From assembly GCA_021907015.1 (NCBI GenBank), contig CP091064.1, positions 4,154,001 to 4,218,000 of the forward strand: a stretch of DNA of 64,000 nucleotides, in the 5' to 3' direction. This DNA comes from Pectobacterium sp. PL152. GTDB taxonomy: Bacteria > Pseudomonadota > Gammaproteobacteria > Enterobacterales > Enterobacteriaceae. A program made the translations under genes and the position numbers. Positions 1-64,000 of the stretch are shown piece after piece. The number at the start of each line of letters is the position of its first letter. The first letter of the stretch is position 1. The notes beneath the pieces are model-generated. The model saw only the letters and a program-made list of their open reading frames with translations, was not told the origin of the DNA and did not search any database.

Positions 1-16
1 CCGTTTAGGCTTAATC

Positions 17-53
17 AAGCCCGTCATGGTCAAGTGCCACGACGGGCTTTTTT
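17..53 (+). terminator. Rho-independent terminator
   Basis: A GC-rich stem (arms at 17-25 and 41-49, AAGCCCGTC with GACGGGCTT, extended inward by TGG/CCA) is followed by a run of six T. It closes a transcript that enters the window from the left; the gene itself lies outside. Confidence 0.85.
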
Positions 54-376
54 GTGCGTCTTTGCGGTACGAAATAATTCTATTTAGTAACCAATTTGAA
101 CTATTTCATTTGGTTATCGTTTGTATCTTAATCATGTCGAACCCGGAGAGAAGACTCTGGATTGTTATTTCCTATCTGATTGTAATTTAACCGTTTAATT
201 GCCGTTTTCCTGATGGAGCGACACATCTTTGAGAAGAAGTGTGTCCCGATGGTAATGATTGAAATAGTTTCGTCATGGAAGATTCATATAGCGAAATCTA
301 TTATCTCCTGCCGCAATGGCGAAATAAAACATAGCCATAGACCTTCATGGTAGTGCTGACAGGAGAGTGTAATCCG
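54..376. other. intergenic region upstream of the chorismate mutase gene
   Basis: About 320 bases with no convincing reading frame. The first half is A+T rich and presumably holds the promoter of the downstream gene. I could not pick a specific promoter with confidence. Confidence 0.5.
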
Positions 377-934
377 ATGAATGTGCCTATTTCCGCTGTT
401 ATCTCGTTAGTGATGAGTTCTGCCTGGTGTCTCCCTCTGCATGCGGCCGTGCAGGATAGTTCTCTTGGAATCTATCAACTGATTCAGGAGAGGATGGTGC
501 TGATGAAGGACGTCGCAGGGTATAAGGCCCGTCAACACCTGCCGGTTGAGGATCTGAAGCAAGAGGAACGTATTTTGAGTAAGGCGCGGGAACAATCCGC
601 TGCCGTGGGTTTATCCCCCCAAAGTACGCAGCTGTTTTTTACGTCATTAATGAACGCCAGCAAAGCTATTCAGTATCGTTACATGGCGGACTGGCTTGCA
701 ACACCGGAGAACGACTGGACGCCGCTTTCGCTGAATGACACGGTCAGGCCCACGTTACTCACGATTGATGATCAGCTCTTGATTAGCATTAAGCGTTACC
801 TCGCGAATGGCGGGCATTTTGCGCCTCAGCAAGAGGCTGCATTTCTTTCTTCTATTAATGTTGAGCATCTGTCACAGAACGATAAACGCCAGATTTATGC
901 GGCATTGAGTCACATTGAACCAGACGGCAAATAG
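377..934 (+). CDS. secreted (periplasmic) chorismate mutase, AroQ-gamma type
   Basis: The product (185 aa) should convert chorismate to prephenate outside the cytoplasm. Residues 1 to about 23 form a signal peptide ending in PLHA before AVQD. The mature part carries the helical AroQ core: QERMVLMKDVAGYKA, then LPVEDLKQEERIL, then MNASKAIQYRYMADWL, which matches the secreted class found in Erwinia and Salmonella, and the total length fits that class. I chose the ATG at 377 because AGGAGAG sits about ten bases upstream; an in-frame ATG at 347 lies before that site and would spoil the signal peptide. The S53 peptidase gene starts about 20 bases downstream, so the two are probably co-transcribed. 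Secreted chorismate mutases are often discussed as plant-interaction factors; that role here is inference. Confidence 0.88.
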   Translation: MNVPISAVISLVMSSAWCLPLHAAVQDSSLGIYQLIQERMVLMKDVAGYKARQHLPVEDLKQEERILSKAREQSAAVGLSPQSTQLFFTSLMNASKAIQYRYMADWLATPENDWTPLSLNDTVRPTLLTIDDQLLISIKRYLANGGHFAPQQEAAFLSSINVEHLSQNDKRQIYAALSHIEPDGK

Positions 935-953
935 CTGAGTGGGAGAGAAGACG

Positions 954-2570
954 ATGACTTACCAATTATTGAAAGGGAGTGAGCGCGGAAATATCGCTGA
1001 CGCGGCATATCGCGAGCGCTGTGATGTAAATGAAAGCGTCAGAATCATGCTGGTGTTACGTTTTACTACGCCAGATGAAGAGTATTACGCCGAACTGCAC
1101 GATAGCATCGATCCGCAATTTGGCGGTATCAATGCCAACAGGCCGCTGTCGCGTGCCGATTATGCCAGAAAGTTCAGCGCTGATGAGGCCGATATCGAGC
1201 ATGTCCGTGCGTTTGCGCGGCATCATCGGCTCTCTATCGAACGCGAACACGCCGCCAGCCGCACCGTTTTCTTAACGGGGACTGTGGGGCAAATGGAACA
1301 GGCGTTTCGCGTGAGTTTAGCCCGGTATGACCACAAACACGGGACATTCCGTGGGAGAGCGGGAGGAATTTACCTGCCGGAATATCTACAGGGTGTAGTG
1401 ATTGCCGTATTAGGTCTTGATGAACGTCTGGCGACGAACTGCTGCCTACGTATCAATGATGCGTTCTCCAATGCGGCAAAGCGTTCGATGGGCTATACGC
1501 CGCTCGAGCTGGCGGAGCTCTATCATTTCCCGGAGCACGACGGCGCGGGGCAGTGCATTGGCATTATTGAGCTAGGGGCGGATACCGCCTGCCGCAGTTA
1601 GAGCACTATTTTAAACGCATGGGTGTCACCCCACCGCAGGTCGTCGATGTTTGTGTGGGCGGCGCCCGGAATGCCCCTGCCTCGTCAGAGGGCGATAAAG
1701 ACGTGAGCCCGATTGATATCGAAGTGCAGATGGATATCGAAATCGCGGGTACGTTGGCGCCGGCTGCCAAAATTGTGGTGTATTTTGCCCGAATACGGAT
1801 GCCGGGTTTTTGGAAGCGCTCAACGCTGCGATTTATGATGAGAAAATGCACCGTCGGTGATTTCGATTAGCTGGGGATCCAGCGAGTCACATGGACGGCG
1901 CAATCATTACAGGTGTACAACCAGGCCTTTCAGACTGCGGCTGCGCTAGGGATTACGGTGTGCGTGGCTTCTGGCGATCGCGGTTCAAAAGACGGTGAGC
2001 CCCATGGTTTGCACGTCGATTTCCCCGCATCCAGCCCCTATGTTTTAGCCTGCGGCGGTACTCGCTTGCAAAAAGCGATGGAAGAAACCACCTGGCATAG
2101 TCGGGACGGCAGCGCGACGGGTGGTGGCGTCAGCCAGTACTTTGCGCTGCCCGGCTGGCAGTTAGGGCTGTCTCTGGTAGACAAATATGGCGGTCATCAT
2201 CCCTTGCAACACCGTGGCGTACCTGATGTGAGCGGCAATGCCGATCCTGAAACGGGCTATCTGGTTGAAGTTAACGGGCGGGAAGGCGTGGTTGGCGGAA
2301 CCAGCGCTGTCGCACCGCTGTGGGCAGGGTTATTAGCGCGTATGCTGGCGCTGACCCACTCGGCATCGCTGTTTATCCCCTTTGCTGTACCGTAACCGTA
2401 ATAGCTGCAAGGATATCGTGCGGGGCAATAATGGCGCATTTGTGGCTTCTGAAGGCTGGGATGCCTGTACAGGGCTGGGATCGCCAGATGGCATGAAGCT
2501 GCTGAGGCTGTTAAAGCGGCTCGTAAGGCTCAATGGTGCACGGGAACACGACGATGGGCACGAACAGTGA
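954..2570 (+). pseudogene. S53 family peptidase (sedolisin/kumamolisin-like), frame interrupted
   Basis: Read across frame breaks, this is a serine-carboxyl peptidase with an N-terminal propeptide (Pro-kumamolisin domain, roughly the first 150 residues) and a catalytic domain. Landmarks are the Glu/Asp pair in SPIDIEVQMDIEIAGTLAP, the oxyanion Asp in VASGDRG, the catalytic Ser in GGTSAVAPLWAG, and a C-terminal calcium-loop-like ACTGLGSPDG. No signal peptide is visible, as is common in bacterial S53 enzymes. The frame breaks near 1577 (one G short of ELGGGYRLPQLEHYF), 1788 (one C short), 1850 (one C short), 1891, and near 2380 (one extra T). All catalytic blocks are present once the frame is restored, so sequence error is likelier than decay. 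ATG 954 has GGGAGAG upstream; an in-frame GTG lies at 939. Confidence 0.8.
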
Positions 2571-2700
2571 GTCCGCATTTCCGGGAGAGCCGGCGCAGGG
2601 AGCAAATCCTACTCAGGTGAGGACATTATCGGTGATATTCATCACAGATTACCCGACCTCGGTTTGAGTCTACGGCGGTTAGCGGATATAACCCGATAAG

Positions 2701-2737
2701 AAGGACGTGATCGGGTCAAGGCCCGAGCGAAACCTGA
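2701..2737 (+). promoter_or_regulatory. ribonucleic antiterminator (RAT) site for a BglG-type protein
   Basis: The stretch begins GGACGTGATCGGG and ends CCCGAGCGAAACCTGA. This reproduces the RAT layout: GGA then GTnA on the left, a short apical stem (TCGGG/CCCGA), and GCnAAACCTGA on the right. Its 3' end overlaps the first arm of the following terminator, so protein binding would exclude the terminator fold. The match to the E. coli bgl RAT is from memory of the consensus. Confidence 0.7.
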
Positions 2738-2780
2738 TACGACGCATGTGATCCAGACATGTTCGTATCAGGTTTTTTTT
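2730..2780 (+). terminator. leader terminator upstream of the 6-phospho-beta-glucosidase gene
   Basis: Arms AAACCTGATACGA (2730-2742) and TCGTATCAGGTTT (2763-2775) pair perfectly, with an inner CATGT/ACATG pairing, and run into nine T. It lies about 87 bases before the glucosidase start and overlaps the RAT. It is therefore best read as the antitermination-controlled leader terminator, though it would also close the upstream peptidase transcript. Confidence 0.85.
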
Positions 2781-2835
2781 TGCCTGAATCCAGCCCGATC
2801 GCGCGCCACCCATAACATCAGTGATGTCTTACTGA

Positions 2836-4290
<1,455 letters not shown>

Positions 4291-4302
4291 ATGATAAAAG
4301 AA

Positions 4303-4362
4303 AATGCCTCGTCGATATCACGTTGAGGCGTTAAACGGTAGGGAAGGCCTGTGTGCCTTCCC
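4303..4362 (+). other. two hairpins between the glucosidase and bglG genes
   Basis: The first pairs AATGCCTC (4303-4310) with GAGGCGTT (4325-4332). The second pairs GGGAAGGC (4341-4348) with GCCTTCCC (4355-4362) around a six-base loop. Neither has a T run, so they look like mRNA stability or processing structures rather than terminators. Confidence 0.5.
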
Positions 4363-4384
4363 ATCAGACAGGACGGCTGATGCG

Positions 4385-5220
4385 ATGATAATTAAAAAAA
4401 TATTGAGCAATAATGCCGTGCTGGTGCTGGCAGATGACCGACGGGAAATTGTGGCGATAGGTAAAGGCGTCGGCTTTGGCAAAAAAGTGGGCGACCCTGT
4501 CGATCAACAGCGTATTGAAAGCCAGTTCGTGAAGAAAAGCGACGGTATGGCGGATGTGCTGTCACAACTGCTGGCGGATATTCCACCGGACTGTCTGGCT
4601 GTGACGCAGCAAATTATTACGCTGGCGCAAAAAACGCTGCGGCTTGATGTGCAGGACACGCTGTTTCTGGCGCTCAGCGACCACATTAACTTTGCCATTC
4701 AACGCCATAAGAAAGGGCAGACGATCAAGAATCTGATGCTATGGGATATTCGCCAGTTCTATCACAGTGAATTTGCCGTTGGGTTGGAGGCGCTGGAACT
4801 GATTCGCGTCAGGCTGGATATTGATTTGCCGGAGGATGAAGCGGGGTTTATTGCGCTGCATCTGGCAAATGCGACGAATAACAGCGATATGCAGAGCACG
4901 ATGCAAAGCGCGAGCATCATTAAAGATATTTTGACCATTCTGAAATACGATCTCCACATCACGTTTGATGAACATTCTCTCAATTATCAGCGCTTGGTGA
5001 CGCATCTGAAGTTCTTCGCCCTGCGCCTGTTAAATCGGGAAACCGTGAGCCACGGCGATGATTCCATCTATCAGGGGATTACCGAGTTGATGCCGCGGGC
5101 CTATGCCTGCGCGATGAAAGTGTATGACTATGTGGAAAAAACTACGGCTGCCAACTCACCACTGATGAGATTATGTTCCTGACCATTCACATCAACCGTT
5201 TACAACCCTCTCCCTCTTAA
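4385..5220 (+). pseudogene. BglG-family transcriptional antiterminator, frame interrupted near the C-terminus
   Basis: BglG proteins bind the RAT RNA and prevent leader termination, and are controlled by PTS phosphorylation of two PRD domains. The N-terminal RNA-binding CAT domain (MIIKKILSNNAVLV, then KGVGFGKKVGD) is clear, followed by PRD1 (DHINFAIQRH region) and PRD2 (LVTHLKFFALRLL). Near 5145 the frame shifts by one base. In the next frame the expected family end resumes (CQLTTDEIMFLTIHINRL) and stops at 5220. The gene is probably intact in the organism. I chose ATG 4385 because it gives the canonical short N-terminus of the CAT domain. Its likely target is the RAT at 2701. Confidence 0.82.
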
Positions 5221-5437
5221 TCATTAATTACACCGGTCATTAATAACGGCCGCACCTGTGGCATTAATCGATGGAGTGACCGTCACGGGTAAGACCACCA
5301 CGAGTTAACATTTGTGTTACTCTGTTGGCCTTTACTGTATCGGTTCGTTATGTAACAAAATAAATTAAAAAACAGCGCACTATTGCTGACAGGCTTTCAG
5401 TCATAATGTTTTTTCTCGCTATTCGTTAGTGAACCGC

Positions 5438-6526
5438 ATGGGGGTCGTTATGTCAGCCTCGCCGCCGACGTTTTTGACGGTAGATATACGTCGCTCAGGG
5501 CTACGCTTTTCCCAGCGGGTCTATATTCCACGCATTGTCGGTACGATACTGTGTTCTCTCTTCATTGCCTCCGTGCTGATTACCAAGCCTACACCGGTGC
5601 TATTGTGGGGGCTGCTCCTTCTTAACGCCTTTGTCTGGCCTCACATTGCCTACCTGTTATCCCTGCGGTCACGCGATCCTATGCGGTGCGAGAAACGTAA
5701 TTTACTGTTTGATGTGGTGTTTGGTGGCATCTGGATAGGGTTTATGGGCGTGAATCTCCTGCCCAGCGCGGTGATTGCTGCGATGGTCGGGATGAACGGC
5801 ACGGCCGGCGGTGGAATCAAGCTATTTGTTCAGGGCATCCTATTACAGTGTGTTGCCTGCGTGTCGGTTCTTGTGCTGTTTGCGGTGCCGGTTTCACTGG
5901 ATACGACACCGATACAGATTTATGCCTGTCTGCCAATGTTGCTGGTCTACCCGATTTTTCTGGGTTATGTCACTTATAACACCGCGCTGAAGCTGGCGGA
6001 GCACAAGCGTATGCTGATGGAAGTCAGTACCCATGACGGAATGACCAGCCTCTATAACCGCCACCACTGGGAACGTTTGCTGAAACACGAGTTCGACCTT
6101 TGTCAGCGTTATAAGCGTACGGCGACGTTAGTCCTGTTTGATATCGACCATTTTAAAGCCTTTAACGATAATTTTGGGCATAACGTCGGCGATCAGGCGA
6201 TACTGCTACTGGCGCGCGAGCTGACATCTGGTTTTCGTGAAACGGATGTGATTGGGCGGTTTGGCGGAGATGAATTCGCCGTTATTTTGCCGCAGACCAG
6301 CGCGGGAGAGGCGTTGGATGCCGTGAGTCGCATTCGGGAGAGTTTGTCGCTGAAGTTCCTGAATCAGACCCCGCAGTTGGCGGTGTTTGTCAGCGTCGGC
6401 ATTGCGGAGATTTCACCGGAAATGGGCCAATATATTGACTGGTTAAAGTCAGCGGATATGGCGCTCTACCGGGCAAAAATAAAGGCCGTCGTCGAACTGA
6501 AGTTGCCTGAATGCACCAGACCATAG
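5438..6526 (+). CDS. membrane diguanylate cyclase, MASE2-GGDEF (DgcC/AdrA-like)
   Basis: This protein makes cyclic di-GMP from two GTP at the inner membrane. The first half has several hydrophobic helices of MASE2 type (SQRVYIPRIVGTILCSLFIA onward). The second half is a complete GGDEF domain: STHDGMTSLYNRHHW, then FDIDHFKAFND, then the active-site loop RFGGDEFAVILP at about residue 276. An RETD motif five residues before GGDEF matches the RxxD inhibitory site, so product feedback is likely. The start is uncertain: GTG 5429, ATG 5438 and ATG 5450 are in frame and none has a strong ribosome site. It precedes the giant adhesin by 0.5 kb; c-di-GMP control of that adhesin is only an inference from proximity. 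Confidence 0.85.
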   Translation: MGVVMSASPPTFLTVDIRRSGLRFSQRVYIPRIVGTILCSLFIASVLITKPTPVLLWGLLLLNAFVWPHIAYLLSLRSRDPMRCEKRNLLFDVVFGGIWIGFMGVNLLPSAVIAAMVGMNGTAGGGIKLFVQGILLQCVACVSVLVLFAVPVSLDTTPIQIYACLPMLLVYPIFLGYVTYNTALKLAEHKRMLMEVSTHDGMTSLYNRHHWERLLKHEFDLCQRYKRTATLVLFDIDHFKAFNDNFGHNVGDQAILLLARELTSGFRETDVIGRFGGDEFAVILPQTSAGEALDAVSRIRESLSLKFLNQTPQLAVFVSVGIAEISPEMGQYIDWLKSADMALYRAKIKAVVELKLPECTRP

Positions 6527-7039
6527 TCTGAATGCTTTATTCTGTCTGATAACGATCAATAGACCCTTATCGCTATTGAGGTGGTGATTGGGGTTTCGTC
6601 TTCTTTATACCTTCAGTAATACCATACCACTCTAAAACGATAACGAACTATCCCGGCTAATTTTTAGAAATTAGGGAGAGATAATACGAGTCATTCCTGT
6701 TTTCTCTTTACATAAAGCAGATGGGGATTCATGTAGTGAAACTTGACGTTTAAGTGGATAAATATCGCAAAGAAATACTATTTTTTTGATATTTATAACA
6801 TATTTCTATCATTAGCCTTTGTTAAGATTTTTTCGGGAATATTTCTTTTTAAAAGCTATTGTTAATAGATATGTTTTTATGAAAATATGTCAGCAAGGTC
6901 TTATCTCTCCAGCCTTTTCCTTTCTTATCCGATACCCTCTGTCGGCGGGAATGGCGCGAGTGTGTGATATCAGGTCACCAAAAACATCATTTAAATTAAA
7001 CATCGGGCAAGGAACAGCGCCGCTTAAAGGAGTCCCGCT
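6527..7039. other. A+T-rich region upstream of the giant adhesin
   Basis: About 510 bases without a credible gene. From about 6610 on it is strongly A+T rich, with long T and A tracts near 6780-6860, unlike the flanking coding DNA. This is the kind of sequence expected for an H-NS-silenced promoter region. A GGAG sits at 7028-7031 just before the adhesin ATG. Confidence 0.5.
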
Positions 7040-10000
7040 ATGGCATGGCGTAATTGGTTTACCCAGCATCCCCAGTCAGCAAATGCGGTCAGTAAGCCGG
7101 CGGCGCAGGCTTCTTCACTACCGGTCTATGTTCTTGAGCCGCGTATATTGTTTGATGGTGCGATTGCAGCAACGGTGAATGACACCGCAGCAAGCTCATC
7201 GGAAACGACTGCCGATCACGCTGCTGCCAACGCCCATGCCTCTACGGCAGATCAACCTCCCCATGATTCCCAATCCGCCGCGACGCAGGATATTGATATT
7301 ACGGCGGTGGCTGATGGCACGACGTCCTCGCGTAAGGAAGTCGCTTTTGTTGATACGTCGGTGAAGGATTATGAAACGTTGGTCTCGGGGATTAAGCCCG
7401 GCGTTGAGGTCGTATTGATTGACGGCTCGCGGGATGGTTTGCAGCAAATGGCCGACTGGGCAGCGACGCATACCGGCTATGACGCTATCCATATCTTTTC
7501 CCACGGTTCTGAAGGCAAAGTGAATCTGGGGACGCAGGTACTGACGGAATCATCGCTGAAATCGAGCGAGGTGCAGGCACAGCTTGCGGCTTTAGGTGCG
7601 GCATTAACCACCGAGGGAGATTTACTACTTTACGGTTGTGATATTGCCGGTGGCGCACAGGGTGATGCTTTCCTGGCGAATCTGGCCCAGGCTACTGGCG
7701 CGGATGTTGCTGCATCCGTTGATGTCACGGGCAGCAGTGCGGTCGGTGGGGATTGGGTATTAGAGAAGAATACCGGCGATATTGATACTGAGGCAATGGT
7801 CATTGGCGCATACAGCGGCGCATTGACGACGATAACGTTCACCGATAGCGATAGCGATTTATATACCTCCACGCTAGTACGAGACGTCGGAGGGCGGCCT
7901 GTTACTTTTTCTGGTGGTGAAAATTCCGGTGGTTTATATCTCGATGGGGGTGTAAATAATCGTGGGCTCTATGCGCTGGAGGGCGCTGATAATTCCACTG
8001 GAGGAGCGATATAAAACTGACGATCGCCCCCAATTCTGGTTATATGTTTGATTTTAACGGGTTCCGTGCGCTTGCTGATAGCGGCACAGTGAATATCGTG
8101 GTGACCTACGCGGATAATTCAACGGAATCCTTCAATTTCGATGCGAGTAAAACCAACCTTCAGGCGGTTAGCTCATTCACCACGATTTCTGGTGCTACCA
8201 AGGTTGTGATTACCTCCAGTCGATATGCGGTATTACAGGATATCAACATCACCGACGTGCGAACGGCTGCGGTTATTCCACGGATCACGGCAGCCACCTA
8301 TGACGCCAATACCAATGTGTTGACGGTGACTGGGGCTAATATGGTCGCGGGTGACACCATTGATGTGTCCAAATTGACGCTGGCGGGTGAAAACGGCAAT
8401 ACCTACACGCTAACCAGCAGCAATGTGACCGCAGTCAATGCCACCACATTCAGTATCACACTGAATTCGATTGACCAGCTCAACGTTGAAGGGCTGCTAA
8501 ACAAAAACGGTACGACGTCGGCCGCAAGTGGGACAACCTTTAATTTGGCCGCGGCTGCGGGTGGGATGCCACACAATCTTCTACTCCAGCCGATCTGGTT
8601 CGTAACGGCGTCACTGTCAGTAATGTGCAAATGCCCACCATCACCTCTTCGACGTACGACAGTTCGACGGGCACCTTGGCGGTTACTGGCACCAATTTGG
8701 TGAAGCAGAGCGGGGCGAATAATGATATTGACCTCTCTAAGCTCACTTTCACCGGTCAAGGCGGTAGCACTTATACGCTCAGCGCAACCAGTAATGTTGA
8801 AATCGTCAACGCCACTTCTTTTATCGTGGTATTAAGCGCCACCGATAGAGCCGGACTTAGTGCGATCCTTAACCAGAACGGTACGTCCTCTTCGGGTGGG
8901 ACGACCTATAATCTCGCCGCCGCCGACGACTGGAACGGGCCTATAACGGGTGGAAATATTGCAGATCTGACCGGCAACGGCATCACTGTCAGTGGATTTA
9001 ATACCGCACCGGTGATGAGTAACCTGAACGGCGATAGCGTTAACTTTACCGAGGGCGCGTTACCGATTAGTTTAGACGCGGGCGGTAATGCTACGCTTAC
9101 GGATGTGGATTCAGCCGATTTCAACGGCGGCAGCGTGCGGGTAGCGATCACCACTAACCGTAACAGTAGTGAAGATGTGTTAGGCATCATGAATCTGGGG
9201 ACGGGGATCGGACAAATCGGCGTGTCTGGATCGAATGTCACTTATGGTGGCGTCGTGATTGGTTCCTTTACCGGGGCTCTGGTGTGAACGACCTGGTGGT
9301 AGCGTTGAACGCCAGTTCGACGCCAGCAGCCGTTCAGGCATTAGTCCGTGCCCTGTCTTATCAAAACAGCAATACAACCGATCCTGCCATCACGACGCGT
9401 TCCGTTAGCATTACCGTAAATGATGGCGACGGCGGAGTGCTTCCGCAATGGTGACCGTCGGCGTCACTGGGGTGAACGACGCCCCTACGCTGTCTGCCAC
9501 CGGCAATAATGTGACCTATACCGAAAACGGTAGCGCCGTCGATCTTTTCAGTAACGTTTCAGTCAGCACGGTTGAAGCCGGGCAGACCATCACGCAGTTA
9601 TCTCTTGTTGTCAGTAACGTATCGAATGGCAGCAGTGAACAACTGCAAATCGATGGAACAACCATTGCGCTGATCGGCGGCAATAGTGGCACCACGACCA
9701 CGAACGGTTTGTCTTATTCCGTTAGCGTGACTGCGGGCACCGCCACGCTAACGTTGAGTAAAGCGGGTGGCATCAGCGCCTCTGCGGCGGCCACGGCGAT
9801 CGACGGCATCACTTATCGCAATACCAGCGAAAACCCCACGGGGCCTGCTCGTACTGTGACGTTGATGAGTATTTCTGATAATGGCGGAACAAGTAACGGC
9901 GGAGTGGACACCACGACGCTGTCGATTGCTTCCACGATAACCGTGGTGGCGGTGAACGACTCACCGACTATCAGTGCGCCCGCCTCGATCACAGTAACGG

Positions 10001-13000
10001 AAGATCTGGCGAAGGCGATTACCGGTATCAGTTTTGCGGATGTTGATGCCGATAGTAATAACGTCACGGTGACCTTATCTGTGGGCAGCGGCGTGCTTAA
10101 TGCTAATGGTGTCGGCGTTGGCGTAGTGGGAAATGGCACGAGTAGCCTGACGTTGACGGGGTCTATTGCCACTATCAATGCTTATATCGCGGGCAGTAAT
10201 GTGCTATTCAGCCCGGCCAGTAATGCAACAGGGAACGTCACGCTGACGATCGGCATTGATGACGGTGGTAACTCGGGAAGCGGCGGAGCTAAAACCGCGT
10301 CGGGCACCGTGACGCTGAGTATTGATGCGGTTAATGACGCGCCAGTCAATGGCGTACCTACGGCACAGGTGGTACAACAGGATGGTTCGCTGGTATTTAA
10401 TACCGCTAACGGCAACCTGATTTCTGTCAGTGACGTCGACATCGGTGGTAACACCATGCAGGTGACGCTAACTGCGACGAATGGATTACTGACCTTATCG
10501 TCATTCTCCGGACTGGTTTTCAACGTGGGGTCGGGCACAGGCGATAGCACGATGACCTTCCAGGGCAGCCTGACCAATATTAACAATGCGTTAAATGGCC
10601 TGACGTTTACCCCAACCAGCGGCTATAACGGCAGTGCGTCGATCCAAATGGTCAGTAATGATTTAGGCAGCTCAGGCTCCGGCGGGGCACAAACTGACAC
10701 CGATACCATTGCGATTACGGTGAATCCGAATAACCCCACGATTACCAGCGTCAGTGCGAGTAGCGCCGATGGAATCTATAAAATAGGGCAAACCATTCAG
10801 GTTACGGTGGCATTTGATACCACTGTCGTTGTCGATACCACTGGCGGTGTGCCGACCCTATTACTTGAAACGGGCGCGTTCGATCGCGTGGCGACGTATG
10901 TGGCGGGGTCCGGATCAACACACTGACCTTCTCATATACCGTGGGCAGTGGCGATCTGAGTGCCGATCTGAACTACGCCAACACGTCTGCGCTGTCGCTC
11001 AATGGTGCGACGATTCAGGACAATATTAATCGCACGGCGGTGTTGACCTTGCCAGGGCTTAATAGCCTTAATTCGCTGGCGGCGCAGAAAGCCATTGTTG
11101 TCGATGGAGTGCTGCCGACCGCGGCGATTACGGTGAGTGACAACGCCCTGAAAGCGGGCGAGGCCGCGCAAGTCACCATCACCTTCTCGGAAGCGGTGAC
11201 GGGTTTCAGCAACGCTAATCTGTCAGTGTCGGACGGCACGCTGAGCAATGTAACGAGCACCGATGGCGGCGTGACGTGGACAGCCACCTTTACCCCGAAT
11301 GCCAACGTCACCAACGCGAGCACGGCGATTGGGCTGACCTACACCGGCGTCACCGATGCGGCGGGCAACGCGGGCGTGGGCAGCGAAACCTCCGGTAATA
11401 TCAGCATTGATACGGCATTGCCGACCGCGACGATAGCCGTCAGCGACAACGCCCTGAAAGCGGGCGAGACCGCGCAAGTCACCATCACCTTCTCGGAAGC
11501 GGTAACGGGCTTTAGCAACGCTAATCTGTCGGTAGCGGACGGCACGCTGAGCAATGTAACGAGCACCGATGGTGGCGTGACGTGGACAGCCACCTTTACC
11601 CCGAACGCGAATGTTACCAATGTGGGTACGGCGATTGGGCTGACCTACACCAGCGTCACCGACGCGGCGGGCAACGCGGGCGTGGGCAGCGAAACCTCCG
11701 GTAATATCAGCATTGATACGGCATTGCCGACCGCGACGATAGCCATCAGCGACAACGCCCTGAAAGCGGGCGAGACCGCGCAAGTCACCATCACCTTCTC
11801 GGAAGCGGTGACGGGCTTTAGCAACGCCAACCTGTCGGTAGCAGACGGCACGCTAAGTAACGTGACCAGCACTGACGGCGGCGTGACGTGGACAGCCACC
11901 TTTACCCCGAACGCGAATGTTACCAACGCGAGCACGGCGATTGGGCTGACCTACACCGGCGTCACCGACGCGGCGGGGAACGCGGGCGTGGGCAGCGAAA
12001 CCTCCGGTAATATCAGCATTGATACGGCGTTGCCGAGCGCGACGATAGCCGTCAGCGACAACGCCCTGAAAGCGGGTGAGACCGCGCAAGTCACCATCAC
12101 CTTCTCGGAAGCGGTGAGCGGTTTCAGCAACGCCAACCTGTCGGTGACAGACGGCACGCTAAGTAACGTGACCAGCACTGACGGTGGCGTGACGTGGACA
12201 GCGACCTTTACCCCGAACGCGAATGTTACCAATGCGGGCACGGCGATTGGCCTGAACTACGCTGGCGTCACCGACGCGGCGGGCAACCCGGGCGTGGGCA
12301 GTGAAACCTCCGGTAATATCAGCATTGATACGGCGCTGCCGACCGCGACGATAGCGGTGAGCGACAATGCCCTGAAAGCGGGCGAGACCGCGCAAGTCAC
12401 CATCACCTTCTCCGAAGCGGTGAGCGGTTTCAGCAACGCCAACCTGTCGGTAGCAGACGGCACGCTAAGTAACGTGACCAGCACTGACGGCGGCGTGACG
12501 TGGACAGCGACCTTTACCCCGAACGCGAATGTTACCAATGCGGGCACGGCGATTGCTCTGAACTACATCGGCGTCACCGACGCGGCGGGTAACGCGGGTG
12601 TGGGCAGTGAAGCTTCCGGTAATATCAGCATTGATACGATATTGCCGAGCGCGACGATAGCGGTGAGCGACAACGCCCTGAAAGTGGGTGAGACCGCGCA
12701 AGTCACCATTACCTTCTCGGAAGCGGTGACGGGCTTTAGCAACGCCAACCTGTCGGTGACAAACGGCACGTTAAGTAACGTAACCAGTATCGACGGCGGT
12801 GTGACATGGACAGCGACCTTTACCCCGAATGCCAACGTGACCACTGCGAGCACGGCGATTGGGCTGAATTACATCGGCGTTACCGACGCAGCGGGTAATA
12901 CGGGCGTGGGGAGCGAAATCTCCGGTAATATCAGTATTGATACGGCGCTGCCGACCGCGACGATAGCGGTGAGCGACAGCGCCCTGAAAGCGGGTGAACG

Positions 13001-14742
13001 TGCTGAAGTTACCATTACCTTCTCCGAAGCGGTGAGCGGTTTCAGTAATGCCAACCTGTCGGTGGCGGACGGCACGCTAAGTAACGTGACCAGCAGCGAC
13101 GGCGGTGTGACGTGGACAGCGACCTTTACTCCGAATGCCAACGTGACCAACGCGAGCACGGCGATTGGGCTGACCTACGCTGGCGTCACCGATGCGGCGG
13201 GCAACGCGGGCGTGGGCAGCGCCACTTCCGATAGTTTTAGCATCGATACCGTTCGTCCTGTGCCGATCAGCCTGACGCTGACGGAAACGTCAGGTTCGCA
13301 GGCACTGAGCTACACGCTGGTCTTTTCAGAAGCGGTGACAGGATTAGATGTTCGTGACTTCTCTCTGCTTAACGCCAACGGCACCACGGCGACAATTGGT
13401 GCAGTGACAGCGCTGAGTCCGACAACCTATCGAATTGATTTAACCAATGTGACAGGGGCGGGGGCCGTGCAGTTGGTCTTTACCGGTAATCACGGTGGGG
13501 TGACGGATCTGGCCGGCAACGACCTGAACGGTCAGGGGATCAGCGGCGACGTTCATAGCAATACTGCACCAGTTACCAATGGTATTGGAAATCAGTCCGC
13601 TAGCCAGGGGAGTGCGTTTACCTTCACGCTGCCCGCTAACGCGTTTGTTGATAATGATGCGGGCGATAGTCTGACTTACCGTGCCTCATTGTCCGATGGT
13701 TCGGCTCTGCCGTCCTGGTTGGTGTTCAATCCTCAGACGCAGACCTTCTCAGGTACGCCGCAAAATGCTGATGTGGGATCGTTAGCGATTCGTATTACCG
13801 CAACCGATAAAAACAGCGTCTCGGTGTCCAGCGATTTTACGGTTGTCGTGAATAACGTTAATGATGCGCCGACCACCACCGGCATGAGCAACCAAACGGT
13901 GAATGGTGATGGGGCATTTAGCTTCCAGATTCCTGCTAACACCTTCTCTGATATTGATGTGGGCGATACGCTGCGCCTCAGTGCAACCCGAGCGGATGGC
14001 TCCGCGCTGCCAGCCTGGGTGAGCTTCGATCCTGCAACCGGCACCTTTAGTGGATCGCCGGGACGCGCGAATAGCGGCGATCTGTCAATTTTGGTTACCG
14101 CAACGGATGCAGCGGGCGCGAGCGTGAGCACCACATTTGTCTTACGCGTCCTGTCTTCTACGCAACCGGATGGCGATCCAGAATTCAAATCGAATGCTGG
14201 CAGGCCCGCGGTGGCGATTGTGGGTAATAACGCAGTGGTCCAAAGCCAGCTGTCGCTGTTGACAGTTGCGGCGGCGTCGACCAGTGGCGATAGCCTGCTG
14301 GGAGCACCGTCTTCACTCTTTAATGCCGGTACGGCGGAAGGCTCTACGCCGGGAACCGCCAGCGTGTTTAGCGCAGCGGCACAAGGCGGTGGTGCAGTAG
14401 GCAGTTCTGCGGTTGCCGTGGCCTTTTCCAACAATGGCGTGAATCGTTACGAACCCGGTATACCACGCAGCAATGTCTCTGATTTCAACCAGCCGATGGG
14501 GGAAATCCACTCTGGCGGGGATGTTTGCGAACAATATCATCCCAGGTAATACCGCGCTTGAGGTGTTCAGCGGCGGCAGTTGGCAGTCCGTGTCGGAGGG
14601 CAACTCGACATCCGTCATGTCGCCTGTCTCCGTTTTTGGCGCGCCCGTATTTAGCCAGCAGCTAAAAGCATTGGATGATTATGAACGTCTGCAAATCGCT
14701 TCTCTCGAAGGCGCATTCCAAAACATGAGCAAACCAGCCTGA
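7040..14742 (+). pseudogene. giant repetitive surface/secreted protein (LEPR-x-LFDGA, DUF4347, Ig-like and cadherin-like repeats), frame interrupted
   Basis: Read through frame breaks this is one protein of about 2,560 residues. Near the N-terminus is LEPRILFDGA (residues 32-41), a motif of large exported surface proteins. A DUF4347-like domain follows (about residues 100-260: YDAIHIFSHGSEGKVNLG, LLLYGCDIAGG). After that come two divergent 110-aa repeats (8280-9000), cadherin/VCBS-type modules ending in VNDAP (9000-10740), seven near-identical 102-aa Ig-like repeats, another Ig-like module, and two dystroglycan-type cadherin modules (13560-14150). The frame slips by one base near 8010, 8600-8640, 9275, 9440 and 10910, and gains one near 14500 (five G where ATGGGGAAATCC is expected). 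No RTX nonapeptides are visible. The export genes lie immediately downstream. Confidence 0.8.
11112..13253 (+). repeat. seven tandem 306-bp repeats within the adhesin gene
   Basis: Each unit encodes about 102 residues beginning LPTATIAVSDNALKAGE and ending GNISIDTA. The marker encoding VSDNALKAGE recurs near 11133, 11439, 11745, 12051, 12357, 12663 and 12969, exactly 306 bases apart. Units 1-5 are nearly identical in DNA. Units 6 and 7 are more diverged (KVGETAQ; SDSALKAGERAE). The fold matches bacterial Ig-like domains of the Big_12 kind as I remember it. Confidence 0.92.
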
Positions 14743-14798
14743 AACGGCGGTGGCAGGGTGTGATGAATACAATAAAAAACAGGGGTAAGGAATTGACT

Positions 14799-16295
14799 AT
14801 GCAAAGATGCCCGAAAATTTTCAGCGTCACGCTGCTGGCGCTGTTAGTCAGTGGATGTGCGGTATCAACTCAGCCGCTCGATAAAGCAGAAAGTACCCGA
14901 CGTGCGGATAACGATCTGCGCGTGATGTTCAGCAATCAAGAGCCCGTGACGGCACCCATTACGTTACACGATGCGATGGCAAGGGCGCTGAAATATAACC
15001 TCGAAGCGCGCTTAAAAGTGATGGAACAGGCGCTGGCGCAGGAGCAGGTGGATCTGGCGCGTTTTGATATGTTGCCAAAAATGGCGGCCAATGCGGGATA
15101 TGTGACGCGCAGCAACGTGAGTGCTTCCAGTAGCCAAAATGTTAAAACTGGAGAGCAGTCTTTGGTGCCATCAACATCGCAGGATCAAACCCGCCGCGTC
15201 GCGGATCTGAATATGGTGTGGAATATTCTCGATTTTGGCGTCAGCTATGTTACGGCGCATCAACAGTCGGATAAGCGCTGGATCGCCGAAGAACGTCGCC
15301 GAAAAGTGACGCACACTATCGTGCAGGATGTGCAGTCGGCCTACTGGCGAGCCGTGGCGGCTGAACGTTTGCTGCACCGTATTGATGCCTTAATCGAACG
15401 CGTTAACATGGCGCGTGAGAACAGCCAGAAAATGTCGGCGCAAAAAGTCGGTGACATTATTGAAGCCTACAGCTACCAGCGCGCACTGCTGGATGCGACG
15501 CGCCAGTTGGAGGAGCAGCGCCGTGCGCTGTCTCTGGCGAAAACCGAGCTGGCAACGCTGATGAATTTACCGCTGGGCACAGATTACAAACTGGTTATGC
15601 CGAAGGAGAGTGAACTCGTCGAGCCGGAGCTGAAAGTCGCCTTTAGCGACCTGGAGAAGGCCGCATTAGTGAGCCGTCCTGAACTGCGTGAACAGGATTA
15701 TCAGGTCCGTATCAGCGCGGCGGAAACGCGTAAATCACTGCTTCGCATGCTGCCGGGGATTGAAATGTCAGTCGGAGGAAACTACGACAGCAACTCGTTT
15801 CTGGTTAACCAGCATTGGGCGGATGCCGGGGTGAAGGTAACCTGGAACCTGTTCAATCTGTTCTCCGGTCCGGCCGCTATCGATGTGGCAAAAGCGGGCG
15901 AAACCGTTTCCGAAATGCGCCGTCAGGCGATGTCGATGGCGGTACTGGCGCAACTTTATGTGGCTCGCGCCAATTTCAATGAAGCGCAGCGCCAATACCG
16001 TACCGGTAAAGAGTTACAGAAGCTGGATGTCGATATCCTTGAACAGCTGAATAACCGCTACAAGGCCGGCAATATCGGTGAATTACAGCTGATTCAGGGC
16101 GAGTTGAACGCGGTGAATACTTCTTTGCGCAATGATTTGGCCTATGCTGAATTGCGTAATGCGTATGGCCAGATCTTTGTTACCGCGGGCTTGGATCCTC
16201 TGCCAGCAACGCAGACCTTGAATGATATCCCGTCGGTAGGGAAGGCGCTTGACCAAACGGAGAAGCGCTGGGCGACCGGTAACCTTTCGCTGTAA
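14799..16295 (+). CDS. TolC-like outer membrane efflux lipoprotein
   Basis: The predicted product (498 aa) is an outer membrane channel of the TolC/OEP superfamily. The N-terminus is a lipoprotein signal with lipobox LLVSGC, so the mature protein would be lipid-anchored like OprM rather than TolC itself. Two OEP repeats follow, with long helical coiled segments (for example ALAQEQVDLARFDMLP and YKAGNIGELQLIQGELN). I chose ATG 14799, preceded by GGGGTAAGGA; an in-frame ATG at 14763 would put a polar stretch before the signal. The gene starts 57 bases after the adhesin stop and is followed by two HlyD adaptors and an M50-type protein, so it is the likely exit duct of the adhesin export machine. 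Confidence 0.85.
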   Translation: MQRCPKIFSVTLLALLVSGCAVSTQPLDKAESTRRADNDLRVMFSNQEPVTAPITLHDAMARALKYNLEARLKVMEQALAQEQVDLARFDMLPKMAANAGYVTRSNVSASSSQNVKTGEQSLVPSTSQDQTRRVADLNMVWNILDFGVSYVTAHQQSDKRWIAEERRRKVTHTIVQDVQSAYWRAVAAERLLHRIDALIERVNMARENSQKMSAQKVGDIIEAYSYQRALLDATRQLEEQRRALSLAKTELATLMNLPLGTDYKLVMPKESELVEPELKVAFSDLEKAALVSRPELREQDYQVRISAAETRKSLLRMLPGIEMSVGGNYDSNSFLVNQHWADAGVKVTWNLFNLFSGPAAIDVAKAGETVSEMRRQAMSMAVLAQLYVARANFNEAQRQYRTGKELQKLDVDILEQLNNRYKAGNIGELQLIQGELNAVNTSLRNDLAYAELRNAYGQIFVTAGLDPLPATQTLNDIPSVGKALDQTEKRWATGNLSL

Positions 16296-16355
16296 GGAAC
16301 GGTGTGCGGTCTGGGTATTCTCCTCCAGACCGCCTCATAACACACTGCGTGTTGG

Positions 16356-17232
16356 ATGACGATGTTGAATAAGAAAATCCTATTTCGTAAAACGATGCCG
16401 TTGCACATGATGTTTCATCGCAGGACGCTGCATAACATTCTGCTGAAGAAAACGACACTTTCCCTCGTGCTAATGGCGTTACTCTCCGGTGTGCCGTATT
16501 CCGCGATGGCAGAAAAGATAGAGGATGAGCTACAGCTCGCTCCGGTAAGCCATGCTTCGGCAGAGACGGCGGCGAGAGGCCAGAGGCGTATTAAGAGCGG
16601 TGGATCAGGCGACACTGTCCAGTGAGCTGAATGCGAAAGTGGTTGAGATGCCGTTTCGCGACGGTGAAGCGTTTCAGAAGGGCGATTTGCTGGTGCGTTT
16701 TGACTGCTCGGCCTATCAGGCACAGTTTGCTGCTTCGCAGGCTGCCATGAGGGCGGCACAGCAGGAGTTGAGTCAGAACAGGCAACTGGCCGAGATGAAA
16801 TCCGTCGGCCGCAATGCGGTCGCAGTGGCGGAGGCTCGTCTGGCGCAGGCCACGGCGGAAAGCCAGGTTTATCAGATCCAGACGAACCGCTGTCGCGTTG
16901 TTGCCCCATTCTCTGGTCAGGTTGTATCGCGGAAAGTTCAGGTCTCGGAATATGTCGGTCAGGGGATGCCACTGCTGGAAATTGTGGATAACCGCCATCT
17001 GGAAATCAACGTTCTGGTGCCGTCACGCTGGCTCGCTTCACTCAAACCGAAGCAAGCATTTACTTTCATTCCCGATGAAACTGGCGTGCCGCTACAGGCG
17101 GAAGTGCTGCGCATTGGCGCACGTATTGATGAAAGCAGCCAGACCTTGACGCTGATTGGGCGAGTGCTCAAACCCGATAATAGCTTGCTCGCCGGAATGA
17201 GCGGCAGTGCTCGCTTCACGGGGCAACCGTGA
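16356..17232 (+). pseudogene. HlyD/RND-type periplasmic adaptor protein, frame interrupted
   Basis: A membrane fusion protein that would join the inner-membrane component to the TolC-like duct. It begins with a signal or anchor segment (TLSLVLMALLSGVPYSAMA), then has the lipoyl half-motif VVEMPFRDGEAFQKGDLLVRFD, a short helical hairpin (residues 100-150) and the second half VVAPFSGQVVSRKVQVSEYVG. The frame changes near 16580 (two bases missing or one extra); restored, it reads ETAAREARGVLRAVDQATL. The start is uncertain, with several in-frame ATG codons from 16356 on. Its stop overlaps the start of the next gene (GTGA at 17229-17232), indicating translational coupling. Confidence 0.78.
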
Positions 17233-18547
17233 GCGAATCGCATTCCTTCACGGTTGAGCGGGTATTTGCCGAATTCATTCATCTGGAGCGTCTGGCGCGT
17301 AGCGCCAAAAATAGCGAAACGCTCGCCTACTCGATGGTGAATGACAGCCAGAAGCTGTTCGGTTTCCGTCATGTCGCGCTGGTGATCAATGGGCGTGTAC
17401 GTGCCGTCACCGGGGTTTCCGTTCCCGACCCGCATGCACCGTTTGTCGCGTTTATTGAACGTGCAGGCAAGCAACTGGTTACTCAAAAGCCGCTGAGCAA
17501 ATCACGACGGTGCGTGCCGACTGGTTTGATACGCAAACGCAGAATGACTGGCAAACGCTGTCTGCACAAGAAGCGCTCTGGGTACCGCTGAGGGATCGGC
17601 AGGGACAGCTGATTGGCGGATTATGGTATGCACGTGATCTGCCGTGGCAGGAAACTGATCGGACGCTGATGGAGCAGTTGGCTGATGCCTATGCGCATGC
17701 CTGGCTGGCGCTGGAACCGCGCAAAGCGTGGCGGCCGGGTGTGCCAAAAGCTAAAGTGCTGGTTGCCGTTGCGGTACTGATTGGGGCGCTGCTGATACCG
17801 GTTCGTCAGTCGGTACTGGCTCCCGCCGAAGTTGTGCCGCTGGATGGGCGGATCGTGACAGCCCCGCTGGATGGTGTGATCGCTGAAATCACGGTTAAGC
17901 CAAATCAGGTCGTGAAGAAAGATGAGGTGCTGGTACGGTTTGATAACACCACGCTGAAAGCTCAGGCTGATGTGGCAGAGCGGGCGCTGGGTGTAGCCGA
18001 AGCTGAGTGGCGATCGGGGTCGCAGCGGGCTTTTCAGGATGCAGATTCCAAATCGAAGCTTGATTTGCTGTCGGCGCAGGTCGAGCAAAAACGTGCCGAA
18101 CTGATGTATGCCAACGATCTGCTATCGCGTAGTGAAGTCAGGGCGGAGCGTGATGGTATCGCTGTGTTTGCCGATGGCGATCGGCTGCGCGGGAAGCCCG
18201 TCAGAACAGGGGAACGCCTGATGGAGCTGGCTAATCCTCAGCAGGCGGAACTGAAGATTGAGCTGGATGTGGGCGATGCGATCCAGTTTCCGGTGGAAGC
18301 CGATGTGGCACTCTTCCTGGATAGCGATCCACTGAAACGCCATGACGCCATGCTACAACGTATCGCCTATGAAGCAGCGTTAACCGATCGCAGCACGTTG
18401 GCTTATCGACTCGATGCCCGTTTTATCGCCGACGCACCGCGTATCGGCTTACGCGGCACGGCGAAGGTTTATGGGGAATATGTGCCGCTGGGCGTCTATC
18501 TGTTCCGCCGTCCTGTCGCGGCATTGCGCAAAACGGTTGGATTCTAA
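17229..18547 (+). pseudogene. second HlyD-like adaptor with an extra N-terminal (GAF-like) domain, frame interrupted
   Basis: The first 170 residues form a soluble domain resembling a GAF/sensor fold (LAYSMVNDSQKLFGFRHVAL; WVPLRDRQGQLIGGLWYARD). A membrane helix follows (KVLVAVAVLIGALLIPV), then a HlyD body: VVPLDGRIVTAPLDGVIAEI, a coiled hairpin around 18000-18130, and the second lipoyl half ERDGIAVFADGDRLRGKPV. If the topology is standard, the extra domain faces the cytoplasm. One base is missing near 17490; restored it reads KAAEQITTVRADWFDTQ. GTG 17229 overlaps the previous stop. The stop overlaps the next ATG (TAATG at 18545-18549). The GAF assignment is by pattern only. Confidence 0.72.
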
Positions 18548-20647
18548 TGGCTGTTTTACCTCCACTACGTGACGATCTACACCTTTCTCCGGCAGCGCCA
18601 GCGCGAGATGGTTCCCCGCAGTGGACGTTAGCGGATACGATTTCTGGCCGCTATTTTAAACTGAACAGCACGGCAATCCGCCTGCTGCGTCACTGGCCCC
18701 TACGTGAGTCGGAACAGGTGATGACCGCGGTGAATAAAGAGCCCGGTATACCGCTTGGGAATGACGATCTGGAGCAGTTCCTGCGCTTTTTACGTGCACA
18801 CGATTTGATTGCAGGCAGCGATAAAGAACAACGAAGCAGCTACGAGGCGAAAGCGGCCAGCCGCCGCCGTAGCCTGATCAAACAGGTGCTGCACCAGTAT
18901 CTGTTTTTCCGCATTCCGCTGTGGCGTCCCGATCTTTTCTGAATAAGACGTGGCCGTGGCTAGAGCGTTATGGCGCCATGCTGCTGCGCGTGATGTTTCC
19001 GCTGATTTTACTGCTGGGGATATTCCTGGTCAGCCGAGACTGGCCACGCTATCACAGCTCATTTCCGCATCTTTTCAGCCTTGAAGGGATGATGGCATTT
19101 GGCTGCGCCCTGATTTTCGCAAAATTTATTCACGAGCTGGGCCACGCCTACATGGCAAAAAAAGGCGGGCTGCCGGGTTCAGAGTATGGGTGTGGCGTTC
19201 ATCGTGATGTTTCCGATGTTGTATACCGATGTCAGCGATGCCTGGCGGGTCGGCGATCATCGTGCGCGTGTGCTGATTGGCGCAGGGGGAATTCTGGCGG
19301 AGCTGCTCTTGGCGACGCTGGCGCTGCTGGCCTGGTCGCTGTTGCCGGAAGGGCCGTTGCATTCGGCGGCGTTCCTTCTTTCCAGCGCCACCTGGGTTAC
19401 CACGCTGATCATCAACGTTAATCCGCTGATGCGCTTTGATGGCTATTTTATACTGAGTGATGCCTGGCGTATCGATAATCTGCAAGGGCGCGCCTATGCC
19501 CTGTGCCGCTGGCACCTGCGAGAAAAGTTGTTTGGCTATGGAGACGTGCCGCCGGAGCGCTGGTCGCCTCCGATGGCGAAAAGGCTGCTGCTGTGGGGGT
19601 ATGCTTCCTGGGTGTGGCGTTTCTTCCTGTTCTTTGGTATTGCGCTGGCGGTCTATCACTATTTTTCAAAGTGCTGGGCATCTTCCTGATGCTGGTTGAG
19701 GTTGGCTGGTTCATTGTTCTACCTGTTGTGCAAGAGTGCGCACAGTGGTGGCATCAGCGCAAACGCTCGCAGCGCCGCGCCGTCTGGCGTACCGTGCTGT
19801 GTTTATTGCTACTGCTCATAGTCCTGTTTTCCCCTGGCGCAGTCAGGTAGAAATACCAGCAGTGCTGGAAGCCTCTCGCGTCAGTACGCTGTATTCGCCC
19901 GTTGCCGCACAGCTGAAACAGCTACAGGTGAAAGATGGACAGCGGGTTGAGGCAGGTGATGTCCTGTTGACGTTGACATCCGGCGATCTCGATTTCCGGC
20001 TGGCGATTATTCGTCAGCGTATCGGCATCCTGCAATTACAAATGCGCCGTCAGGCGGCGAATCGTGACACAGTGGGCGACTCGCTGATTCTGGAACAGGA
20101 GCTGGCGGCGGCGCTGGCACAATATCGTGGCCTGAAAGCACAGCAGGAACGGTTGCAAATCCGTGCACCGCAGTCTGGTATGGTGAGGGACATTGCTGTC
20201 GATTTAACGCCGGGACGGTGGCTGGATGCCGATCTGCCACTGTTGCGCGTTGTGAGCAGCGAAGGCGGTCGTCTGCGTGGCTATCTGCGTGAAGACAAAC
20301 TTAATCGCATTGCTGCTGGGATGTCCGGCCAGTTTATTGCTGATGATCCGGCACGTGCCGCGGTACCTGTGATATTGAAAGATATTGATCCAACGGGTAT
20401 TGCCTTCATTGAGCATAACATACTGGCTTCCGAGCACGGCGGGCCGATAGCGGTAAGGCGGGATGAGCAGAAACAGCTGCGCCCGGTTCAGGGCTGGTAT
20501 GGTGTAAACCTTGATGTCGCTACCGATTCGACGCTGCCATCACAGCCACTGCGTGGCCTTGTGGTGATGAACGGAGAAGCGGAATCGCTGTTCGCCGGGA
20601 TATGGCGTCAGGTTGCCGCTTTAGGTGTGAGAGAAAGCGGGTTCTAG
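18547..20647 (+). pseudogene. M50-type (site-2 protease-like) polytopic membrane protein fused to a HlyD-like arm, frame interrupted
   Basis: Read through frame breaks, about 700 residues. An N-terminal soluble part (ISGRYFKLNSTAIRLLRHW) resembles substrate-recognition modules of peptide exporters. Polytopic membrane segments follow, with zinc motif HELGH (19131-19145) and the second site-2-protease motif NVNPLMRFDGYF (19413-19447). The last third is an adaptor arm: VSTLYSPVAAQLKQLQVKDG, a helical hairpin, then IRAPQSGMVRDIAVDLTPG. Breaks lie near 18935 (one T short), 19170 (one G extra), 19665 (one T short) and 19835. Both metal motifs are intact. It may process the LEPR-bearing N-terminus of the adhesin or act as the inner-membrane exporter; neither is shown. 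Confidence 0.75.
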
Positions 20648-21008
20648 GCCGAATAGCCTAAGCGTATTTTCATAGCCATATGGCGGATAGTATTCCGCTC
20701 CCATCACGGTATTCTTCTTGAAAAGCATTCCATGAGATGTTGATTTTTAAATCTCTATCGGAATGCAGTAAATAGTCATCACGATAATTCCACATTTTCT
20801 TTTTCTTATTAATTTCTTTTTATTGTGGTTTTTATTTCTCTTTGTATGGATTCATGAAATGAAATTTGAGTTTTTACATAAATAATTAAGCCGATAAATC
20901 GATGATAAATATCGCCGATATGACTTAACGACTATTTTATTACCGCCGTTTATCTGAGAGGGGAAACCCTGTCGTGATTATCAATGGGATGGCATAAGGA
21001 AAATTCAT
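20648..21008. other. A+T-rich intergenic region
   Basis: About 360 bases, very A+T rich between 20740 and 20940, without a convincing reading frame. It resembles the region before the adhesin. It separates the export cluster from the tail-collar gene, so the latter probably has its own promoter. Confidence 0.5.
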
Positions 21009-21713
21009 ATGAAAAGTGGTCTGAAAACGTATTTATGTATGGCAGCAACAGGGCTTTCTCTGTTTTCCGTTTCTCAAGTAGCGCACGCGACGTGTAGCAG
21101 CGAAGCGTACACGGGGTCTATTTGTTATACAGCAGCAAGTTATTGCCCGAATAACTATACTGAAGCGCTGGGACAGGTCTTACCTATTAATAGTTATCAG
21201 GCATTATACAGTCTTGTGGGGACGACCTATGGAGGGGATGGGCGTACAACGTTTGGTATCCCAGACTTACGTGGCAGAAGCCCGATTGGGTTAGGTGAAG
21301 GGCCTGGGCTGAAAAATGTTGATTTTGGGGAGACACGTGGAGCGGAAACTCACACGCTGACCGTTGCTCAGATGCCTCTTCACAGTCATGTAGCGACGTT
21401 CACGCCTATCGCAGGCACGCAGAAGCCTGTTGTCATCAACGCAACGACAGATAAGGGCACGTCAAATACGCCTACCAAGGCAGCTAACCAGCTAGCCACG
21501 CCTGATAAACCTGCTGCGCTTATTTATGCGGCACCGGGGGCTGCGACTACACAGGTTCCGCTGGCGGGCGTCAGCGGAGGAGAAATAACTGGCGGTGGTG
21601 GTACGATCGCCGTAAGTAATAACGGCTCTTCACAGCCTGTTTCTAATATTCCGCCTCAAACCGCATTAAGAGCCTGTATCGCGTTAAATGGAATTTATCC
21701 ACCTCGCCCATAA
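21009..21713 (+). CDS. secreted tail-collar / microcystin-dependent-protein-like protein
   Basis: The 234-aa product has a clear signal peptide (residues 1-27, ending VAHA before TCSSEAY) and a tail-collar domain: QVLPINSYQALYSLVGTTYG, then TTFGIPDLRGRSPIGLG, and a C-terminal ALRACIALNGIYPP. Such domains occur in phage tail fibres and in MdpB-like bacterial proteins. No other phage gene is nearby, so this is not prophage evidence. The signal peptide points to an exported, possibly surface-exposed protein. AAGGAAAATTCAT precedes the ATG. A role linked to the adjacent adhesin cluster is speculative. Confidence 0.8.
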   Translation: MKSGLKTYLCMAATGLSLFSVSQVAHATCSSEAYTGSICYTAASYCPNNYTEALGQVLPINSYQALYSLVGTTYGGDGRTTFGIPDLRGRSPIGLGEGPGLKNVDFGETRGAETHTLTVAQMPLHSHVATFTPIAGTQKPVVINATTDKGTSNTPTKAANQLATPDKPAALIYAAPGAATTQVPLAGVSGGEITGGGGTIAVSNNGSSQPVSNIPPQTALRACIALNGIYPPRP

Positions 21714-21741
21714 TTATCGCTGTACAAAAGTAAGCCCAAAA

Positions 21742-21766
21742 ATAACCCCGTCGGAAGACGGGTTAT
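21742..21766 (-). terminator. Rho-independent terminator for the minus-strand solute-binding gene
   Basis: Arms ATAACCCCGTC and GACGGGTTAT flank a GGAA loop. On the minus strand the stem is followed by ATTTTT, so it terminates leftward transcription. It may also slow the converging tail-collar transcript. Confidence 0.75.
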
Positions 21767-21795
21767 CGCAGAATAATCAGAACACAAATAACATA

Positions 21796-22899
21796 TTAAT
21801 GAGGTAGAGCTTCTTTGGGATGCAGCCCCAGATTACCTGGGGACGGTTCACCTTTTACTTCACCAAGATACAGACCGATCTGGGCACGGAACGATTCTAC
21901 CGCCGCACGATCGCTCATAAAGTCAGCAAAAGCCTGCGGGCTGGTGTTCTTATATTCCCAGATAGGTTTATAACCAGCGGGTGGTGCCACGTCAGTACGC
22001 ACCGACCACATATACCAGACATTGCTCTGCGTTTCTTTATCCAGCAGCCAGCTCAGATACAGCTTGGCGCTTTCCGGGTGTTTAGCCTGTTTGAAAATGG
22101 CTGCACGTTGGGCCCAGGAAACAAACGGATCGCTTTTGGGCAGAACGAAGCGCGAATTCGCGTTTTGATCGGGAGCCAGTGCACCGTCGGTTGAGAATGT
22201 TGCTGCTGACTTACCGCTTTCAACATCGTCTGCGGGAGCCTGTGTGCCACGAACGTAAACCGGGTTCTGTTCTTTGAATTTAGCGACATACTCCCAGCCG
22301 TATTTATCCACGACCTGCTTAAACCAGAACAGCACGGCGTCGTCATCGTTTGGATAGGTTAAAACAATGCTGCCTTTCAGATCGGGACGTAGATAGTCAT
22401 TCGCTTCTGTTGGCCAGGCATTTTCGGCAATGAGTTTTGTATTGACCACGTTGCTGAACGCATCGACAAATACGCCGGTCCAACTGCCGTCTTTGTCTTT
22501 AAACGCGGGGTACACTTTGTCCCAGCCGATAGGTTTATAGTTCAGCAGCACGCCTTCTTTTTTCCAGCGTGGGTAATCCTGCAAGGTCTGAAGCTGTACC
22601 ACATCCGGCACCAGCGTATTCGTTGCCAGCTGGTTATCAATGCGGGCATCGTGGAATTTACTGTAATCCACAATGACGTTGAGTTTCATGCCCGGAAAGC
22701 GTTTCTCAAACGCCTGTTTGATGCCATCCTGCTGACCCGGGGTGTCACCGCCTGCGTAGACGGTCACAACACCGCCTTCCCGTAACGCATTTTGATAAAG
22801 CTCGTTAATCGGGCGTTTATCGGCTTCTACTGCCGCATAGCTGGTCGCTGCCGTCGCCATCAGCGCCGTAAATGCGACCACCTGTTTTAGTTTAAACAT
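21796..22899 (-). CDS. periplasmic ABC-type solute-binding protein (orphan)
   Basis: A 367-aa exported binding protein with signal peptide MFKLKQVVAFTALMATAATSYA. The body has the type II binding-protein pattern seen in iron/polyamine-class proteins: VVTVYAGGDTPGQQDGIKQA, LVPDVVQLQTLQDYPRW, FVDAFSNVVNTKL. No permease or ATPase lies next to it. The nearest candidates are the FbpBC-like genes 16 kb away, which already have their own binding protein. The ligand cannot be inferred. The start has GGAGGAAT just upstream, and two long palindromes lie in the region before it. Confidence 0.8.
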   Translation of the reverse strand: MFKLKQVVAFTALMATAATSYAAVEADKRPINELYQNALREGGVVTVYAGGDTPGQQDGIKQAFEKRFPGMKLNVIVDYSKFHDARIDNQLATNTLVPDVVQLQTLQDYPRWKKEGVLLNYKPIGWDKVYPAFKDKDGSWTGVFVDAFSNVVNTKLIAENAWPTEANDYLRPDLKGSIVLTYPNDDDAVLFWFKQVVDKYGWEYVAKFKEQNPVYVRGTQAPADDVESGKSAATFSTDGALAPDQNANSRFVLPKSDPFVSWAQRAAIFKQAKHPESAKLYLSWLLDKETQSNVWYMWSVRTDVAPPAGYKPIWEYKNTSPQAFADFMSDRAAVESFRAQIGLYLGEVKGEPSPGNLGLHPKEALPH

Positions 22900-22992
22900 C
22901 GATTCCTCCTGAATGAGAGCCGATATCTACCGATGCACTCTTTATTCTTTGCGGCTGTTGCCAGAATAAGAGGGCATAAGCAGAATCATTAG

Positions 22993-23030
22993 AATGAATA
23001 TCAAATTATTTAATTTGTTTGATATTCATT
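22993..23030 (-). promoter_or_regulatory. perfect 13-bp palindrome upstream of the solute-binding gene
   Basis: AATGAATATCAAA (22993-23005) and TTTGATATTCATT (23018-23030) are perfect inverted repeats separated by 12 A/T-rich bases. The site lies 94-131 bases before the start of the minus-strand gene. It looks like an operator for a dimeric regulator; the regulator is unknown. Confidence 0.5.
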
Positions 23031-23121
23031 ATCCTGCTGACTTAACCGTTAAATCTTGGGTTGTCAGAGGGTTTTTGTATGTTATCCGGTTGTGAATAAT
23101 GTGAAATAAGAAAAAATTGAG

Positions 23122-23150
23122 ATTTTAATTCAAAAAAAATGAATTAAAAT
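23122..23150. promoter_or_regulatory. second A+T-rich palindrome in the same intergenic region
   Basis: ATTTTAATTCA (23122-23132) pairs with TGAATTAAAAT (23140-23150). It lies between the ABM gene and the solute-binding gene, both on the minus strand. It could be an operator or a weak terminator of the ABM transcript. The rest of 22900-23225 shows no gene. Confidence 0.35.
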
Positions 23151-23225
23151 TTGGCATCAACGAAAGCAGAATAACGAGGAATTACGACGATATTTAGGCC
23201 GCCAGGCGACCTAAAATCGGATGGG

Positions 23226-23531
23226 TTACAGCGAGGAGGTCGTGCTGTCAAAGGGATCCATCAGCAGGAAAGTGCACTCGGCGCGCTGGTAGCTATTGAT
23301 CATCGGCACCAGTCGCTGGAAGTGCTCGGTCTGGCAGTGAATATCCAGCGCGGCGCTATCCGGCCAGGTTTCGATAAAGGTGAAATGCCCCGGATCTTTC
23401 TGATTGATAAAAAGCTCATAGGAGATGCACAGCGGTTCCTGTCGGGTTTTCTCTACTAATTCACGGTACAGCGGCATAACGATTTCGATGCACTCAGGCT
23501 TAATAAAATCCTGTGCGATGACTTTTAGCAT
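23226..23531 (-). CDS. ABM-domain protein, putative quinol monooxygenase (YgiN-like)
   Basis: A 101-aa protein of the antibiotic-biosynthesis-monooxygenase (dimeric ferredoxin-like) fold, with MLKVIAQDFIKPECIEIVMP, EPLCISYELFINQKDPGHFT and FIETWPDSAALDIHCQTEHF. These match the YgiN pattern (core strand, ExW motif, conserved His). The length is typical. It lies downstream of the RpiR regulator gene on the same strand, 54 bases away, and may be co-transcribed with it. The true substrate is unknown. Confidence 0.75.
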   Translation of the reverse strand: MLKVIAQDFIKPECIEIVMPLYRELVEKTRQEPLCISYELFINQKDPGHFTFIETWPDSAALDIHCQTEHFQRLVPMINSYQRAECTFLLMDPFDSTTSSL

Positions 23532-23585
23532 AAAACGGCTCTCCCTACATGGTCATCCTGCTGATTAAACGGTTCTGGCTACTGG

Positions 23586-24443
23586 CTAGCCGCGCTGCTG
23601 TTTTTCGCTCTGTTCTGCGCCGTTTCCCTGTCGGTATGCCAGCGATACCATCAGCGATTGCACCAGACACAGCGTGGCGGACTGTGAACGGAACGCATCA
23701 ACCTGCGCTTCCTTCACCACAAAGCAGACATCGCTGAGCGTCGCCAGCGGGCTGATCTGGCTGTCGGTAATGACAATTTGCCGCGCTCCGGCCTTCGCGG
23801 CCATCTCACTGACCATCACGGTTTCCTGTGAATAGGGCGAGAAGCTGATGGAAACCACCACATCGCGTGCACTGACACGGCTGAGCTGTTCACGAAACAT
23901 GCCGCCCAGGCCGTTGACCAGAATAGGGCTGCTTTCCAGATGGCTAAGCGCATAGGTGAGGTAAGTGGCGACGCTGAACGATCGCCGCAGTCCGACGATA
24001 TAAATCGTTTCCGCCTGCGCCAGCAGATCGACGGCTTTTTGCAGATCCTCTTGCGGGGTGCGTGCCGCGAGCTGCTGCATCGCCTGCGCGTTTGAACGGG
24101 CAAATTCATGCAGAATATCCAACGGCGTTTCTGGTACAGCGTCGGCTTCCATCGCCCGAAACAGCCGCGCCCGGTCGGTATAGCTGGCCGTTTCTTCCAC
24201 CAGGTTCATACGGAACAGCTGTTTCATTTCGTTGAAGCCGCTGAAATCAAAGGCGTTGGCGAAGCGAATCAGGGTTGAAGGGGGAACGTCAGCGCGTTCG
24301 GCGATCACCGCGACGGTATCGAAAGCGATGCTGTTGGTATTATCCAGCACATAGTGCGCCACCTGCTGTAGCCGCTTGCTGAGTGAATCATAGCGTTCGC
24401 GGATCTGTTCCTGTAATTCTCTCAGGCTGGTTGCCATGGGCAT
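23586..24443 (-). CDS. iolR: RpiR/MurR-family transcriptional regulator, probable IolR
   Basis: A 285-aa regulator with an N-terminal HTH_6 domain (LQQVAHYVLDNTNSIAFDTV, then ADVPPSTLIRFANAFDFSGF) and a C-terminal SIS sugar-phosphate-binding domain (IYIVGLRRSFSVATYLTYAL, VVVSISFSPYSQETV). It is divergent from iolA and begins the inositol cluster, the usual place of the inositol repressor in enterobacteria, so it probably represses the iol genes until an inositol catabolite binds the SIS domain. GGGAGA lies before the start; a second in-frame ATG two codons later is possible. Confidence 0.82.
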   Translation of the reverse strand: MPMATSLRELQEQIRERYDSLSKRLQQVAHYVLDNTNSIAFDTVAVIAERADVPPSTLIRFANAFDFSGFNEMKQLFRMNLVEETASYTDRARLFRAMEADAVPETPLDILHEFARSNAQAMQQLAARTPQEDLQKAVDLLAQAETIYIVGLRRSFSVATYLTYALSHLESSPILVNGLGGMFREQLSRVSARDVVVSISFSPYSQETVMVSEMAAKAGARQIVITDSQISPLATLSDVCFVVKEAQVDAFRSQSATLCLVQSLMVSLAYRQGNGAEQSEKQQRG

Positions 24444-24517
24444 ATCGGGTTATCTCCCAAAGACGTATAAGAACCTATCCCATTAGCGCGATTTCCTGAC
24501 TGGCGCCTGAAACGGAA

Positions 24518-24534
24518 CAGAAAATTCATTTCTG
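24518..24534. promoter_or_regulatory. candidate IolR operator
   Basis: CAGAAA (24518-24523) and TTTCTG (24529-24534) form a perfect inverted repeat with a five-base spacer, in front of the regulator gene. It shares ATTCATTTC with the site before iolA. Confidence 0.45.
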
Positions 24535-24699
24535 GATACGGCTGTTTTATCTGTACGACATGTCCGGCGGCACACCTTTTACCGATACGGCTATTTTCAG
24601 AGGCTGCTCACCTGTCTTTATGGACAGCTGCTTTCAAGTTTACCTAAAAATTCGCAGCGGATCACAATAATCAACATTTATTTTATTTTTACGTTAAAT

Positions 24700-24715
24700 G
24701 GAATATTCATTTCAT
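24700..24715. promoter_or_regulatory. candidate IolR operator before iolA
   Basis: The sequence GGAATATTCATTTC, with flanking bases, matches the perfect palindrome at 28984-28999 (TGAAATG..CATTTCA) in most positions. Both fit a GRAA-N6-TTTC pattern, close to the GGAA-N6-TTCC sites I recall for rhizobial IolR. It lies about 55 bases upstream of iolA. Confidence 0.5.
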
Positions 24716-24770
24716 ATACTGTAATCCGATATCAGCCGTTTGTCTCCTCAAAACCCACAAAGGTGTAAAC

Positions 24771-26282
24771 ATGGAAACCGTATCTAACTTCATTCAGGGG
24801 GCGATTGCCTCCAGCAACAGCCAACGCTACGCCGCGGTGTATAACCCCGCGACGGGCGAGCAGATTCGCCAGGTTGTGATGTCTGATAAGGCGGAAGTCG
24901 AGCAGGCGATTGCCAGTGCGGCGGCGGCATTCCCTGCGTGGTCAAAACACTCTCCGCTGCGTCGCGCGCGCGTGCTGTTTCGCTTCAAAGCGCTGCTGGA
25001 AGAACGAATGGATACGCTAGCCCGGCTGATTTCACAGGAGCACGGCAAGGTGTATTCCGATGCCGTGGGAGAAGTGACGCGCGGTCTGGAAGTCGTTGAA
25101 TTTGCCTGCGGTATTCCGCATCTGCAAAAAGGCGAGCACTCGGCGAATGTCGGCACCGGTGTAGATAGCCATTCACTTATGCAGCCGCTCGGCGTGTGTG
25201 TTGGAATTACGCCGTTCAACTTCCCGGCGATGGTGCCCATGTGGATGTTCCCGATTGCGCTGGCGACCGGTAATACCTTTGTGCTTAAGCCGTCGGAGAA
25301 AGATCCGTCGCTCTCGCTGCTGTTAGCGCAACTGCTGAAAGAAGCGGGTCTGCCGGACGGCGTGTTTAACGTCGTTCAGGGGGATAAAGAAGCGGTGGAT
25401 GTCCTGCTGACCGATCCACGCGTGCAGGCGGTGAGCTTTGTGGGATCGACGCCGGTGGCGGAATACATTTATCAGACGGCATCGGCGCATGGCAAACGCT
25501 GTCAGGCGCTGGGCGGGGCAAAAAACCACTGCATCCTGATGCCGGATGCTGACATGGACATGGCGGCCAGCGCGATTATGGGCGCGGCATTTGGCGCGGC
25601 GGGCGAACGCTGCATGGCGCTGTCAGTGGTGGTCGCTGTTGGCGATGACACGGCGGAAGCGCTGAATCAGCGCCTGAACGCACAGATCAACGCGATGCGC
25701 GTCGGACCGGGGCTGGTGGACGGGCAGGAAAATGAGATGGGGCCAGTGATCAGCGCACCGCACCGGGCGAAGATTGCCGACTATATTCAAAGTGGCATCG
25801 ATCAGGGCGCGACGCTGCGTATCGATGGTCGCACGCTGTCTGTTCAAGGGCACCCGCAAGGCTACTTTATTGGGCCGACGCTGTTCGATAACGTTACGCC
25901 AGAAATGAAGATCTATCAGGAAGAGATTTTTGGCCCGGTACTGTCCGTGGTGCGCGTGCCGGATTACCAGACGGCGGTAACGCTGATCAACAACCATGAA
26001 TACGGTAACGGTACGGCTATTTTTACCCGCGATGGTGAAACGGCGCGTCAGTTCTGCGAAGAAGTGCAGGCCGGCATGGTTGGCGTGAACGTCCCGATTC
26101 CGGTACCGATGGCGTTCCACAGCTTCGGCGGCTGGAAGCGCTCCATTTTTGGGCCGCTGAATGTCCACGGCAACGACGGCGTACGCTTCTACACCCGCAT
26201 GAAAACCGTCACCAGCCGCTGGCCTGCCAGCGTCCGTCTGGAACACCACGCCAGCAGCTTCATCATGCCCACGCTAGAGTGA
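24771..26282 (+). CDS. iolA: methylmalonate-semialdehyde dehydrogenase (CoA-acylating)
   Basis: The enzyme (also MmsA) oxidises malonate semialdehyde, the end product of the inositol pathway, to acetyl-CoA and CO2 using NAD and CoA. The 503-aa length is normal. Seen are the aldehyde dehydrogenase NAD-fold block GVCVGITPFNFPAMVPMWMF, SFVGSTPVAEYIYQTA, and the catalytic Cys in GAAGERCMALSV (residue 281). The conserved Glu of many aldehyde dehydrogenases is replaced by the ALGGAKNH segment, as expected for CoA-acylating members. The ATG at 24771 follows AAAGGTG. It is divergent from iolR. Confidence 0.93.
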   Translation: METVSNFIQGAIASSNSQRYAAVYNPATGEQIRQVVMSDKAEVEQAIASAAAAFPAWSKHSPLRRARVLFRFKALLEERMDTLARLISQEHGKVYSDAVGEVTRGLEVVEFACGIPHLQKGEHSANVGTGVDSHSLMQPLGVCVGITPFNFPAMVPMWMFPIALATGNTFVLKPSEKDPSLSLLLAQLLKEAGLPDGVFNVVQGDKEAVDVLLTDPRVQAVSFVGSTPVAEYIYQTASAHGKRCQALGGAKNHCILMPDADMDMAASAIMGAAFGAAGERCMALSVVVAVGDDTAEALNQRLNAQINAMRVGPGLVDGQENEMGPVISAPHRAKIADYIQSGIDQGATLRIDGRTLSVQGHPQGYFIGPTLFDNVTPEMKIYQEEIFGPVLSVVRVPDYQTAVTLINNHEYGNGTAIFTRDGETARQFCEEVQAGMVGVNVPIPVPMAFHSFGGWKRSIFGPLNVHGNDGVRFYTRMKTVTSRWPASVRLEHHASSFIMPTLE

Positions 26283-26334
26283 GGATTTGACCTATAACGG
26301 GTGGTGAAAATAGTGCACCGGTTTTGCTCTGCTG

Positions 26335-26577
26335 GCGTCAAAAATTATGCTGAGGTAGGTGCACCGCCGAAAGAGCGACAGGGATGTCGCGAAAGCCAGT
26401 GCCGCGGAGGACCGCGTCACTGGCGGTTCGGATGACGGTGACACATACCGAAGGGCCCGCGTAGCGGCATAATTTATCGCCATAAGCCTGGGTTCTCAGG
26501 GCGGCGGCGATTGAGCGCCCTGAGTCGGGCGCGTGCTGCAACGTAGCATAAGAATGGCTAAATTTTCGCGCACGAAA
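26335..26577 (+). repeat. structured intergenic repeat, copy A (243 bp)
   Basis: This segment aligns with 28639-28880 over its whole length in the same orientation. Shared landmarks are AAAAATTATGC at the start, GCGAAAGCCAGTGCCGCG, CGCGTCACTGGCGG, GTCGGGCGCGTGCT and GCGCACGAAA at the end. Internal hairpins are GCGACA/TGTCGC (26375-26390), CCAGTG/CACTGG (26395-26422) and CTCAGGGCG/CGCCCTGAG (26495-26524). AAATTATGC (26342-26350) and GCATAATTT (26467-26475) form an outer stem. No credible reading frame lies in 26283-26637. Confidence 0.8.
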
Positions 26578-26637
26578 TGCTCGCTGAATATACATAGTTC
26601 ATTATAGAAATCAGATCCTTATTTAAGGAGTAGATCA

Positions 26638-28566
26638 ATGGATACGTGTCGCATCACCATGGCGCAAGCGCTGGTCAGGTTTCTCAACCAGCAATACCTC
26701 AGCGTAGATGGTGAAGAATCCCCCTTTGTGCAGGGCGTCATGACCATTTTTGGTCACGGTAATGTGCTGGGCATCGGCCAGGCGCTGGAGCAGGAGGCAA
26801 ACCGTCTCACTGTGCATCAGGGGTGCAACGAACAGGGAATGGCGCACATCGCCGTCGGGTTTTCTAAACAGCACAAGCGGCGGAAAATCTATGCCGTGAC
26901 CTCGTCGGTGGGGCCAGGGGCGGCAAATATGGTGACTGCCGCCGCGACCGCCACCGCCAACCGCATTCCGGTGCTGCTGCTGCCCGGCGATCTCTTCGCC
27001 TGCCGCCAACCGGATCCGGTGTTGCAGCAAGTTGAGCAATATCACGATCTGTCGATCAGCACCAATGACTGCTTTAAACCGGTTTCTCGCTACTGGGATC
27101 GCATTAATCGTCCTGAACAGCTGATGAGTGCGCTGATTAACGCTATGCGCGTGCTGACCGATCCGGCCGATACCGGCGCGGTAACGCTGTGTTTACCGCA
27201 GGATGTGCAGGCGGAAGTCTGGGATTATCCGGCCTCGTTTTTCCGCAAACGCGTCCATCACCTCGAACGTCGCCCGCCAGATGCGGCACGGCTGGATGAG
27301 GCGGCAACGCTGATTGCCAGCAAGCGCCGTCCGATGCTGATTTGCGGCGGTGGCGTTCGTTATTCCGGCGCACATGATGCGCTGGCGCAGTTTGCCGAGC
27401 AGTTTGCGATTCCGTTTGGCGAAACGCAGGCGGGCAAAGGCGCGATTGTTTCCTCACATCCGCTGAACTGCGGGGGTATCGGTGTGACGGGCGGGCTGGC
27501 GGCGAATCGGCTGGCACACGAGGCGGATCTGATTATCGGTGTCGGGACGCGTTTAACCGATTTTACCACCGGTTCCAAGTCGCTATTTCAGAACCCGAAC
27601 GTCGAATTTTTACTGCTCAACGTGGCCGAATTTGATGCGCTAAAACTGGATGCACTGCCACTGATCGCCGATGCGCGCGTCGGGTTGGAGGCACTGGCCG
27701 AACGGCTGGCGACGGTGTCGTATCGCAGCGGCTGGCAGCAGGCCGTTGAACAGGCTCGTGCGGAATGGGAACGCGAGCTACAGCGGCTGTTTACCGTGCA
27801 GGACAAAGGTGAACTGGTGCCGGAAGTGGTGGACGGTCTGGAAGACAAGCTGGATGAATACCGCCAGATGCTGAATACCCATCTGACGCAAACGCGCGTG
27901 CTGGGCATACTAAATGAAGAGCTGGAAGACAACGCGGTTGTGGTGGGCGCGGCGGGCTCGTTGCCTGGCGATCTACAGCGCGTGGCAGGTGAAGACGCCG
28001 GACAGCTACCATTTGGAATACGGCTACTCCTGCATGGGATACGAGATTGCGGCGGCGATTGGCGCACGCCTTGCGGCACCACAGCAACCCGTCTACGCGA
28101 TGGTCGGTGATGGTTCCTATCTGATGCTCCACACCGAACTGCAAACGGCGGTACAGGAAGGCATTAAAATCACCGTGCTGCTGTTCGATAACGCGGGCTT
28201 CGGCTGCATCAACAACTTGCAAATGAGTCAGGAATGGGGAGTTTCTGTACGGAAAACCGCTACCGCGATGCGGAATCGGGACAACTGCGCGGTGCACTTA
28301 TTCCGGTCGATTTTGCCAAGAACGCGGAAAGCTACGGCTGTAAAGCGTGGCGAGTGCATGATGAAGCCTCGCTTAGGCAGGCGTTGGTGGAATCACGCCA
28401 GCATGCGGGGCCGGTGCTGCTGGATATCAAGGTGCTACCGAAGACCATGACGCACGGCTACGAATCCTGGTGGCGCACCGGCACGGCGCAGGTTGCTGAT
28501 AACCCAGAGATTGAGTCTGCGGCCAATAGTGTGAAAGCTGCGCTTTCCCGCGCTCGGCAGTATTAG
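26638..28566 (+). pseudogene. iolD: 3D-(3,5/4)-trihydroxycyclohexane-1,2-dione acylhydrolase (decyclizing), frame interrupted
   Basis: IolD is a ThDP enzyme that opens the ring of the inosose dehydration product to give 5-deoxy-glucuronate. The N-terminal ThDP domain ([51 protein letters not shown]), the central domain, and the ThDP/Mg motif ([18 protein letters not shown], then [13 protein letters not shown]) are all present. Two breaks occur: near 27980, where two bases appear missing before [21 protein letters not shown], and near 28235, where one G is missing before [14 protein letters not shown]. All catalytic blocks survive, so sequence error is likely. AAGGAG lies nine bases before the ATG. 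Confidence 0.88.
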
Positions 28567-28638
28567 GTGATCTCCCTTAGTGGCTATTTCTGAGTCACAA
28601 ATAATGTCGGGATGTAAGTGGGATTTGGGTGTTATTCG

Positions 28639-28880
28639 GCGTAAAAATTATGCAGCGGTGGGCGTGAGCATCGAGTGAGCGGCATGGATGCCGCGAAAGC
28701 CAGTGCCGCGTAGGGAACGCGTCACTGGCGGCTCGAATCGTGCTCATGAACACCGATGGCATCGCGCAGCGACATAATTTAGCCGAAAGCCAGGGTTCAC
28801 AGGGCGACGGCAACTGAGCCGCCCTGTGTCGGGCGCGTGCTACGAGGTGGCATGGAATGTCTTTATTGTAGCGCACGAAA
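28639..28880 (+). repeat. structured intergenic repeat, copy B (242 bp)
   Basis: This copy is homologous to 26335-26577, in the same orientation and on the other side of iolD. Its hairpins are GCGGCA/TGCCGC (28679-28694), a CCAGTG/CACTGG hairpin beginning near 28700, and CACAGGGCG/CGCCCTGTG (28798-28828). Relative to copy A, paired positions changed together in the first (A-T to G-C) and third (T-A to A-T) hairpins. Confidence 0.8.
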
Positions 28881-29321
28881 CTGTCTCTGAATCTGAATAA
28901 AATGTGATGAAGAGACAGTCTGTGCAGATGAAGTTTGCGATCTGTAGTGTTGCCTAATCCTCCCTTATATTCCTGAACCAATCTGAAATGTCCATTTCAT
29001 TTTCAAACCACGGTTTCATTTTTCCCTCCTTTTACGCCAGCGTCTGAGCGATCCTCTGACATTCCTGTATATCGTCACAGACATACTCATTCGATGTGTG
29101 ATTGGGGTTGCAGAAAACAGCGAAGATGTCATGAAAATGTTAACTGACACGCAAAAACATAATTTTCAATTTATACAAAACTGAAATAAATGTTTTATTT
29201 TAGCTATCAGGATTTGCGGTAAAAAGCGGGTGATGGGGCTGGGGGAAGAATGCGACTAGCCGTTATCCCGTCACTTTTTCAGTCTGGCATTAAACGCCAC
29301 TCAGGCAGCAAGGGAGCACCT
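28881..29321. other. promoter region of iolG
   Basis: About 440 bases without a credible gene. It holds the operator-like palindrome at 28984 and an A+T-rich stretch at 29150-29210 that includes a second weak palindrome, AAATAAATGTTTTATTT. It probably drives the transcript from iolG through iolB. Confidence 0.5.
28984..28999. promoter_or_regulatory. candidate IolR operator before iolG
   Basis: TGAAATG and CATTTCA form a perfect 7-bp inverted repeat with a two-base centre. The site is closely similar to the one before iolA. It lies about 320 bases upstream of iolG in an otherwise non-coding, A+T-rich stretch. Confidence 0.5.
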
Positions 29322-30308
29322 ATGTTTAACATCGCTTTACTGGGCGCAGGCCGCATCGGTCAGGTCCATGCAGTGAACATCGCGGCACACAAAGAGACCA
29401 ATCTGTACGCGGTTGTCGATCCCAACCCAACCAATGCCGCGACGCTGGCCGAACGCTACCATACCAAAGTGCAAACCGTGGATGAAGTCATGAACGATCC
29501 GGCAGTGCACGCCGTTCTGATCGCCTCCGCGACCGACACGCACGCCGACTTGATTGAGCTGGCTGCCAAACATGGCAAAGCTATTTTCTGCGAAAAACCG
29601 GTGCATCTGGATATTGCCCGCGTTCGCGATTGCCTGACCGTCGTCAAACAGCAGAACGTGCCGCTGTTTGTGGGCTTCAACCGCCGCTATGACCCGCAAT
29701 TCCGCCGCGTCAAAACGCTGGCTGGCGAGGGGTGCATCGGCAAGCCGGAATCTCTGCTGATTATCTCCCGCGATCCGTCGCCACCGCCTGCCGAATATGT
29801 TCGCGTTTCCGGCGGTATGTTCCGCGACATGACGATTCATGATTTCGATATGGCGCGCTTCATTATGGGCGAGGAGCCGGTGTCGGTCTTTGCACAAGGC
29901 AGCAATCTGGTCGATCCGGCCATTGGTGAAGCGGGCGACATCGATACCGCGTTTATTGTGCTGAAGTTCGCCTCTGGCGCGATGGCGACCATCGTCAACA
30001 GCCGCCGCTCCGGCTACGGCTACGATCAGCGCCTTGAGCTGCATGGCGCGAAAGGCGTGCTTAGCGCGGGAAATATTCGCGAAAACGTGGTCGAGCAGTG
30101 GACCGACGACGGCTGTCTGGCGGCGAAACCCGAATATTTCTTCCTGCAACGCTATCACGCGGCCTACGCGGCAGAGTGGCAGCACTTTGTCGACGTGCTG
30201 AATGGCCGCACCCAGCCGGAGTGCTCCGGTCTGGACGGTGAGCGTGCGTTGAATCTGGCGGATAAAGCCTTTGAATCCCTGGCCCAAGGCAAGGAGGTCG
30301 CCGTGTAA
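29322..30308 (+). CDS. iolG: myo-inositol 2-dehydrogenase
   Basis: The enzyme oxidises myo-inositol to scyllo-inosose with NAD, the first step of the pathway. It has the Gfo/Idh/MocA layout: dinucleotide motif LLGAGRIGQVHA near the N-terminus, FCEKPV with catalytic Lys (residue 92), GFNRRYDPQFRRVK, and MTIHDFDMARFIMGE with the conserved Asp and His. At 328 aa the length is normal. I chose ATG 29322 because AGGGAGC precedes it and it gives the canonical N-terminus; the longer in-frame extension from 29250 has no family support. It is followed by the sugar importer genes. Confidence 0.9.
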   Translation: MFNIALLGAGRIGQVHAVNIAAHKETNLYAVVDPNPTNAATLAERYHTKVQTVDEVMNDPAVHAVLIASATDTHADLIELAAKHGKAIFCEKPVHLDIARVRDCLTVVKQQNVPLFVGFNRRYDPQFRRVKTLAGEGCIGKPESLLIISRDPSPPPAEYVRVSGGMFRDMTIHDFDMARFIMGEEPVSVFAQGSNLVDPAIGEAGDIDTAFIVLKFASGAMATIVNSRRSGYGYDQRLELHGAKGVLSAGNIRENVVEQWTDDGCLAAKPEYFFLQRYHAAYAAEWQHFVDVLNGRTQPECSGLDGERALNLADKAFESLAQGKEVAV

Positions 30309-30387
30309 CCGCACGGCACATCGTGTTTTACCTGCTTTCAACCCTACACCCATACCCATAACAGAAGCAGATGAAGAGAAAAGACAT

Positions 30388-31326
30388 ATGAAAAAGATCA
30401 TCAGCGTTACCGCAATCGCCATCGCACTGGGTCTGTCTGGTCTTGCTCAGGCCCAAAATGAACAAATCGTTTTCAGTACGCCGAATCTCGCTATGCCGTT
30501 TGAAGTTCACATGCAGCGCACCGCCGTCAAAGCCGCCAAAGAACTGGGCGTGAATTTGCAGGTGCTGGATGGGCAGGGTAGCTCGCCGAAGCAGGCCGCC
30601 GATTTGGAAAATGCCATCACGCGTGGCGCACTCGGCTTCGTGGTGTCACCGAATGACGTCAATGCCGTTTCCAGCGCCGTGACCGAAATTCAGGATGCCA
30701 AACTGCCGGTGGTGACGCTGGATCGTTCGGTGAAAACGGAAAAAGCCGTGCCGCATTTTGGGGCGAATAATTACAAAGGCGGTCAGGCGATTGCCGACTA
30801 TGTCAAAACCAAATTCCCAGATGGCGCAGAGATCATTCTGCTGACCGGTCAGCCGGGCTCTTCTTCTAATATCGAGCGGACGCAGGGGATTCGCGACAGC
30901 CTGAAAGCGGGCGGCAGCAAGTACCGCATTGTGGCCGATCAGACGGGGGAACTGGATGCGTTCCGAAGGGATGCGCATCGTAGAAAGCGTCCTGCCGTCG
31001 CTGCCTAAGCGTCCGCAGGTCATCCCTCTGCGAATGACGACATGGCGCTGGGCGCGATTGAAGCGTTACAGGGGCAAGGCCTGAAACCCGGCGACGTGAT
31101 GGTAACTGGCTTTGACGCCGTGCCGGAAGCGCTGGCTCGCGTACGTGACGGCTGGCTGGCCGTGACTGCCGATCAACGTCCGGGCTATGCGGTAACGACT
31201 GCATTGACGCAGTTGACCAATAACATCCGCAGTAAAGCGCCTATCACCGGGGCAGACTACCAACCCACCATGATTACCAAAGATAACCTGAACGATGCCG
31301 AACGCATTGGCGAAGCGGGTAAATAA
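30388..31326 (+). pseudogene. sugar ABC transporter periplasmic binding protein (probable inositol), frame interrupted
   Basis: A ribose/inositol-class binding protein of about 312 aa with signal peptide MKKIISVTAIAIALGLSGLAQA. Family blocks are seen: FSTPNLAMPFEVHMQRTAVK, FVVSPNDVNAVSSAV, VVTLDRSVKTEKAVPHFGAN and a C-terminal VTGFDAVPEALARVRDGWLA. An extra G near 30945 shifts the frame. The neighbouring frame reads WMRSEGMRIVESVLPSLP, and a compensating slip near 31025 restores the original frame before NDDMALGAIEALQG. The protein is therefore almost whole. It lies directly before the ATPase and permease genes inside the iol cluster, so inositol is the likely ligand (inference). Confidence 0.83.
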
Positions 31327-31392
31327 GTCGCTCTCTATATAACAGGTATTCAGCAGGCCGCGTCCGCGCGGCCTTGCGGGAGGAAGGTAAAC

Positions 31393-32940
31393 ATGACGGA
31401 ACCCCTACTGAACATCACCAATCTGGCAAAGAGCTTCTCCGGCGTGTGGGCGTTGAGCAACGCACAGCTGACCGTACAGCCGGGAGAGATTCATGCGCTA
31501 TTGGGCGAAAACGGCGCGGGTAAATCGACGCTATTAAAAGCGCTGGCTGGGGCGCAGCCGCAAACCAGCGGCGACATCTGGTTTGGCGGCGAGAAGCTGT
31601 TACCGCTCGAATCGCCGGTTGAGCGCCAAAAGCGGGGGATTATTACCATTTATCAGGAATTTAATCTGCTGCCCAATATGAGCGTAGCGGAGAACATGTT
31701 CCTGGGGCGCGAGCCGCAGCGCAGCGGCGTGTTCGTGGATGCGCTGGCGGTAAACCGCGAGGCGAAAGCGGTACTGGACTACCTGAAATTGAACATTGCG
31801 CCGACAACGCAGGTGGCGCGTTTGAGCGTGGCGCAGCAGCAAATGGTGGAAATCGCCAGAGCGCTGACGCTGAACGCCAAGCTGATTGTGATGGATGAAC
31901 CATCGGCGGCGCTGAGCGACAGTGAAGTCGACAGCCTGCACCGCGTGGTGCGCGAGCTTAAAGGACGCGGCGTGAGCGTGGTGTATGTCACGCACCGGCT
32001 GCATGAAGTCTTCCAACTGTGCGATCGGTTTACCGTGTTTCAGGATGGCCGCTACACCGGTTCCGGCGACGTCGCCAGCACGAATGTGCAGGAAATTATT
32101 CGCCTGATGGTCGGTCGCGACGTGGTGTTTAATCGCCGTCCGCCTTCAGAAACGCACCATCAGGATAAGCCGGTACGTCTGGCGGTGAAGGGCTTAAGCC
32201 GGGAAAAACCGCCGCTGGATGCACACGGCATCGCGCTAAAAGACATCAATTTCCAGGTGCATGCGGGCGAAGTGCTCGGTATCGCCGGACTGGTAGGCGC
32301 AGGCCGTACGGAAATTGCACGCTGTCTGTTTGGCGCCGACGCGTTCTCAACCGGTGAATTTGTACTGGATGGCACGCCTTACCATCCGTCTACGCCGCTG
32401 CATGCGCTGTCGCAAGGCATCGCACTGGTGCCGGAAGACCGTAAGAAAGAAGGCGCGGTGTTGGGGTTATCGATCAGGGAAAACATTTCACTTTCCAACC
32501 TCTCGTCGCTCATGCGCTGGCGCTGGTTTGTGAACACCCGCAAGGAAGACGATCTCATTGACGCCTACCGTCAGGCGCTGCACATCAAGATGGTGAACAG
32601 CGAGCAGGAAGTACGCAAACTGTCGGGCGGTAACCAGCAAAAGGTGATTCTTGCTCGCTGTATGGCGTTGAATCCCAAAGTATTGATTGTGGATGAGCCC
32701 ACGCGCGGCATTGATGTCGGCACCAAGTCCGAAGTGCATCAGGTGCTGTTCGATATGGCGAAACGGGGCGTCGCCGTGATTGTGATTTCCTCCGACCTGC
32801 CGGAAATCATGGCAATTTCCGACCGCATTATCACGCTCAGTGAAGGGCGGATTAGCGGGGAAATTCATGGCGATGACGCCACAGAAGAAAAACTGATGAC
32901 GATGATGGCCATTTGCCACGACGCATTACACGCAGCATAA
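31393..32940 (+). CDS. sugar ABC transporter ATP-binding protein (two ABC domains)
   Basis: The 515-aa protein has two fused ATPase domains, as in RbsA/MglA. Domain 1 has Walker A GENGAGKST (residues 38-46), the signature region LSVAQQQMVEIARAL and Walker B LIVMDEPSAALS. Domain 2 has the degenerate Walker A GLVGAGRTEI typical of the class, signature LSGGNQQKVILARCM and Walker B VLIVDEPTRGIDVG. It powers import through the adjacent permease. AGGAAGG precedes the ATG. The position between the binding protein and permease genes in the iol cluster points to inositol uptake. Confidence 0.9.
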   Translation: MTEPLLNITNLAKSFSGVWALSNAQLTVQPGEIHALLGENGAGKSTLLKALAGAQPQTSGDIWFGGEKLLPLESPVERQKRGIITIYQEFNLLPNMSVAENMFLGREPQRSGVFVDALAVNREAKAVLDYLKLNIAPTTQVARLSVAQQQMVEIARALTLNAKLIVMDEPSAALSDSEVDSLHRVVRELKGRGVSVVYVTHRLHEVFQLCDRFTVFQDGRYTGSGDVASTNVQEIIRLMVGRDVVFNRRPPSETHHQDKPVRLAVKGLSREKPPLDAHGIALKDINFQVHAGEVLGIAGLVGAGRTEIARCLFGADAFSTGEFVLDGTPYHPSTPLHALSQGIALVPEDRKKEGAVLGLSIRENISLSNLSSLMRWRWFVNTRKEDDLIDAYRQALHIKMVNSEQEVRKLSGGNQQKVILARCMALNPKVLIVDEPTRGIDVGTKSEVHQVLFDMAKRGVAVIVISSDLPEIMAISDRIITLSEGRISGEIHGDDATEEKLMTMMAICHDALHAA

Positions 32941-32952
32941 CGGAGGTGACGC

Positions 32953-33984
32953 ATGTCCCAGCAGCCGCTTTCTAAGAGCATTACGCCGTCCAATCCGCGT
33001 GGACGTTTTGACCCAATCGCCTTTTTTGAACGCTTTGGCGTATTTATTTTCATGATTCTGCTGCTGATTTTCTTTCAGTCGCAGAACAGCAATTTTCTGT
33101 CCGAGCGCAACATCACTAACATTCTGACCGAAGTCTCCATCTACGGCATCATGGCCGTAGGGATGACGTTCGTCATTCTGACTGCCGGGATCGACCTGTC
33201 CGTTGGCTCAATTCTGGCAGTGTGTGCCATCACCGCCGCCTCGGTAATTAAAGGCGACAACTTCACCACCGTCGATCCCGATGCCTGGTATGGCTTGAGC
33301 TGGCTGGTTGCGTTGGGCATCTGTCTGGCGATGGGCACCTTCATCGGCTTCCTGCATGGTTTGGGTGTCACCAAACTGCGTCTGCCGCCGTTCATCGTCA
33401 CGCTAGGCGGGATGACGATCTGGCGCGGGTTAACGCTGGTGATGAACGACGGCGCGCCGATTGCTGGCTTTGATCCCGGCTATCGCTGGTGGGGTCGGGG
33501 CGAGATTCTCGGTATTTCAGTGCCAATCTGGATCTTCGCGCTGGTCGCCTTGCTGGGCTATCTGGCGCTGCATAAAACCCGCTGGGGCCGCTTCGTGTAC
33601 GCCATCGGCGGCAACACCGAAGCGGCGCGTCTGGCTGGGGTGAATGTGCAGCGAGTGCTGGTCAGCGTTTACGTCGTGATTGGCTGTCTGGCCGGGCTGG
33701 CGGGCTTTATTCTCAGCGCCCGTCTCGGCAGTGCAGAAGCAGTCGCGGGGATCACCTTCGAGCTGCGCGTCATCGCCTCGGTGGTCATCGGCGGCACCTC
33801 GCTGATGGGCGGCTATGGCCGGATCAGCGGCACCATTATCGGCTCGATCATCATGGGGATCCTGATTAACGGACTGGTGTTGATGAACGTATCGGCTTAC
33901 TACCAACAGATTATCACTGGGTTAATTATCGTGCTGGCCGTGGCGTTCGACACCTATGCCAAGAGCCGTCGCGGCGCTATTTGA
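32953..33984 (+). CDS. sugar ABC transporter permease (RbsC-like)
   Basis: A 343-aa polytopic inner-membrane protein with about eight or more hydrophobic segments. Family blocks are MAVGMTFVILTAGIDLSVGS, FIVTLGGMTIWRGLTLVMND and the cytoplasmic coupling loop YAIGGNTEAARLAGVNVQRV. It starts 12 bases after the ATPase stop with GGAGGTGACGC before the ATG. It would form the homodimeric channel of the inositol importer. Confidence 0.9.
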   Translation: MSQQPLSKSITPSNPRGRFDPIAFFERFGVFIFMILLLIFFQSQNSNFLSERNITNILTEVSIYGIMAVGMTFVILTAGIDLSVGSILAVCAITAASVIKGDNFTTVDPDAWYGLSWLVALGICLAMGTFIGFLHGLGVTKLRLPPFIVTLGGMTIWRGLTLVMNDGAPIAGFDPGYRWWGRGEILGISVPIWIFALVALLGYLALHKTRWGRFVYAIGGNTEAARLAGVNVQRVLVSVYVVIGCLAGLAGFILSARLGSAEAVAGITFELRVIASVVIGGTSLMGGYGRISGTIIGSIIMGILINGLVLMNVSAYYQQIITGLIIVLAVAFDTYAKSRRGAI

Positions 33985-34024
33985 GCCGCACCCGTACCGA
34001 TTCTTTTTTTGCACCGAGGTGGAT

Positions 34025-35158
34025 ATGAAGGATGTACGCATTGGGTTAATCGGCACCGGCTATATCGGCCGTGCACATGCCATCGCTTACGCGCAGGCGC
34101 CGACGGTCTTCCCGCTGAAAGGAAACCTGGTGAAGGCGATGCTGGCAGAAGTGTCGCCGGAGCTGGCGGCCAAACGGGCGCAGGAGTTCGGTTTTCAGCG
34201 CTCAACGGGGGACTGGCGTGCGCTGGTGGCGGACCCGGACATCGACGTGGTGGATATCTGCGCGCCGAACTTTCTGCATAAGACGATGGCGATGGCGGCC
34301 ATCCAGCACGGTAAGCACGTTTACTCGGAAAAGCCGCTGGCGCTGAACGCGCGTGATGCCAGAGAAATGGTTGATGCCGCACAGCAGGCGGGCGTGAAAA
34401 CGTTGGTGGGTTTCAACTACATGAAGAACCCGACCTCGCAGTTGGCCAAAGAGATTATCGCCAGCGGCGAGATTGGCGAGGTGGTGCATTTTTACGGCAC
34501 GCACAACGAAGATTATCTGGCCGATCCGAACAAACCGGCGGACTGGCACTGTTTCAAAGAAACCGCCGGGTTGGGGGCGCTGGGGGATCTGGCCGCGCAT
34601 ATCGTCAACATGGCGCAGTATCTGGTGGGGGATATCGCCAGCGTCTGCGGCGATCTGCAAACCGTGATTGCGCAACGCCCGACGGCACCGGGTAGCAGCG
34701 ATTTAGTACAGGTCGAAAATGAAGATCAGGCGCATGCGATGGTGCGTTTCGCCAGCGGCGCGCGCGGCGTGATCGAAACCTCGCGCATCGCCTGCGGCCG
34801 TAAAATGGGGCTGACCTACGTGGTGACCGGTACAAAAGGCACCCTGAGCTACACGCAGGAACGCATGGCGGAACTGAAGCTCTATCGGCATGACGAACCG
34901 GAGAACCGGCAGGGATTCAAAACGCTGCTGACCGGACCGCAGCATCCTGACTATGCGGCCTTCTGCGCCAGCGCCGGACACGGTATTGGATTTAACGATC
35001 AGAAAACGGTGGAGGTGCGCGATCTGATCGACGGCATTGCGGCTGACGTCCCGATGTGGCCGGATTTCGAAGAGGGCTGGAAAGTCTCGCGAGTTCTGGA
35101 TGCGATCGTGCAGTCACACGAAACGGCACGCTGGGTGAATGTGGACGACGTGGGCTAA
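34025..35158 (+). CDS. Gfo/Idh/MocA-family oxidoreductase (second inositol-cluster dehydrogenase)
   Basis: A 377-aa NAD(P)-dependent dehydrogenase. It has GLIGTGYIGRAHAIAY at the N-terminus, YSEKPLAL with catalytic Lys (residue 103), GFNYMKNPTSQLAKEIIASG, and LGDLAAHIVNMAQYLVG with the conserved Asp and His. It differs clearly from IolG at 29.3 kb and matches the longer members often found in iol operons, which act on scyllo-inositol or related cyclitols. The exact substrate is not determinable. I chose ATG 34025, since the longer in-frame start overlaps the permease gene. Spacing to the permease is about 40 bases. Confidence 0.85.
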   Translation: MKDVRIGLIGTGYIGRAHAIAYAQAPTVFPLKGNLVKAMLAEVSPELAAKRAQEFGFQRSTGDWRALVADPDIDVVDICAPNFLHKTMAMAAIQHGKHVYSEKPLALNARDAREMVDAAQQAGVKTLVGFNYMKNPTSQLAKEIIASGEIGEVVHFYGTHNEDYLADPNKPADWHCFKETAGLGALGDLAAHIVNMAQYLVGDIASVCGDLQTVIAQRPTAPGSSDLVQVENEDQAHAMVRFASGARGVIETSRIACGRKMGLTYVVTGTKGTLSYTQERMAELKLYRHDEPENRQGFKTLLTGPQHPDYAAFCASAGHGIGFNDQKTVEVRDLIDGIAADVPMWPDFEEGWKVSRVLDAIVQSHETARWVNVDDVG

Positions 35159-35204
35159 TACGCCAGCTGATGTGATTTCTTCTTTTTTTACAGGATTGGC
35201 TGCT

Positions 35205-37109
35205 ATGAGTAAGGAAAAGACGTTTGATGTGATTTGCATGGGGCGCGTTGCTGTCGATTTGTACGGGCAGCAAATCGGCGCGCGTCTGGAAGATATGGGC
35301 AGCTTTGCCAAGTATCTGGGCGGGTCGTCCGGCAACGTGGCTTACGGCACGGCGCGACAGGGGCTGCGTTCTTCTATGCTGGCGCGGGTGGGCGACGAGC
35401 ATATGGGGCGCTTTCTGCGTGAAGAGCTGAATCAGGTTGGCTGCGACACCAGCCATTTAATTACCGATAAGGAACGTCTGACGGCGCTGGTGCTGTTGGG
35501 CATCAAAGATCGCGATACCTTTCCGCTGATTTTCTACCGCGATAACTGCGCCGATATGGCGATCTCACCGGAAGATTTCACCGAGGATTACATCGCGTCG
35601 TCACGCTGTCTGGCGATTACCGGCACGCATCTCTCTCATCCTAACACGCGCGAAGCGGTGCTGACGGCGCTGAAATATGCGCGGCGTAACGGGGTGAAGA
35701 CGGCGCTGGATATTGATTATCGCCCGGTGCTGTGGGGGCTGACGTCGCTGGGCGATGGCGAAACCCGTTTTGTTGAAGCGCAGGCGGTCACGGAGCAGTT
35801 ACAGCAGGTGCTGTCGCTGTTCGACGTGATTGTCGGCACCGAAGAGGAGTTCCACATTGCGGGCGGCAGCACGGATACCTTGCAGGCGCTGCGTACGGTA
35901 CGCCAGCACACGCAGGCGGAGCTGGTGTGCAAACGCGGGGCGCTGGGCTGCTCGGTGTTTAGCGACGCGATTCCTGACCATCTGGATAAAGGCATCACGA
36001 TCAAAGGTGTGCGCGTGGATGTGCTGAACGTGCTGGGGGCGGGCGATGCGTTTATGTCCGGTCTGCTGCGTGGCTACCTCAACGGTGAAGGCTGGGAGAA
36101 AGCCTGTGCATATGCCAATGCCTGCGGCGCGCTGGTGGTATCACGCCACGGCTGTGCGCCAGCGATGCCAAGCAAGATCGAGCTGGATAACTATCTGGCC
36201 CGCGCGGCAAGTGTCCCACGTCCCGATTTGGACGAAGAACTTAACCACCTGCACCGCGTTACGACGCGTCGTAAACAGTGGCACGAGCTATGCGTGATCG
36301 CGTTCGATCACCGCAGCCAGTTGGAAGACATGGCGCTGAACTGCGGCACGGAAATCAGCCGTATTCCGGCGTTGAAGAAGCTGATTCTGCGTGCCAGCTA
36401 TGACGCGGCACAACAGGCAGGGCTGGACGGCAAAGCGGGTCTGCTGTGCGACGGCACGTTCGGACAGGATGCGCTGAATGACATCACTGGAAAAGGCTGG
36501 TGGATCGGCCGGCCGATTGAGCTGCCGGGATCGCGCCCGTTAATGATGGAGCGTGGCAATATTGGCTCACAGCTGGTGAGCTGGCCGCTAGAACATGTCG
36601 TGAAATGTCTGGTGTTCTTCCACCCGGAAGACGCTCACGCGCTGCGGCGCGAGCAGGAAATGAAGGTGATGGAGGTCTATCAGGCCTGTCGTCAATCCGG
36701 CCATGAACTGCTGCTTGAGGTCATTCTGCCTGCGGGGATGCCGCATAGCGATGCGCTTTATCTGCGTGCCATTCAACGCTTCTACAACCTCGGCGTACGG
36801 CCGGACTGGTGGAAACTGCCTCCGCTGTCCTCCGAAGGCTGGGCACAGCTGACACCGCTGCTGGCGCAGCGCGATCCTTACTGTCGGGGCGTGGTGATTC
36901 TGGGGCTGGATGCGCCGCTGGAAACGTTACAGCAGGGATTCAGCGCCGCCGTCGGTTTCCCGATTGTGAAAGGCTTTGCCGTCGGTCGCACCCTGTTTGC
37001 CCAGCCAGCACAAAAATGGCTGCGTAACGAGATCGATGACGCCGAATTGATTGAGCAAGTTAAACATAACTACCTGCAACTGATTGCCGTCTGGCGTCAG
37101 CGCGGTTAA
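35205..37109 (+). CDS. iolC: bifunctional 5-dehydro-2-deoxygluconokinase / DUF2090 aldolase-like protein
   Basis: The 634-aa product fuses two steps of inositol catabolism. Residues 1 to about 330 are a PfkB-family kinase (FAKYLGGSSGNVAYGTARQG; ATP/anion-hole motif NVLGAGDAFMSGLLRGY with catalytic Asp near 280) that phosphorylates 5-dehydro-2-deoxy-gluconate. Residues from about 345 on are a DUF2090 domain (ELCVIAFDHRSQLEDMA, GLLCDGTFGQDALND, VVILGLDAPLETLQQGF) thought to supply the IolJ-type aldolase activity, consistent with no separate iolJ being present. ATG 35205 has AGGA upstream. The frame is intact. Confidence 0.9.
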   Translation: MSKEKTFDVICMGRVAVDLYGQQIGARLEDMGSFAKYLGGSSGNVAYGTARQGLRSSMLARVGDEHMGRFLREELNQVGCDTSHLITDKERLTALVLLGIKDRDTFPLIFYRDNCADMAISPEDFTEDYIASSRCLAITGTHLSHPNTREAVLTALKYARRNGVKTALDIDYRPVLWGLTSLGDGETRFVEAQAVTEQLQQVLSLFDVIVGTEEEFHIAGGSTDTLQALRTVRQHTQAELVCKRGALGCSVFSDAIPDHLDKGITIKGVRVDVLNVLGAGDAFMSGLLRGYLNGEGWEKACAYANACGALVVSRHGCAPAMPSKIELDNYLARAASVPRPDLDEELNHLHRVTTRRKQWHELCVIAFDHRSQLEDMALNCGTEISRIPALKKLILRASYDAAQQAGLDGKAGLLCDGTFGQDALNDITGKGWWIGRPIELPGSRPLMMERGNIGSQLVSWPLEHVVKCLVFFHPEDAHALRREQEMKVMEVYQACRQSGHELLLEVILPAGMPHSDALYLRAIQRFYNLGVRPDWWKLPPLSSEGWAQLTPLLAQRDPYCRGVVILGLDAPLETLQQGFSAAVGFPIVKGFAVGRTLFAQPAQKWLRNEIDDAELIEQVKHNYLQLIAVWRQRG

Positions 37110-37143
37110 CCCATTTCTATATGATCGAATAAAGGGACATAAC

Positions 37144-38034
37144 ATGACTGTTCAACTTGGTATTAATCCACTCACCTGGACCAATGACGATCTGCCTTCT
37201 CTGGGCGCGGACACCCCGCTGGAAACCTGTCTGAGCGAAGGGCGGCAGGCTGGTTTCGCCGGTTTTGAATTAGGGAATAAATTCCCGCGTCAGGCCAGCG
37301 TGCTGGGGCCGATCTTGCAAGCGCACGATCTGCGTTTAGTCTCCGGCTGGTATTCCGGCGAACTGCTCACCCGCTCAGTAGAAGAAGAGATTGAAGCGGT
37401 GCAGGGGCATCTGGCGTTATTGCGCGACCTCGGTGCGACGGTGCTGGTGTTTGCCGAAGTGACGGGCGCGATTCACGGCGACCAACAAAAACCGGTCCAT
37501 CTGCGCCCGCGTTTCCCCGAAGAACGCTGGCCGGAATATGGCAAAAAACTGACCGAGTTTGCGCGCTACACGCAAAGTCAGGGCGTGCAGATTGCCTATC
37601 ATCACCATATGGGAACGGTGATTGAAAGCGCGCAGGACGTGGATAATCTGATGGAACATACCGGGCCGGAAGTGGGGTTGCTGCTGGATACCGGACACTT
37701 TACATTCGCGGGTGCCGATCCGGTGGCGGTGGCGAAGCGCTGGATTAACCGCATCAATCATGTTCACTGCAAAGACATTCGTCCAGACGTGCTGAAAGAC
37801 GTGAAAAACCGCAAGACCAGTTTTCTGGACGCGGTACTGAGTGGCGTCTTTACCGTGCCGGGCGATGGCTGTGTCGATTATCCGGCAGTGTTCAGCATCC
37901 TGAAAGCCAATAATTACAGCGGGTGGCTGGTGGTCGAAGCGGAACAAGATCCGGCTGTCGCGCATCCGCTGACGTACGCGACGCTGGGCTACAATAACTT
38001 GCAGCGTTTCGCCCAGCAGGCGGAATTGATCTGA
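37144..38034 (+). CDS. iolE: inosose dehydratase
   Basis: The 296-aa enzyme removes water from scyllo-inosose to give the substrate of IolD. It is a TIM-barrel AP-endonuclease-family-2-like protein: LGINPLTWTNDDLP, GFELGNKFPR, QIAYHHHMGTVIES, LLLDTGHFTFAGADP, HVHCKDIRPDVL and GWLVVEAEQDP contribute the metal-binding Glu, Asp and His residues. The ATG at 37144 follows AAAGGGACAT. It lies 34 bases after iolC and before iolB in one transcription unit. Confidence 0.92.
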   Translation: MTVQLGINPLTWTNDDLPSLGADTPLETCLSEGRQAGFAGFELGNKFPRQASVLGPILQAHDLRLVSGWYSGELLTRSVEEEIEAVQGHLALLRDLGATVLVFAEVTGAIHGDQQKPVHLRPRFPEERWPEYGKKLTEFARYTQSQGVQIAYHHHMGTVIESAQDVDNLMEHTGPEVGLLLDTGHFTFAGADPVAVAKRWINRINHVHCKDIRPDVLKDVKNRKTSFLDAVLSGVFTVPGDGCVDYPAVFSILKANNYSGWLVVEAEQDPAVAHPLTYATLGYNNLQRFAQQAELI

Positions 38035-38121
38035 TTCGTGGTGATATCCCCCGTACCGTCAAGCTGCCAGCAGACCAACGTGCGGGGAGCTTGACGCAGG
38101 GGAGAGATAAGGAGGCAAAAG

Positions 38122-38958
38122 ATGTCCCGACTGTTATCACGCCATCGCGCCCCTGACGAACATGGTCGTACGCAGCACATCACGCCGGAAACGGCGGGCT
38201 GGCGATACGTGGGGTTCGAGGTATATCAACTGGCACCGGAACAGGTGCTATCACTACCTGCCAGCGATAACGAACGCTGTCTGGTGCTGGTGAGCGGCAA
38301 AGCGACGGTTGTCACGCCGGGTGAGCGCTTCGAGCAGATTGGCGACAGAATGAGCCCGTTTGAGCGCAGAAAACCGTATGCGGTTTATGTCACGGCGGGA
38401 GAGACGGTGACGGTAACGGCGCACACGGCGCTGGAACTGGCGGTTTGTGCCGCACCGGGGCTTGGCACACATCCGACCCGGCTGATTGCGCCGCAAGATA
38501 TCGACGCCGAGCAGCGTGGCGTCGGTAATAACCAGCGCTATGTGCATAATATTTTGCCGGAGGACAAAGCCGCGGATAGCCTGCTGGTGGTCGAAGTGTA
38601 CACCGATGAAGGCTGCACCAGCTCTTACCCTAGCCACAAGCACGATGTCGATAATCCGCCGCAGGAAACCTATCTGGAAGAAACCTACTACCATCGTTTG
38701 AATCCAGGGCAGGGGTTCTGCCTGCAACGCGTCTATACCGATGACCGTTCATTAGATGAATGCATGGCGGTATACGATAAGGACGTGGTGCAGGTGCCGC
38801 GTGGCTACCACCCGGTCGCCACTCTCGCAGGCTATGACAGCTATTACCTAAATGTGATGGCTGGCCCTACGCGCCAGTGGCGTTTCACCTGGGAAGCGGA
38901 TCACCAGTGGATCAACAGTCCCGAGTATGCGGATAAACACCGGCAGGGCAAAGCGTAG
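38122..38958 (+). CDS. iolB: 5-deoxy-glucuronate isomerase
   Basis: The 278-aa cupin-type enzyme converts 5-deoxy-glucuronate to 5-dehydro-2-deoxy-gluconate, the IolC substrate. Diagnostic are SSYPSHKHDVDNPPQETYLE with the metal-binding His residues and Glu, QRVYTDDRSLDECMAVYDKD, and QVPRGYHPVATLAGYDSYYL. AAGGAGG lies before the ATG. It is the last gene of the iol transcript, with a strong terminator immediately downstream. Confidence 0.92.
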   Translation: MSRLLSRHRAPDEHGRTQHITPETAGWRYVGFEVYQLAPEQVLSLPASDNERCLVLVSGKATVVTPGERFEQIGDRMSPFERRKPYAVYVTAGETVTVTAHTALELAVCAAPGLGTHPTRLIAPQDIDAEQRGVGNNQRYVHNILPEDKAADSLLVVEVYTDEGCTSSYPSHKHDVDNPPQETYLEETYYHRLNPGQGFCLQRVYTDDRSLDECMAVYDKDVVQVPRGYHPVATLAGYDSYYLNVMAGPTRQWRFTWEADHQWINSPEYADKHRQGKA

Positions 38959-38975
38959 CGTTGTTTATGATAATT

Positions 38976-39010
38976 AAAAACAGGAAGCGCGGTGTATGCT
39001 TCCTGTTTTT
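38976..39010. terminator. bidirectional Rho-independent terminator
   Basis: AAAAACAGGAAGC (38976-38988) and GCTTCCTGTTTTT (38998-39010) pair perfectly, giving a U tract on either strand. It separates iolB from the converging iron-transport operon. Confidence 0.9.
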
Positions 39011-39028
39011 ACAATAATGTAATCCGTC

Positions 39029-39709
39029 TCAGCTTCGTTCCCGCCATTGCAACGCGCCTTCTTTCAAATAGCCAATATGGCTGGCCATCAGCTCGGCTTC
39101 CTGTTCGCTGTGTGTGACGAGAAGCGCGGTTTGTCCGGCATCGCGCAGGATGTCGCGCACTTCCTGCCCCAGCCGTTTGCGGCTGTCGGGGTCGAGACTG
39201 GATAGCGGCTCGTCGAGCAGCAGCACAGCAGGCTGCGGGGCCAATGCCCGTGCGAGCGCGATTCGCTGCTGTTGTCCGCCGGACATCTCATGCGGGTAGC
39301 GTTGCGCCAGGGAGGCAAGATCGACCAGTTCAAGCATGGCGCGGACGCGTGATTGTTGTAGATCTTTCGGCTGTTTTCTCAGGCCAAAGGCAATATTCTG
39401 CGCGGCGGTCAGATGGGGAAACAGCGCATAGTCCTGAAATACCATCCCGACGTTGCGCTGTTCCGGCGGCAGATGCACGTCTGGGCCAGCCACGCAGCGT
39501 CCGCCGACGTGAATCGTTCCCTGAGTCAGGTGCTCAAAACCTGCAATCGCGCGTAAAGCCGTGGTTTTACCGCATCCTGATGCACCCAGCAAGCAGGCGA
39601 GTTCACCGGCGGCAACCTGCATGGAAAAACCGTTCAGCACGTGATGAAAATTATGCTTATGCCCGTAGGCGACGTGGACATTATTCAGAACGAGTGTAGC
39701 CTCAGACAC
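39029..39709 (-). CDS. Fe(III) ABC transporter ATP-binding protein (short FbpC-like)
   Basis: A 226-aa ATPase with Walker A GASGCGKTT, Q-loop VFQDYALFPHL, signature MSGGQQQRIALARAL, Walker B LLLDEPLSSLD and switch His LLVTHSEQEA. Most FbpC proteins are about 350 aa with a C-terminal regulatory domain; this one ends after the catalytic core, so it may lack feedback regulation. It lies just downstream of the permease gene on the same strand. Confidence 0.85.
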   Translation of the reverse strand: MSEATLVLNNVHVAYGHKHNFHHVLNGFSMQVAAGELACLLGASGCGKTTALRAIAGFEHLTQGTIHVGGRCVAGPDVHLPPEQRNVGMVFQDYALFPHLTAAQNIAFGLRKQPKDLQQSRVRAMLELVDLASLAQRYPHEMSGGQQQRIALARALAPQPAVLLLDEPLSSLDPDSRKRLGQEVRDILRDAGQTALLVTHSEQEAELMASHIGYLKEGALQWRERS

Positions 39710-39730
39710 CTTGACTCTTCCTCATGATTT

Positions 39731-41427
39731 TCATTTTTTCTCTACTGGCGTTTTTAACTGACTGCGTGCCAGCAGCACGACAGGGAGCGTACCCGCCAGT
39801 ACAATCAGCAGCGCGGCGATCGCGCCTTCTTCATAGGTGCCTCTGGCGGCTTCGGCATAGAGGACGGTTGCCAGTGTCTCGAAATTGACCGGCCGCAGCA
39901 GCAGCGTGGCGGGGAGTTCTTTCATCGCGTCGGCAAACACCAGCAGCGCGCTGGTCACCAGAGCCGGGCGCAGCAGGGGAAGGTGTACGCGGAAAAACGT
40001 GACGAATTCACTTTCGCCCAGCAGTCGTGACGCCTGCTCCATGACGGGAGGAATGCGCGTCAGTCCGGCATCAAGCGCACCAATTCCAATCGCCATAAAG
40101 CGAATGGCGCAGCAGATCACCAGCAGAATTCCAACGGAAAGCAGCGGCAATCCCTTGTAGCCTAGCAAGTCGGCGAGAAAATTATCCGTCGCCATGCCGG
40201 GCGTCAGCATGCCAATCGCCAGTACCGTACCGGGCACGGCATAGCCCAGCGAGGCGATTCTCAGTATCGTGCGGCGGCGTTCTGGTGAACGGTCGGTGAT
40301 GGCCGAATGGCGGGCATACCACGCAATAATCAGGCTAACGACGGTGACGACCAGCGTGACGCCAACGGCCAGCAGAAGCGAGTTATGTAACGACTGTATC
40401 AGCCCGGCGGAGATCGTCACGCTATCGCCCAGCCGTTTCGCGCTTTCCCATGCCAGAAAGAGAGCAGGGGCGATGAAGCCGAGCAGGATCGGTAATGCGG
40501 TCACGCAGGTTGCCAGCCAGGCGCGAACCCTTTCAACGGCGCGGGCATGATGCCGCGCATTTGTCGGCTGGTGCCATAACGCTGGTTTTTCCGGCCGTAA
40601 TATTCCAGCGTCAGCAGCAGGATGACCACCGTCAGCATGGTGCAGGCAATTTGTGCCGCCGCAGGTAAATCCGAACGGGTGACCCAGGTGGTGTAAACCG
40701 TCACGGTCAGCGTATTCACTCCAAGAAACTCGGAGGCACCAATATCATTCAGCGTTTCCAGCAAGGCCAGACTGGTGCCAACGGCCAGCGCAGGGCGCGC
40801 CATCGGCAGGGCAACATGCAAAAAGGTCCCCGTTGCGCTCAAGCCCAGCGTGCGGGCGGCTTCCAGCAAGTGTGCTGGCTGGCTGATAAACATCGCGCGC
40901 ATGGTCAGATAAACGTACGGATAGAGCACCAGACCGAGCAGCAGAATCGCGCCCGTCATGGAACGCAGGTCCGGCAGGCGGAACTGACGCGGGCTGTCGT
41001 AGCCCAGCACACTGCGGATCGCTTCCTGAATTGGCCCAATGGGATGCAGTAGATCGAGCCAGGCAAAAGCGACAATGTAGGTTGGCATCGCCAGCGGTAA
41101 CAGCAGTGCCCAGCTAACGAACTGCCTGCCGGGGAAATCAAACGCCGTCACCAGCCAGGCGCAGCCTGCGCCAATCACCATAACCAGCACGCCGACGCCG
41201 AGCAGGAGAATCACCGTATTGAGCGCGGCATCGGGCAGCACGTAGCGCATCAGGTGATCCCAATGGCCGACACCCGCGCCAGCGGCTAGCCAAAGCAGGG
41301 ATACCAGCGGGGCCAGTACGCCGAGCGCAATGATAACGGCAGCGATGCGAAGCGGAGAAAAAAAGAGGCGCGGCCGCCCGAAGGCGCCGCGCAGGGTTGA
41401 CGAACCGGTCTTATTGATCGAATCCAA
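39731..41427 (-). pseudogene. Fe(III) ABC transporter permease (FbpB-like), frame interrupted
   Basis: Read through one break near 40515-40530, this is a fused two-half permease of about 565 residues with two sets of membrane helices and two EAA-like loops (HLLEAARTLGLSATGTFLHV and VMEQASRLLGESEFVTFFRV). Both halves look complete. The second-half frame is open upstream of its GTG and reads RAWLATCVTALPILLGF in continuity with the first half, so one missing base is likelier than two separate genes. It overlaps the end of the binding-protein gene by 17 bases, indicating coupling. Confidence 0.82.
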
Positions 41428-42460
41428 CTTTATCTACCAACTGACTGGCCTGTTTACGGAATTTAACGATGTCGGTCAGCGGGATGCTATCGACATCCAC
41501 TTCGCCGATTGTGCTGCCAATGGTGGAATCCAGCGTGACGCCTTTGCGAACCGGATATTCATAGTTTGCCTGTGCGTAGAGCTGCTGAGCCGGTGCAGAA
41601 ACCAGATATTCCATCAATTTCACCGCCTGATCTTTATGCGGTGCATGGCGGGCAACGGCTGCGCCAGTGATATTGACGTGCGTACCGCCGTTTTCAAATT
41701 TAGGCTGAACCACTTTGATGGCATCGCCCCATTTACGGGCGTCGGTGCCTTCTTTGGCATTCTTCATGTGGCCGACATAGTAAGAGTTTGCCAGACCTAC
41801 ATCGCAAATGCCGCCGAGGATATCGCGCGCGACGTCGCGGTCACCGCCGGTGGCTTTACGCGCCAGATTGTCTTTCACGCCACGCAGCCAGGTTTCAGTC
41901 TTGGCTTCGCCGTGGTGCGCAATCATTGCGGCAACCAGCGCGGTATTGTAAGGGTGTTGACCTGCACGGATACATACTTTGCCTTTCCATTTCGGATCGG
42001 CCAGATTTTCGTACGTAATGCCGGTCAGCGGCAGAGATTTTTCCGCATAGAGCACGCGGGAACGCATCGACAGGCCAAACCACTGGTTGTCTTTATCGCG
42101 CAGCGCAGCCGGGATGACATCGGTTAGCGTGCTGGACTGAATCGGCTGTGTGACACCGGCTTCGACCAGATCGATCAGGTTACCGGCATCAACGGTCATC
42201 AGCAGGTCAGCCGGTGAGTTTTGGCCTTCGGCTTTCACGCGCTCCAGCATACCGTCTTTGATGAACACGGTATTGACTTTAACCGATGTCTCTTTAGTGA
42301 ACGCATCCAGCAGCGGCTGAATCAAGCCGGGCTCACGCGTGGTATAGAGCGTCAGAGAATCATCTGCGGCGGCAGCAGGCAGGGCGTAGGCAACCATCAG
42401 CGATGAAGCCAGCGTCAGCAGGCGCGCTTTTTTGCGCAGAACGGACAGCGTTTTTGACAT
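41411..42460 (-). CDS. periplasmic Fe(III)-binding protein (FbpA/FutA-like)
   Basis: The 349-aa exported protein has a signal peptide ending in ALPAAAA before DDSLTLYTTREP. It carries FbpA landmarks: LTLYTTREPGLIQPLLDAF, FIKDGMLERVKAEGQNSPAD, GDRDVARDILGGICDVGLAN and the tandem Tyr iron-ligand motif NSYYVGHM. It is first in the operon, followed by permease and ATPase. A Fur-like site lies about 80 bases upstream. Confidence 0.9.
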   Translation of the reverse strand: MSKTLSVLRKKARLLTLASSLMVAYALPAAAADDSLTLYTTREPGLIQPLLDAFTKETSVKVNTVFIKDGMLERVKAEGQNSPADLLMTVDAGNLIDLVEAGVTQPIQSSTLTDVIPAALRDKDNQWFGLSMRSRVLYAEKSLPLTGITYENLADPKWKGKVCIRAGQHPYNTALVAAMIAHHGEAKTETWLRGVKDNLARKATGGDRDVARDILGGICDVGLANSYYVGHMKNAKEGTDARKWGDAIKVVQPKFENGGTHVNITGAAVARHAPHKDQAVKLMEYLVSAPAQQLYAQANYEYPVRKGVTLDSTIGSTIGEVDVDSIPLTDIVKFRKQASQLVDKVGFDQ

Positions 42461-42539
42461 GTTATTATCTTCTCCAGAGTGAATGTGATGCGTAAATTAA
42501 TAAAATAAGGAGATATTTTCGGCAGGTGACAAAAACTAT

Positions 42540-42560
42540 ATATGATAATCACTCTTGTTT
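42540..42560 (-). promoter_or_regulatory. candidate Fur box before the iron transporter operon
   Basis: On the minus strand the sequence reads GAGTGATTATCATATAT. This matches the core GATwATCATT of Fur sites in the correct region before an iron importer. The match is partial. Confidence 0.5.
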
Positions 42561-42694
42561 GCAATCTCATTAGTGCTTGCGCGTTGTTATCGTGATGGGG
42601 GTCAACATAAGCACCTATCGAGATGGTCTGTGGCCTTATTGAGCTGCGAGCGAGTAAAAACAGCGCCGGGCGATTATCTGGTGTGAGGTGAGCG

Positions 42695-43532
42695 CTACGG
42701 CGTCTGGCTTTCGGCCAGCCTGCTGATATGCATGGTCAGCCAGGTGAGCTCTTCTTTCGGCAAGGCCATCTGGTATTTTTCCTGCACGTAATCCCTGATA
42801 GCCCAGGATATTGCCATCGCTTCAGGGTAGTGTTTCAGCAGTTCCTGATAAAAATCGTCCGTGCGCCCCGGCGCGATTTTTCGGGCAATTACCCGTTCGG
42901 AAAAATAGCGTAGATGGGTGATAAAACGGAGATAATCGACGGCGTTGACGTCAATATTCTTATTGAGTTTGTAGCGGACAATTTCTGCCAGACGGTTCAC
43001 TAACTGAACCTGCTGATGGGCATCCGCAATTTCGGCGCTGCCGGCGGCATTAATGAGGTGAAACGCGATATTGACGGCTTCGTCATCAGGCAGCGTGACG
43101 TTAAAACGCGCCGACACGCGATCTTTTGCCTGCACGCCGATCGCGTACTCTTTTTGGTAATAGCGTTTGACTTCCCAACTGAGCTTATTGATGAAATGGT
43201 TGCCCGTTTTGCTACGTTCAACCGCGAAATAGAGATGTTCCGCCAGCGTAAAGAACAGCACCGAATTAAGCTTTTCGGCGTACTGATTTTGCGCCAGCGT
43301 GACAATCTCATGGGTGATGTCAAAAAAGCCGCAGGAATCGTGTCGGTCAATGAAAGGAAATGCCGTGATTTCAGATTTTCCAGTGGAATGAAAACCTGCT
43401 CAACGTGCGTCACATCAATCAACGAACCGGGTCTGGCACCAAATCCGATGCCTTTGCCCAACAGGATCATTTCCTGCTGTTCATGATCGACTAACAGCAT
43501 GCTGTTATTTAACGCTTTTTCACTTTAATCAC
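42695..43532 (-). pseudogene. BglG-family transcriptional antiterminator, frame interrupted
   Basis: Last gene of the bgl operon. The CAT RNA-binding domain (LLVDHEQQEMILLGKGIGFG), PRD1 (AEHLYFAVERSKTGNHFINK) and PRD2 (YLRFITHLRYFSERVIARK; C-terminal LTWLTMHISRL) are all present. Two one-base slips interrupt it: near 43517, where five A stand for an expected six in GTGAAAAAAGCG, and near 43310-43330, before the downstream part resumes as HEIVTLAQNQYAEKLNSVLF. The start is GTG at 43532 or 43523. It should act on the RAT in the leader of this operon. Confidence 0.8.
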
Positions 43533-43612
43533 GTTTTTCTTCCAATCATGCTTTTTCCAATTATCGCCGTTTCCTGCCGCTGGCCACACGGCCTGCGGCA
43601 AGTGTCTGCCTG

Positions 43613-46947
<3,335 letters not shown>

Positions 46948-46973
46948 ACGACGCTTCCCCTGATCCAGAAACG

Positions 46974-47026
46974 AAAAAAGACCTGAAGCTCCTCCCACGA
47001 TGTTGAGTGGGATAGCTTCAGGTCTT
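46974..47026 (-). terminator. leader terminator of the bgl operon
   Basis: On the minus strand AGACCTGAAGCT pairs with AGCTTCAGGTCT, with an inner CCCAC/GTGGG pairing, followed by six T. It ends about 27 bases before the permease ATG and overlaps the RAT, so it is the target of antitermination. Confidence 0.88.
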
Positions 47027-47050
47027 GCCTAGAAAACTAGTTACACGCCT
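47019..47050 (-). promoter_or_regulatory. RAT site for the BglG protein
   Basis: On the minus strand GTGTAACTAG, a TTTT loop and CTAGGCAAGACCTGAAG follow the RAT layout. The CTAG arms form the apical stem, flanked by the conserved GTnAC and GGCAAnACCTGA segments. The last part is also the first arm of the leader terminator. Confidence 0.78.
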
Positions 47051-47387
47051 GTGCTGCTGTTGTAAGTCCTTGTGCGCGGGAAAGTCAAACAGATCGTGCC
47101 GCCTTGATGGGTAAGTGTGATGGCAATAGCAGAATGGAAGGCTTCGCCTGACGAGGCCGATTCATTTCAGGCATGTTGAATAAAATATGGCGCTTTTTAA
47201 CCGATTATAAACAACAGAGCGAGGTAAACTCGCAGAGTGCAAATGGGCAGACGAACGGCGAAAAACGCGTATGATTTCTGTAGTATGGAGAGATCATCTG
47301 TTTGCACCAATGATAGGTTGATGCCCGCCGTATATTAGTTAATTCATTGTTTTTATTTAAAAATATGCACCGTTGGGATCTATTGCT
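47051..47387. other. divergent region between the bgl operon and the dgcP-like gene
   Basis: About 340 bases with no credible gene. It should hold the bgl promoter (leftward) and the cyclase promoter (rightward); the last 60 bases are A+T rich. Confidence 0.5.
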
Positions 47388-48433
47388 ATGACTGATAATT
47401 TGCTTTCTCACCTCTCGAACGCATTACGTTCAGAGGATTCCTTCGAGGGGCTCGTTCGCCAGTTATTGGTCATGCTGGAGCTGGTCACCGATCTGGAATC
47501 GACTTACCTGACGCAGGTTGACACCGAAGCGGGCTTTCAAAATATCCTGTTTGCTCACAACACTAAAACGCTCAATATTCCTGAAGGTGTCTCGGTTCCG
47601 TGGCATGACACGCTGTGCAAACGTGCGTTGGACGAAGGGCAAAGTTACACGCCTAATGTGGCCGACTGTTGGGGGATTCGCAGGCGGCGAAAGCGCTGGG
47701 TATTATGACCTATGCCAGTACGCCGGTACGCATGGAGGACGGGCAGTTGTATGGCACCCTCTGTGCCGCGAGCTCCGACCATAAGCCGCTGACGACCAAA
47801 GGTGAACAAATCCTGAGTTTATTCGCACAGCTTATTGCTCAGCAGGTGCAGAAAGAGTGGCTGGTGCAGCAGTTAACGGCCGCAAACGCCGCGTTACATG
47901 AATATTCTTACACCGATTCACTGACCGGATTGCTTAACCGTCGCGGGGTGTTTTACTCGCTGGAAGCGCTGTTTTCTCAGGCAAGAAACGACCATCAGCA
48001 GGCGCTCATTGTGTTTATTGACCTCGATGGCTTTAAGAGAATTAACGATCAGTTCGGCCACGAAGCCGGTGATATCTTCTTGCAAGACGTTGGTCGACGT
48101 TTGCTCATGTGGGGCAACCCAGGTGATGTTGTCGGGCGTCTCGGTGGTGATGAATTTGTTTTTGCCCGCATGGTAAACATTGCGCCGGGAGAGAATGAGT
48201 GTGTGATTGCTTCCTTCAGGGATGACATTACACCCTTGTTGCAGGGGAACTATTCGCTCGGTACGGTCAGTATTGACTATTTGGGCGCAAGTATAGGGAT
48301 CGTTACGGCAGATCCTTCCGTCGAGGAGCCTGATGGCGTGATTCGCCGGGCTGATGCTGCAATGTACGCCAATAAAATCACGCGCAAAAAAGATCAAACC
48401 CGCGCTTTTGAGGTCATCACAGCACAATCGTAA
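47388..48433 (+). pseudogene. dgcP: GAF-GGDEF diguanylate cyclase (DgcP/YeaP-like), frame interrupted
   Basis: About 348 residues. The N-terminal GAF domain (LVRQLLVMLELVTDLESTYL, SVPWHDTLCKRALDEG, STPVRMEDGQLYGTLCAASS) closely matches E. coli DgcP as I remember it. The GGDEF domain follows (YTDSLTGLLNRRGVFYSLEA, FIDLDGFKRINDQFGH, GRLGGDEFVFAR). The catalytic loop is intact. The position of the inhibitory RxxD site reads NPGD, so feedback inhibition is probably absent. One base is missing near 47675 (GGGGGATT for an expected six G). ATG 47388 gives the family N-terminus. Confidence 0.83.
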
Positions 48434-48462
48434 ATGCCTATGCAGAGGTCATCATCTGCTCA

Positions 48463-49269
48463 TCAGGCATCTTTGGTTGCATCCAGAGTGAGTTTGCCAT
48501 CTTCTAAGTGAAGTTTGGTGGGGGAAAGGAGTTCAAACAGGCGGTTGAACGGATCGGCGTCTTTGCCTGATTCCCCCGTCATAAAGTTGAAGTCCATTTC
48601 TATCAGGTACTTCAGACGTGGTACATAGCCTTCCGGTGCCTGCGCTTGTTCGATTAATGGCAGACTTTCATGGTGATCTAACACCATCTTGAAAAATTCG
48701 GTTTGTTTAAACTCGCCGCGACTCCACTCCAGTTTGCTTTGTGCCATGGCCATCGTGCGCCACACTTGTTCCTGGTCATAAGCCTCGCTCCAGGCTGCAC
48801 GCCGCTCATTCACCGTAAAGGTTCCGCTGTCGTCATAGGTAATCAGCGCCAGCTGTTCACGAGACAGACCTTTGAAGGGGTTACTTCCTTGACCATTGGT
48901 ATACGCTGTAGCTTGTTTCGCTCTGGCTAATCGCTCGGGGTCATCGCTATCGGGGATTTCCGCATCGTGCGCTTTCTTACTACTGACATAGCCCATGCCG
49001 ACCAGTTCATCATCCACGTTTCTGGCTCTGGTCGCCAATGTACTGCGGTCGCTTTTAGCATCTCTGGCTTCGGCCCTGACGGCGGCGTCGCTGAGCTGTT
49101 TTGCCAGCGTTGTAATGCCGCTACTCTTTTTATTTGAATAACCATCAGACACTGTAGACGCGGACTGTGAGTCTTCGGATACGTTTTCCTGCTTTTTTAT
49201 CGAGCGACTGTCAGTGGTGGACTGTGTACCTGCCACCGTACTTTTTGAAAGGCCATTGAGGTTAATCAT
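48463..49269 (-). CDS. hypothetical protein, Ser/Thr-rich N-terminus
   Basis: I do not recognise this 268-aa protein. The first 60 residues are rich in Ser, Thr, Gln and Lys and look disordered. Residues from about 120 form a probably helical domain (FKGLSREQLALITYDDSGTF, EAYDQEQVWRTMAMAQSKLE, FFKMVLDHHESLPLIEQAQ) ending in a segment on LFELLSPTKLHLEDGKLTL. There is no signal peptide or membrane segment. The low-complexity N-terminus resembles those of type III or flagellar-exported proteins, but that is only an impression. The frame is intact and codon use matches its neighbours. Confidence 0.65.
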   Translation of the reverse strand: MINLNGLSKSTVAGTQSTTDSRSIKKQENVSEDSQSASTVSDGYSNKKSSGITTLAKQLSDAAVRAEARDAKSDRSTLATRARNVDDELVGMGYVSSKKAHDAEIPDSDDPERLARAKQATAYTNGQGSNPFKGLSREQLALITYDDSGTFTVNERRAAWSEAYDQEQVWRTMAMAQSKLEWSRGEFKQTEFFKMVLDHHESLPLIEQAQAPEGYVPRLKYLIEMDFNFMTGESGKDADPFNRLFELLSPTKLHLEDGKLTLDATKDA

Positions 49270-49376
49270 TCGTTCTTCTCACTCGTTGTGATTCAGGGAT
49301 AAGTAACGACCCATGTTGCTTATCCCTATTCATAAAAAATGCTTGAGTGGGTGCTCAGCTATTTTTAGTACGGGTG

Positions 49377-49517
49377 TTATCTCATGGTAATTTCTACATC
49401 TGAGTCGTGAGTATTGACGTTGGCATACGTCACCCTTAGGTCACAGCGTGCGCCGTTGCCAGGCGTGGTGCTCTTAGTCCATTGGGCGCGGAATACGACG
49501 CTGTGTGCTGTAGCCAT
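49377..49517 (-). CDS. possible small protein (46 aa)
   Basis: An open frame from ATG 49517 reads MATAHSVVFRAQWTKSTTPG and ends DSDVEITMR. The composition is protein-like, with alternating strand-like segments, but there is no good ribosome site and no family I recognise. It could be a remnant of a larger gene. Confidence 0.3.
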   Translation of the reverse strand: MATAHSVVFRAQWTKSTTPGNGARCDLRVTYANVNTHDSDVEITMR

Positions 49518-49892
49518 AAACGCAGGCAGACCGCGTGATCTAATAACAAATCGGCATTATATAAAAAATGTTTAAGTATTTATGGTTATTTTAATAACGC
49601 TTTATAGGCTTTGAAAGTATATTTTCTTTCCTCTCTTAATTTACTTGCGCTAATAATAATTATGATAATTATTAATTTGTGTCCTGTTTCTTCAGGATGA
49701 GATGATTGGGTTAGACGAAGCGCTATAGACAGGTATCTCATGACTGAATGAGAGAGTCAGCTAATGCTAATGTGGCTATGCTTGCTGGGATAGCGAACGA
49801 TGCGGATAAACAGCGTAGCAATATCGATGGTTGCCGTTGGTAAGCCTGTATTGCGGCATGAATGGCTATTTTGAATAATCGAAGAGTAGGGT

Positions 49893-49938
49893 ACAGGGGC
49901 GCTTGTTAAGTCAAAAGACATCCAGCGCCTGTTTTTTT
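49893..49938 (+). terminator. orphan Rho-independent terminator
   Basis: ACAGGGGCGCT (49893-49903) pairs with AGCGCCTGT (49923-49931) allowing a small bulge, and seven T follow. No plus-strand gene ends nearby, so it may terminate a small RNA. Confidence 0.6.
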
Positions 49939-50032
49939 AATGAGTAGGGGTACTAATGGTAACGCTTAAATCATTCGAGCTGCGGAAAAATGTATACACG
50001 AGCAGCTTGAATAGTGATGAAACGATATTGCT

Positions 50033-50368
50033 TTACCAGCCGCAGACGTTAGTCTCTTCATCCGCATCGTAACCACGTACGATATTCACCAGTTCTTTTA
50101 CCGCTTCAGCCGAAACTGTCTTGTCTTTTACTTCTTCGACCGTAGAGAGCTTTGTCGACGGACACGCCGTTGTTATTATTCGTAACCGTCAGCAGAAAAC
50201 CTTTTTATTTTCGCTGGTTGAAGACAGCTCGTTGAGTAATTCCACAACTGCGCCTGCGGCGAAATCAGGCACATAAAAAGCCATCGGCTTGAGATAAACT
50301 TTCTCTGCCTTTTCCTTATTGTCGCAGTTCAATAGTGTTAATGAATACCCTTTATTTTCACTTGTCAT
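50033..50368 (-). pseudogene. small acidic protein of about 110 aa, frame interrupted
   Basis: Unrecognised. Read through two one-base breaks (near 50195, where one T is missing after KKVF, and near 50150) it begins MTSENKGYSLTLLNCDNKEK. It continues through AFYVPDFAAGAVVELLNELS and LLTVTNNNNGVSVDKLSTVE, and ends AEAVKELVNIVRGYDADEET followed by NVCGW. The start lies ten bases after the cupin gene, so the two form an operon. The long acidic body with a short Cys-Gly-Trp tail recalls peptide precursors, but no known leader family is matched. Confidence 0.5.
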
Positions 50369-50378
50369 TATGTTTACC

Positions 50379-50711
50379 TCAACCTTCTATCAGAATTTTT
50401 GGATCGACATAAAAATCTACGTTAAATAGTGTGTCATCAGATAACGCTTCGATTCTGTGCCATTTTTCTGGCGGGAATACACCAAATTGTCCGGCTTCAA
50501 TAGTCAGCGTTTCGACGGGCTCAGGACTGGTCTCATCGGTATAACCATAATAACGAATTGTCCCTTGCATCACGCACAAACGTGGGTAAACGCCTTGCCG
50601 TGTCCCTGCATCCAAATGACGCTGCCAGATAGACGCCGGCGCAGTTTCCTTTGTCCAAAAAGGCGTGGTACGGGTGTGAACATAATTCGCTGGTATGACA
50701 ATTCGTTCCAT
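50379..50711 (-). CDS. DUF1971 (cupin-like, YeaR / TehB N-terminal type) protein
   Basis: A 110-aa protein with RIVIPANYVHTRTTPFWTKE, DAGTRQGVYPRLCVMQGTIR and GQFGVFPPEKWHRIEALSDD. This is the small beta-barrel domain seen alone in YeaR and at the N-terminus of some TehB tellurite-resistance methyltransferases. No methyltransferase is attached. It leads a two-gene unit with the small protein downstream. The ligand is unknown. Confidence 0.8.
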   Translation of the reverse strand: MERIVIPANYVHTRTTPFWTKETAPASIWQRHLDAGTRQGVYPRLCVMQGTIRYYGYTDETSPEPVETLTIEAGQFGVFPPEKWHRIEALSDDTLFNVDFYVDPKILIEG

Positions 50712-51086
50712 GTTTAAACCTCATGTTTTACCCAACCACATGACGGGCGGGAAGGAAAAACCATATGGTGCATATCATATACCTCTTTTAATGTTTGTGA
50801 ATTATTTTCTGCTAATTAATTTTACAATGTCGCAACGCTTTGCGGAAATACCGTATTATCAGGGATCAACGTTTCTCTCGCTGGCTATTTATCTCACCTG
50901 GTTGACGGAGGTAAAAACTAACATCAAGGAATAGTTACATTAAGTTATTTCTTGATGCTCCCTTATTGGGGATGGTGGGTCTAAAAATACCCTTATTGGT
51001 ACTCAATTAGGGTTATTGTTAAAAATAAATCAAAAGAGTAAAAATGAAAAAATATAACGCTACTTGATGATGAGGTTTGAACTCAA
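50712..51086. other. intergenic region, A+T rich
   Basis: About 375 bases between divergent genes. It is A+T rich, with no reading frame I trust and no clear structure. It should contain the promoters of the cupin gene and the flavin-reductase-like gene. Confidence 0.4.
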
Positions 51087-51676
51087 ATGAAAAAGAACGT
51101 AAAACTCAGTTCATTTTATTATGGTTTCCCAGTTTTTCTCGTTACGACGATGGATAATAACAACGGAAATATCAATGTTGCTTCTGTATCGTCGTCAATT
51201 TCTCTCGGCGATAAAATTATTATCGGTGTCACTAAAGGAAGTAAGACCTGTAGTAATTTATTATCCGGATCTGATGTTGTGATTAATATTCCTGATTATA
51301 AACTTTGGGAGAAGGTTGAAGAACTGGGTAAGTTGACCGGGAGCGATACGCTATCTGAGGGCAGATAAAATGGGGCGTTCAGGTATGCCACGATAAATTC
51401 TCCAAAGTTGGCCTTCACACCGAATCTTCTCGCGATATTACGCCGCCTCGGGTGATTGAATGTCCTATTCAGGCGGAATGTAAAACCGTCAGCACGACGG
51501 ACAAAGGGCGTTTTATTCTCGTCGAGCTGGATATTGTCAACGTCTGGGTGGATAGCGAGCTACTAGGCGCGAATGATGTTGTTGATTCGTCAAAATGGAA
51601 ACCTCTGATCTACAACTTCCGCGAATACGACACCACGGGTGACGCATTAGGCTTTAACTTTAAATACGGTCATTAA
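51087..51676 (+). pseudogene. flavin reductase-like (FMN-binding split-barrel) protein, frame interrupted
   Basis: About 196 residues of the DIM6/NTAB flavin-reductase-like family: SFYYGFPVFLVTTMDNNNGN, NVASVSSSISLGDKIIIGVT, KTCSNLLSGSDVVINIPD and a C-terminal AECKTVSTTDKGRFILVELD. One base is missing near 51355; in the resumed frame the text reads IKWGVQVCHDKFSKVGLHTE. It probably binds FMN; the substrate is unknown. It stands at the edge of the A+T-rich accessory region. Confidence 0.75.
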
Positions 51677-51689
51677 TATTACAGAGAGA

Positions 51690-51845
51690 ATGCAATCGCT
51701 TGGTGAACCGTTGCTGCCTGGCTCACCGGCGCGTTCTTCTCGATTCGTGATTTATGCTACCACTTTCGAACTGCTGGATATCGGCGTTCAGTTGTCGTAT
51801 GGAGAAAACGTTATCGAACATGGTGACACTACGGAACATATATGA
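51690..51845 (+). CDS. possible truncated protein (51 aa)
   Basis: An open frame 13 bases after the flavin-reductase-like gene, with AGAGAGA before the ATG. It encodes MQSLGEPLLPGSPARSSRFV and ends GENVIEHGDTTEHI. It overlaps the end of the convergent minus-strand gene by 17 bases. It looks like the N-terminal part of a larger protein cut off at the island boundary; no family is recognised. Confidence 0.35.
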   Translation: MQSLGEPLLPGSPARSSRFVIYATTFELLDIGVQLSYGENVIEHGDTTEHI

Positions 51846-53250
51846 TTTCGAAGGTCGATGTTAAATCTTTAAGATCTTTCTTTGCCCCATCTTTGTAATG
51901 AATCTGTACATCATAATGGTAGATCAGCTTTTCCTGCGGATTAAGAATAAGCTGCAAGGCTGACATTTTCACTTTGACTGTCTTACTAGGATGATCGCTA
52001 TTCAGTGCTATCGTCTGGTTGCTAATGCTGATTAATATCTGCTCAATGGGTTTCGGACCACTGGGATCGTAGGCGCCGCTGCTGCTGATAAATTCCAGCG
52101 TTTTGACAATTTCCACTGGAGTGGACTGATCGATAAACGGCAGAGGGTTGTTTTTATATTCAATCGGCATTCTGAGTCGTACCGGAATATTGTCAGGGTT
52201 GAATCCCTCCTGTTGAACTTCCAGTTCACCATTGAGCAACAGATGCTGTGATGCAGTAAACAGTGCGTCCCAAATCTTTGCAAATTGTGCTGCTGGCAGC
52301 GTGAACGAATCAATAATGCCGCTTTGCAGGTTGATGATCGCATTGGTCTCTTCGGTTTTTCCCGCTGGTAATGACAACTGTAACTTAAGGCGATGCGCGC
52401 TGGAAAACGGAATCAACTTGCCTTGTGGCTGGGATTGAATAAAGGTTGTTTCGGCATCGCTAATGCGTTGTCTGGTCACCTTTGGCAGCAGGAAATAGTC
52501 AAAGGTCACATTAAACTGGGCCGTTTCTGTCGCTCCTTCTGGTGCAGAAAAAGTGATCGACAACATGGGTTTATCGTTGTCACTGCTGTTACTTGCTAAT
52601 AGGAATGTATCCGGTAAATAATAAAGATATTCTTTACGAATATTATCCTGATAATAGTTATACCAACTTTGATCATATCTTATTGGGGTGAGAATTAATT
52701 CTAACCGCGGTTTCGGTGGTGCAATGCCACGATAGATATAAGGATAATAATTTTCCGCAAAATAAAATATCTTAGGATCGGTAATGGTATTCAGCATACC
52801 TGTATCGGATTTAATGGCGATGACCAGCGTGGTTTGCGCATCGTAGTTAGATAAGGCTCTTAGTAACGCATCTCGCTGCTCAAGTCGGGTGAGTTTTAGT
52901 TGAGCCTGATATTGTTTTCCGGCTTTCCGCGCTACGTCCTGAAATATCATCTCATTGAATTTTCCAAACTGATTAAAATTGAGGACTACATAAGGCATTT
53001 CTGGGACGTTTTTATTGAGATCGAAACTCAAAACCATCGTCCAACTTATGCCATCAGTTATGGTTTCAATTTGATAGCGTATTTCGCCAGAGACATTCTC
53101 GGTACTGACCTGCGCCGTCAATTCGTCGGGCAACGATGCCAGAGAGGTCCGCAGTTTTCGGGTCAGGTTAACGTTTTCACTAAACTGTTGCTGCGCATTT
53201 TCCAGAATGATTTTGTTTAACGTAACCAGGTCATTGAGAAATATGTTCAT
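51829..53250 (-). CDS. uncharacterised beta-rich protein, paralogue G of the tandem array
   Basis: Intact frame of 473 residues (479 if an upstream in-frame ATG at 53268 is used). No signal peptide or membrane helix is visible. The centre holds the signature shared with its neighbours: EYLYYLPDTFLLAS, then KPMLSITFSAPEG, then ETAQFNVTFDYFL. The C-terminal part (LIYHYDVQIHYKDGAKKDL) resembles the strand-rich modules ending paralogues D and E. It overlaps the end of gene F. The function is unknown; the pattern resembles long uncharacterised multi-module proteins I recall from actinobacteria and myxobacteria. Confidence 0.7.
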   Translation of the reverse strand: MNIFLNDLVTLNKIILENAQQQFSENVNLTRKLRTSLASLPDELTAQVSTENVSGEIRYQIETITDGISWTMVLSFDLNKNVPEMPYVVLNFNQFGKFNEMIFQDVARKAGKQYQAQLKLTRLEQRDALLRALSNYDAQTTLVIAIKSDTGMLNTITDPKIFYFAENYYPYIYRGIAPPKPRLELILTPIRYDQSWYNYYQDNIRKEYLYYLPDTFLLASNSSDNDKPMLSITFSAPEGATETAQFNVTFDYFLLPKVTRQRISDAETTFIQSQPQGKLIPFSSAHRLKLQLSLPAGKTEETNAIINLQSGIIDSFTLPAAQFAKIWDALFTASQHLLLNGELEVQQEGFNPDNIPVRLRMPIEYKNNPLPFIDQSTPVEIVKTLEFISSSGAYDPSGPKPIEQILISISNQTIALNSDHPSKTVKVKMSALQLILNPQEKLIYHYDVQIHYKDGAKKDLKDLTSTFEIIYVP

Positions 53251-55172
53251 GGGTGTCCTTTGTGTCATAGAGTGCAGAGCAACGCCTCAGCGTTGATAGA
53301 TAGGATGAGGTCCACAGATACTGTCCATCATGACGACGATAAAGCGGTATTTCCCTTGTATCATTAGCGAACTGCCATTTTTTAACGGTGTAATTATGTC
53401 CGATAGCGTATCGATACCGATATTTTTGGCATATTCAAGCGTGGCCAACCATTCTGCGGGATGGGCATAATAAGGGGTTAATTGGGTTACTCTTTGGTAT
53501 TCGCCTTTACTCCAAACTACGGCTTTTTCAACATGGTACTAATCCGATAATAAGCCGATAAATCTACGCATTGCTCACCATAAAAACGATACAATAAAAT
53601 TAATACATTGGTATTAACACAACAGTCGATCTGGGTAATCTCATTATTTTGCTTCATCCAGGTGTGGAAGGTTTGGCATTCAGCCCATTGATGCTGTGGT
53701 GCGGTTAGTCGGGCATCAACCTTCTGTAGCTGGTAGCCATTCATCTCAATCAGCGTCTGGCGAACAGCATCAGATGAAATACGCTCAAACTTATACAGCA
53801 TTTCGGTAATGATCGCCGTGTCATCAATATCGGCGTCAATAATCTGGTTTTTCATCCACGGAGGATGAGCGTGACGGGGCCAGAAGCTGAAATGGCCAGG
53901 GCGTGTTTCACAAGTGGCGAGAAAATCCAGTGCGCGATCGATATAGGGGCAGTTTGCTTATTGTAGTCGAGCGTCCTTAATACCTGTGCAGTGACAAAGG
54001 CATTGGCATCCTGATGCCACTGACCATCGGGCGTCCTGACACTGGACAGAAATGCCCCGTTTTCTGACTGCTGTTGCTGGAGAATCGTATCCAGAGCCAT
54101 ATCGTATGGCGGTGGCTGGCTATGATCGAGCAGTGGGACGTCACACCAGCGATCGTTCTGTGGGCTGAAGGTACAACTGATACCACACGTTGCCTGCGCA
54201 TCGACTGTAAAGCCGATGACATTAAACTGAAGTGGCACGTTCTCTTTAATTAGCGTTTGTAGCAGTGGCATGGGGTGTACCACGTGCTGCAATAGTTCAC
54301 TCATTTTCTGAGCGGCCTGAGTATTACCACCTAAAAGCGCGGTGCCATCGTAAACAGGTTAAAACTTTCCAACTGGCGTTGGGGACTATAAACCAGGCTA
54401 AAACCATAGGTGGTGGCAGGAAACTCACCTGGATTAGGTCTGTTGGCTAATACCTGATTGAGCAGCGCCGCCAACGGAGGAAACTTACTTTCAGAGCCAA
54501 ATAACCGCATAACGTTGGCTATGTCCGCCAACGTTATTTCCGCGCTGTGCCACTGATAGTAATATTCGGTTGATGTATCAGGCCGATCCGGGTAATAGCC
54601 AATCATCAGGAGCGATAGCCCGGCTGCGGTTAGCTGATGCAGAGGATAGTAGCTATTGGCGTGGTTTAGCGCGGAGGTATACAGAGCGATTAAAGCCTGA
54701 TTGTTCGGAGGTATTTCGGAATAGACCTTGGTTTTAACCTTGCCAGCGGCATATTTCCGACCCAACCATGAACCAAATTTTAGCGCTTGGGAGGCGTACC
54801 CAGCCCCTGTATATGGGCTATGTGTGCGAAACAGGATGCAACAGATGCTGACGAGTTTGATGAGGTGTACGGGGCATTTTCCGTACTGAAGGTCCCAATA
54901 TCACGGGCCTGGGTGGATAAAGGGAGAAAAGTATCGAACGTGCAGGCTACAGCCCGCGGTTTTATGCTAGATGTCGTAAACTCCAGTGGACAACCATTAT
55001 AGGCCAATAAACTCGTATTAAATGCCGCAGAAAGCAGTCCCGATGCCATCCGCTTCTGACTGAAACGGTCGACATCGGGTAGTAGCGTGTCTGCTAAATC
55101 CGGCACGTGATGGCACAAAGTGGTTACCAGGGCGTTCAAGGCCGCTGGTAACACCGCAGCGCGTTCAACCAT
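53231..55172 (-). pseudogene. prenyltransferase-like plus terpene-cyclase-like protein (gene F), frame interrupted
   Basis: Read through several breaks (near 54780, 54330, 53855, 53525 and 53390) this is about 645 residues. The first half has a pattern reminiscent of bacterial indole/DMATS-type prenyltransferases: NTSLLAYNGCPLEFTTSSIK, TEYYYQWHSAEITLADIANV, TTYGFSLVYSPQRQLESFNL and PLQFNVIGFTVDAQATCGIS. The second half looks like an alpha/alpha toroid: ALDTILQQQQSENGAFLSSV, then DADIDDTAIITEML with the DxDDTA motif of class II terpene cyclases, then DCCVNTNVLILLYRFYG. Both assignments are by eye. It could also be two adjacent genes, since an ATG occurs at 53855. It starts 16 bases after gene E and overlaps G. 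Confidence 0.5.
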
Positions 55173-55188
55173 AATTATTGACCGTGGT

Positions 55189-56819
55189 TCATGCCGGAAT
55201 AACAATGCTTGGCGGATTATCCGTACCGTCGACCACCCGGGTATGCCCACCGACCTCAAGATAGGTAATCGTATAATGAACCGTCCAGGGTTTTTCTGTC
55301 AGACAGCGATACTTGAAGGTTTGCACCGCGGTTTTATCGGGGTTAAAAGTGAATTTTTGTTTTTCTTCAATCCTTTGTCATCACAATAGGTGAGTTCAAC
55401 CAGAACCTGATTGTATTTATCCCAAGAAAATGTACGATCGAGGAAAATATCAACTTCATTGAAAGTGAGTAAATTACTCGGATCGAGGCTGATAGCGTTA
55501 GAGGCGGTTTTGAATTTTGACTGATAGCTGCTATTACCTTCCCAGCCGGTGCTGCTTGCTGACTTAAAGATAAAATCGCCTTGAATATCGAATAATTCAT
55601 TCCGGTCTTTGCTTCTGGAAATGTTTTTCTGCCATTCTTTACCGTCCTCAGTAAAGGCATCACCAGTGTAGACGTTATTATTATAACTGGCCTTAAATGC
55701 CGCTGCTTTAATACCCAGTTCTTGAAAACCATCTGGCCCGAAGATTTGAAGTTCGATTTTCTGAAAGAAAGGATCGTTGACGTTCACTTCAATAAAATAG
55801 GGCTTCTCTTTTTGGCCTTTAACGTGTCGGTACCGATAAAGTTTTGTGGCACCGCTGCCTGGGTAATCGCCTTTGATGACGTGTAGTTGAAGGATAAGGT
55901 TTTATGTTCGGTAATTTTACTACTTTTAATTCCAATGATGCGCAGGGAAATAAACCGCCTTTTTCTTCTTCATCTTTACTGCCAATCAATGATTCCAGAA
56001 TAGAAGCACTTGCCGATTTTGCCTGCTCGTTACTTTCTTCATTCGGCTTAATGGTTGCATTGAAAAATATCTTTAACAGCTCTTCTTTGACGAACTGTAA
56101 CGCCCACTCTTTTCTTTTTCCGCCTCGTCACCGGGCATACTTTCGGTCACCTTGATGACGAGCTTTTGATCTTGTTCCAGTTTTTATCACGCTGTCAAAG
56201 CCGAGCCAAAACTGGCTGGTGTTTCGACAGGGATGGGAATGTTAATGCCAAATTTGGCACCGAACTCTTTATATACGCTGTCAAACTCTGCGGTGACATC
56301 CACCTTCAATGCAGGGGTAATACCTGTGTAGGTGAGATTGTAAGCGACGGCCGCTGGTGCCTGTGCCTGATTAAATGCAGCTTCCAGAATAACCGCCTGT
56401 TGTGGCGTTAGTTTGGCACTGAAAATAGCCGTGTTATTACCAAATAGGCTGGGACTTTGTGCGCTGATCAACTGGCCATTGGCATTTTGTGCATCCAGCA
56501 CAAAAAGTTTACCGTGCCATTGTTAAAGGGACGGGGGCTTTACGGGCATTTTGGGTTTGATATTCAGCTTATTCAGATAGTCGGTAAATGCGATATTGAG
56601 TTCACCTTCATCGACGGCGGTATTGACTTCAAAGTTGATGTATCCTCCCTGCTGATTGGCGTCATCTCCGGTATATTTAATTAATGAGAATACGGGTTTC
56701 CCATCGCGCACGGCAATATGAATATTGCCAGGTAAATACCAGAATTGGTTTTCATCTGAGTCATCAGAAAAAAACGTGATGTTTTTAATTGTGGCTGTCT
56801 TTTCTCTCAATAATAACAT
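55189..56819 (-). pseudogene. uncharacterised beta-rich protein, paralogue E, frame interrupted
   Basis: About 543 residues after frame restoration. It starts MLLLREKTATIKNITFFSDD with GAGGAAA before the ATG. Signature blocks are NQFWYLPGNIHIAV, KPVFSLIKYTGDD, QQGGYINFEVNTA, the middle block SLFGNNTAIFSAKLTPQQAV, VTAEFDSVYKEFG, EVNVNDPFFQKIELQIFG, and a terminal module FSWDKYNQVLVELTYCDDKG. Breaks lie near 56520, 56150-56200, 55850-55900 and 55330. No signal peptide. The same blocks in the same order occur in paralogue C. Confidence 0.6.
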
Positions 56820-56869
56820 GATTTTTCCTCATGATTGACTAGTGATATAAATATGATCTTCATCTGTTT

Positions 56870-58646
56870 TTAGTGTTTTTCCTCAATCTCACCATCATTA
56901 TTAATAATGATGATGTCGAGAGTGATAAGTAATAATTTCGGGTCGGGTTGATCTGCACTAAATAATGCATCTTCTGATTGATCTTCGGAAAAATAAAACT
57001 CTTCTTTTAACGATTTCGAGGTGGGTTGGTCATAGCAGTAAGTCACATTGACTAAAACTTGTGTTATTTTTATCCAGTTTAATTTGGGGGATATTATCAG
57101 CGTTCGTTGTTTGTAGAGTCGTGAAAATAGAGTGACATCTTGACTAGTAGGCTGATATAACTTTACTGGTATATGGGGTGTGTTAGCACGAGTGCTATAC
57201 TCTTTGGTTGCTGAAAAAGTATAGTTTTCAGGATCTGGTAGCATAATGCTGTATTCTTCATGCGGATTTTTCTGAGTGATATAGAAGTTTTTCGATGTGC
57301 TGTTTTCTTTGTTTTTAATATGGGTGCAGGTAATGTTAACCAATATTGATGCATACCATGACCAGTTGAATTTTTTTCTGCTGATATAACGAAATTATAA
57401 CGACTATATAGTGATTCAATGTCTAAAAAAGTTCGGTTGAGGATGTGCTCATAATGGCTGAACTGGCAGACATCACACCACCGACCGGACGGTTAAAATA
57501 CAGTGTAAACTGATATTCCACTGGCCATGACGTTTTTTGGTTACGGGATCGGTAATGACAGAAGCGCAGAATGTTTTAGCTGCCATATTATTTCTGGAGA
57601 AAACGAGCGGAGGCTGAGAGCCACCATAAGTAAAATTCAGCGTCACCAATTGAATATTTTCGTCTAACTCAGACGCCAGCAATTGGGCTCTTATCGTGCG
57701 GAAAGAGAAAAAATTATCCTGAAGCTCGTGATAACTTACAACACTGCTGGCGTCATAATGGCTCTGACTGACCAGTGTGGCAAAAAAGTGCTTGAGGATA
57801 GAGAGAGCGCCGTACCACTGTGGTTTCGGTGATTCGGGCACTGAGCGTGCGTTTATCAATATCTTTGACTGAAATGTTTTGTAATTGGAAGCCAAATTCT
57901 GGCGCAGAATCTGTCTTTATTTGACCAAATGCTGGGGTGAAAAATTCGCAAGTCAGAATAGCGCTCAATTCAGTCGTTGCTTTTCCAATATAGTGGTCAG
58001 GATTAGCATTTCTTACCTTGATGGTAACTAGTTTTTACTGATTAAGGTTTCGGAAATATCATCAATATTAAAAGAAAAATCAATGCATTAAAACCAAATG
58101 AGGTTTTAAGGTATTCATAGACCTGATCCCACTGGGCATCAAGTTCAAAGATTGAAGGGGGTAACTGTTGGAGGTAGTCGATTTTATAGCTGACGGCAAT
58201 TGGAGCAGATTCTGGCTGCTGAAGTAGTGCGGCGATTCTCTCAATGTCATTCGCGTCAGTCTGGGAGGCCATAATATAGCAAAACTGATTATTTCCTAGT
58301 GAGGTGTTATTCAGCACTTGTGGCATAGCCTGTGGGATACTGAGCGTTGCGGTGCTGGCAATAATTTGCAGTGGGAGTAGGGTGGCATCCGCCGGAATAT
58401 CAGGATTGTCCAGAGCCGCTGCTTGTGCCGCAGCCAGGCTGCTGGCCAATTGCGTCTGCAGTGAAAGTATTGCGTAGTAATTCGTCGGTTGAGTGCTCGC
58501 GCTACTTCTGAATATTTGATAATGAACTTCGGGAATGGCCTGATTATTCACCAGAATACTGGGTGCCATGGCACAATAATAATAAACCTGACTGCCTGGC
58601 ATCGCATTAATAAAGCCTATAGTTTTTCCGTTATTCTGTTATTCAT
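56870..58646 (-). pseudogene. uncharacterised beta-rich protein, paralogue D, frame interrupted
   Basis: About 590 residues after restoration, from MNNRITEK. Blocks are QVYYYCAMAPSILVNNQ, IPEVHYQIFRSS, NYYAILSLQTQLA, the middle block NTSLGNNQFCYIMASQTDAN, PPSIFELDAQWDQVYEYLK, SVVSYHELQDNFFSFRTIRA, and a terminal module LNWIKITQVLVNVTYCYDQ like that of paralogue E. The frame breaks near 58625, 58070, 58035, 57815, 57510, 57450 and 57365. Composition is A+T rich. No known family is recognised. Confidence 0.55.
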
Positions 58647-58660
58647 AGCGATTGCCCATG

Positions 58661-58725
58661 TTGAATAAAAAGCGGTCAGCCAGGCATCGACCATCAATGC
58701 AATGGTCGATGCCCTGCCTATTCAA
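58661..58725. other. long intergenic hairpin between paralogues C and D
   Basis: GGCATCGACCAT (58683-58694) and ATGGTCGATGCC (58702-58713) form a perfect 12-bp stem with a seven-base loop. Outer arms TTGAATA (58661-58667) and TATTCAA (58719-58725) can pair as well. No T run follows directly, so it is more like an RNA processing or attenuation structure than a terminator. Confidence 0.6.
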
Positions 58726-58806
58726 TAGTATTAACACCGTTCATCGCTGAGATTCAGGGTCGTGTGCTCCTGAGTCAGCAAGATGACGGAGAAGCCTATT
58801 AGGCCA

Positions 58807-60947
58807 TTAACAGTTCACTACCACTGCGAACGATGAACCGCTTACCTTACCTTCAATTGGTTTAGGATCACGCTCGTCATTGTAAATAACAGTGCCGCTG
58901 TAGGTAATTTCAGGAATATCGTCTGTGCCATCGGGTAAAAAACCGAAGGTGAGGTTGCGGCGAGTCGTTTTCTTCTAAATCTTTCTCTTCCAGATTAATC
59001 GATTGAGTCTGTTTAAACTTGTAGGTCTTATAGTTCACCGTCATGTCGAAGGTGATAATTAATACATCTTTCTTTGACGCGATGAAAAATATGGAATAGC
59101 TTGTTTTCCTCGGCAGGGCATTCATGATTTGAATTTGATTCGCGCGAGTGGAACCATATCCAGGCAACTGCGGCGAAGGCTCAATACCAGGTTCGATGTA
59201 AGTAAATCTACCGCCATCCCGGGTATAATAATCAGTGGTGAAATAAATGGGGTTTTCTGGTTTCATGCCTACGGGATAAATAAAGGTTTTGGCGGTGTGG
59301 AAACATTCAATAATTGGACGTCACTTTTTAACTCTATGTTATGCGCGGGATCGGAATATTGCGCTTTTAATAATACCTGGCTGAATGTTTTCCAGGCTTG
59401 TTCATCAAGTAATGAGTCAACTTGCGCGTAGACAATACCGCATTGCGCCATATTGATATATTGAACGAGACTATCAGTTACGTCTATTTTACCTGAGTGA
59501 TAGGGTTTTGAATGCAACCGGAAAAATTCACCGTATAGGAGTAACTATAGGTGCGTCCCAGTTTTTATCAATATACCATTTCTCGGTTTTTGCGGAGCGC
59601 TATTTTTGTTGTCGAAACGCAACGTACTGACATGGTTATCGTCATATTTTGCGATGACAATAATGTTTTCAATGTTATATTTAGCTAGGTCCTGACTGAC
59701 ATAGAATTCAGGTTGAATAAATTGAAAGAAGGGATCGTCAAGATCGTATTCTTTGAAATAGTCATCAACCTTCCCAGCACCGACAATAGACAGAATGGAT
59801 GGTAACTGAGCCTGTGGCGCGATGGAAAAAGGAACAACGCGATTCTCTTCATAGACGCGAGTGAAACTCTGCGTATTCTTCAGACTTTCTTTAAATTTAT
59901 CAAAACTCCCAGCATCATTCAGCAAGTCCAGACTCATATCTAACCCAGTTTGGCTAGACAGGATTTGTTGAAGCTGCGCTTGTCCCCAGTCCTCGAAGGT
60001 CTTTATCCAGGCATTATATTGTTCGTCTTTCATGCCCATTTCTTGCGGACTGAGGCCGGGAATAACGGAGACCTTGGCGGCACCTTTCTCGGAAAATTCA
60101 CGGGTGATTTCTTTTTCATCCGCAGACCATGTATGGCGAGTAATGGTTTGAGCCACCGTTTTCATTTTCTCACTGTCATAGGTGACAATGACTTTTACCG
60201 CTGGCAGTGAGGCATCCAGTGTGAAATTATAGCGAATCCCGACACTGGCATTACTCGGCGTGCCTTTTAATACGTTCTCAAACAGGGTTGCCCCCAACCC
60301 TGTCAGTGACAGGCTAAATACGGTATCGTTATTGCCCAAGCCTGAAGGGCTCAGTGGGGTGGGCTGTTGGCTGTAAATACTTTATTCTCGTTGATGATCA
60401 ACGAGGCCTGAGCAGAGGTATAGCGGGGCTGGCGCAGTTCTATTTTATTCTCATCGGGCATCAGCCGTCCTAGGAATTGCTCTCCATCCCCTTTAGGATC
60501 ATAGGCGACAACATATTCTTTCGCTTGTTCTTCGGTTAATCCTGTATTTTTGAATGCTTTTTCTCTGGCCTCCTGATTGGCTTTATTGGTTGATCAGCAG
60601 TAAGCTTGTTTTCAGCCTGAACATATTTAACAATAAGTCTTGATTTTGCCGCTAGCTGTGGTGATATTCCCTTGTAAAGCTGTGTTTTTATTTTATCCCC
60701 TTCGCTTTGCGTAGGTACTGGGAGTTTTACAGTAAACTGTGCATATCCACCTTGTTGCTCTTCTTTACGGTATTTATAGAACAAGAAATCAGGTTTGCTT
60801 TCCTGACCAGAAAAATTGGAATTTCAGGGACGACATAAAAATATTTTTATTTTCGCTATCGCCATAGCAGGTGTAGGTATATTCTTTGATGCCTAAGTGC
60901 TCGGTGGTATCTATTTTAAGCGAATACTGGATGGCTGTGGTTAACAT
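58807..60947 (-). pseudogene. uncharacterised beta-rich protein, paralogue C (longest member), frame interrupted
   Basis: About 715 residues after restoration. It starts MLTTAIQYSLKIDTTEHLGI with AGAGGAA before the ATG. Blocks are KNIFYVVPEIPIF, KPDFLFYKYRKEE, QQGGYAQFTVKLP, LGNNDTVFSLSLTGLGATLF, LPAVKVIVTYDSEK, a central helical-looking part (WSADEKEITREFSEKGAAKV; WIKTFEDWGQAQLQQILSSQ), YDLDDPFFQFIQPEFYVSQD, and several terminal strand modules ending IEGKVSGSSFAVVVNC. Breaks lie near 60850, 60800, 60600, 60370, 59545, 59270 and 58970. No signal peptide. It has the most complete set of blocks and is the best query for a homology search. Confidence 0.6.
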
Positions 60948-60959
60948 AGTTTATTCCTC

Positions 60960-62408
60960 TTAACTTATGGCTATTTTTTTGTATTGAAGCTCAATACGGC
61001 TTAAGGTCGACTGCTGTACACCTGAATCGTAATTTCTGCTTATAAATGACGACGTTTTTCCCTGCCAGTGATATTCAATACGACCATTCAAGGTATTCGA
61101 CCGGGTATTGAGTAACCAAGTGGTTTGCCATTGTTGATCGGAAAATGAAAAACTAAAGGTAGCGCGCTTTGCCTGACCATCAGGGTAATAAGTGGCGCTA
61201 CCTGAAATTGTTTTAAAATCGGGTTGTAAGTGGCGGGCATCGAAAGTCACATCATGAAATCCGATATCCTGAATGCTTAGGTTAATGTCTGCTTGCCATT
61301 GGCGTGTGATATCAATGAATGAATAATCGGAAAAGGTGACTTTGATGGTTATTTCATTAACGTGACCATCGGCCGTGATGGTAAGAGGAGGAAAATTTGG
61401 CCATTGCATTGGCACTTTTTATCTGCCCATGCCAGTTCAATTGACATAATCGCAAACTTACCCGGATTGAAATCCAGGCTGACTTTGCACGTCTGCTGGT
61501 TTCCCGGATCGTCAGGTTGTTTACGTTGAGGTTCAGGCAACGGTGAAGGATCATAGGAAATCAGTTTATTGGCGATAAAACCGCTGAATAGTGACGCGAT
61601 ATCCTGTTCGCCGATCAGCTCATATGATTGGGGCAGGCTGCTTTCGTAAGAGAAATCATAGTCAATTTTGGTGGGTATCTCATCAATATGTGAGATGTTG
61701 CTGAGTGTATTACTGAGGACGCTGGCAGCGAGATCGACCAGATTTTTTCTTACGTTTTCTTTGGTCTGTGGCGATGGCGTATTTTTAAACGCCTCGTCCA
61801 GCATGATGACGCCTGCGTCAATTTGTTTGTCGAGCAATTGCGCAATAGCTTCCGGCGTTCGGGTTTTGGTATTAAAGGCCAGTATCAGAAATTGCCGCCA
61901 GTCACCATTGAGACGGGCGTTAACCTCGGAGCTTACTGTGAACTGCGTGTGGGTGGTAAGAAAATCCGCTTTGTGTCTCCCTGTATGGCCTCGGTTAACG
62001 CTACCCCTTCTGCATGGGTGATAGGCATGGAGTTTTTTTCAAACTCAACCAGGTAGGGTGAGTCATCCAGCGTCTCATGAAAGCGCAAGAAGAGGGTGGT
62101 CTTCGCATCACACTGCTCAAGAGTGATGTTACTGCCTGAGTGGGTGATATGCGTTTGGATATATTGTCGAATGGCCTGGGTATCGAGGGGGACTACCGGC
62201 GTAATCAGGGTAACGAGGCCACCTGCAGGAGTGGTGGTGAGGTGAAAGCCACTGGTTTTATTTCCCCGATCGTCATGAACGATCTCAGGCGTGAAGCAGC
62301 CATAGGTATAGTCACCGATAGCACGACGTTGATCGTGAAAGACGAAAGCTCGATCAAGCAAAAAAAGGACGTCAGATCTTTTTCTGGATTTAGTGTTTCA
62401 GTCTTCAT
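60960..62408 (-). pseudogene. uncharacterised beta-rich protein, paralogue B, frame interrupted
   Basis: About 483 residues after restoration, starting MKTETLNPEKDLTSFF. Blocks are more diverged: DYTYGCFTPEIVHDD, KTSGFHLTTTPAGG, GGLVTLITPVVPLDTQ, MPITHAEGVALTEAIQG, then a helical part (LLDKQIDAGVIMLDEAFKNT) and strand modules (TFSFSFSDQQWQTTWLLNTR; EYHWQGKTSSFISRNYDSG) ending QYKKIAIS. Breaks lie near 62355, 61950 and 61415. Its ATG overlaps the end of gene A (62398-62408). It ends 13 bases before paralogue C, which supports an operon. Confidence 0.58.
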
Positions 62409-64000
62409 TTTCAGCCTCAAGCATAATGGTTTGATTGCCTGTCACATAGTCCGACCATTGGCCGTTACCGATTTTGTAGCGAAACCCTGCGGCGTAAATT
62501 GATGTGACATTCCATTGATATTCATAGCAATTATTCTGGGGTGTAAACGTATGATCCTGCGTTTGGGTTTCTCCCTGAGCCTGAAAACTCAGCGTGGCAT
62601 AGCGGATTCCAGCAGCAAACTGTGTAGTGATGGTGGCGTGTTGTGCGCCGAACTGGGGAAGCTATAAGCACCGAGGGTGGCTGACTGGATGATTGGCATA
62701 TCGAGCACCACTGAGGCGGTGCTATCGTTATCCCAGGCGGTCACTTTGGCATAGGCATCACGTCCCTGTTATCGGATAACTAAAACAGGGTGAAGCCAGC
62801 GTGAGTTCAAACGTTTCTGGCAGATTAGCGGAGTAGTAGTTTCCCCAATCATACTGTGTTGTGCGAAGGTTGGGTCGATAGTGATGGTCAGGAACTGACA
62901 AGGAAAACTGGAATAGTCCAGCGTCAGCATTTTGTTATTGCTGGTTCGTAACTCAGTGACGAGAGAGAGATACCCTTTGTCGGTCGGATAGCTAACGCGA
63001 ATATGGTACTGATATTCACTATCTGGGTTAAACGTATTATTGATAAATGTGAAGGCCAAATAACTCTGATTGGGGGTTAATCGCTGGGTTAGCCGCTGTT
63101 CGGAAGGATAAAGCTCACCCGGTGGTAAAATGATTTGTATATCAATAAACGACCCATTTTTCAGACCCTGTGGGAAAGCGTAAAGAAGGTTAATCTTTAG
63201 GGTTCCGTCAGGCAGTGAAGGCGCGGTAGTTTGGTGGATAATCTGCTCAGGAGCCTCTTTGGCAACTTGCTGTGCAGCGGCAAACGGATCTAACAAAAGC
63301 AGATGGGGCGCCGTGTTAGCTCAACACGTTTTAAATCAACCATCAGGCGACGTGGCTCCTGTGGGAGCAGCAGACAAATATAGGTCATGTTGGTGTCGGC
63401 GTTACCGATATAGGGCGATCCCAACGTGTTGAACAGGCGATCGAGCAAAGCCTGAGCGAATAACAGCGTTTCTGCCGGGTCTGTCGCGGGGAATGCGGGT
63501 GAGATCGCTAACGGTAGCTGGAGCAGGTTTTCGTACACGTACTGGGTAAGCTGCACATAAGGAAATGCTACCCTGCTGTCGGATACGGGTTTGGCGTCTT
63601 TAACCGTTGCCGCCAGTTTGGCAATCAGCTGGCCGGGATCGCATTCCAGCGTATAATTCAGCCGTGGAGATACGCCCTCGACAAAGCCATCGAGACGGGC
63701 ATTAAAGCCAATAATATTATCCAGCAACGTTTTTCATTAGTTGCGTGGTATCTGCATCGAGTGAGATCAGAAATTGAATCGACAGTGCTGAATACCAATT
63801 TGATCGTAATTCTGATGGGTTAATGCCGAGTTGTGACCCGATGGCGAGTGGAAACCAAGTTTATAGGGGATAATCGGTAAGCCTTGGAGCGCTTTCCTGG
63901 ATGTTGGCGATTGAATACTTCAAGCGTTTCACTGCTGGCAAATTGTAGTTCGGTGGTAAAATTAAGGTCACCGTAGATAATGTTGCTGCTTTGGCTGAGG
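62398..64000 (-). pseudogene. uncharacterised beta-rich protein, gene A (5' end outside the window), frame interrupted
   Basis: Only the C-terminal 530 or so residues are in the window. Text includes NIIYGDLNFTTELQFASSET, NIIGFNARLDGFVEGVSPRL, YIGNADTNMTYICLLLPQEP, LPDGTLKINLLYAFPQGLKN, SEYQYHIRVSYPTDKGYLSL, and a terminal module NCYEYQWNVTSIYAAGFRYK ending MLEAENED. Strand-rich modules with aromatic Y-x-Y patterns resemble the ends of paralogues C to E. Frame breaks lie near 63885, 63790, 63725, 63295, 62770 and 62655. It is the upstream-most visible gene of the array. Confidence 0.5.

What the first reader, a model, noticed from the sequence alone, without database searches (positions are those of the whole stretch)
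51829..64000. Tandem array of at least five divergent beta-rich paralogues with no recognised function
Genes B, C, D, E and G share an ordered signature. A strand block comes first (C: FYVVPEIPIF; E: FWYLPGNIHI; D: VYYYCAMAPSIL; B: YTYGCFTPEIV; G: YLYYLPDTFLL). Next is a second block (KPDFLFYKYR; KPVFSLIKYT; IPEVHYQIFR; TSGFHLTTTP; KPMLSITFSA), then a GGY-type strand (GGYAQFTV; GGYINFEV; NYYAILSL; GGLVTLIT; TAQFNVTF). C, D and E also share a GNN block about 100 residues on, and C and E share D(L/V)xDPFFQ. Genes overlap or are closely spaced on one strand, are A+T rich, and have no signal peptides. Several different copies in one operon suggest a multi-subunit assembly or a diversified effector/toxin set. 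I know only uncharacterised proteins with this pattern.
Basis: partly seen in the sequence, partly recalled or inferred. Interest (0 to 1): 0.85.

Follow-up and report, generated by a model that had tools for sequence, protein, structure and literature searches.

The report
Protein-array operon with prenylation-type enzymes
A rare bacterial gene cluster encodes a set of related, unstudied beta-rich proteins next to two genes that resemble terpene-chemistry enzymes, and the same set recurs in distant bacteria, so it is probably a new kind of multi-part system whose purpose is still unknown.

Summary
The array is real and larger than reported. C, D, E and G belong to one beta-rich protein family without an accepted Pfam, NCBIfam or PDB match; B and the frames upstream of it could not be linked. 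In the window and in Enterobacter EA-1 the genes are cut by frameshifts, yet synonymous change far exceeds replacement change and a lacZ-like gene nearby is broken too, so assembly error is at least as likely as decay. Intact arrays in G1051 and G1233 run G-A-B-C-D-E-PT-TC. Beta + PT + TC occur together at 8 loci, including Azospirillum and Calothrix plasmids. A second branch has exported beta-proteins without the enzymes. Toxin-type genes (MakA/MakB/HBL-like) were recognised beside one copy only. Best reading: a heteromeric assembly with its own prenylation and cyclisation chemistry. The module and the PT relationship are shown by sequence; assembly, chemistry and purpose are inferred. Neither structure model was usable.

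The parts
51829..53268 (-). Gene G: intact ORF, 479 aa, G-type member of the array, distant to the C/D/E types
   Evidence: G-type HMM E 2.8e-18; family HMM 0.012; G-type to E-type profile P 8e-4, marginal
53234..54358 (-). TC: DxDDT protein resembling class II terpene cyclases by motif, broken over four frames
   Evidence: TC HMM 5.1e-25, 1.6e-8, 1.5e-8; last frame 53234-53434 only 0.014; motif DIDDT at the invariant position
54334..55298 (-). PT: distant relative of DMATS/PT-barrel prenyltransferases, broken over two frames
   Evidence: PT HMM: frame 54334-54900 E 9e-12; frame 54783-55298 only 0.032; family profile to PDB DMATS enzymes E 3.7e-6
55192..56828 (-). Gene E: beta-rich paralogue with N-domain, GNN block, DPFFQ; broken, one in-frame TAA near 56523
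   Evidence: Family HMM 7.2e-18, 5.8e-16, 3.1e-6; closest type among C, D and E not resolved
56873..58638 (-). Gene D: beta-rich paralogue, broken
   Evidence: Family HMM 2.3e-6 and 0.002; D-type HMM 1.4e-7 and 4e-4
58910..60823 (-). Gene C: beta-rich paralogue, broken; C-terminal frames 58910-59517 assigned by position only
   Evidence: Family HMM 3.2e-22; C-type HMM 4.9e-20; 59545-60339 is 34% identical to EA-1
60960..62361 (-).
   Evidence: No HMM hit of note; hhalign P 0.43
62769..63727 (-). Upstream frames of the same run, unassigned (possibly an A-type gene, by position only), continuing into L003
   Evidence: ORFs; no A-type hit; 62769-63296 to the family P 0.013 among 12 comparisons, not significant

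Best explanation
A conserved, patchily distributed module in which several different but related beta-rich subunits are made together with a soluble DMATS-type prenyltransferase relative (PT) and a DxDDT terpene-cyclase-like protein (TC). Most likely mechanism: PT joins an allylic isoprenoid to an aromatic acceptor, TC protonates and cyclises the isoprenoid chain, and the beta-subunits form a hetero-oligomer that binds, presents or carries the product (or carries it as a covalent modification). In some hosts a co-encoded toxin may be partner or cargo. Shown by sequence: the family, the module, its order, the PT relationship, the invariant motifs. Inferred: catalysis, assembly, cargo.
For: Same set at 8 loci: window, EA-1 (L002), Azospirillum (L005), Calothrix (L006), G959 (L027), G1051 (L045/L048), G1233 (L070), G1235 (L071). 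Order G-A-B-C-D-E-PT-TC in G1051 and G1233; G738 has G-A-B-C-D, one other gene, E, PT; gaps G to PT -4 to 72 nt in G738, G to TC -43 to 64 nt in G1051. PT family profile (7 sequences) hits DMATS structures 6zrx 3.7e-6, 6zry 4.1e-6, 4yzj 2.5e-4 as the top three of 13; Pfam Trp_DMAT 0.0077, below its cut-off. R90, K152xY154 and Y196 are invariant in 7 of 7 and face R, KxY and Y of 6zrx. TC: D-A-D-D-T in 6 of 6 intact copies, DIDDT in the window, DVDDT in EA-1. DxDD is the general-acid motif of class II cyclases (PMC7839719, passages) and a single-domain class II cyclase exists (MstE, PMC9401909, passages). pS 0.69-0.89 against pN 0.32-0.43 in 7 of 7 window/EA-1 fragment pairs that I chose.
Against: TC matches no Pfam, NCBIfam or PDB profile of a class II cyclase. 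PT is below the cut-off of both families it hits; NphB-type structures listed with 5 sequences are no longer listed with 7. G738 has PT but no TC. Exported relatives in G429, G545 and G674 show no TC in the genome (two of the three genomes only 82-85% complete) and no PT at the loci. A PT relative stands without a beta-gene in the 20 kb read around it in G772. Genes in the window are broken. Both AlphaFold models are useless (mean pLDDT 37.4 and 39.5). I noticed no acceptor pathway in the clusters when reading them; no search was made for one.
Confidence: 0.42

Rival explanations
1. A toxin or effector system: the beta-proteins are a delivery or targeting complex for toxins, and PT/TC only modify the toxin or a membrane anchor.
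For: Azospirillum: NCBIfam MakB 2.7e-122 (above cut-off), MakA-like 1e-21 (below cut-off), Pfam HBL 2.2e-12 (above cut-off) in the same run of genes. HINT-like fragment upstream in the window genome (PT-HINT 0.0067, below cut-off).
Against: By eye I saw no toxin-like gene beside the G1051, G1233 and G1235 arrays (the flanks were not scanned against families). The Calothrix and G959 neighbours reach no family cut-off and P0011 and P0014 no PDB match. The HINT hit is sub-threshold and its EA-1 counterpart has none.
Confidence: 0.25
2. The acceptor is protein: PT prenylates aromatic side chains of the beta-proteins and TC cyclises the attached chain, making lipid-anchored subunits.
For: PT and TC directly follow the beta genes; some PT-barrel enzymes act on indoles and peptides (recalled); conserved aromatic FYYLP-type strand.
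Against: The aromatic strand is also conserved in the exported branch that lacks PT and TC at its loci, so it is not evidently the target.
Confidence: 0.15
3. In this genome the locus is a decayed acquisition without function (compatible with any function elsewhere, so this figure is not to be added to the others).
For: Recognised genes other than G broken in the window, and most array genes broken in EA-1; lower GC; not found in 58 other relatives with gene G nor in 294 others of the order with gene C.
Against: pS far above pN; a lacZ-like gene at L003 6.8-9.9 kb and transporter-like genes beside the EA-1 array look broken as well, by eye, which points to assembly error.
Confidence: 0.3

Closest known systems
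DMATS-type / PT-barrel (ABBA) aromatic prenyltransferases (6zrx, 6zry, 4yzj, 3i4x)
   Same: PT family matches them over most of its length (43-289 of 324; E 3.7e-6) and keeps the R, KxY and Y positions
   Different: Below the curated cut-offs of both families it hits; beside a beta-gene in 9 of 10 loci found, a biased count since most were found through the beta-gene; in the one search by PT itself 3 of 4 true hits are beside it
Class II terpene cyclases, especially the single-domain MstE
   Same: Invariant DxDDT, about 280-360 aa, follows a prenyltransferase-like gene
   Different: No sequence-profile relation found
Mak / HBL-NHE alpha-pore-forming toxins
   Same: Neighbours of the module in Azospirillum
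   Different: Not part of the conserved module; in the window only gene G and part of C were scanned with NCBIfam, without a hit
Polymorphic toxin systems with HINT domains
   Same: A HINT-like fragment upstream of the array
   Different: Sub-threshold; no toxin cassette or immunity gene identified, and none was searched for beyond the Pfam scans

Membership tests
PT-barrel / DMATS aromatic prenyltransferase (PT gene) | Significant profile match to solved members over most of the length | tested here: met
   6zrx E 3.7e-6, query 43-289 of 324; with 5 sequences 0.0025
PT-barrel / DMATS aromatic prenyltransferase (PT gene) | Conserved diphosphate-binding Arg and Lys-x-Tyr (role of these residues recalled) | tested here: met
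   R90, K152xY154, Y196 invariant in 7 of 7 intact copies, aligned with R, KxY, Y of 6zrx; window piece has KVY; its Arg is not settled
PT-barrel / DMATS aromatic prenyltransferase (PT gene) | Curated family score reached | tested here: not met
   Trp_DMAT 16.1 of 25 bits; TIGR03429 14.6 of 163.85 bits, hit in 2 of 5 members. Filed as a distant relative, not as a DMATS member
PT-barrel / DMATS aromatic prenyltransferase (PT gene) | Ten-stranded barrel of five alpha-alpha-beta-beta repeats | not tested
   Five strand pairs read by eye only; no model made
Class II terpene cyclase (TC gene) | DxDD general-acid motif | tested here: met
   6 of 6 intact copies, plus window and EA-1 fragments
Class II terpene cyclase (TC gene) | Profile match to known cyclases | tested here: not met
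   (4 sequences). So 'works like', not 'is'
Class II terpene cyclase (TC gene) | Alpha/alpha toroid fold | tested here: inconclusive
   All-helical model of a 146-aa fragment, mean pLDDT 39.5
Anti-phage defence system (PADLOC) | Match to any PADLOC model at E 0.01 | tested here: not met
   0 of 9 proteins: the eight of G1051 and window G
HINT polymorphic toxin | PT-HINT domain above cut-off | tested here: inconclusive
   17.1 of 27.7 bits, E 0.0067, on a fragment; EA-1 counterpart no hit

The most novel reading that the evidence does not exclude
A new class of bacterial machine: six paralogous beta-rich subunits form a defined hetero-oligomer that is lipidated, or loaded with a meroterpenoid, by its own soluble prenyltransferase and a single-domain DxDDT cyclase, and that some hosts have coupled to pore-forming toxins.
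Probability: 0.25. Interest if true: 0.92.

Novelty: categorically new. Interest (0 to 1): 0.74.

Why it matters
No scanned member of the beta-family reached a curated cut-off in Pfam or NCBIfam, a PADLOC hit or a significant PDB-sequence match, yet the family recurs in distant bacteria in multi-gene arrays and with the same two enzyme-like genes. If these work as their motifs suggest, the module links soluble isoprenoid chemistry to a protein assembly, a combination I did not find in print (searches, of which I saw only the listed titles and abstract starts: 10 of 48, 8 of 12, 5 of 5, 8 of 208 and 1 of 1 papers; for names of two relatives). Intact arrays make it directly testable.

Tried and rejected
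Rejected: B as a demonstrated paralogue. Rejected: G797 as a PT carrier (the hit lies in flagellin-like ORFs, recognised by eye). Not supported: EEP-nuclease reading of Calothrix P0011 and cysteine-protease reading of G738 P0015, both mine and by eye. MakC/MakD as the enzymes: PMC11484084 (abstract and passages) describes two proteins similar to each other; not compared by sequence here. Dead ends: phages with P0002, viral contigs with TC and PT, plasmids with G, AlphaFold models (not sent to fold search because of low confidence). PDB profile of the beta family: best E 0.083, antibody light chains. My early by-eye matching of window G to proteins of L014 and L015 was not borne out (hhalign P 0.09); the G-type of G738 and G1051 is the better counterpart.
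Full report
What is in the window. The minus strand from 64000 down to 51829, and about 1.5 kb more of the neighbouring stretch (L003), holds one run of genes. Gene G is intact; C, D, E and the two enzyme-like genes are split among frames. A family HMM built from 16 intact relatives finds C, D and E in order and nothing significant elsewhere in the window. HMMs for each paralogue type (from G1051, G738, G1233, G1235) place G at 2.8e-18, C at 4.9e-20, D at 1.4e-7; E matches C, D and E types alike. B and the frames upstream match nothing convincingly.

Two enzyme-like genes. Between E and G lie homologues of two neighbours of the beta-gene in Calothrix and Azospirillum. The first (PT) is a distant relative of DMATS-type aromatic prenyltransferases. 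With five sequences the PDB's best matches were 6zrx 0.0025, 6zry 0.0028 and 4yzj 0.012, and 10 of 17 listed were named prenyl- or dimethylallyltransferases, five of them near-identical 7fh entries. With seven sequences (two of the additions about 78% identical to the first) 6zrx is 3.7e-6 and 4yzj 2.5e-4; the next hit, a flagellin, is 0.032; 4 of 13 listed are such enzymes and the NphB-type ones have dropped out. The window piece scores 9e-12 against the PT family. The second (TC) has a DxDDT motif invariant in 6 of 6 intact copies; the window's fragment has DIDDT and EA-1's DVDDT. It has no profile match to cyclases, so I call it cyclase-like by motif and context only.

Where else. Beta + PT + TC: the 8 loci named above. 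Beta + PT without TC: G738. Beta without either: L014-L017 (G429, G545, G674, genomes of the window's own class). There 12 of 13 beta-proteins have a strongly hydrophobic N-terminal stretch (peak Kyte-Doolittle 1.86-3.00); the 13th (L015:8697-10646) peaks at 1.32 with the start used, which may be too early. In the other branch 15 of 15 peak at 1.38 or less (a crude test, not a signal-peptide predictor). A beta fragment among transposases lies on a Bradyrhizobium plasmid (L007). PT without beta nearby: G772. Frequencies, centres included: gene G, 1 of 59 relatives, the own genome; gene C, 1 of 295 of the order, own; family profile, 4 of 369 of the class, 3 of 398 of the phylum, 2 of 240 of the class of G959, 1 of 78 of the order of G738, 2 of 2 of the order of G545, 3 of 10 of the family of G1051. 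PT: 5 of 398, of which one is a false hit and one has no beta-gene nearby. TC: 3 of 7 beta-bearing genomes asked. Sets overlap, and the own genome is counted.

Array logic. In G1051 and G1233 the order is G-A-B-C-D-E-PT-TC; G738 has G-A-B-C-D, one unassigned gene, E, PT. In the window and in EA-1, G lies behind TC. Profile-profile P values between types: C-D 5e-55, D-E 9e-63, C-E 2e-31, B-D 3e-6, B-C 7e-5, A-E 2e-6, A-D 0.007, G-E 8e-4, G-C 0.015; the other six of the 15 pairs are 0.06 or worse. So A and B are tied in through D and E, and G only marginally. A control with reversed profiles, made for the earlier groupings, gave 0.2-0.8. Constant types in constant order argue for distinct subunits. 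G1235, with a single C/E hybrid, shows that the number is not fixed.

Broken genes. EA-1's array is broken too, as by eye are transporter-like genes beside it and a lacZ-like gene beside the window's array. Between window and EA-1, synonymous change is near or at saturation while protein identity is 41-51% (7 of 7 chosen pairs; a ratio could be computed for two, 0.24 and 0.25), so both lineages kept these genes as proteins for most of their divergence. Recent decay and assembly error both remain possible.

How it may work. A soluble DMATS-type enzyme and a DxDDT protein behind a set of closely spaced subunit genes suggest prenylation followed by cyclisation, the logic of MstE-type meroterpenoids (PMC9401909, passages). 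I noticed no acceptor pathway, so the acceptor may come from host metabolism or be the proteins themselves. Toxin neighbours in Azospirillum suggest that at least one lineage pairs the module with a pore-former, but by eye three arrays have none, so toxicity is probably not the core.

Known or not. Pfam, NCBIfam, PADLOC and PDB searches gave no accepted family for the beta-proteins scanned. Among the papers listed, no title or abstract start describes this module; most of the longer hit lists were not seen. One search searched accession and locus names of the Azospirillum and Calothrix relatives; its four papers matched only the plasmid-wide prefix (listing seen, not read). PMC3227686 was seen as listing and passages.

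Noticed in passing
L003:326-1532 (- strand), just beyond the window's end: ORFs directly upstream of the array include a HINT-like fragment (PT-HINT E 0.0067, below cut-off); EA-1 has a similar ORF by eye.
   Followed up: partly
L003:6821-9949 (- strand): lacZ-like gene (named by eye) split among four frames: suggests indel errors in this assembly.
   Followed up: no
L071:2372-4675 (G1235): Hybrid with C-type and E-type matches, as if C, D and E had recombined into one gene.
   Followed up: partly
L058:8245-9225 (G772): Relative of the PT family without a beta-gene in 20 kb, downstream of ORFs that by eye look like a CoA ligase and an enoyl-CoA hydratase.
   Followed up: partly
L025:6636-7679 (G738): NAL1-type protein (Pfam Nal1_C 2e-57) in the same run as the array; also an unassigned 536-aa gene between D and E.
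   Followed up: partly
   Followed up: partly
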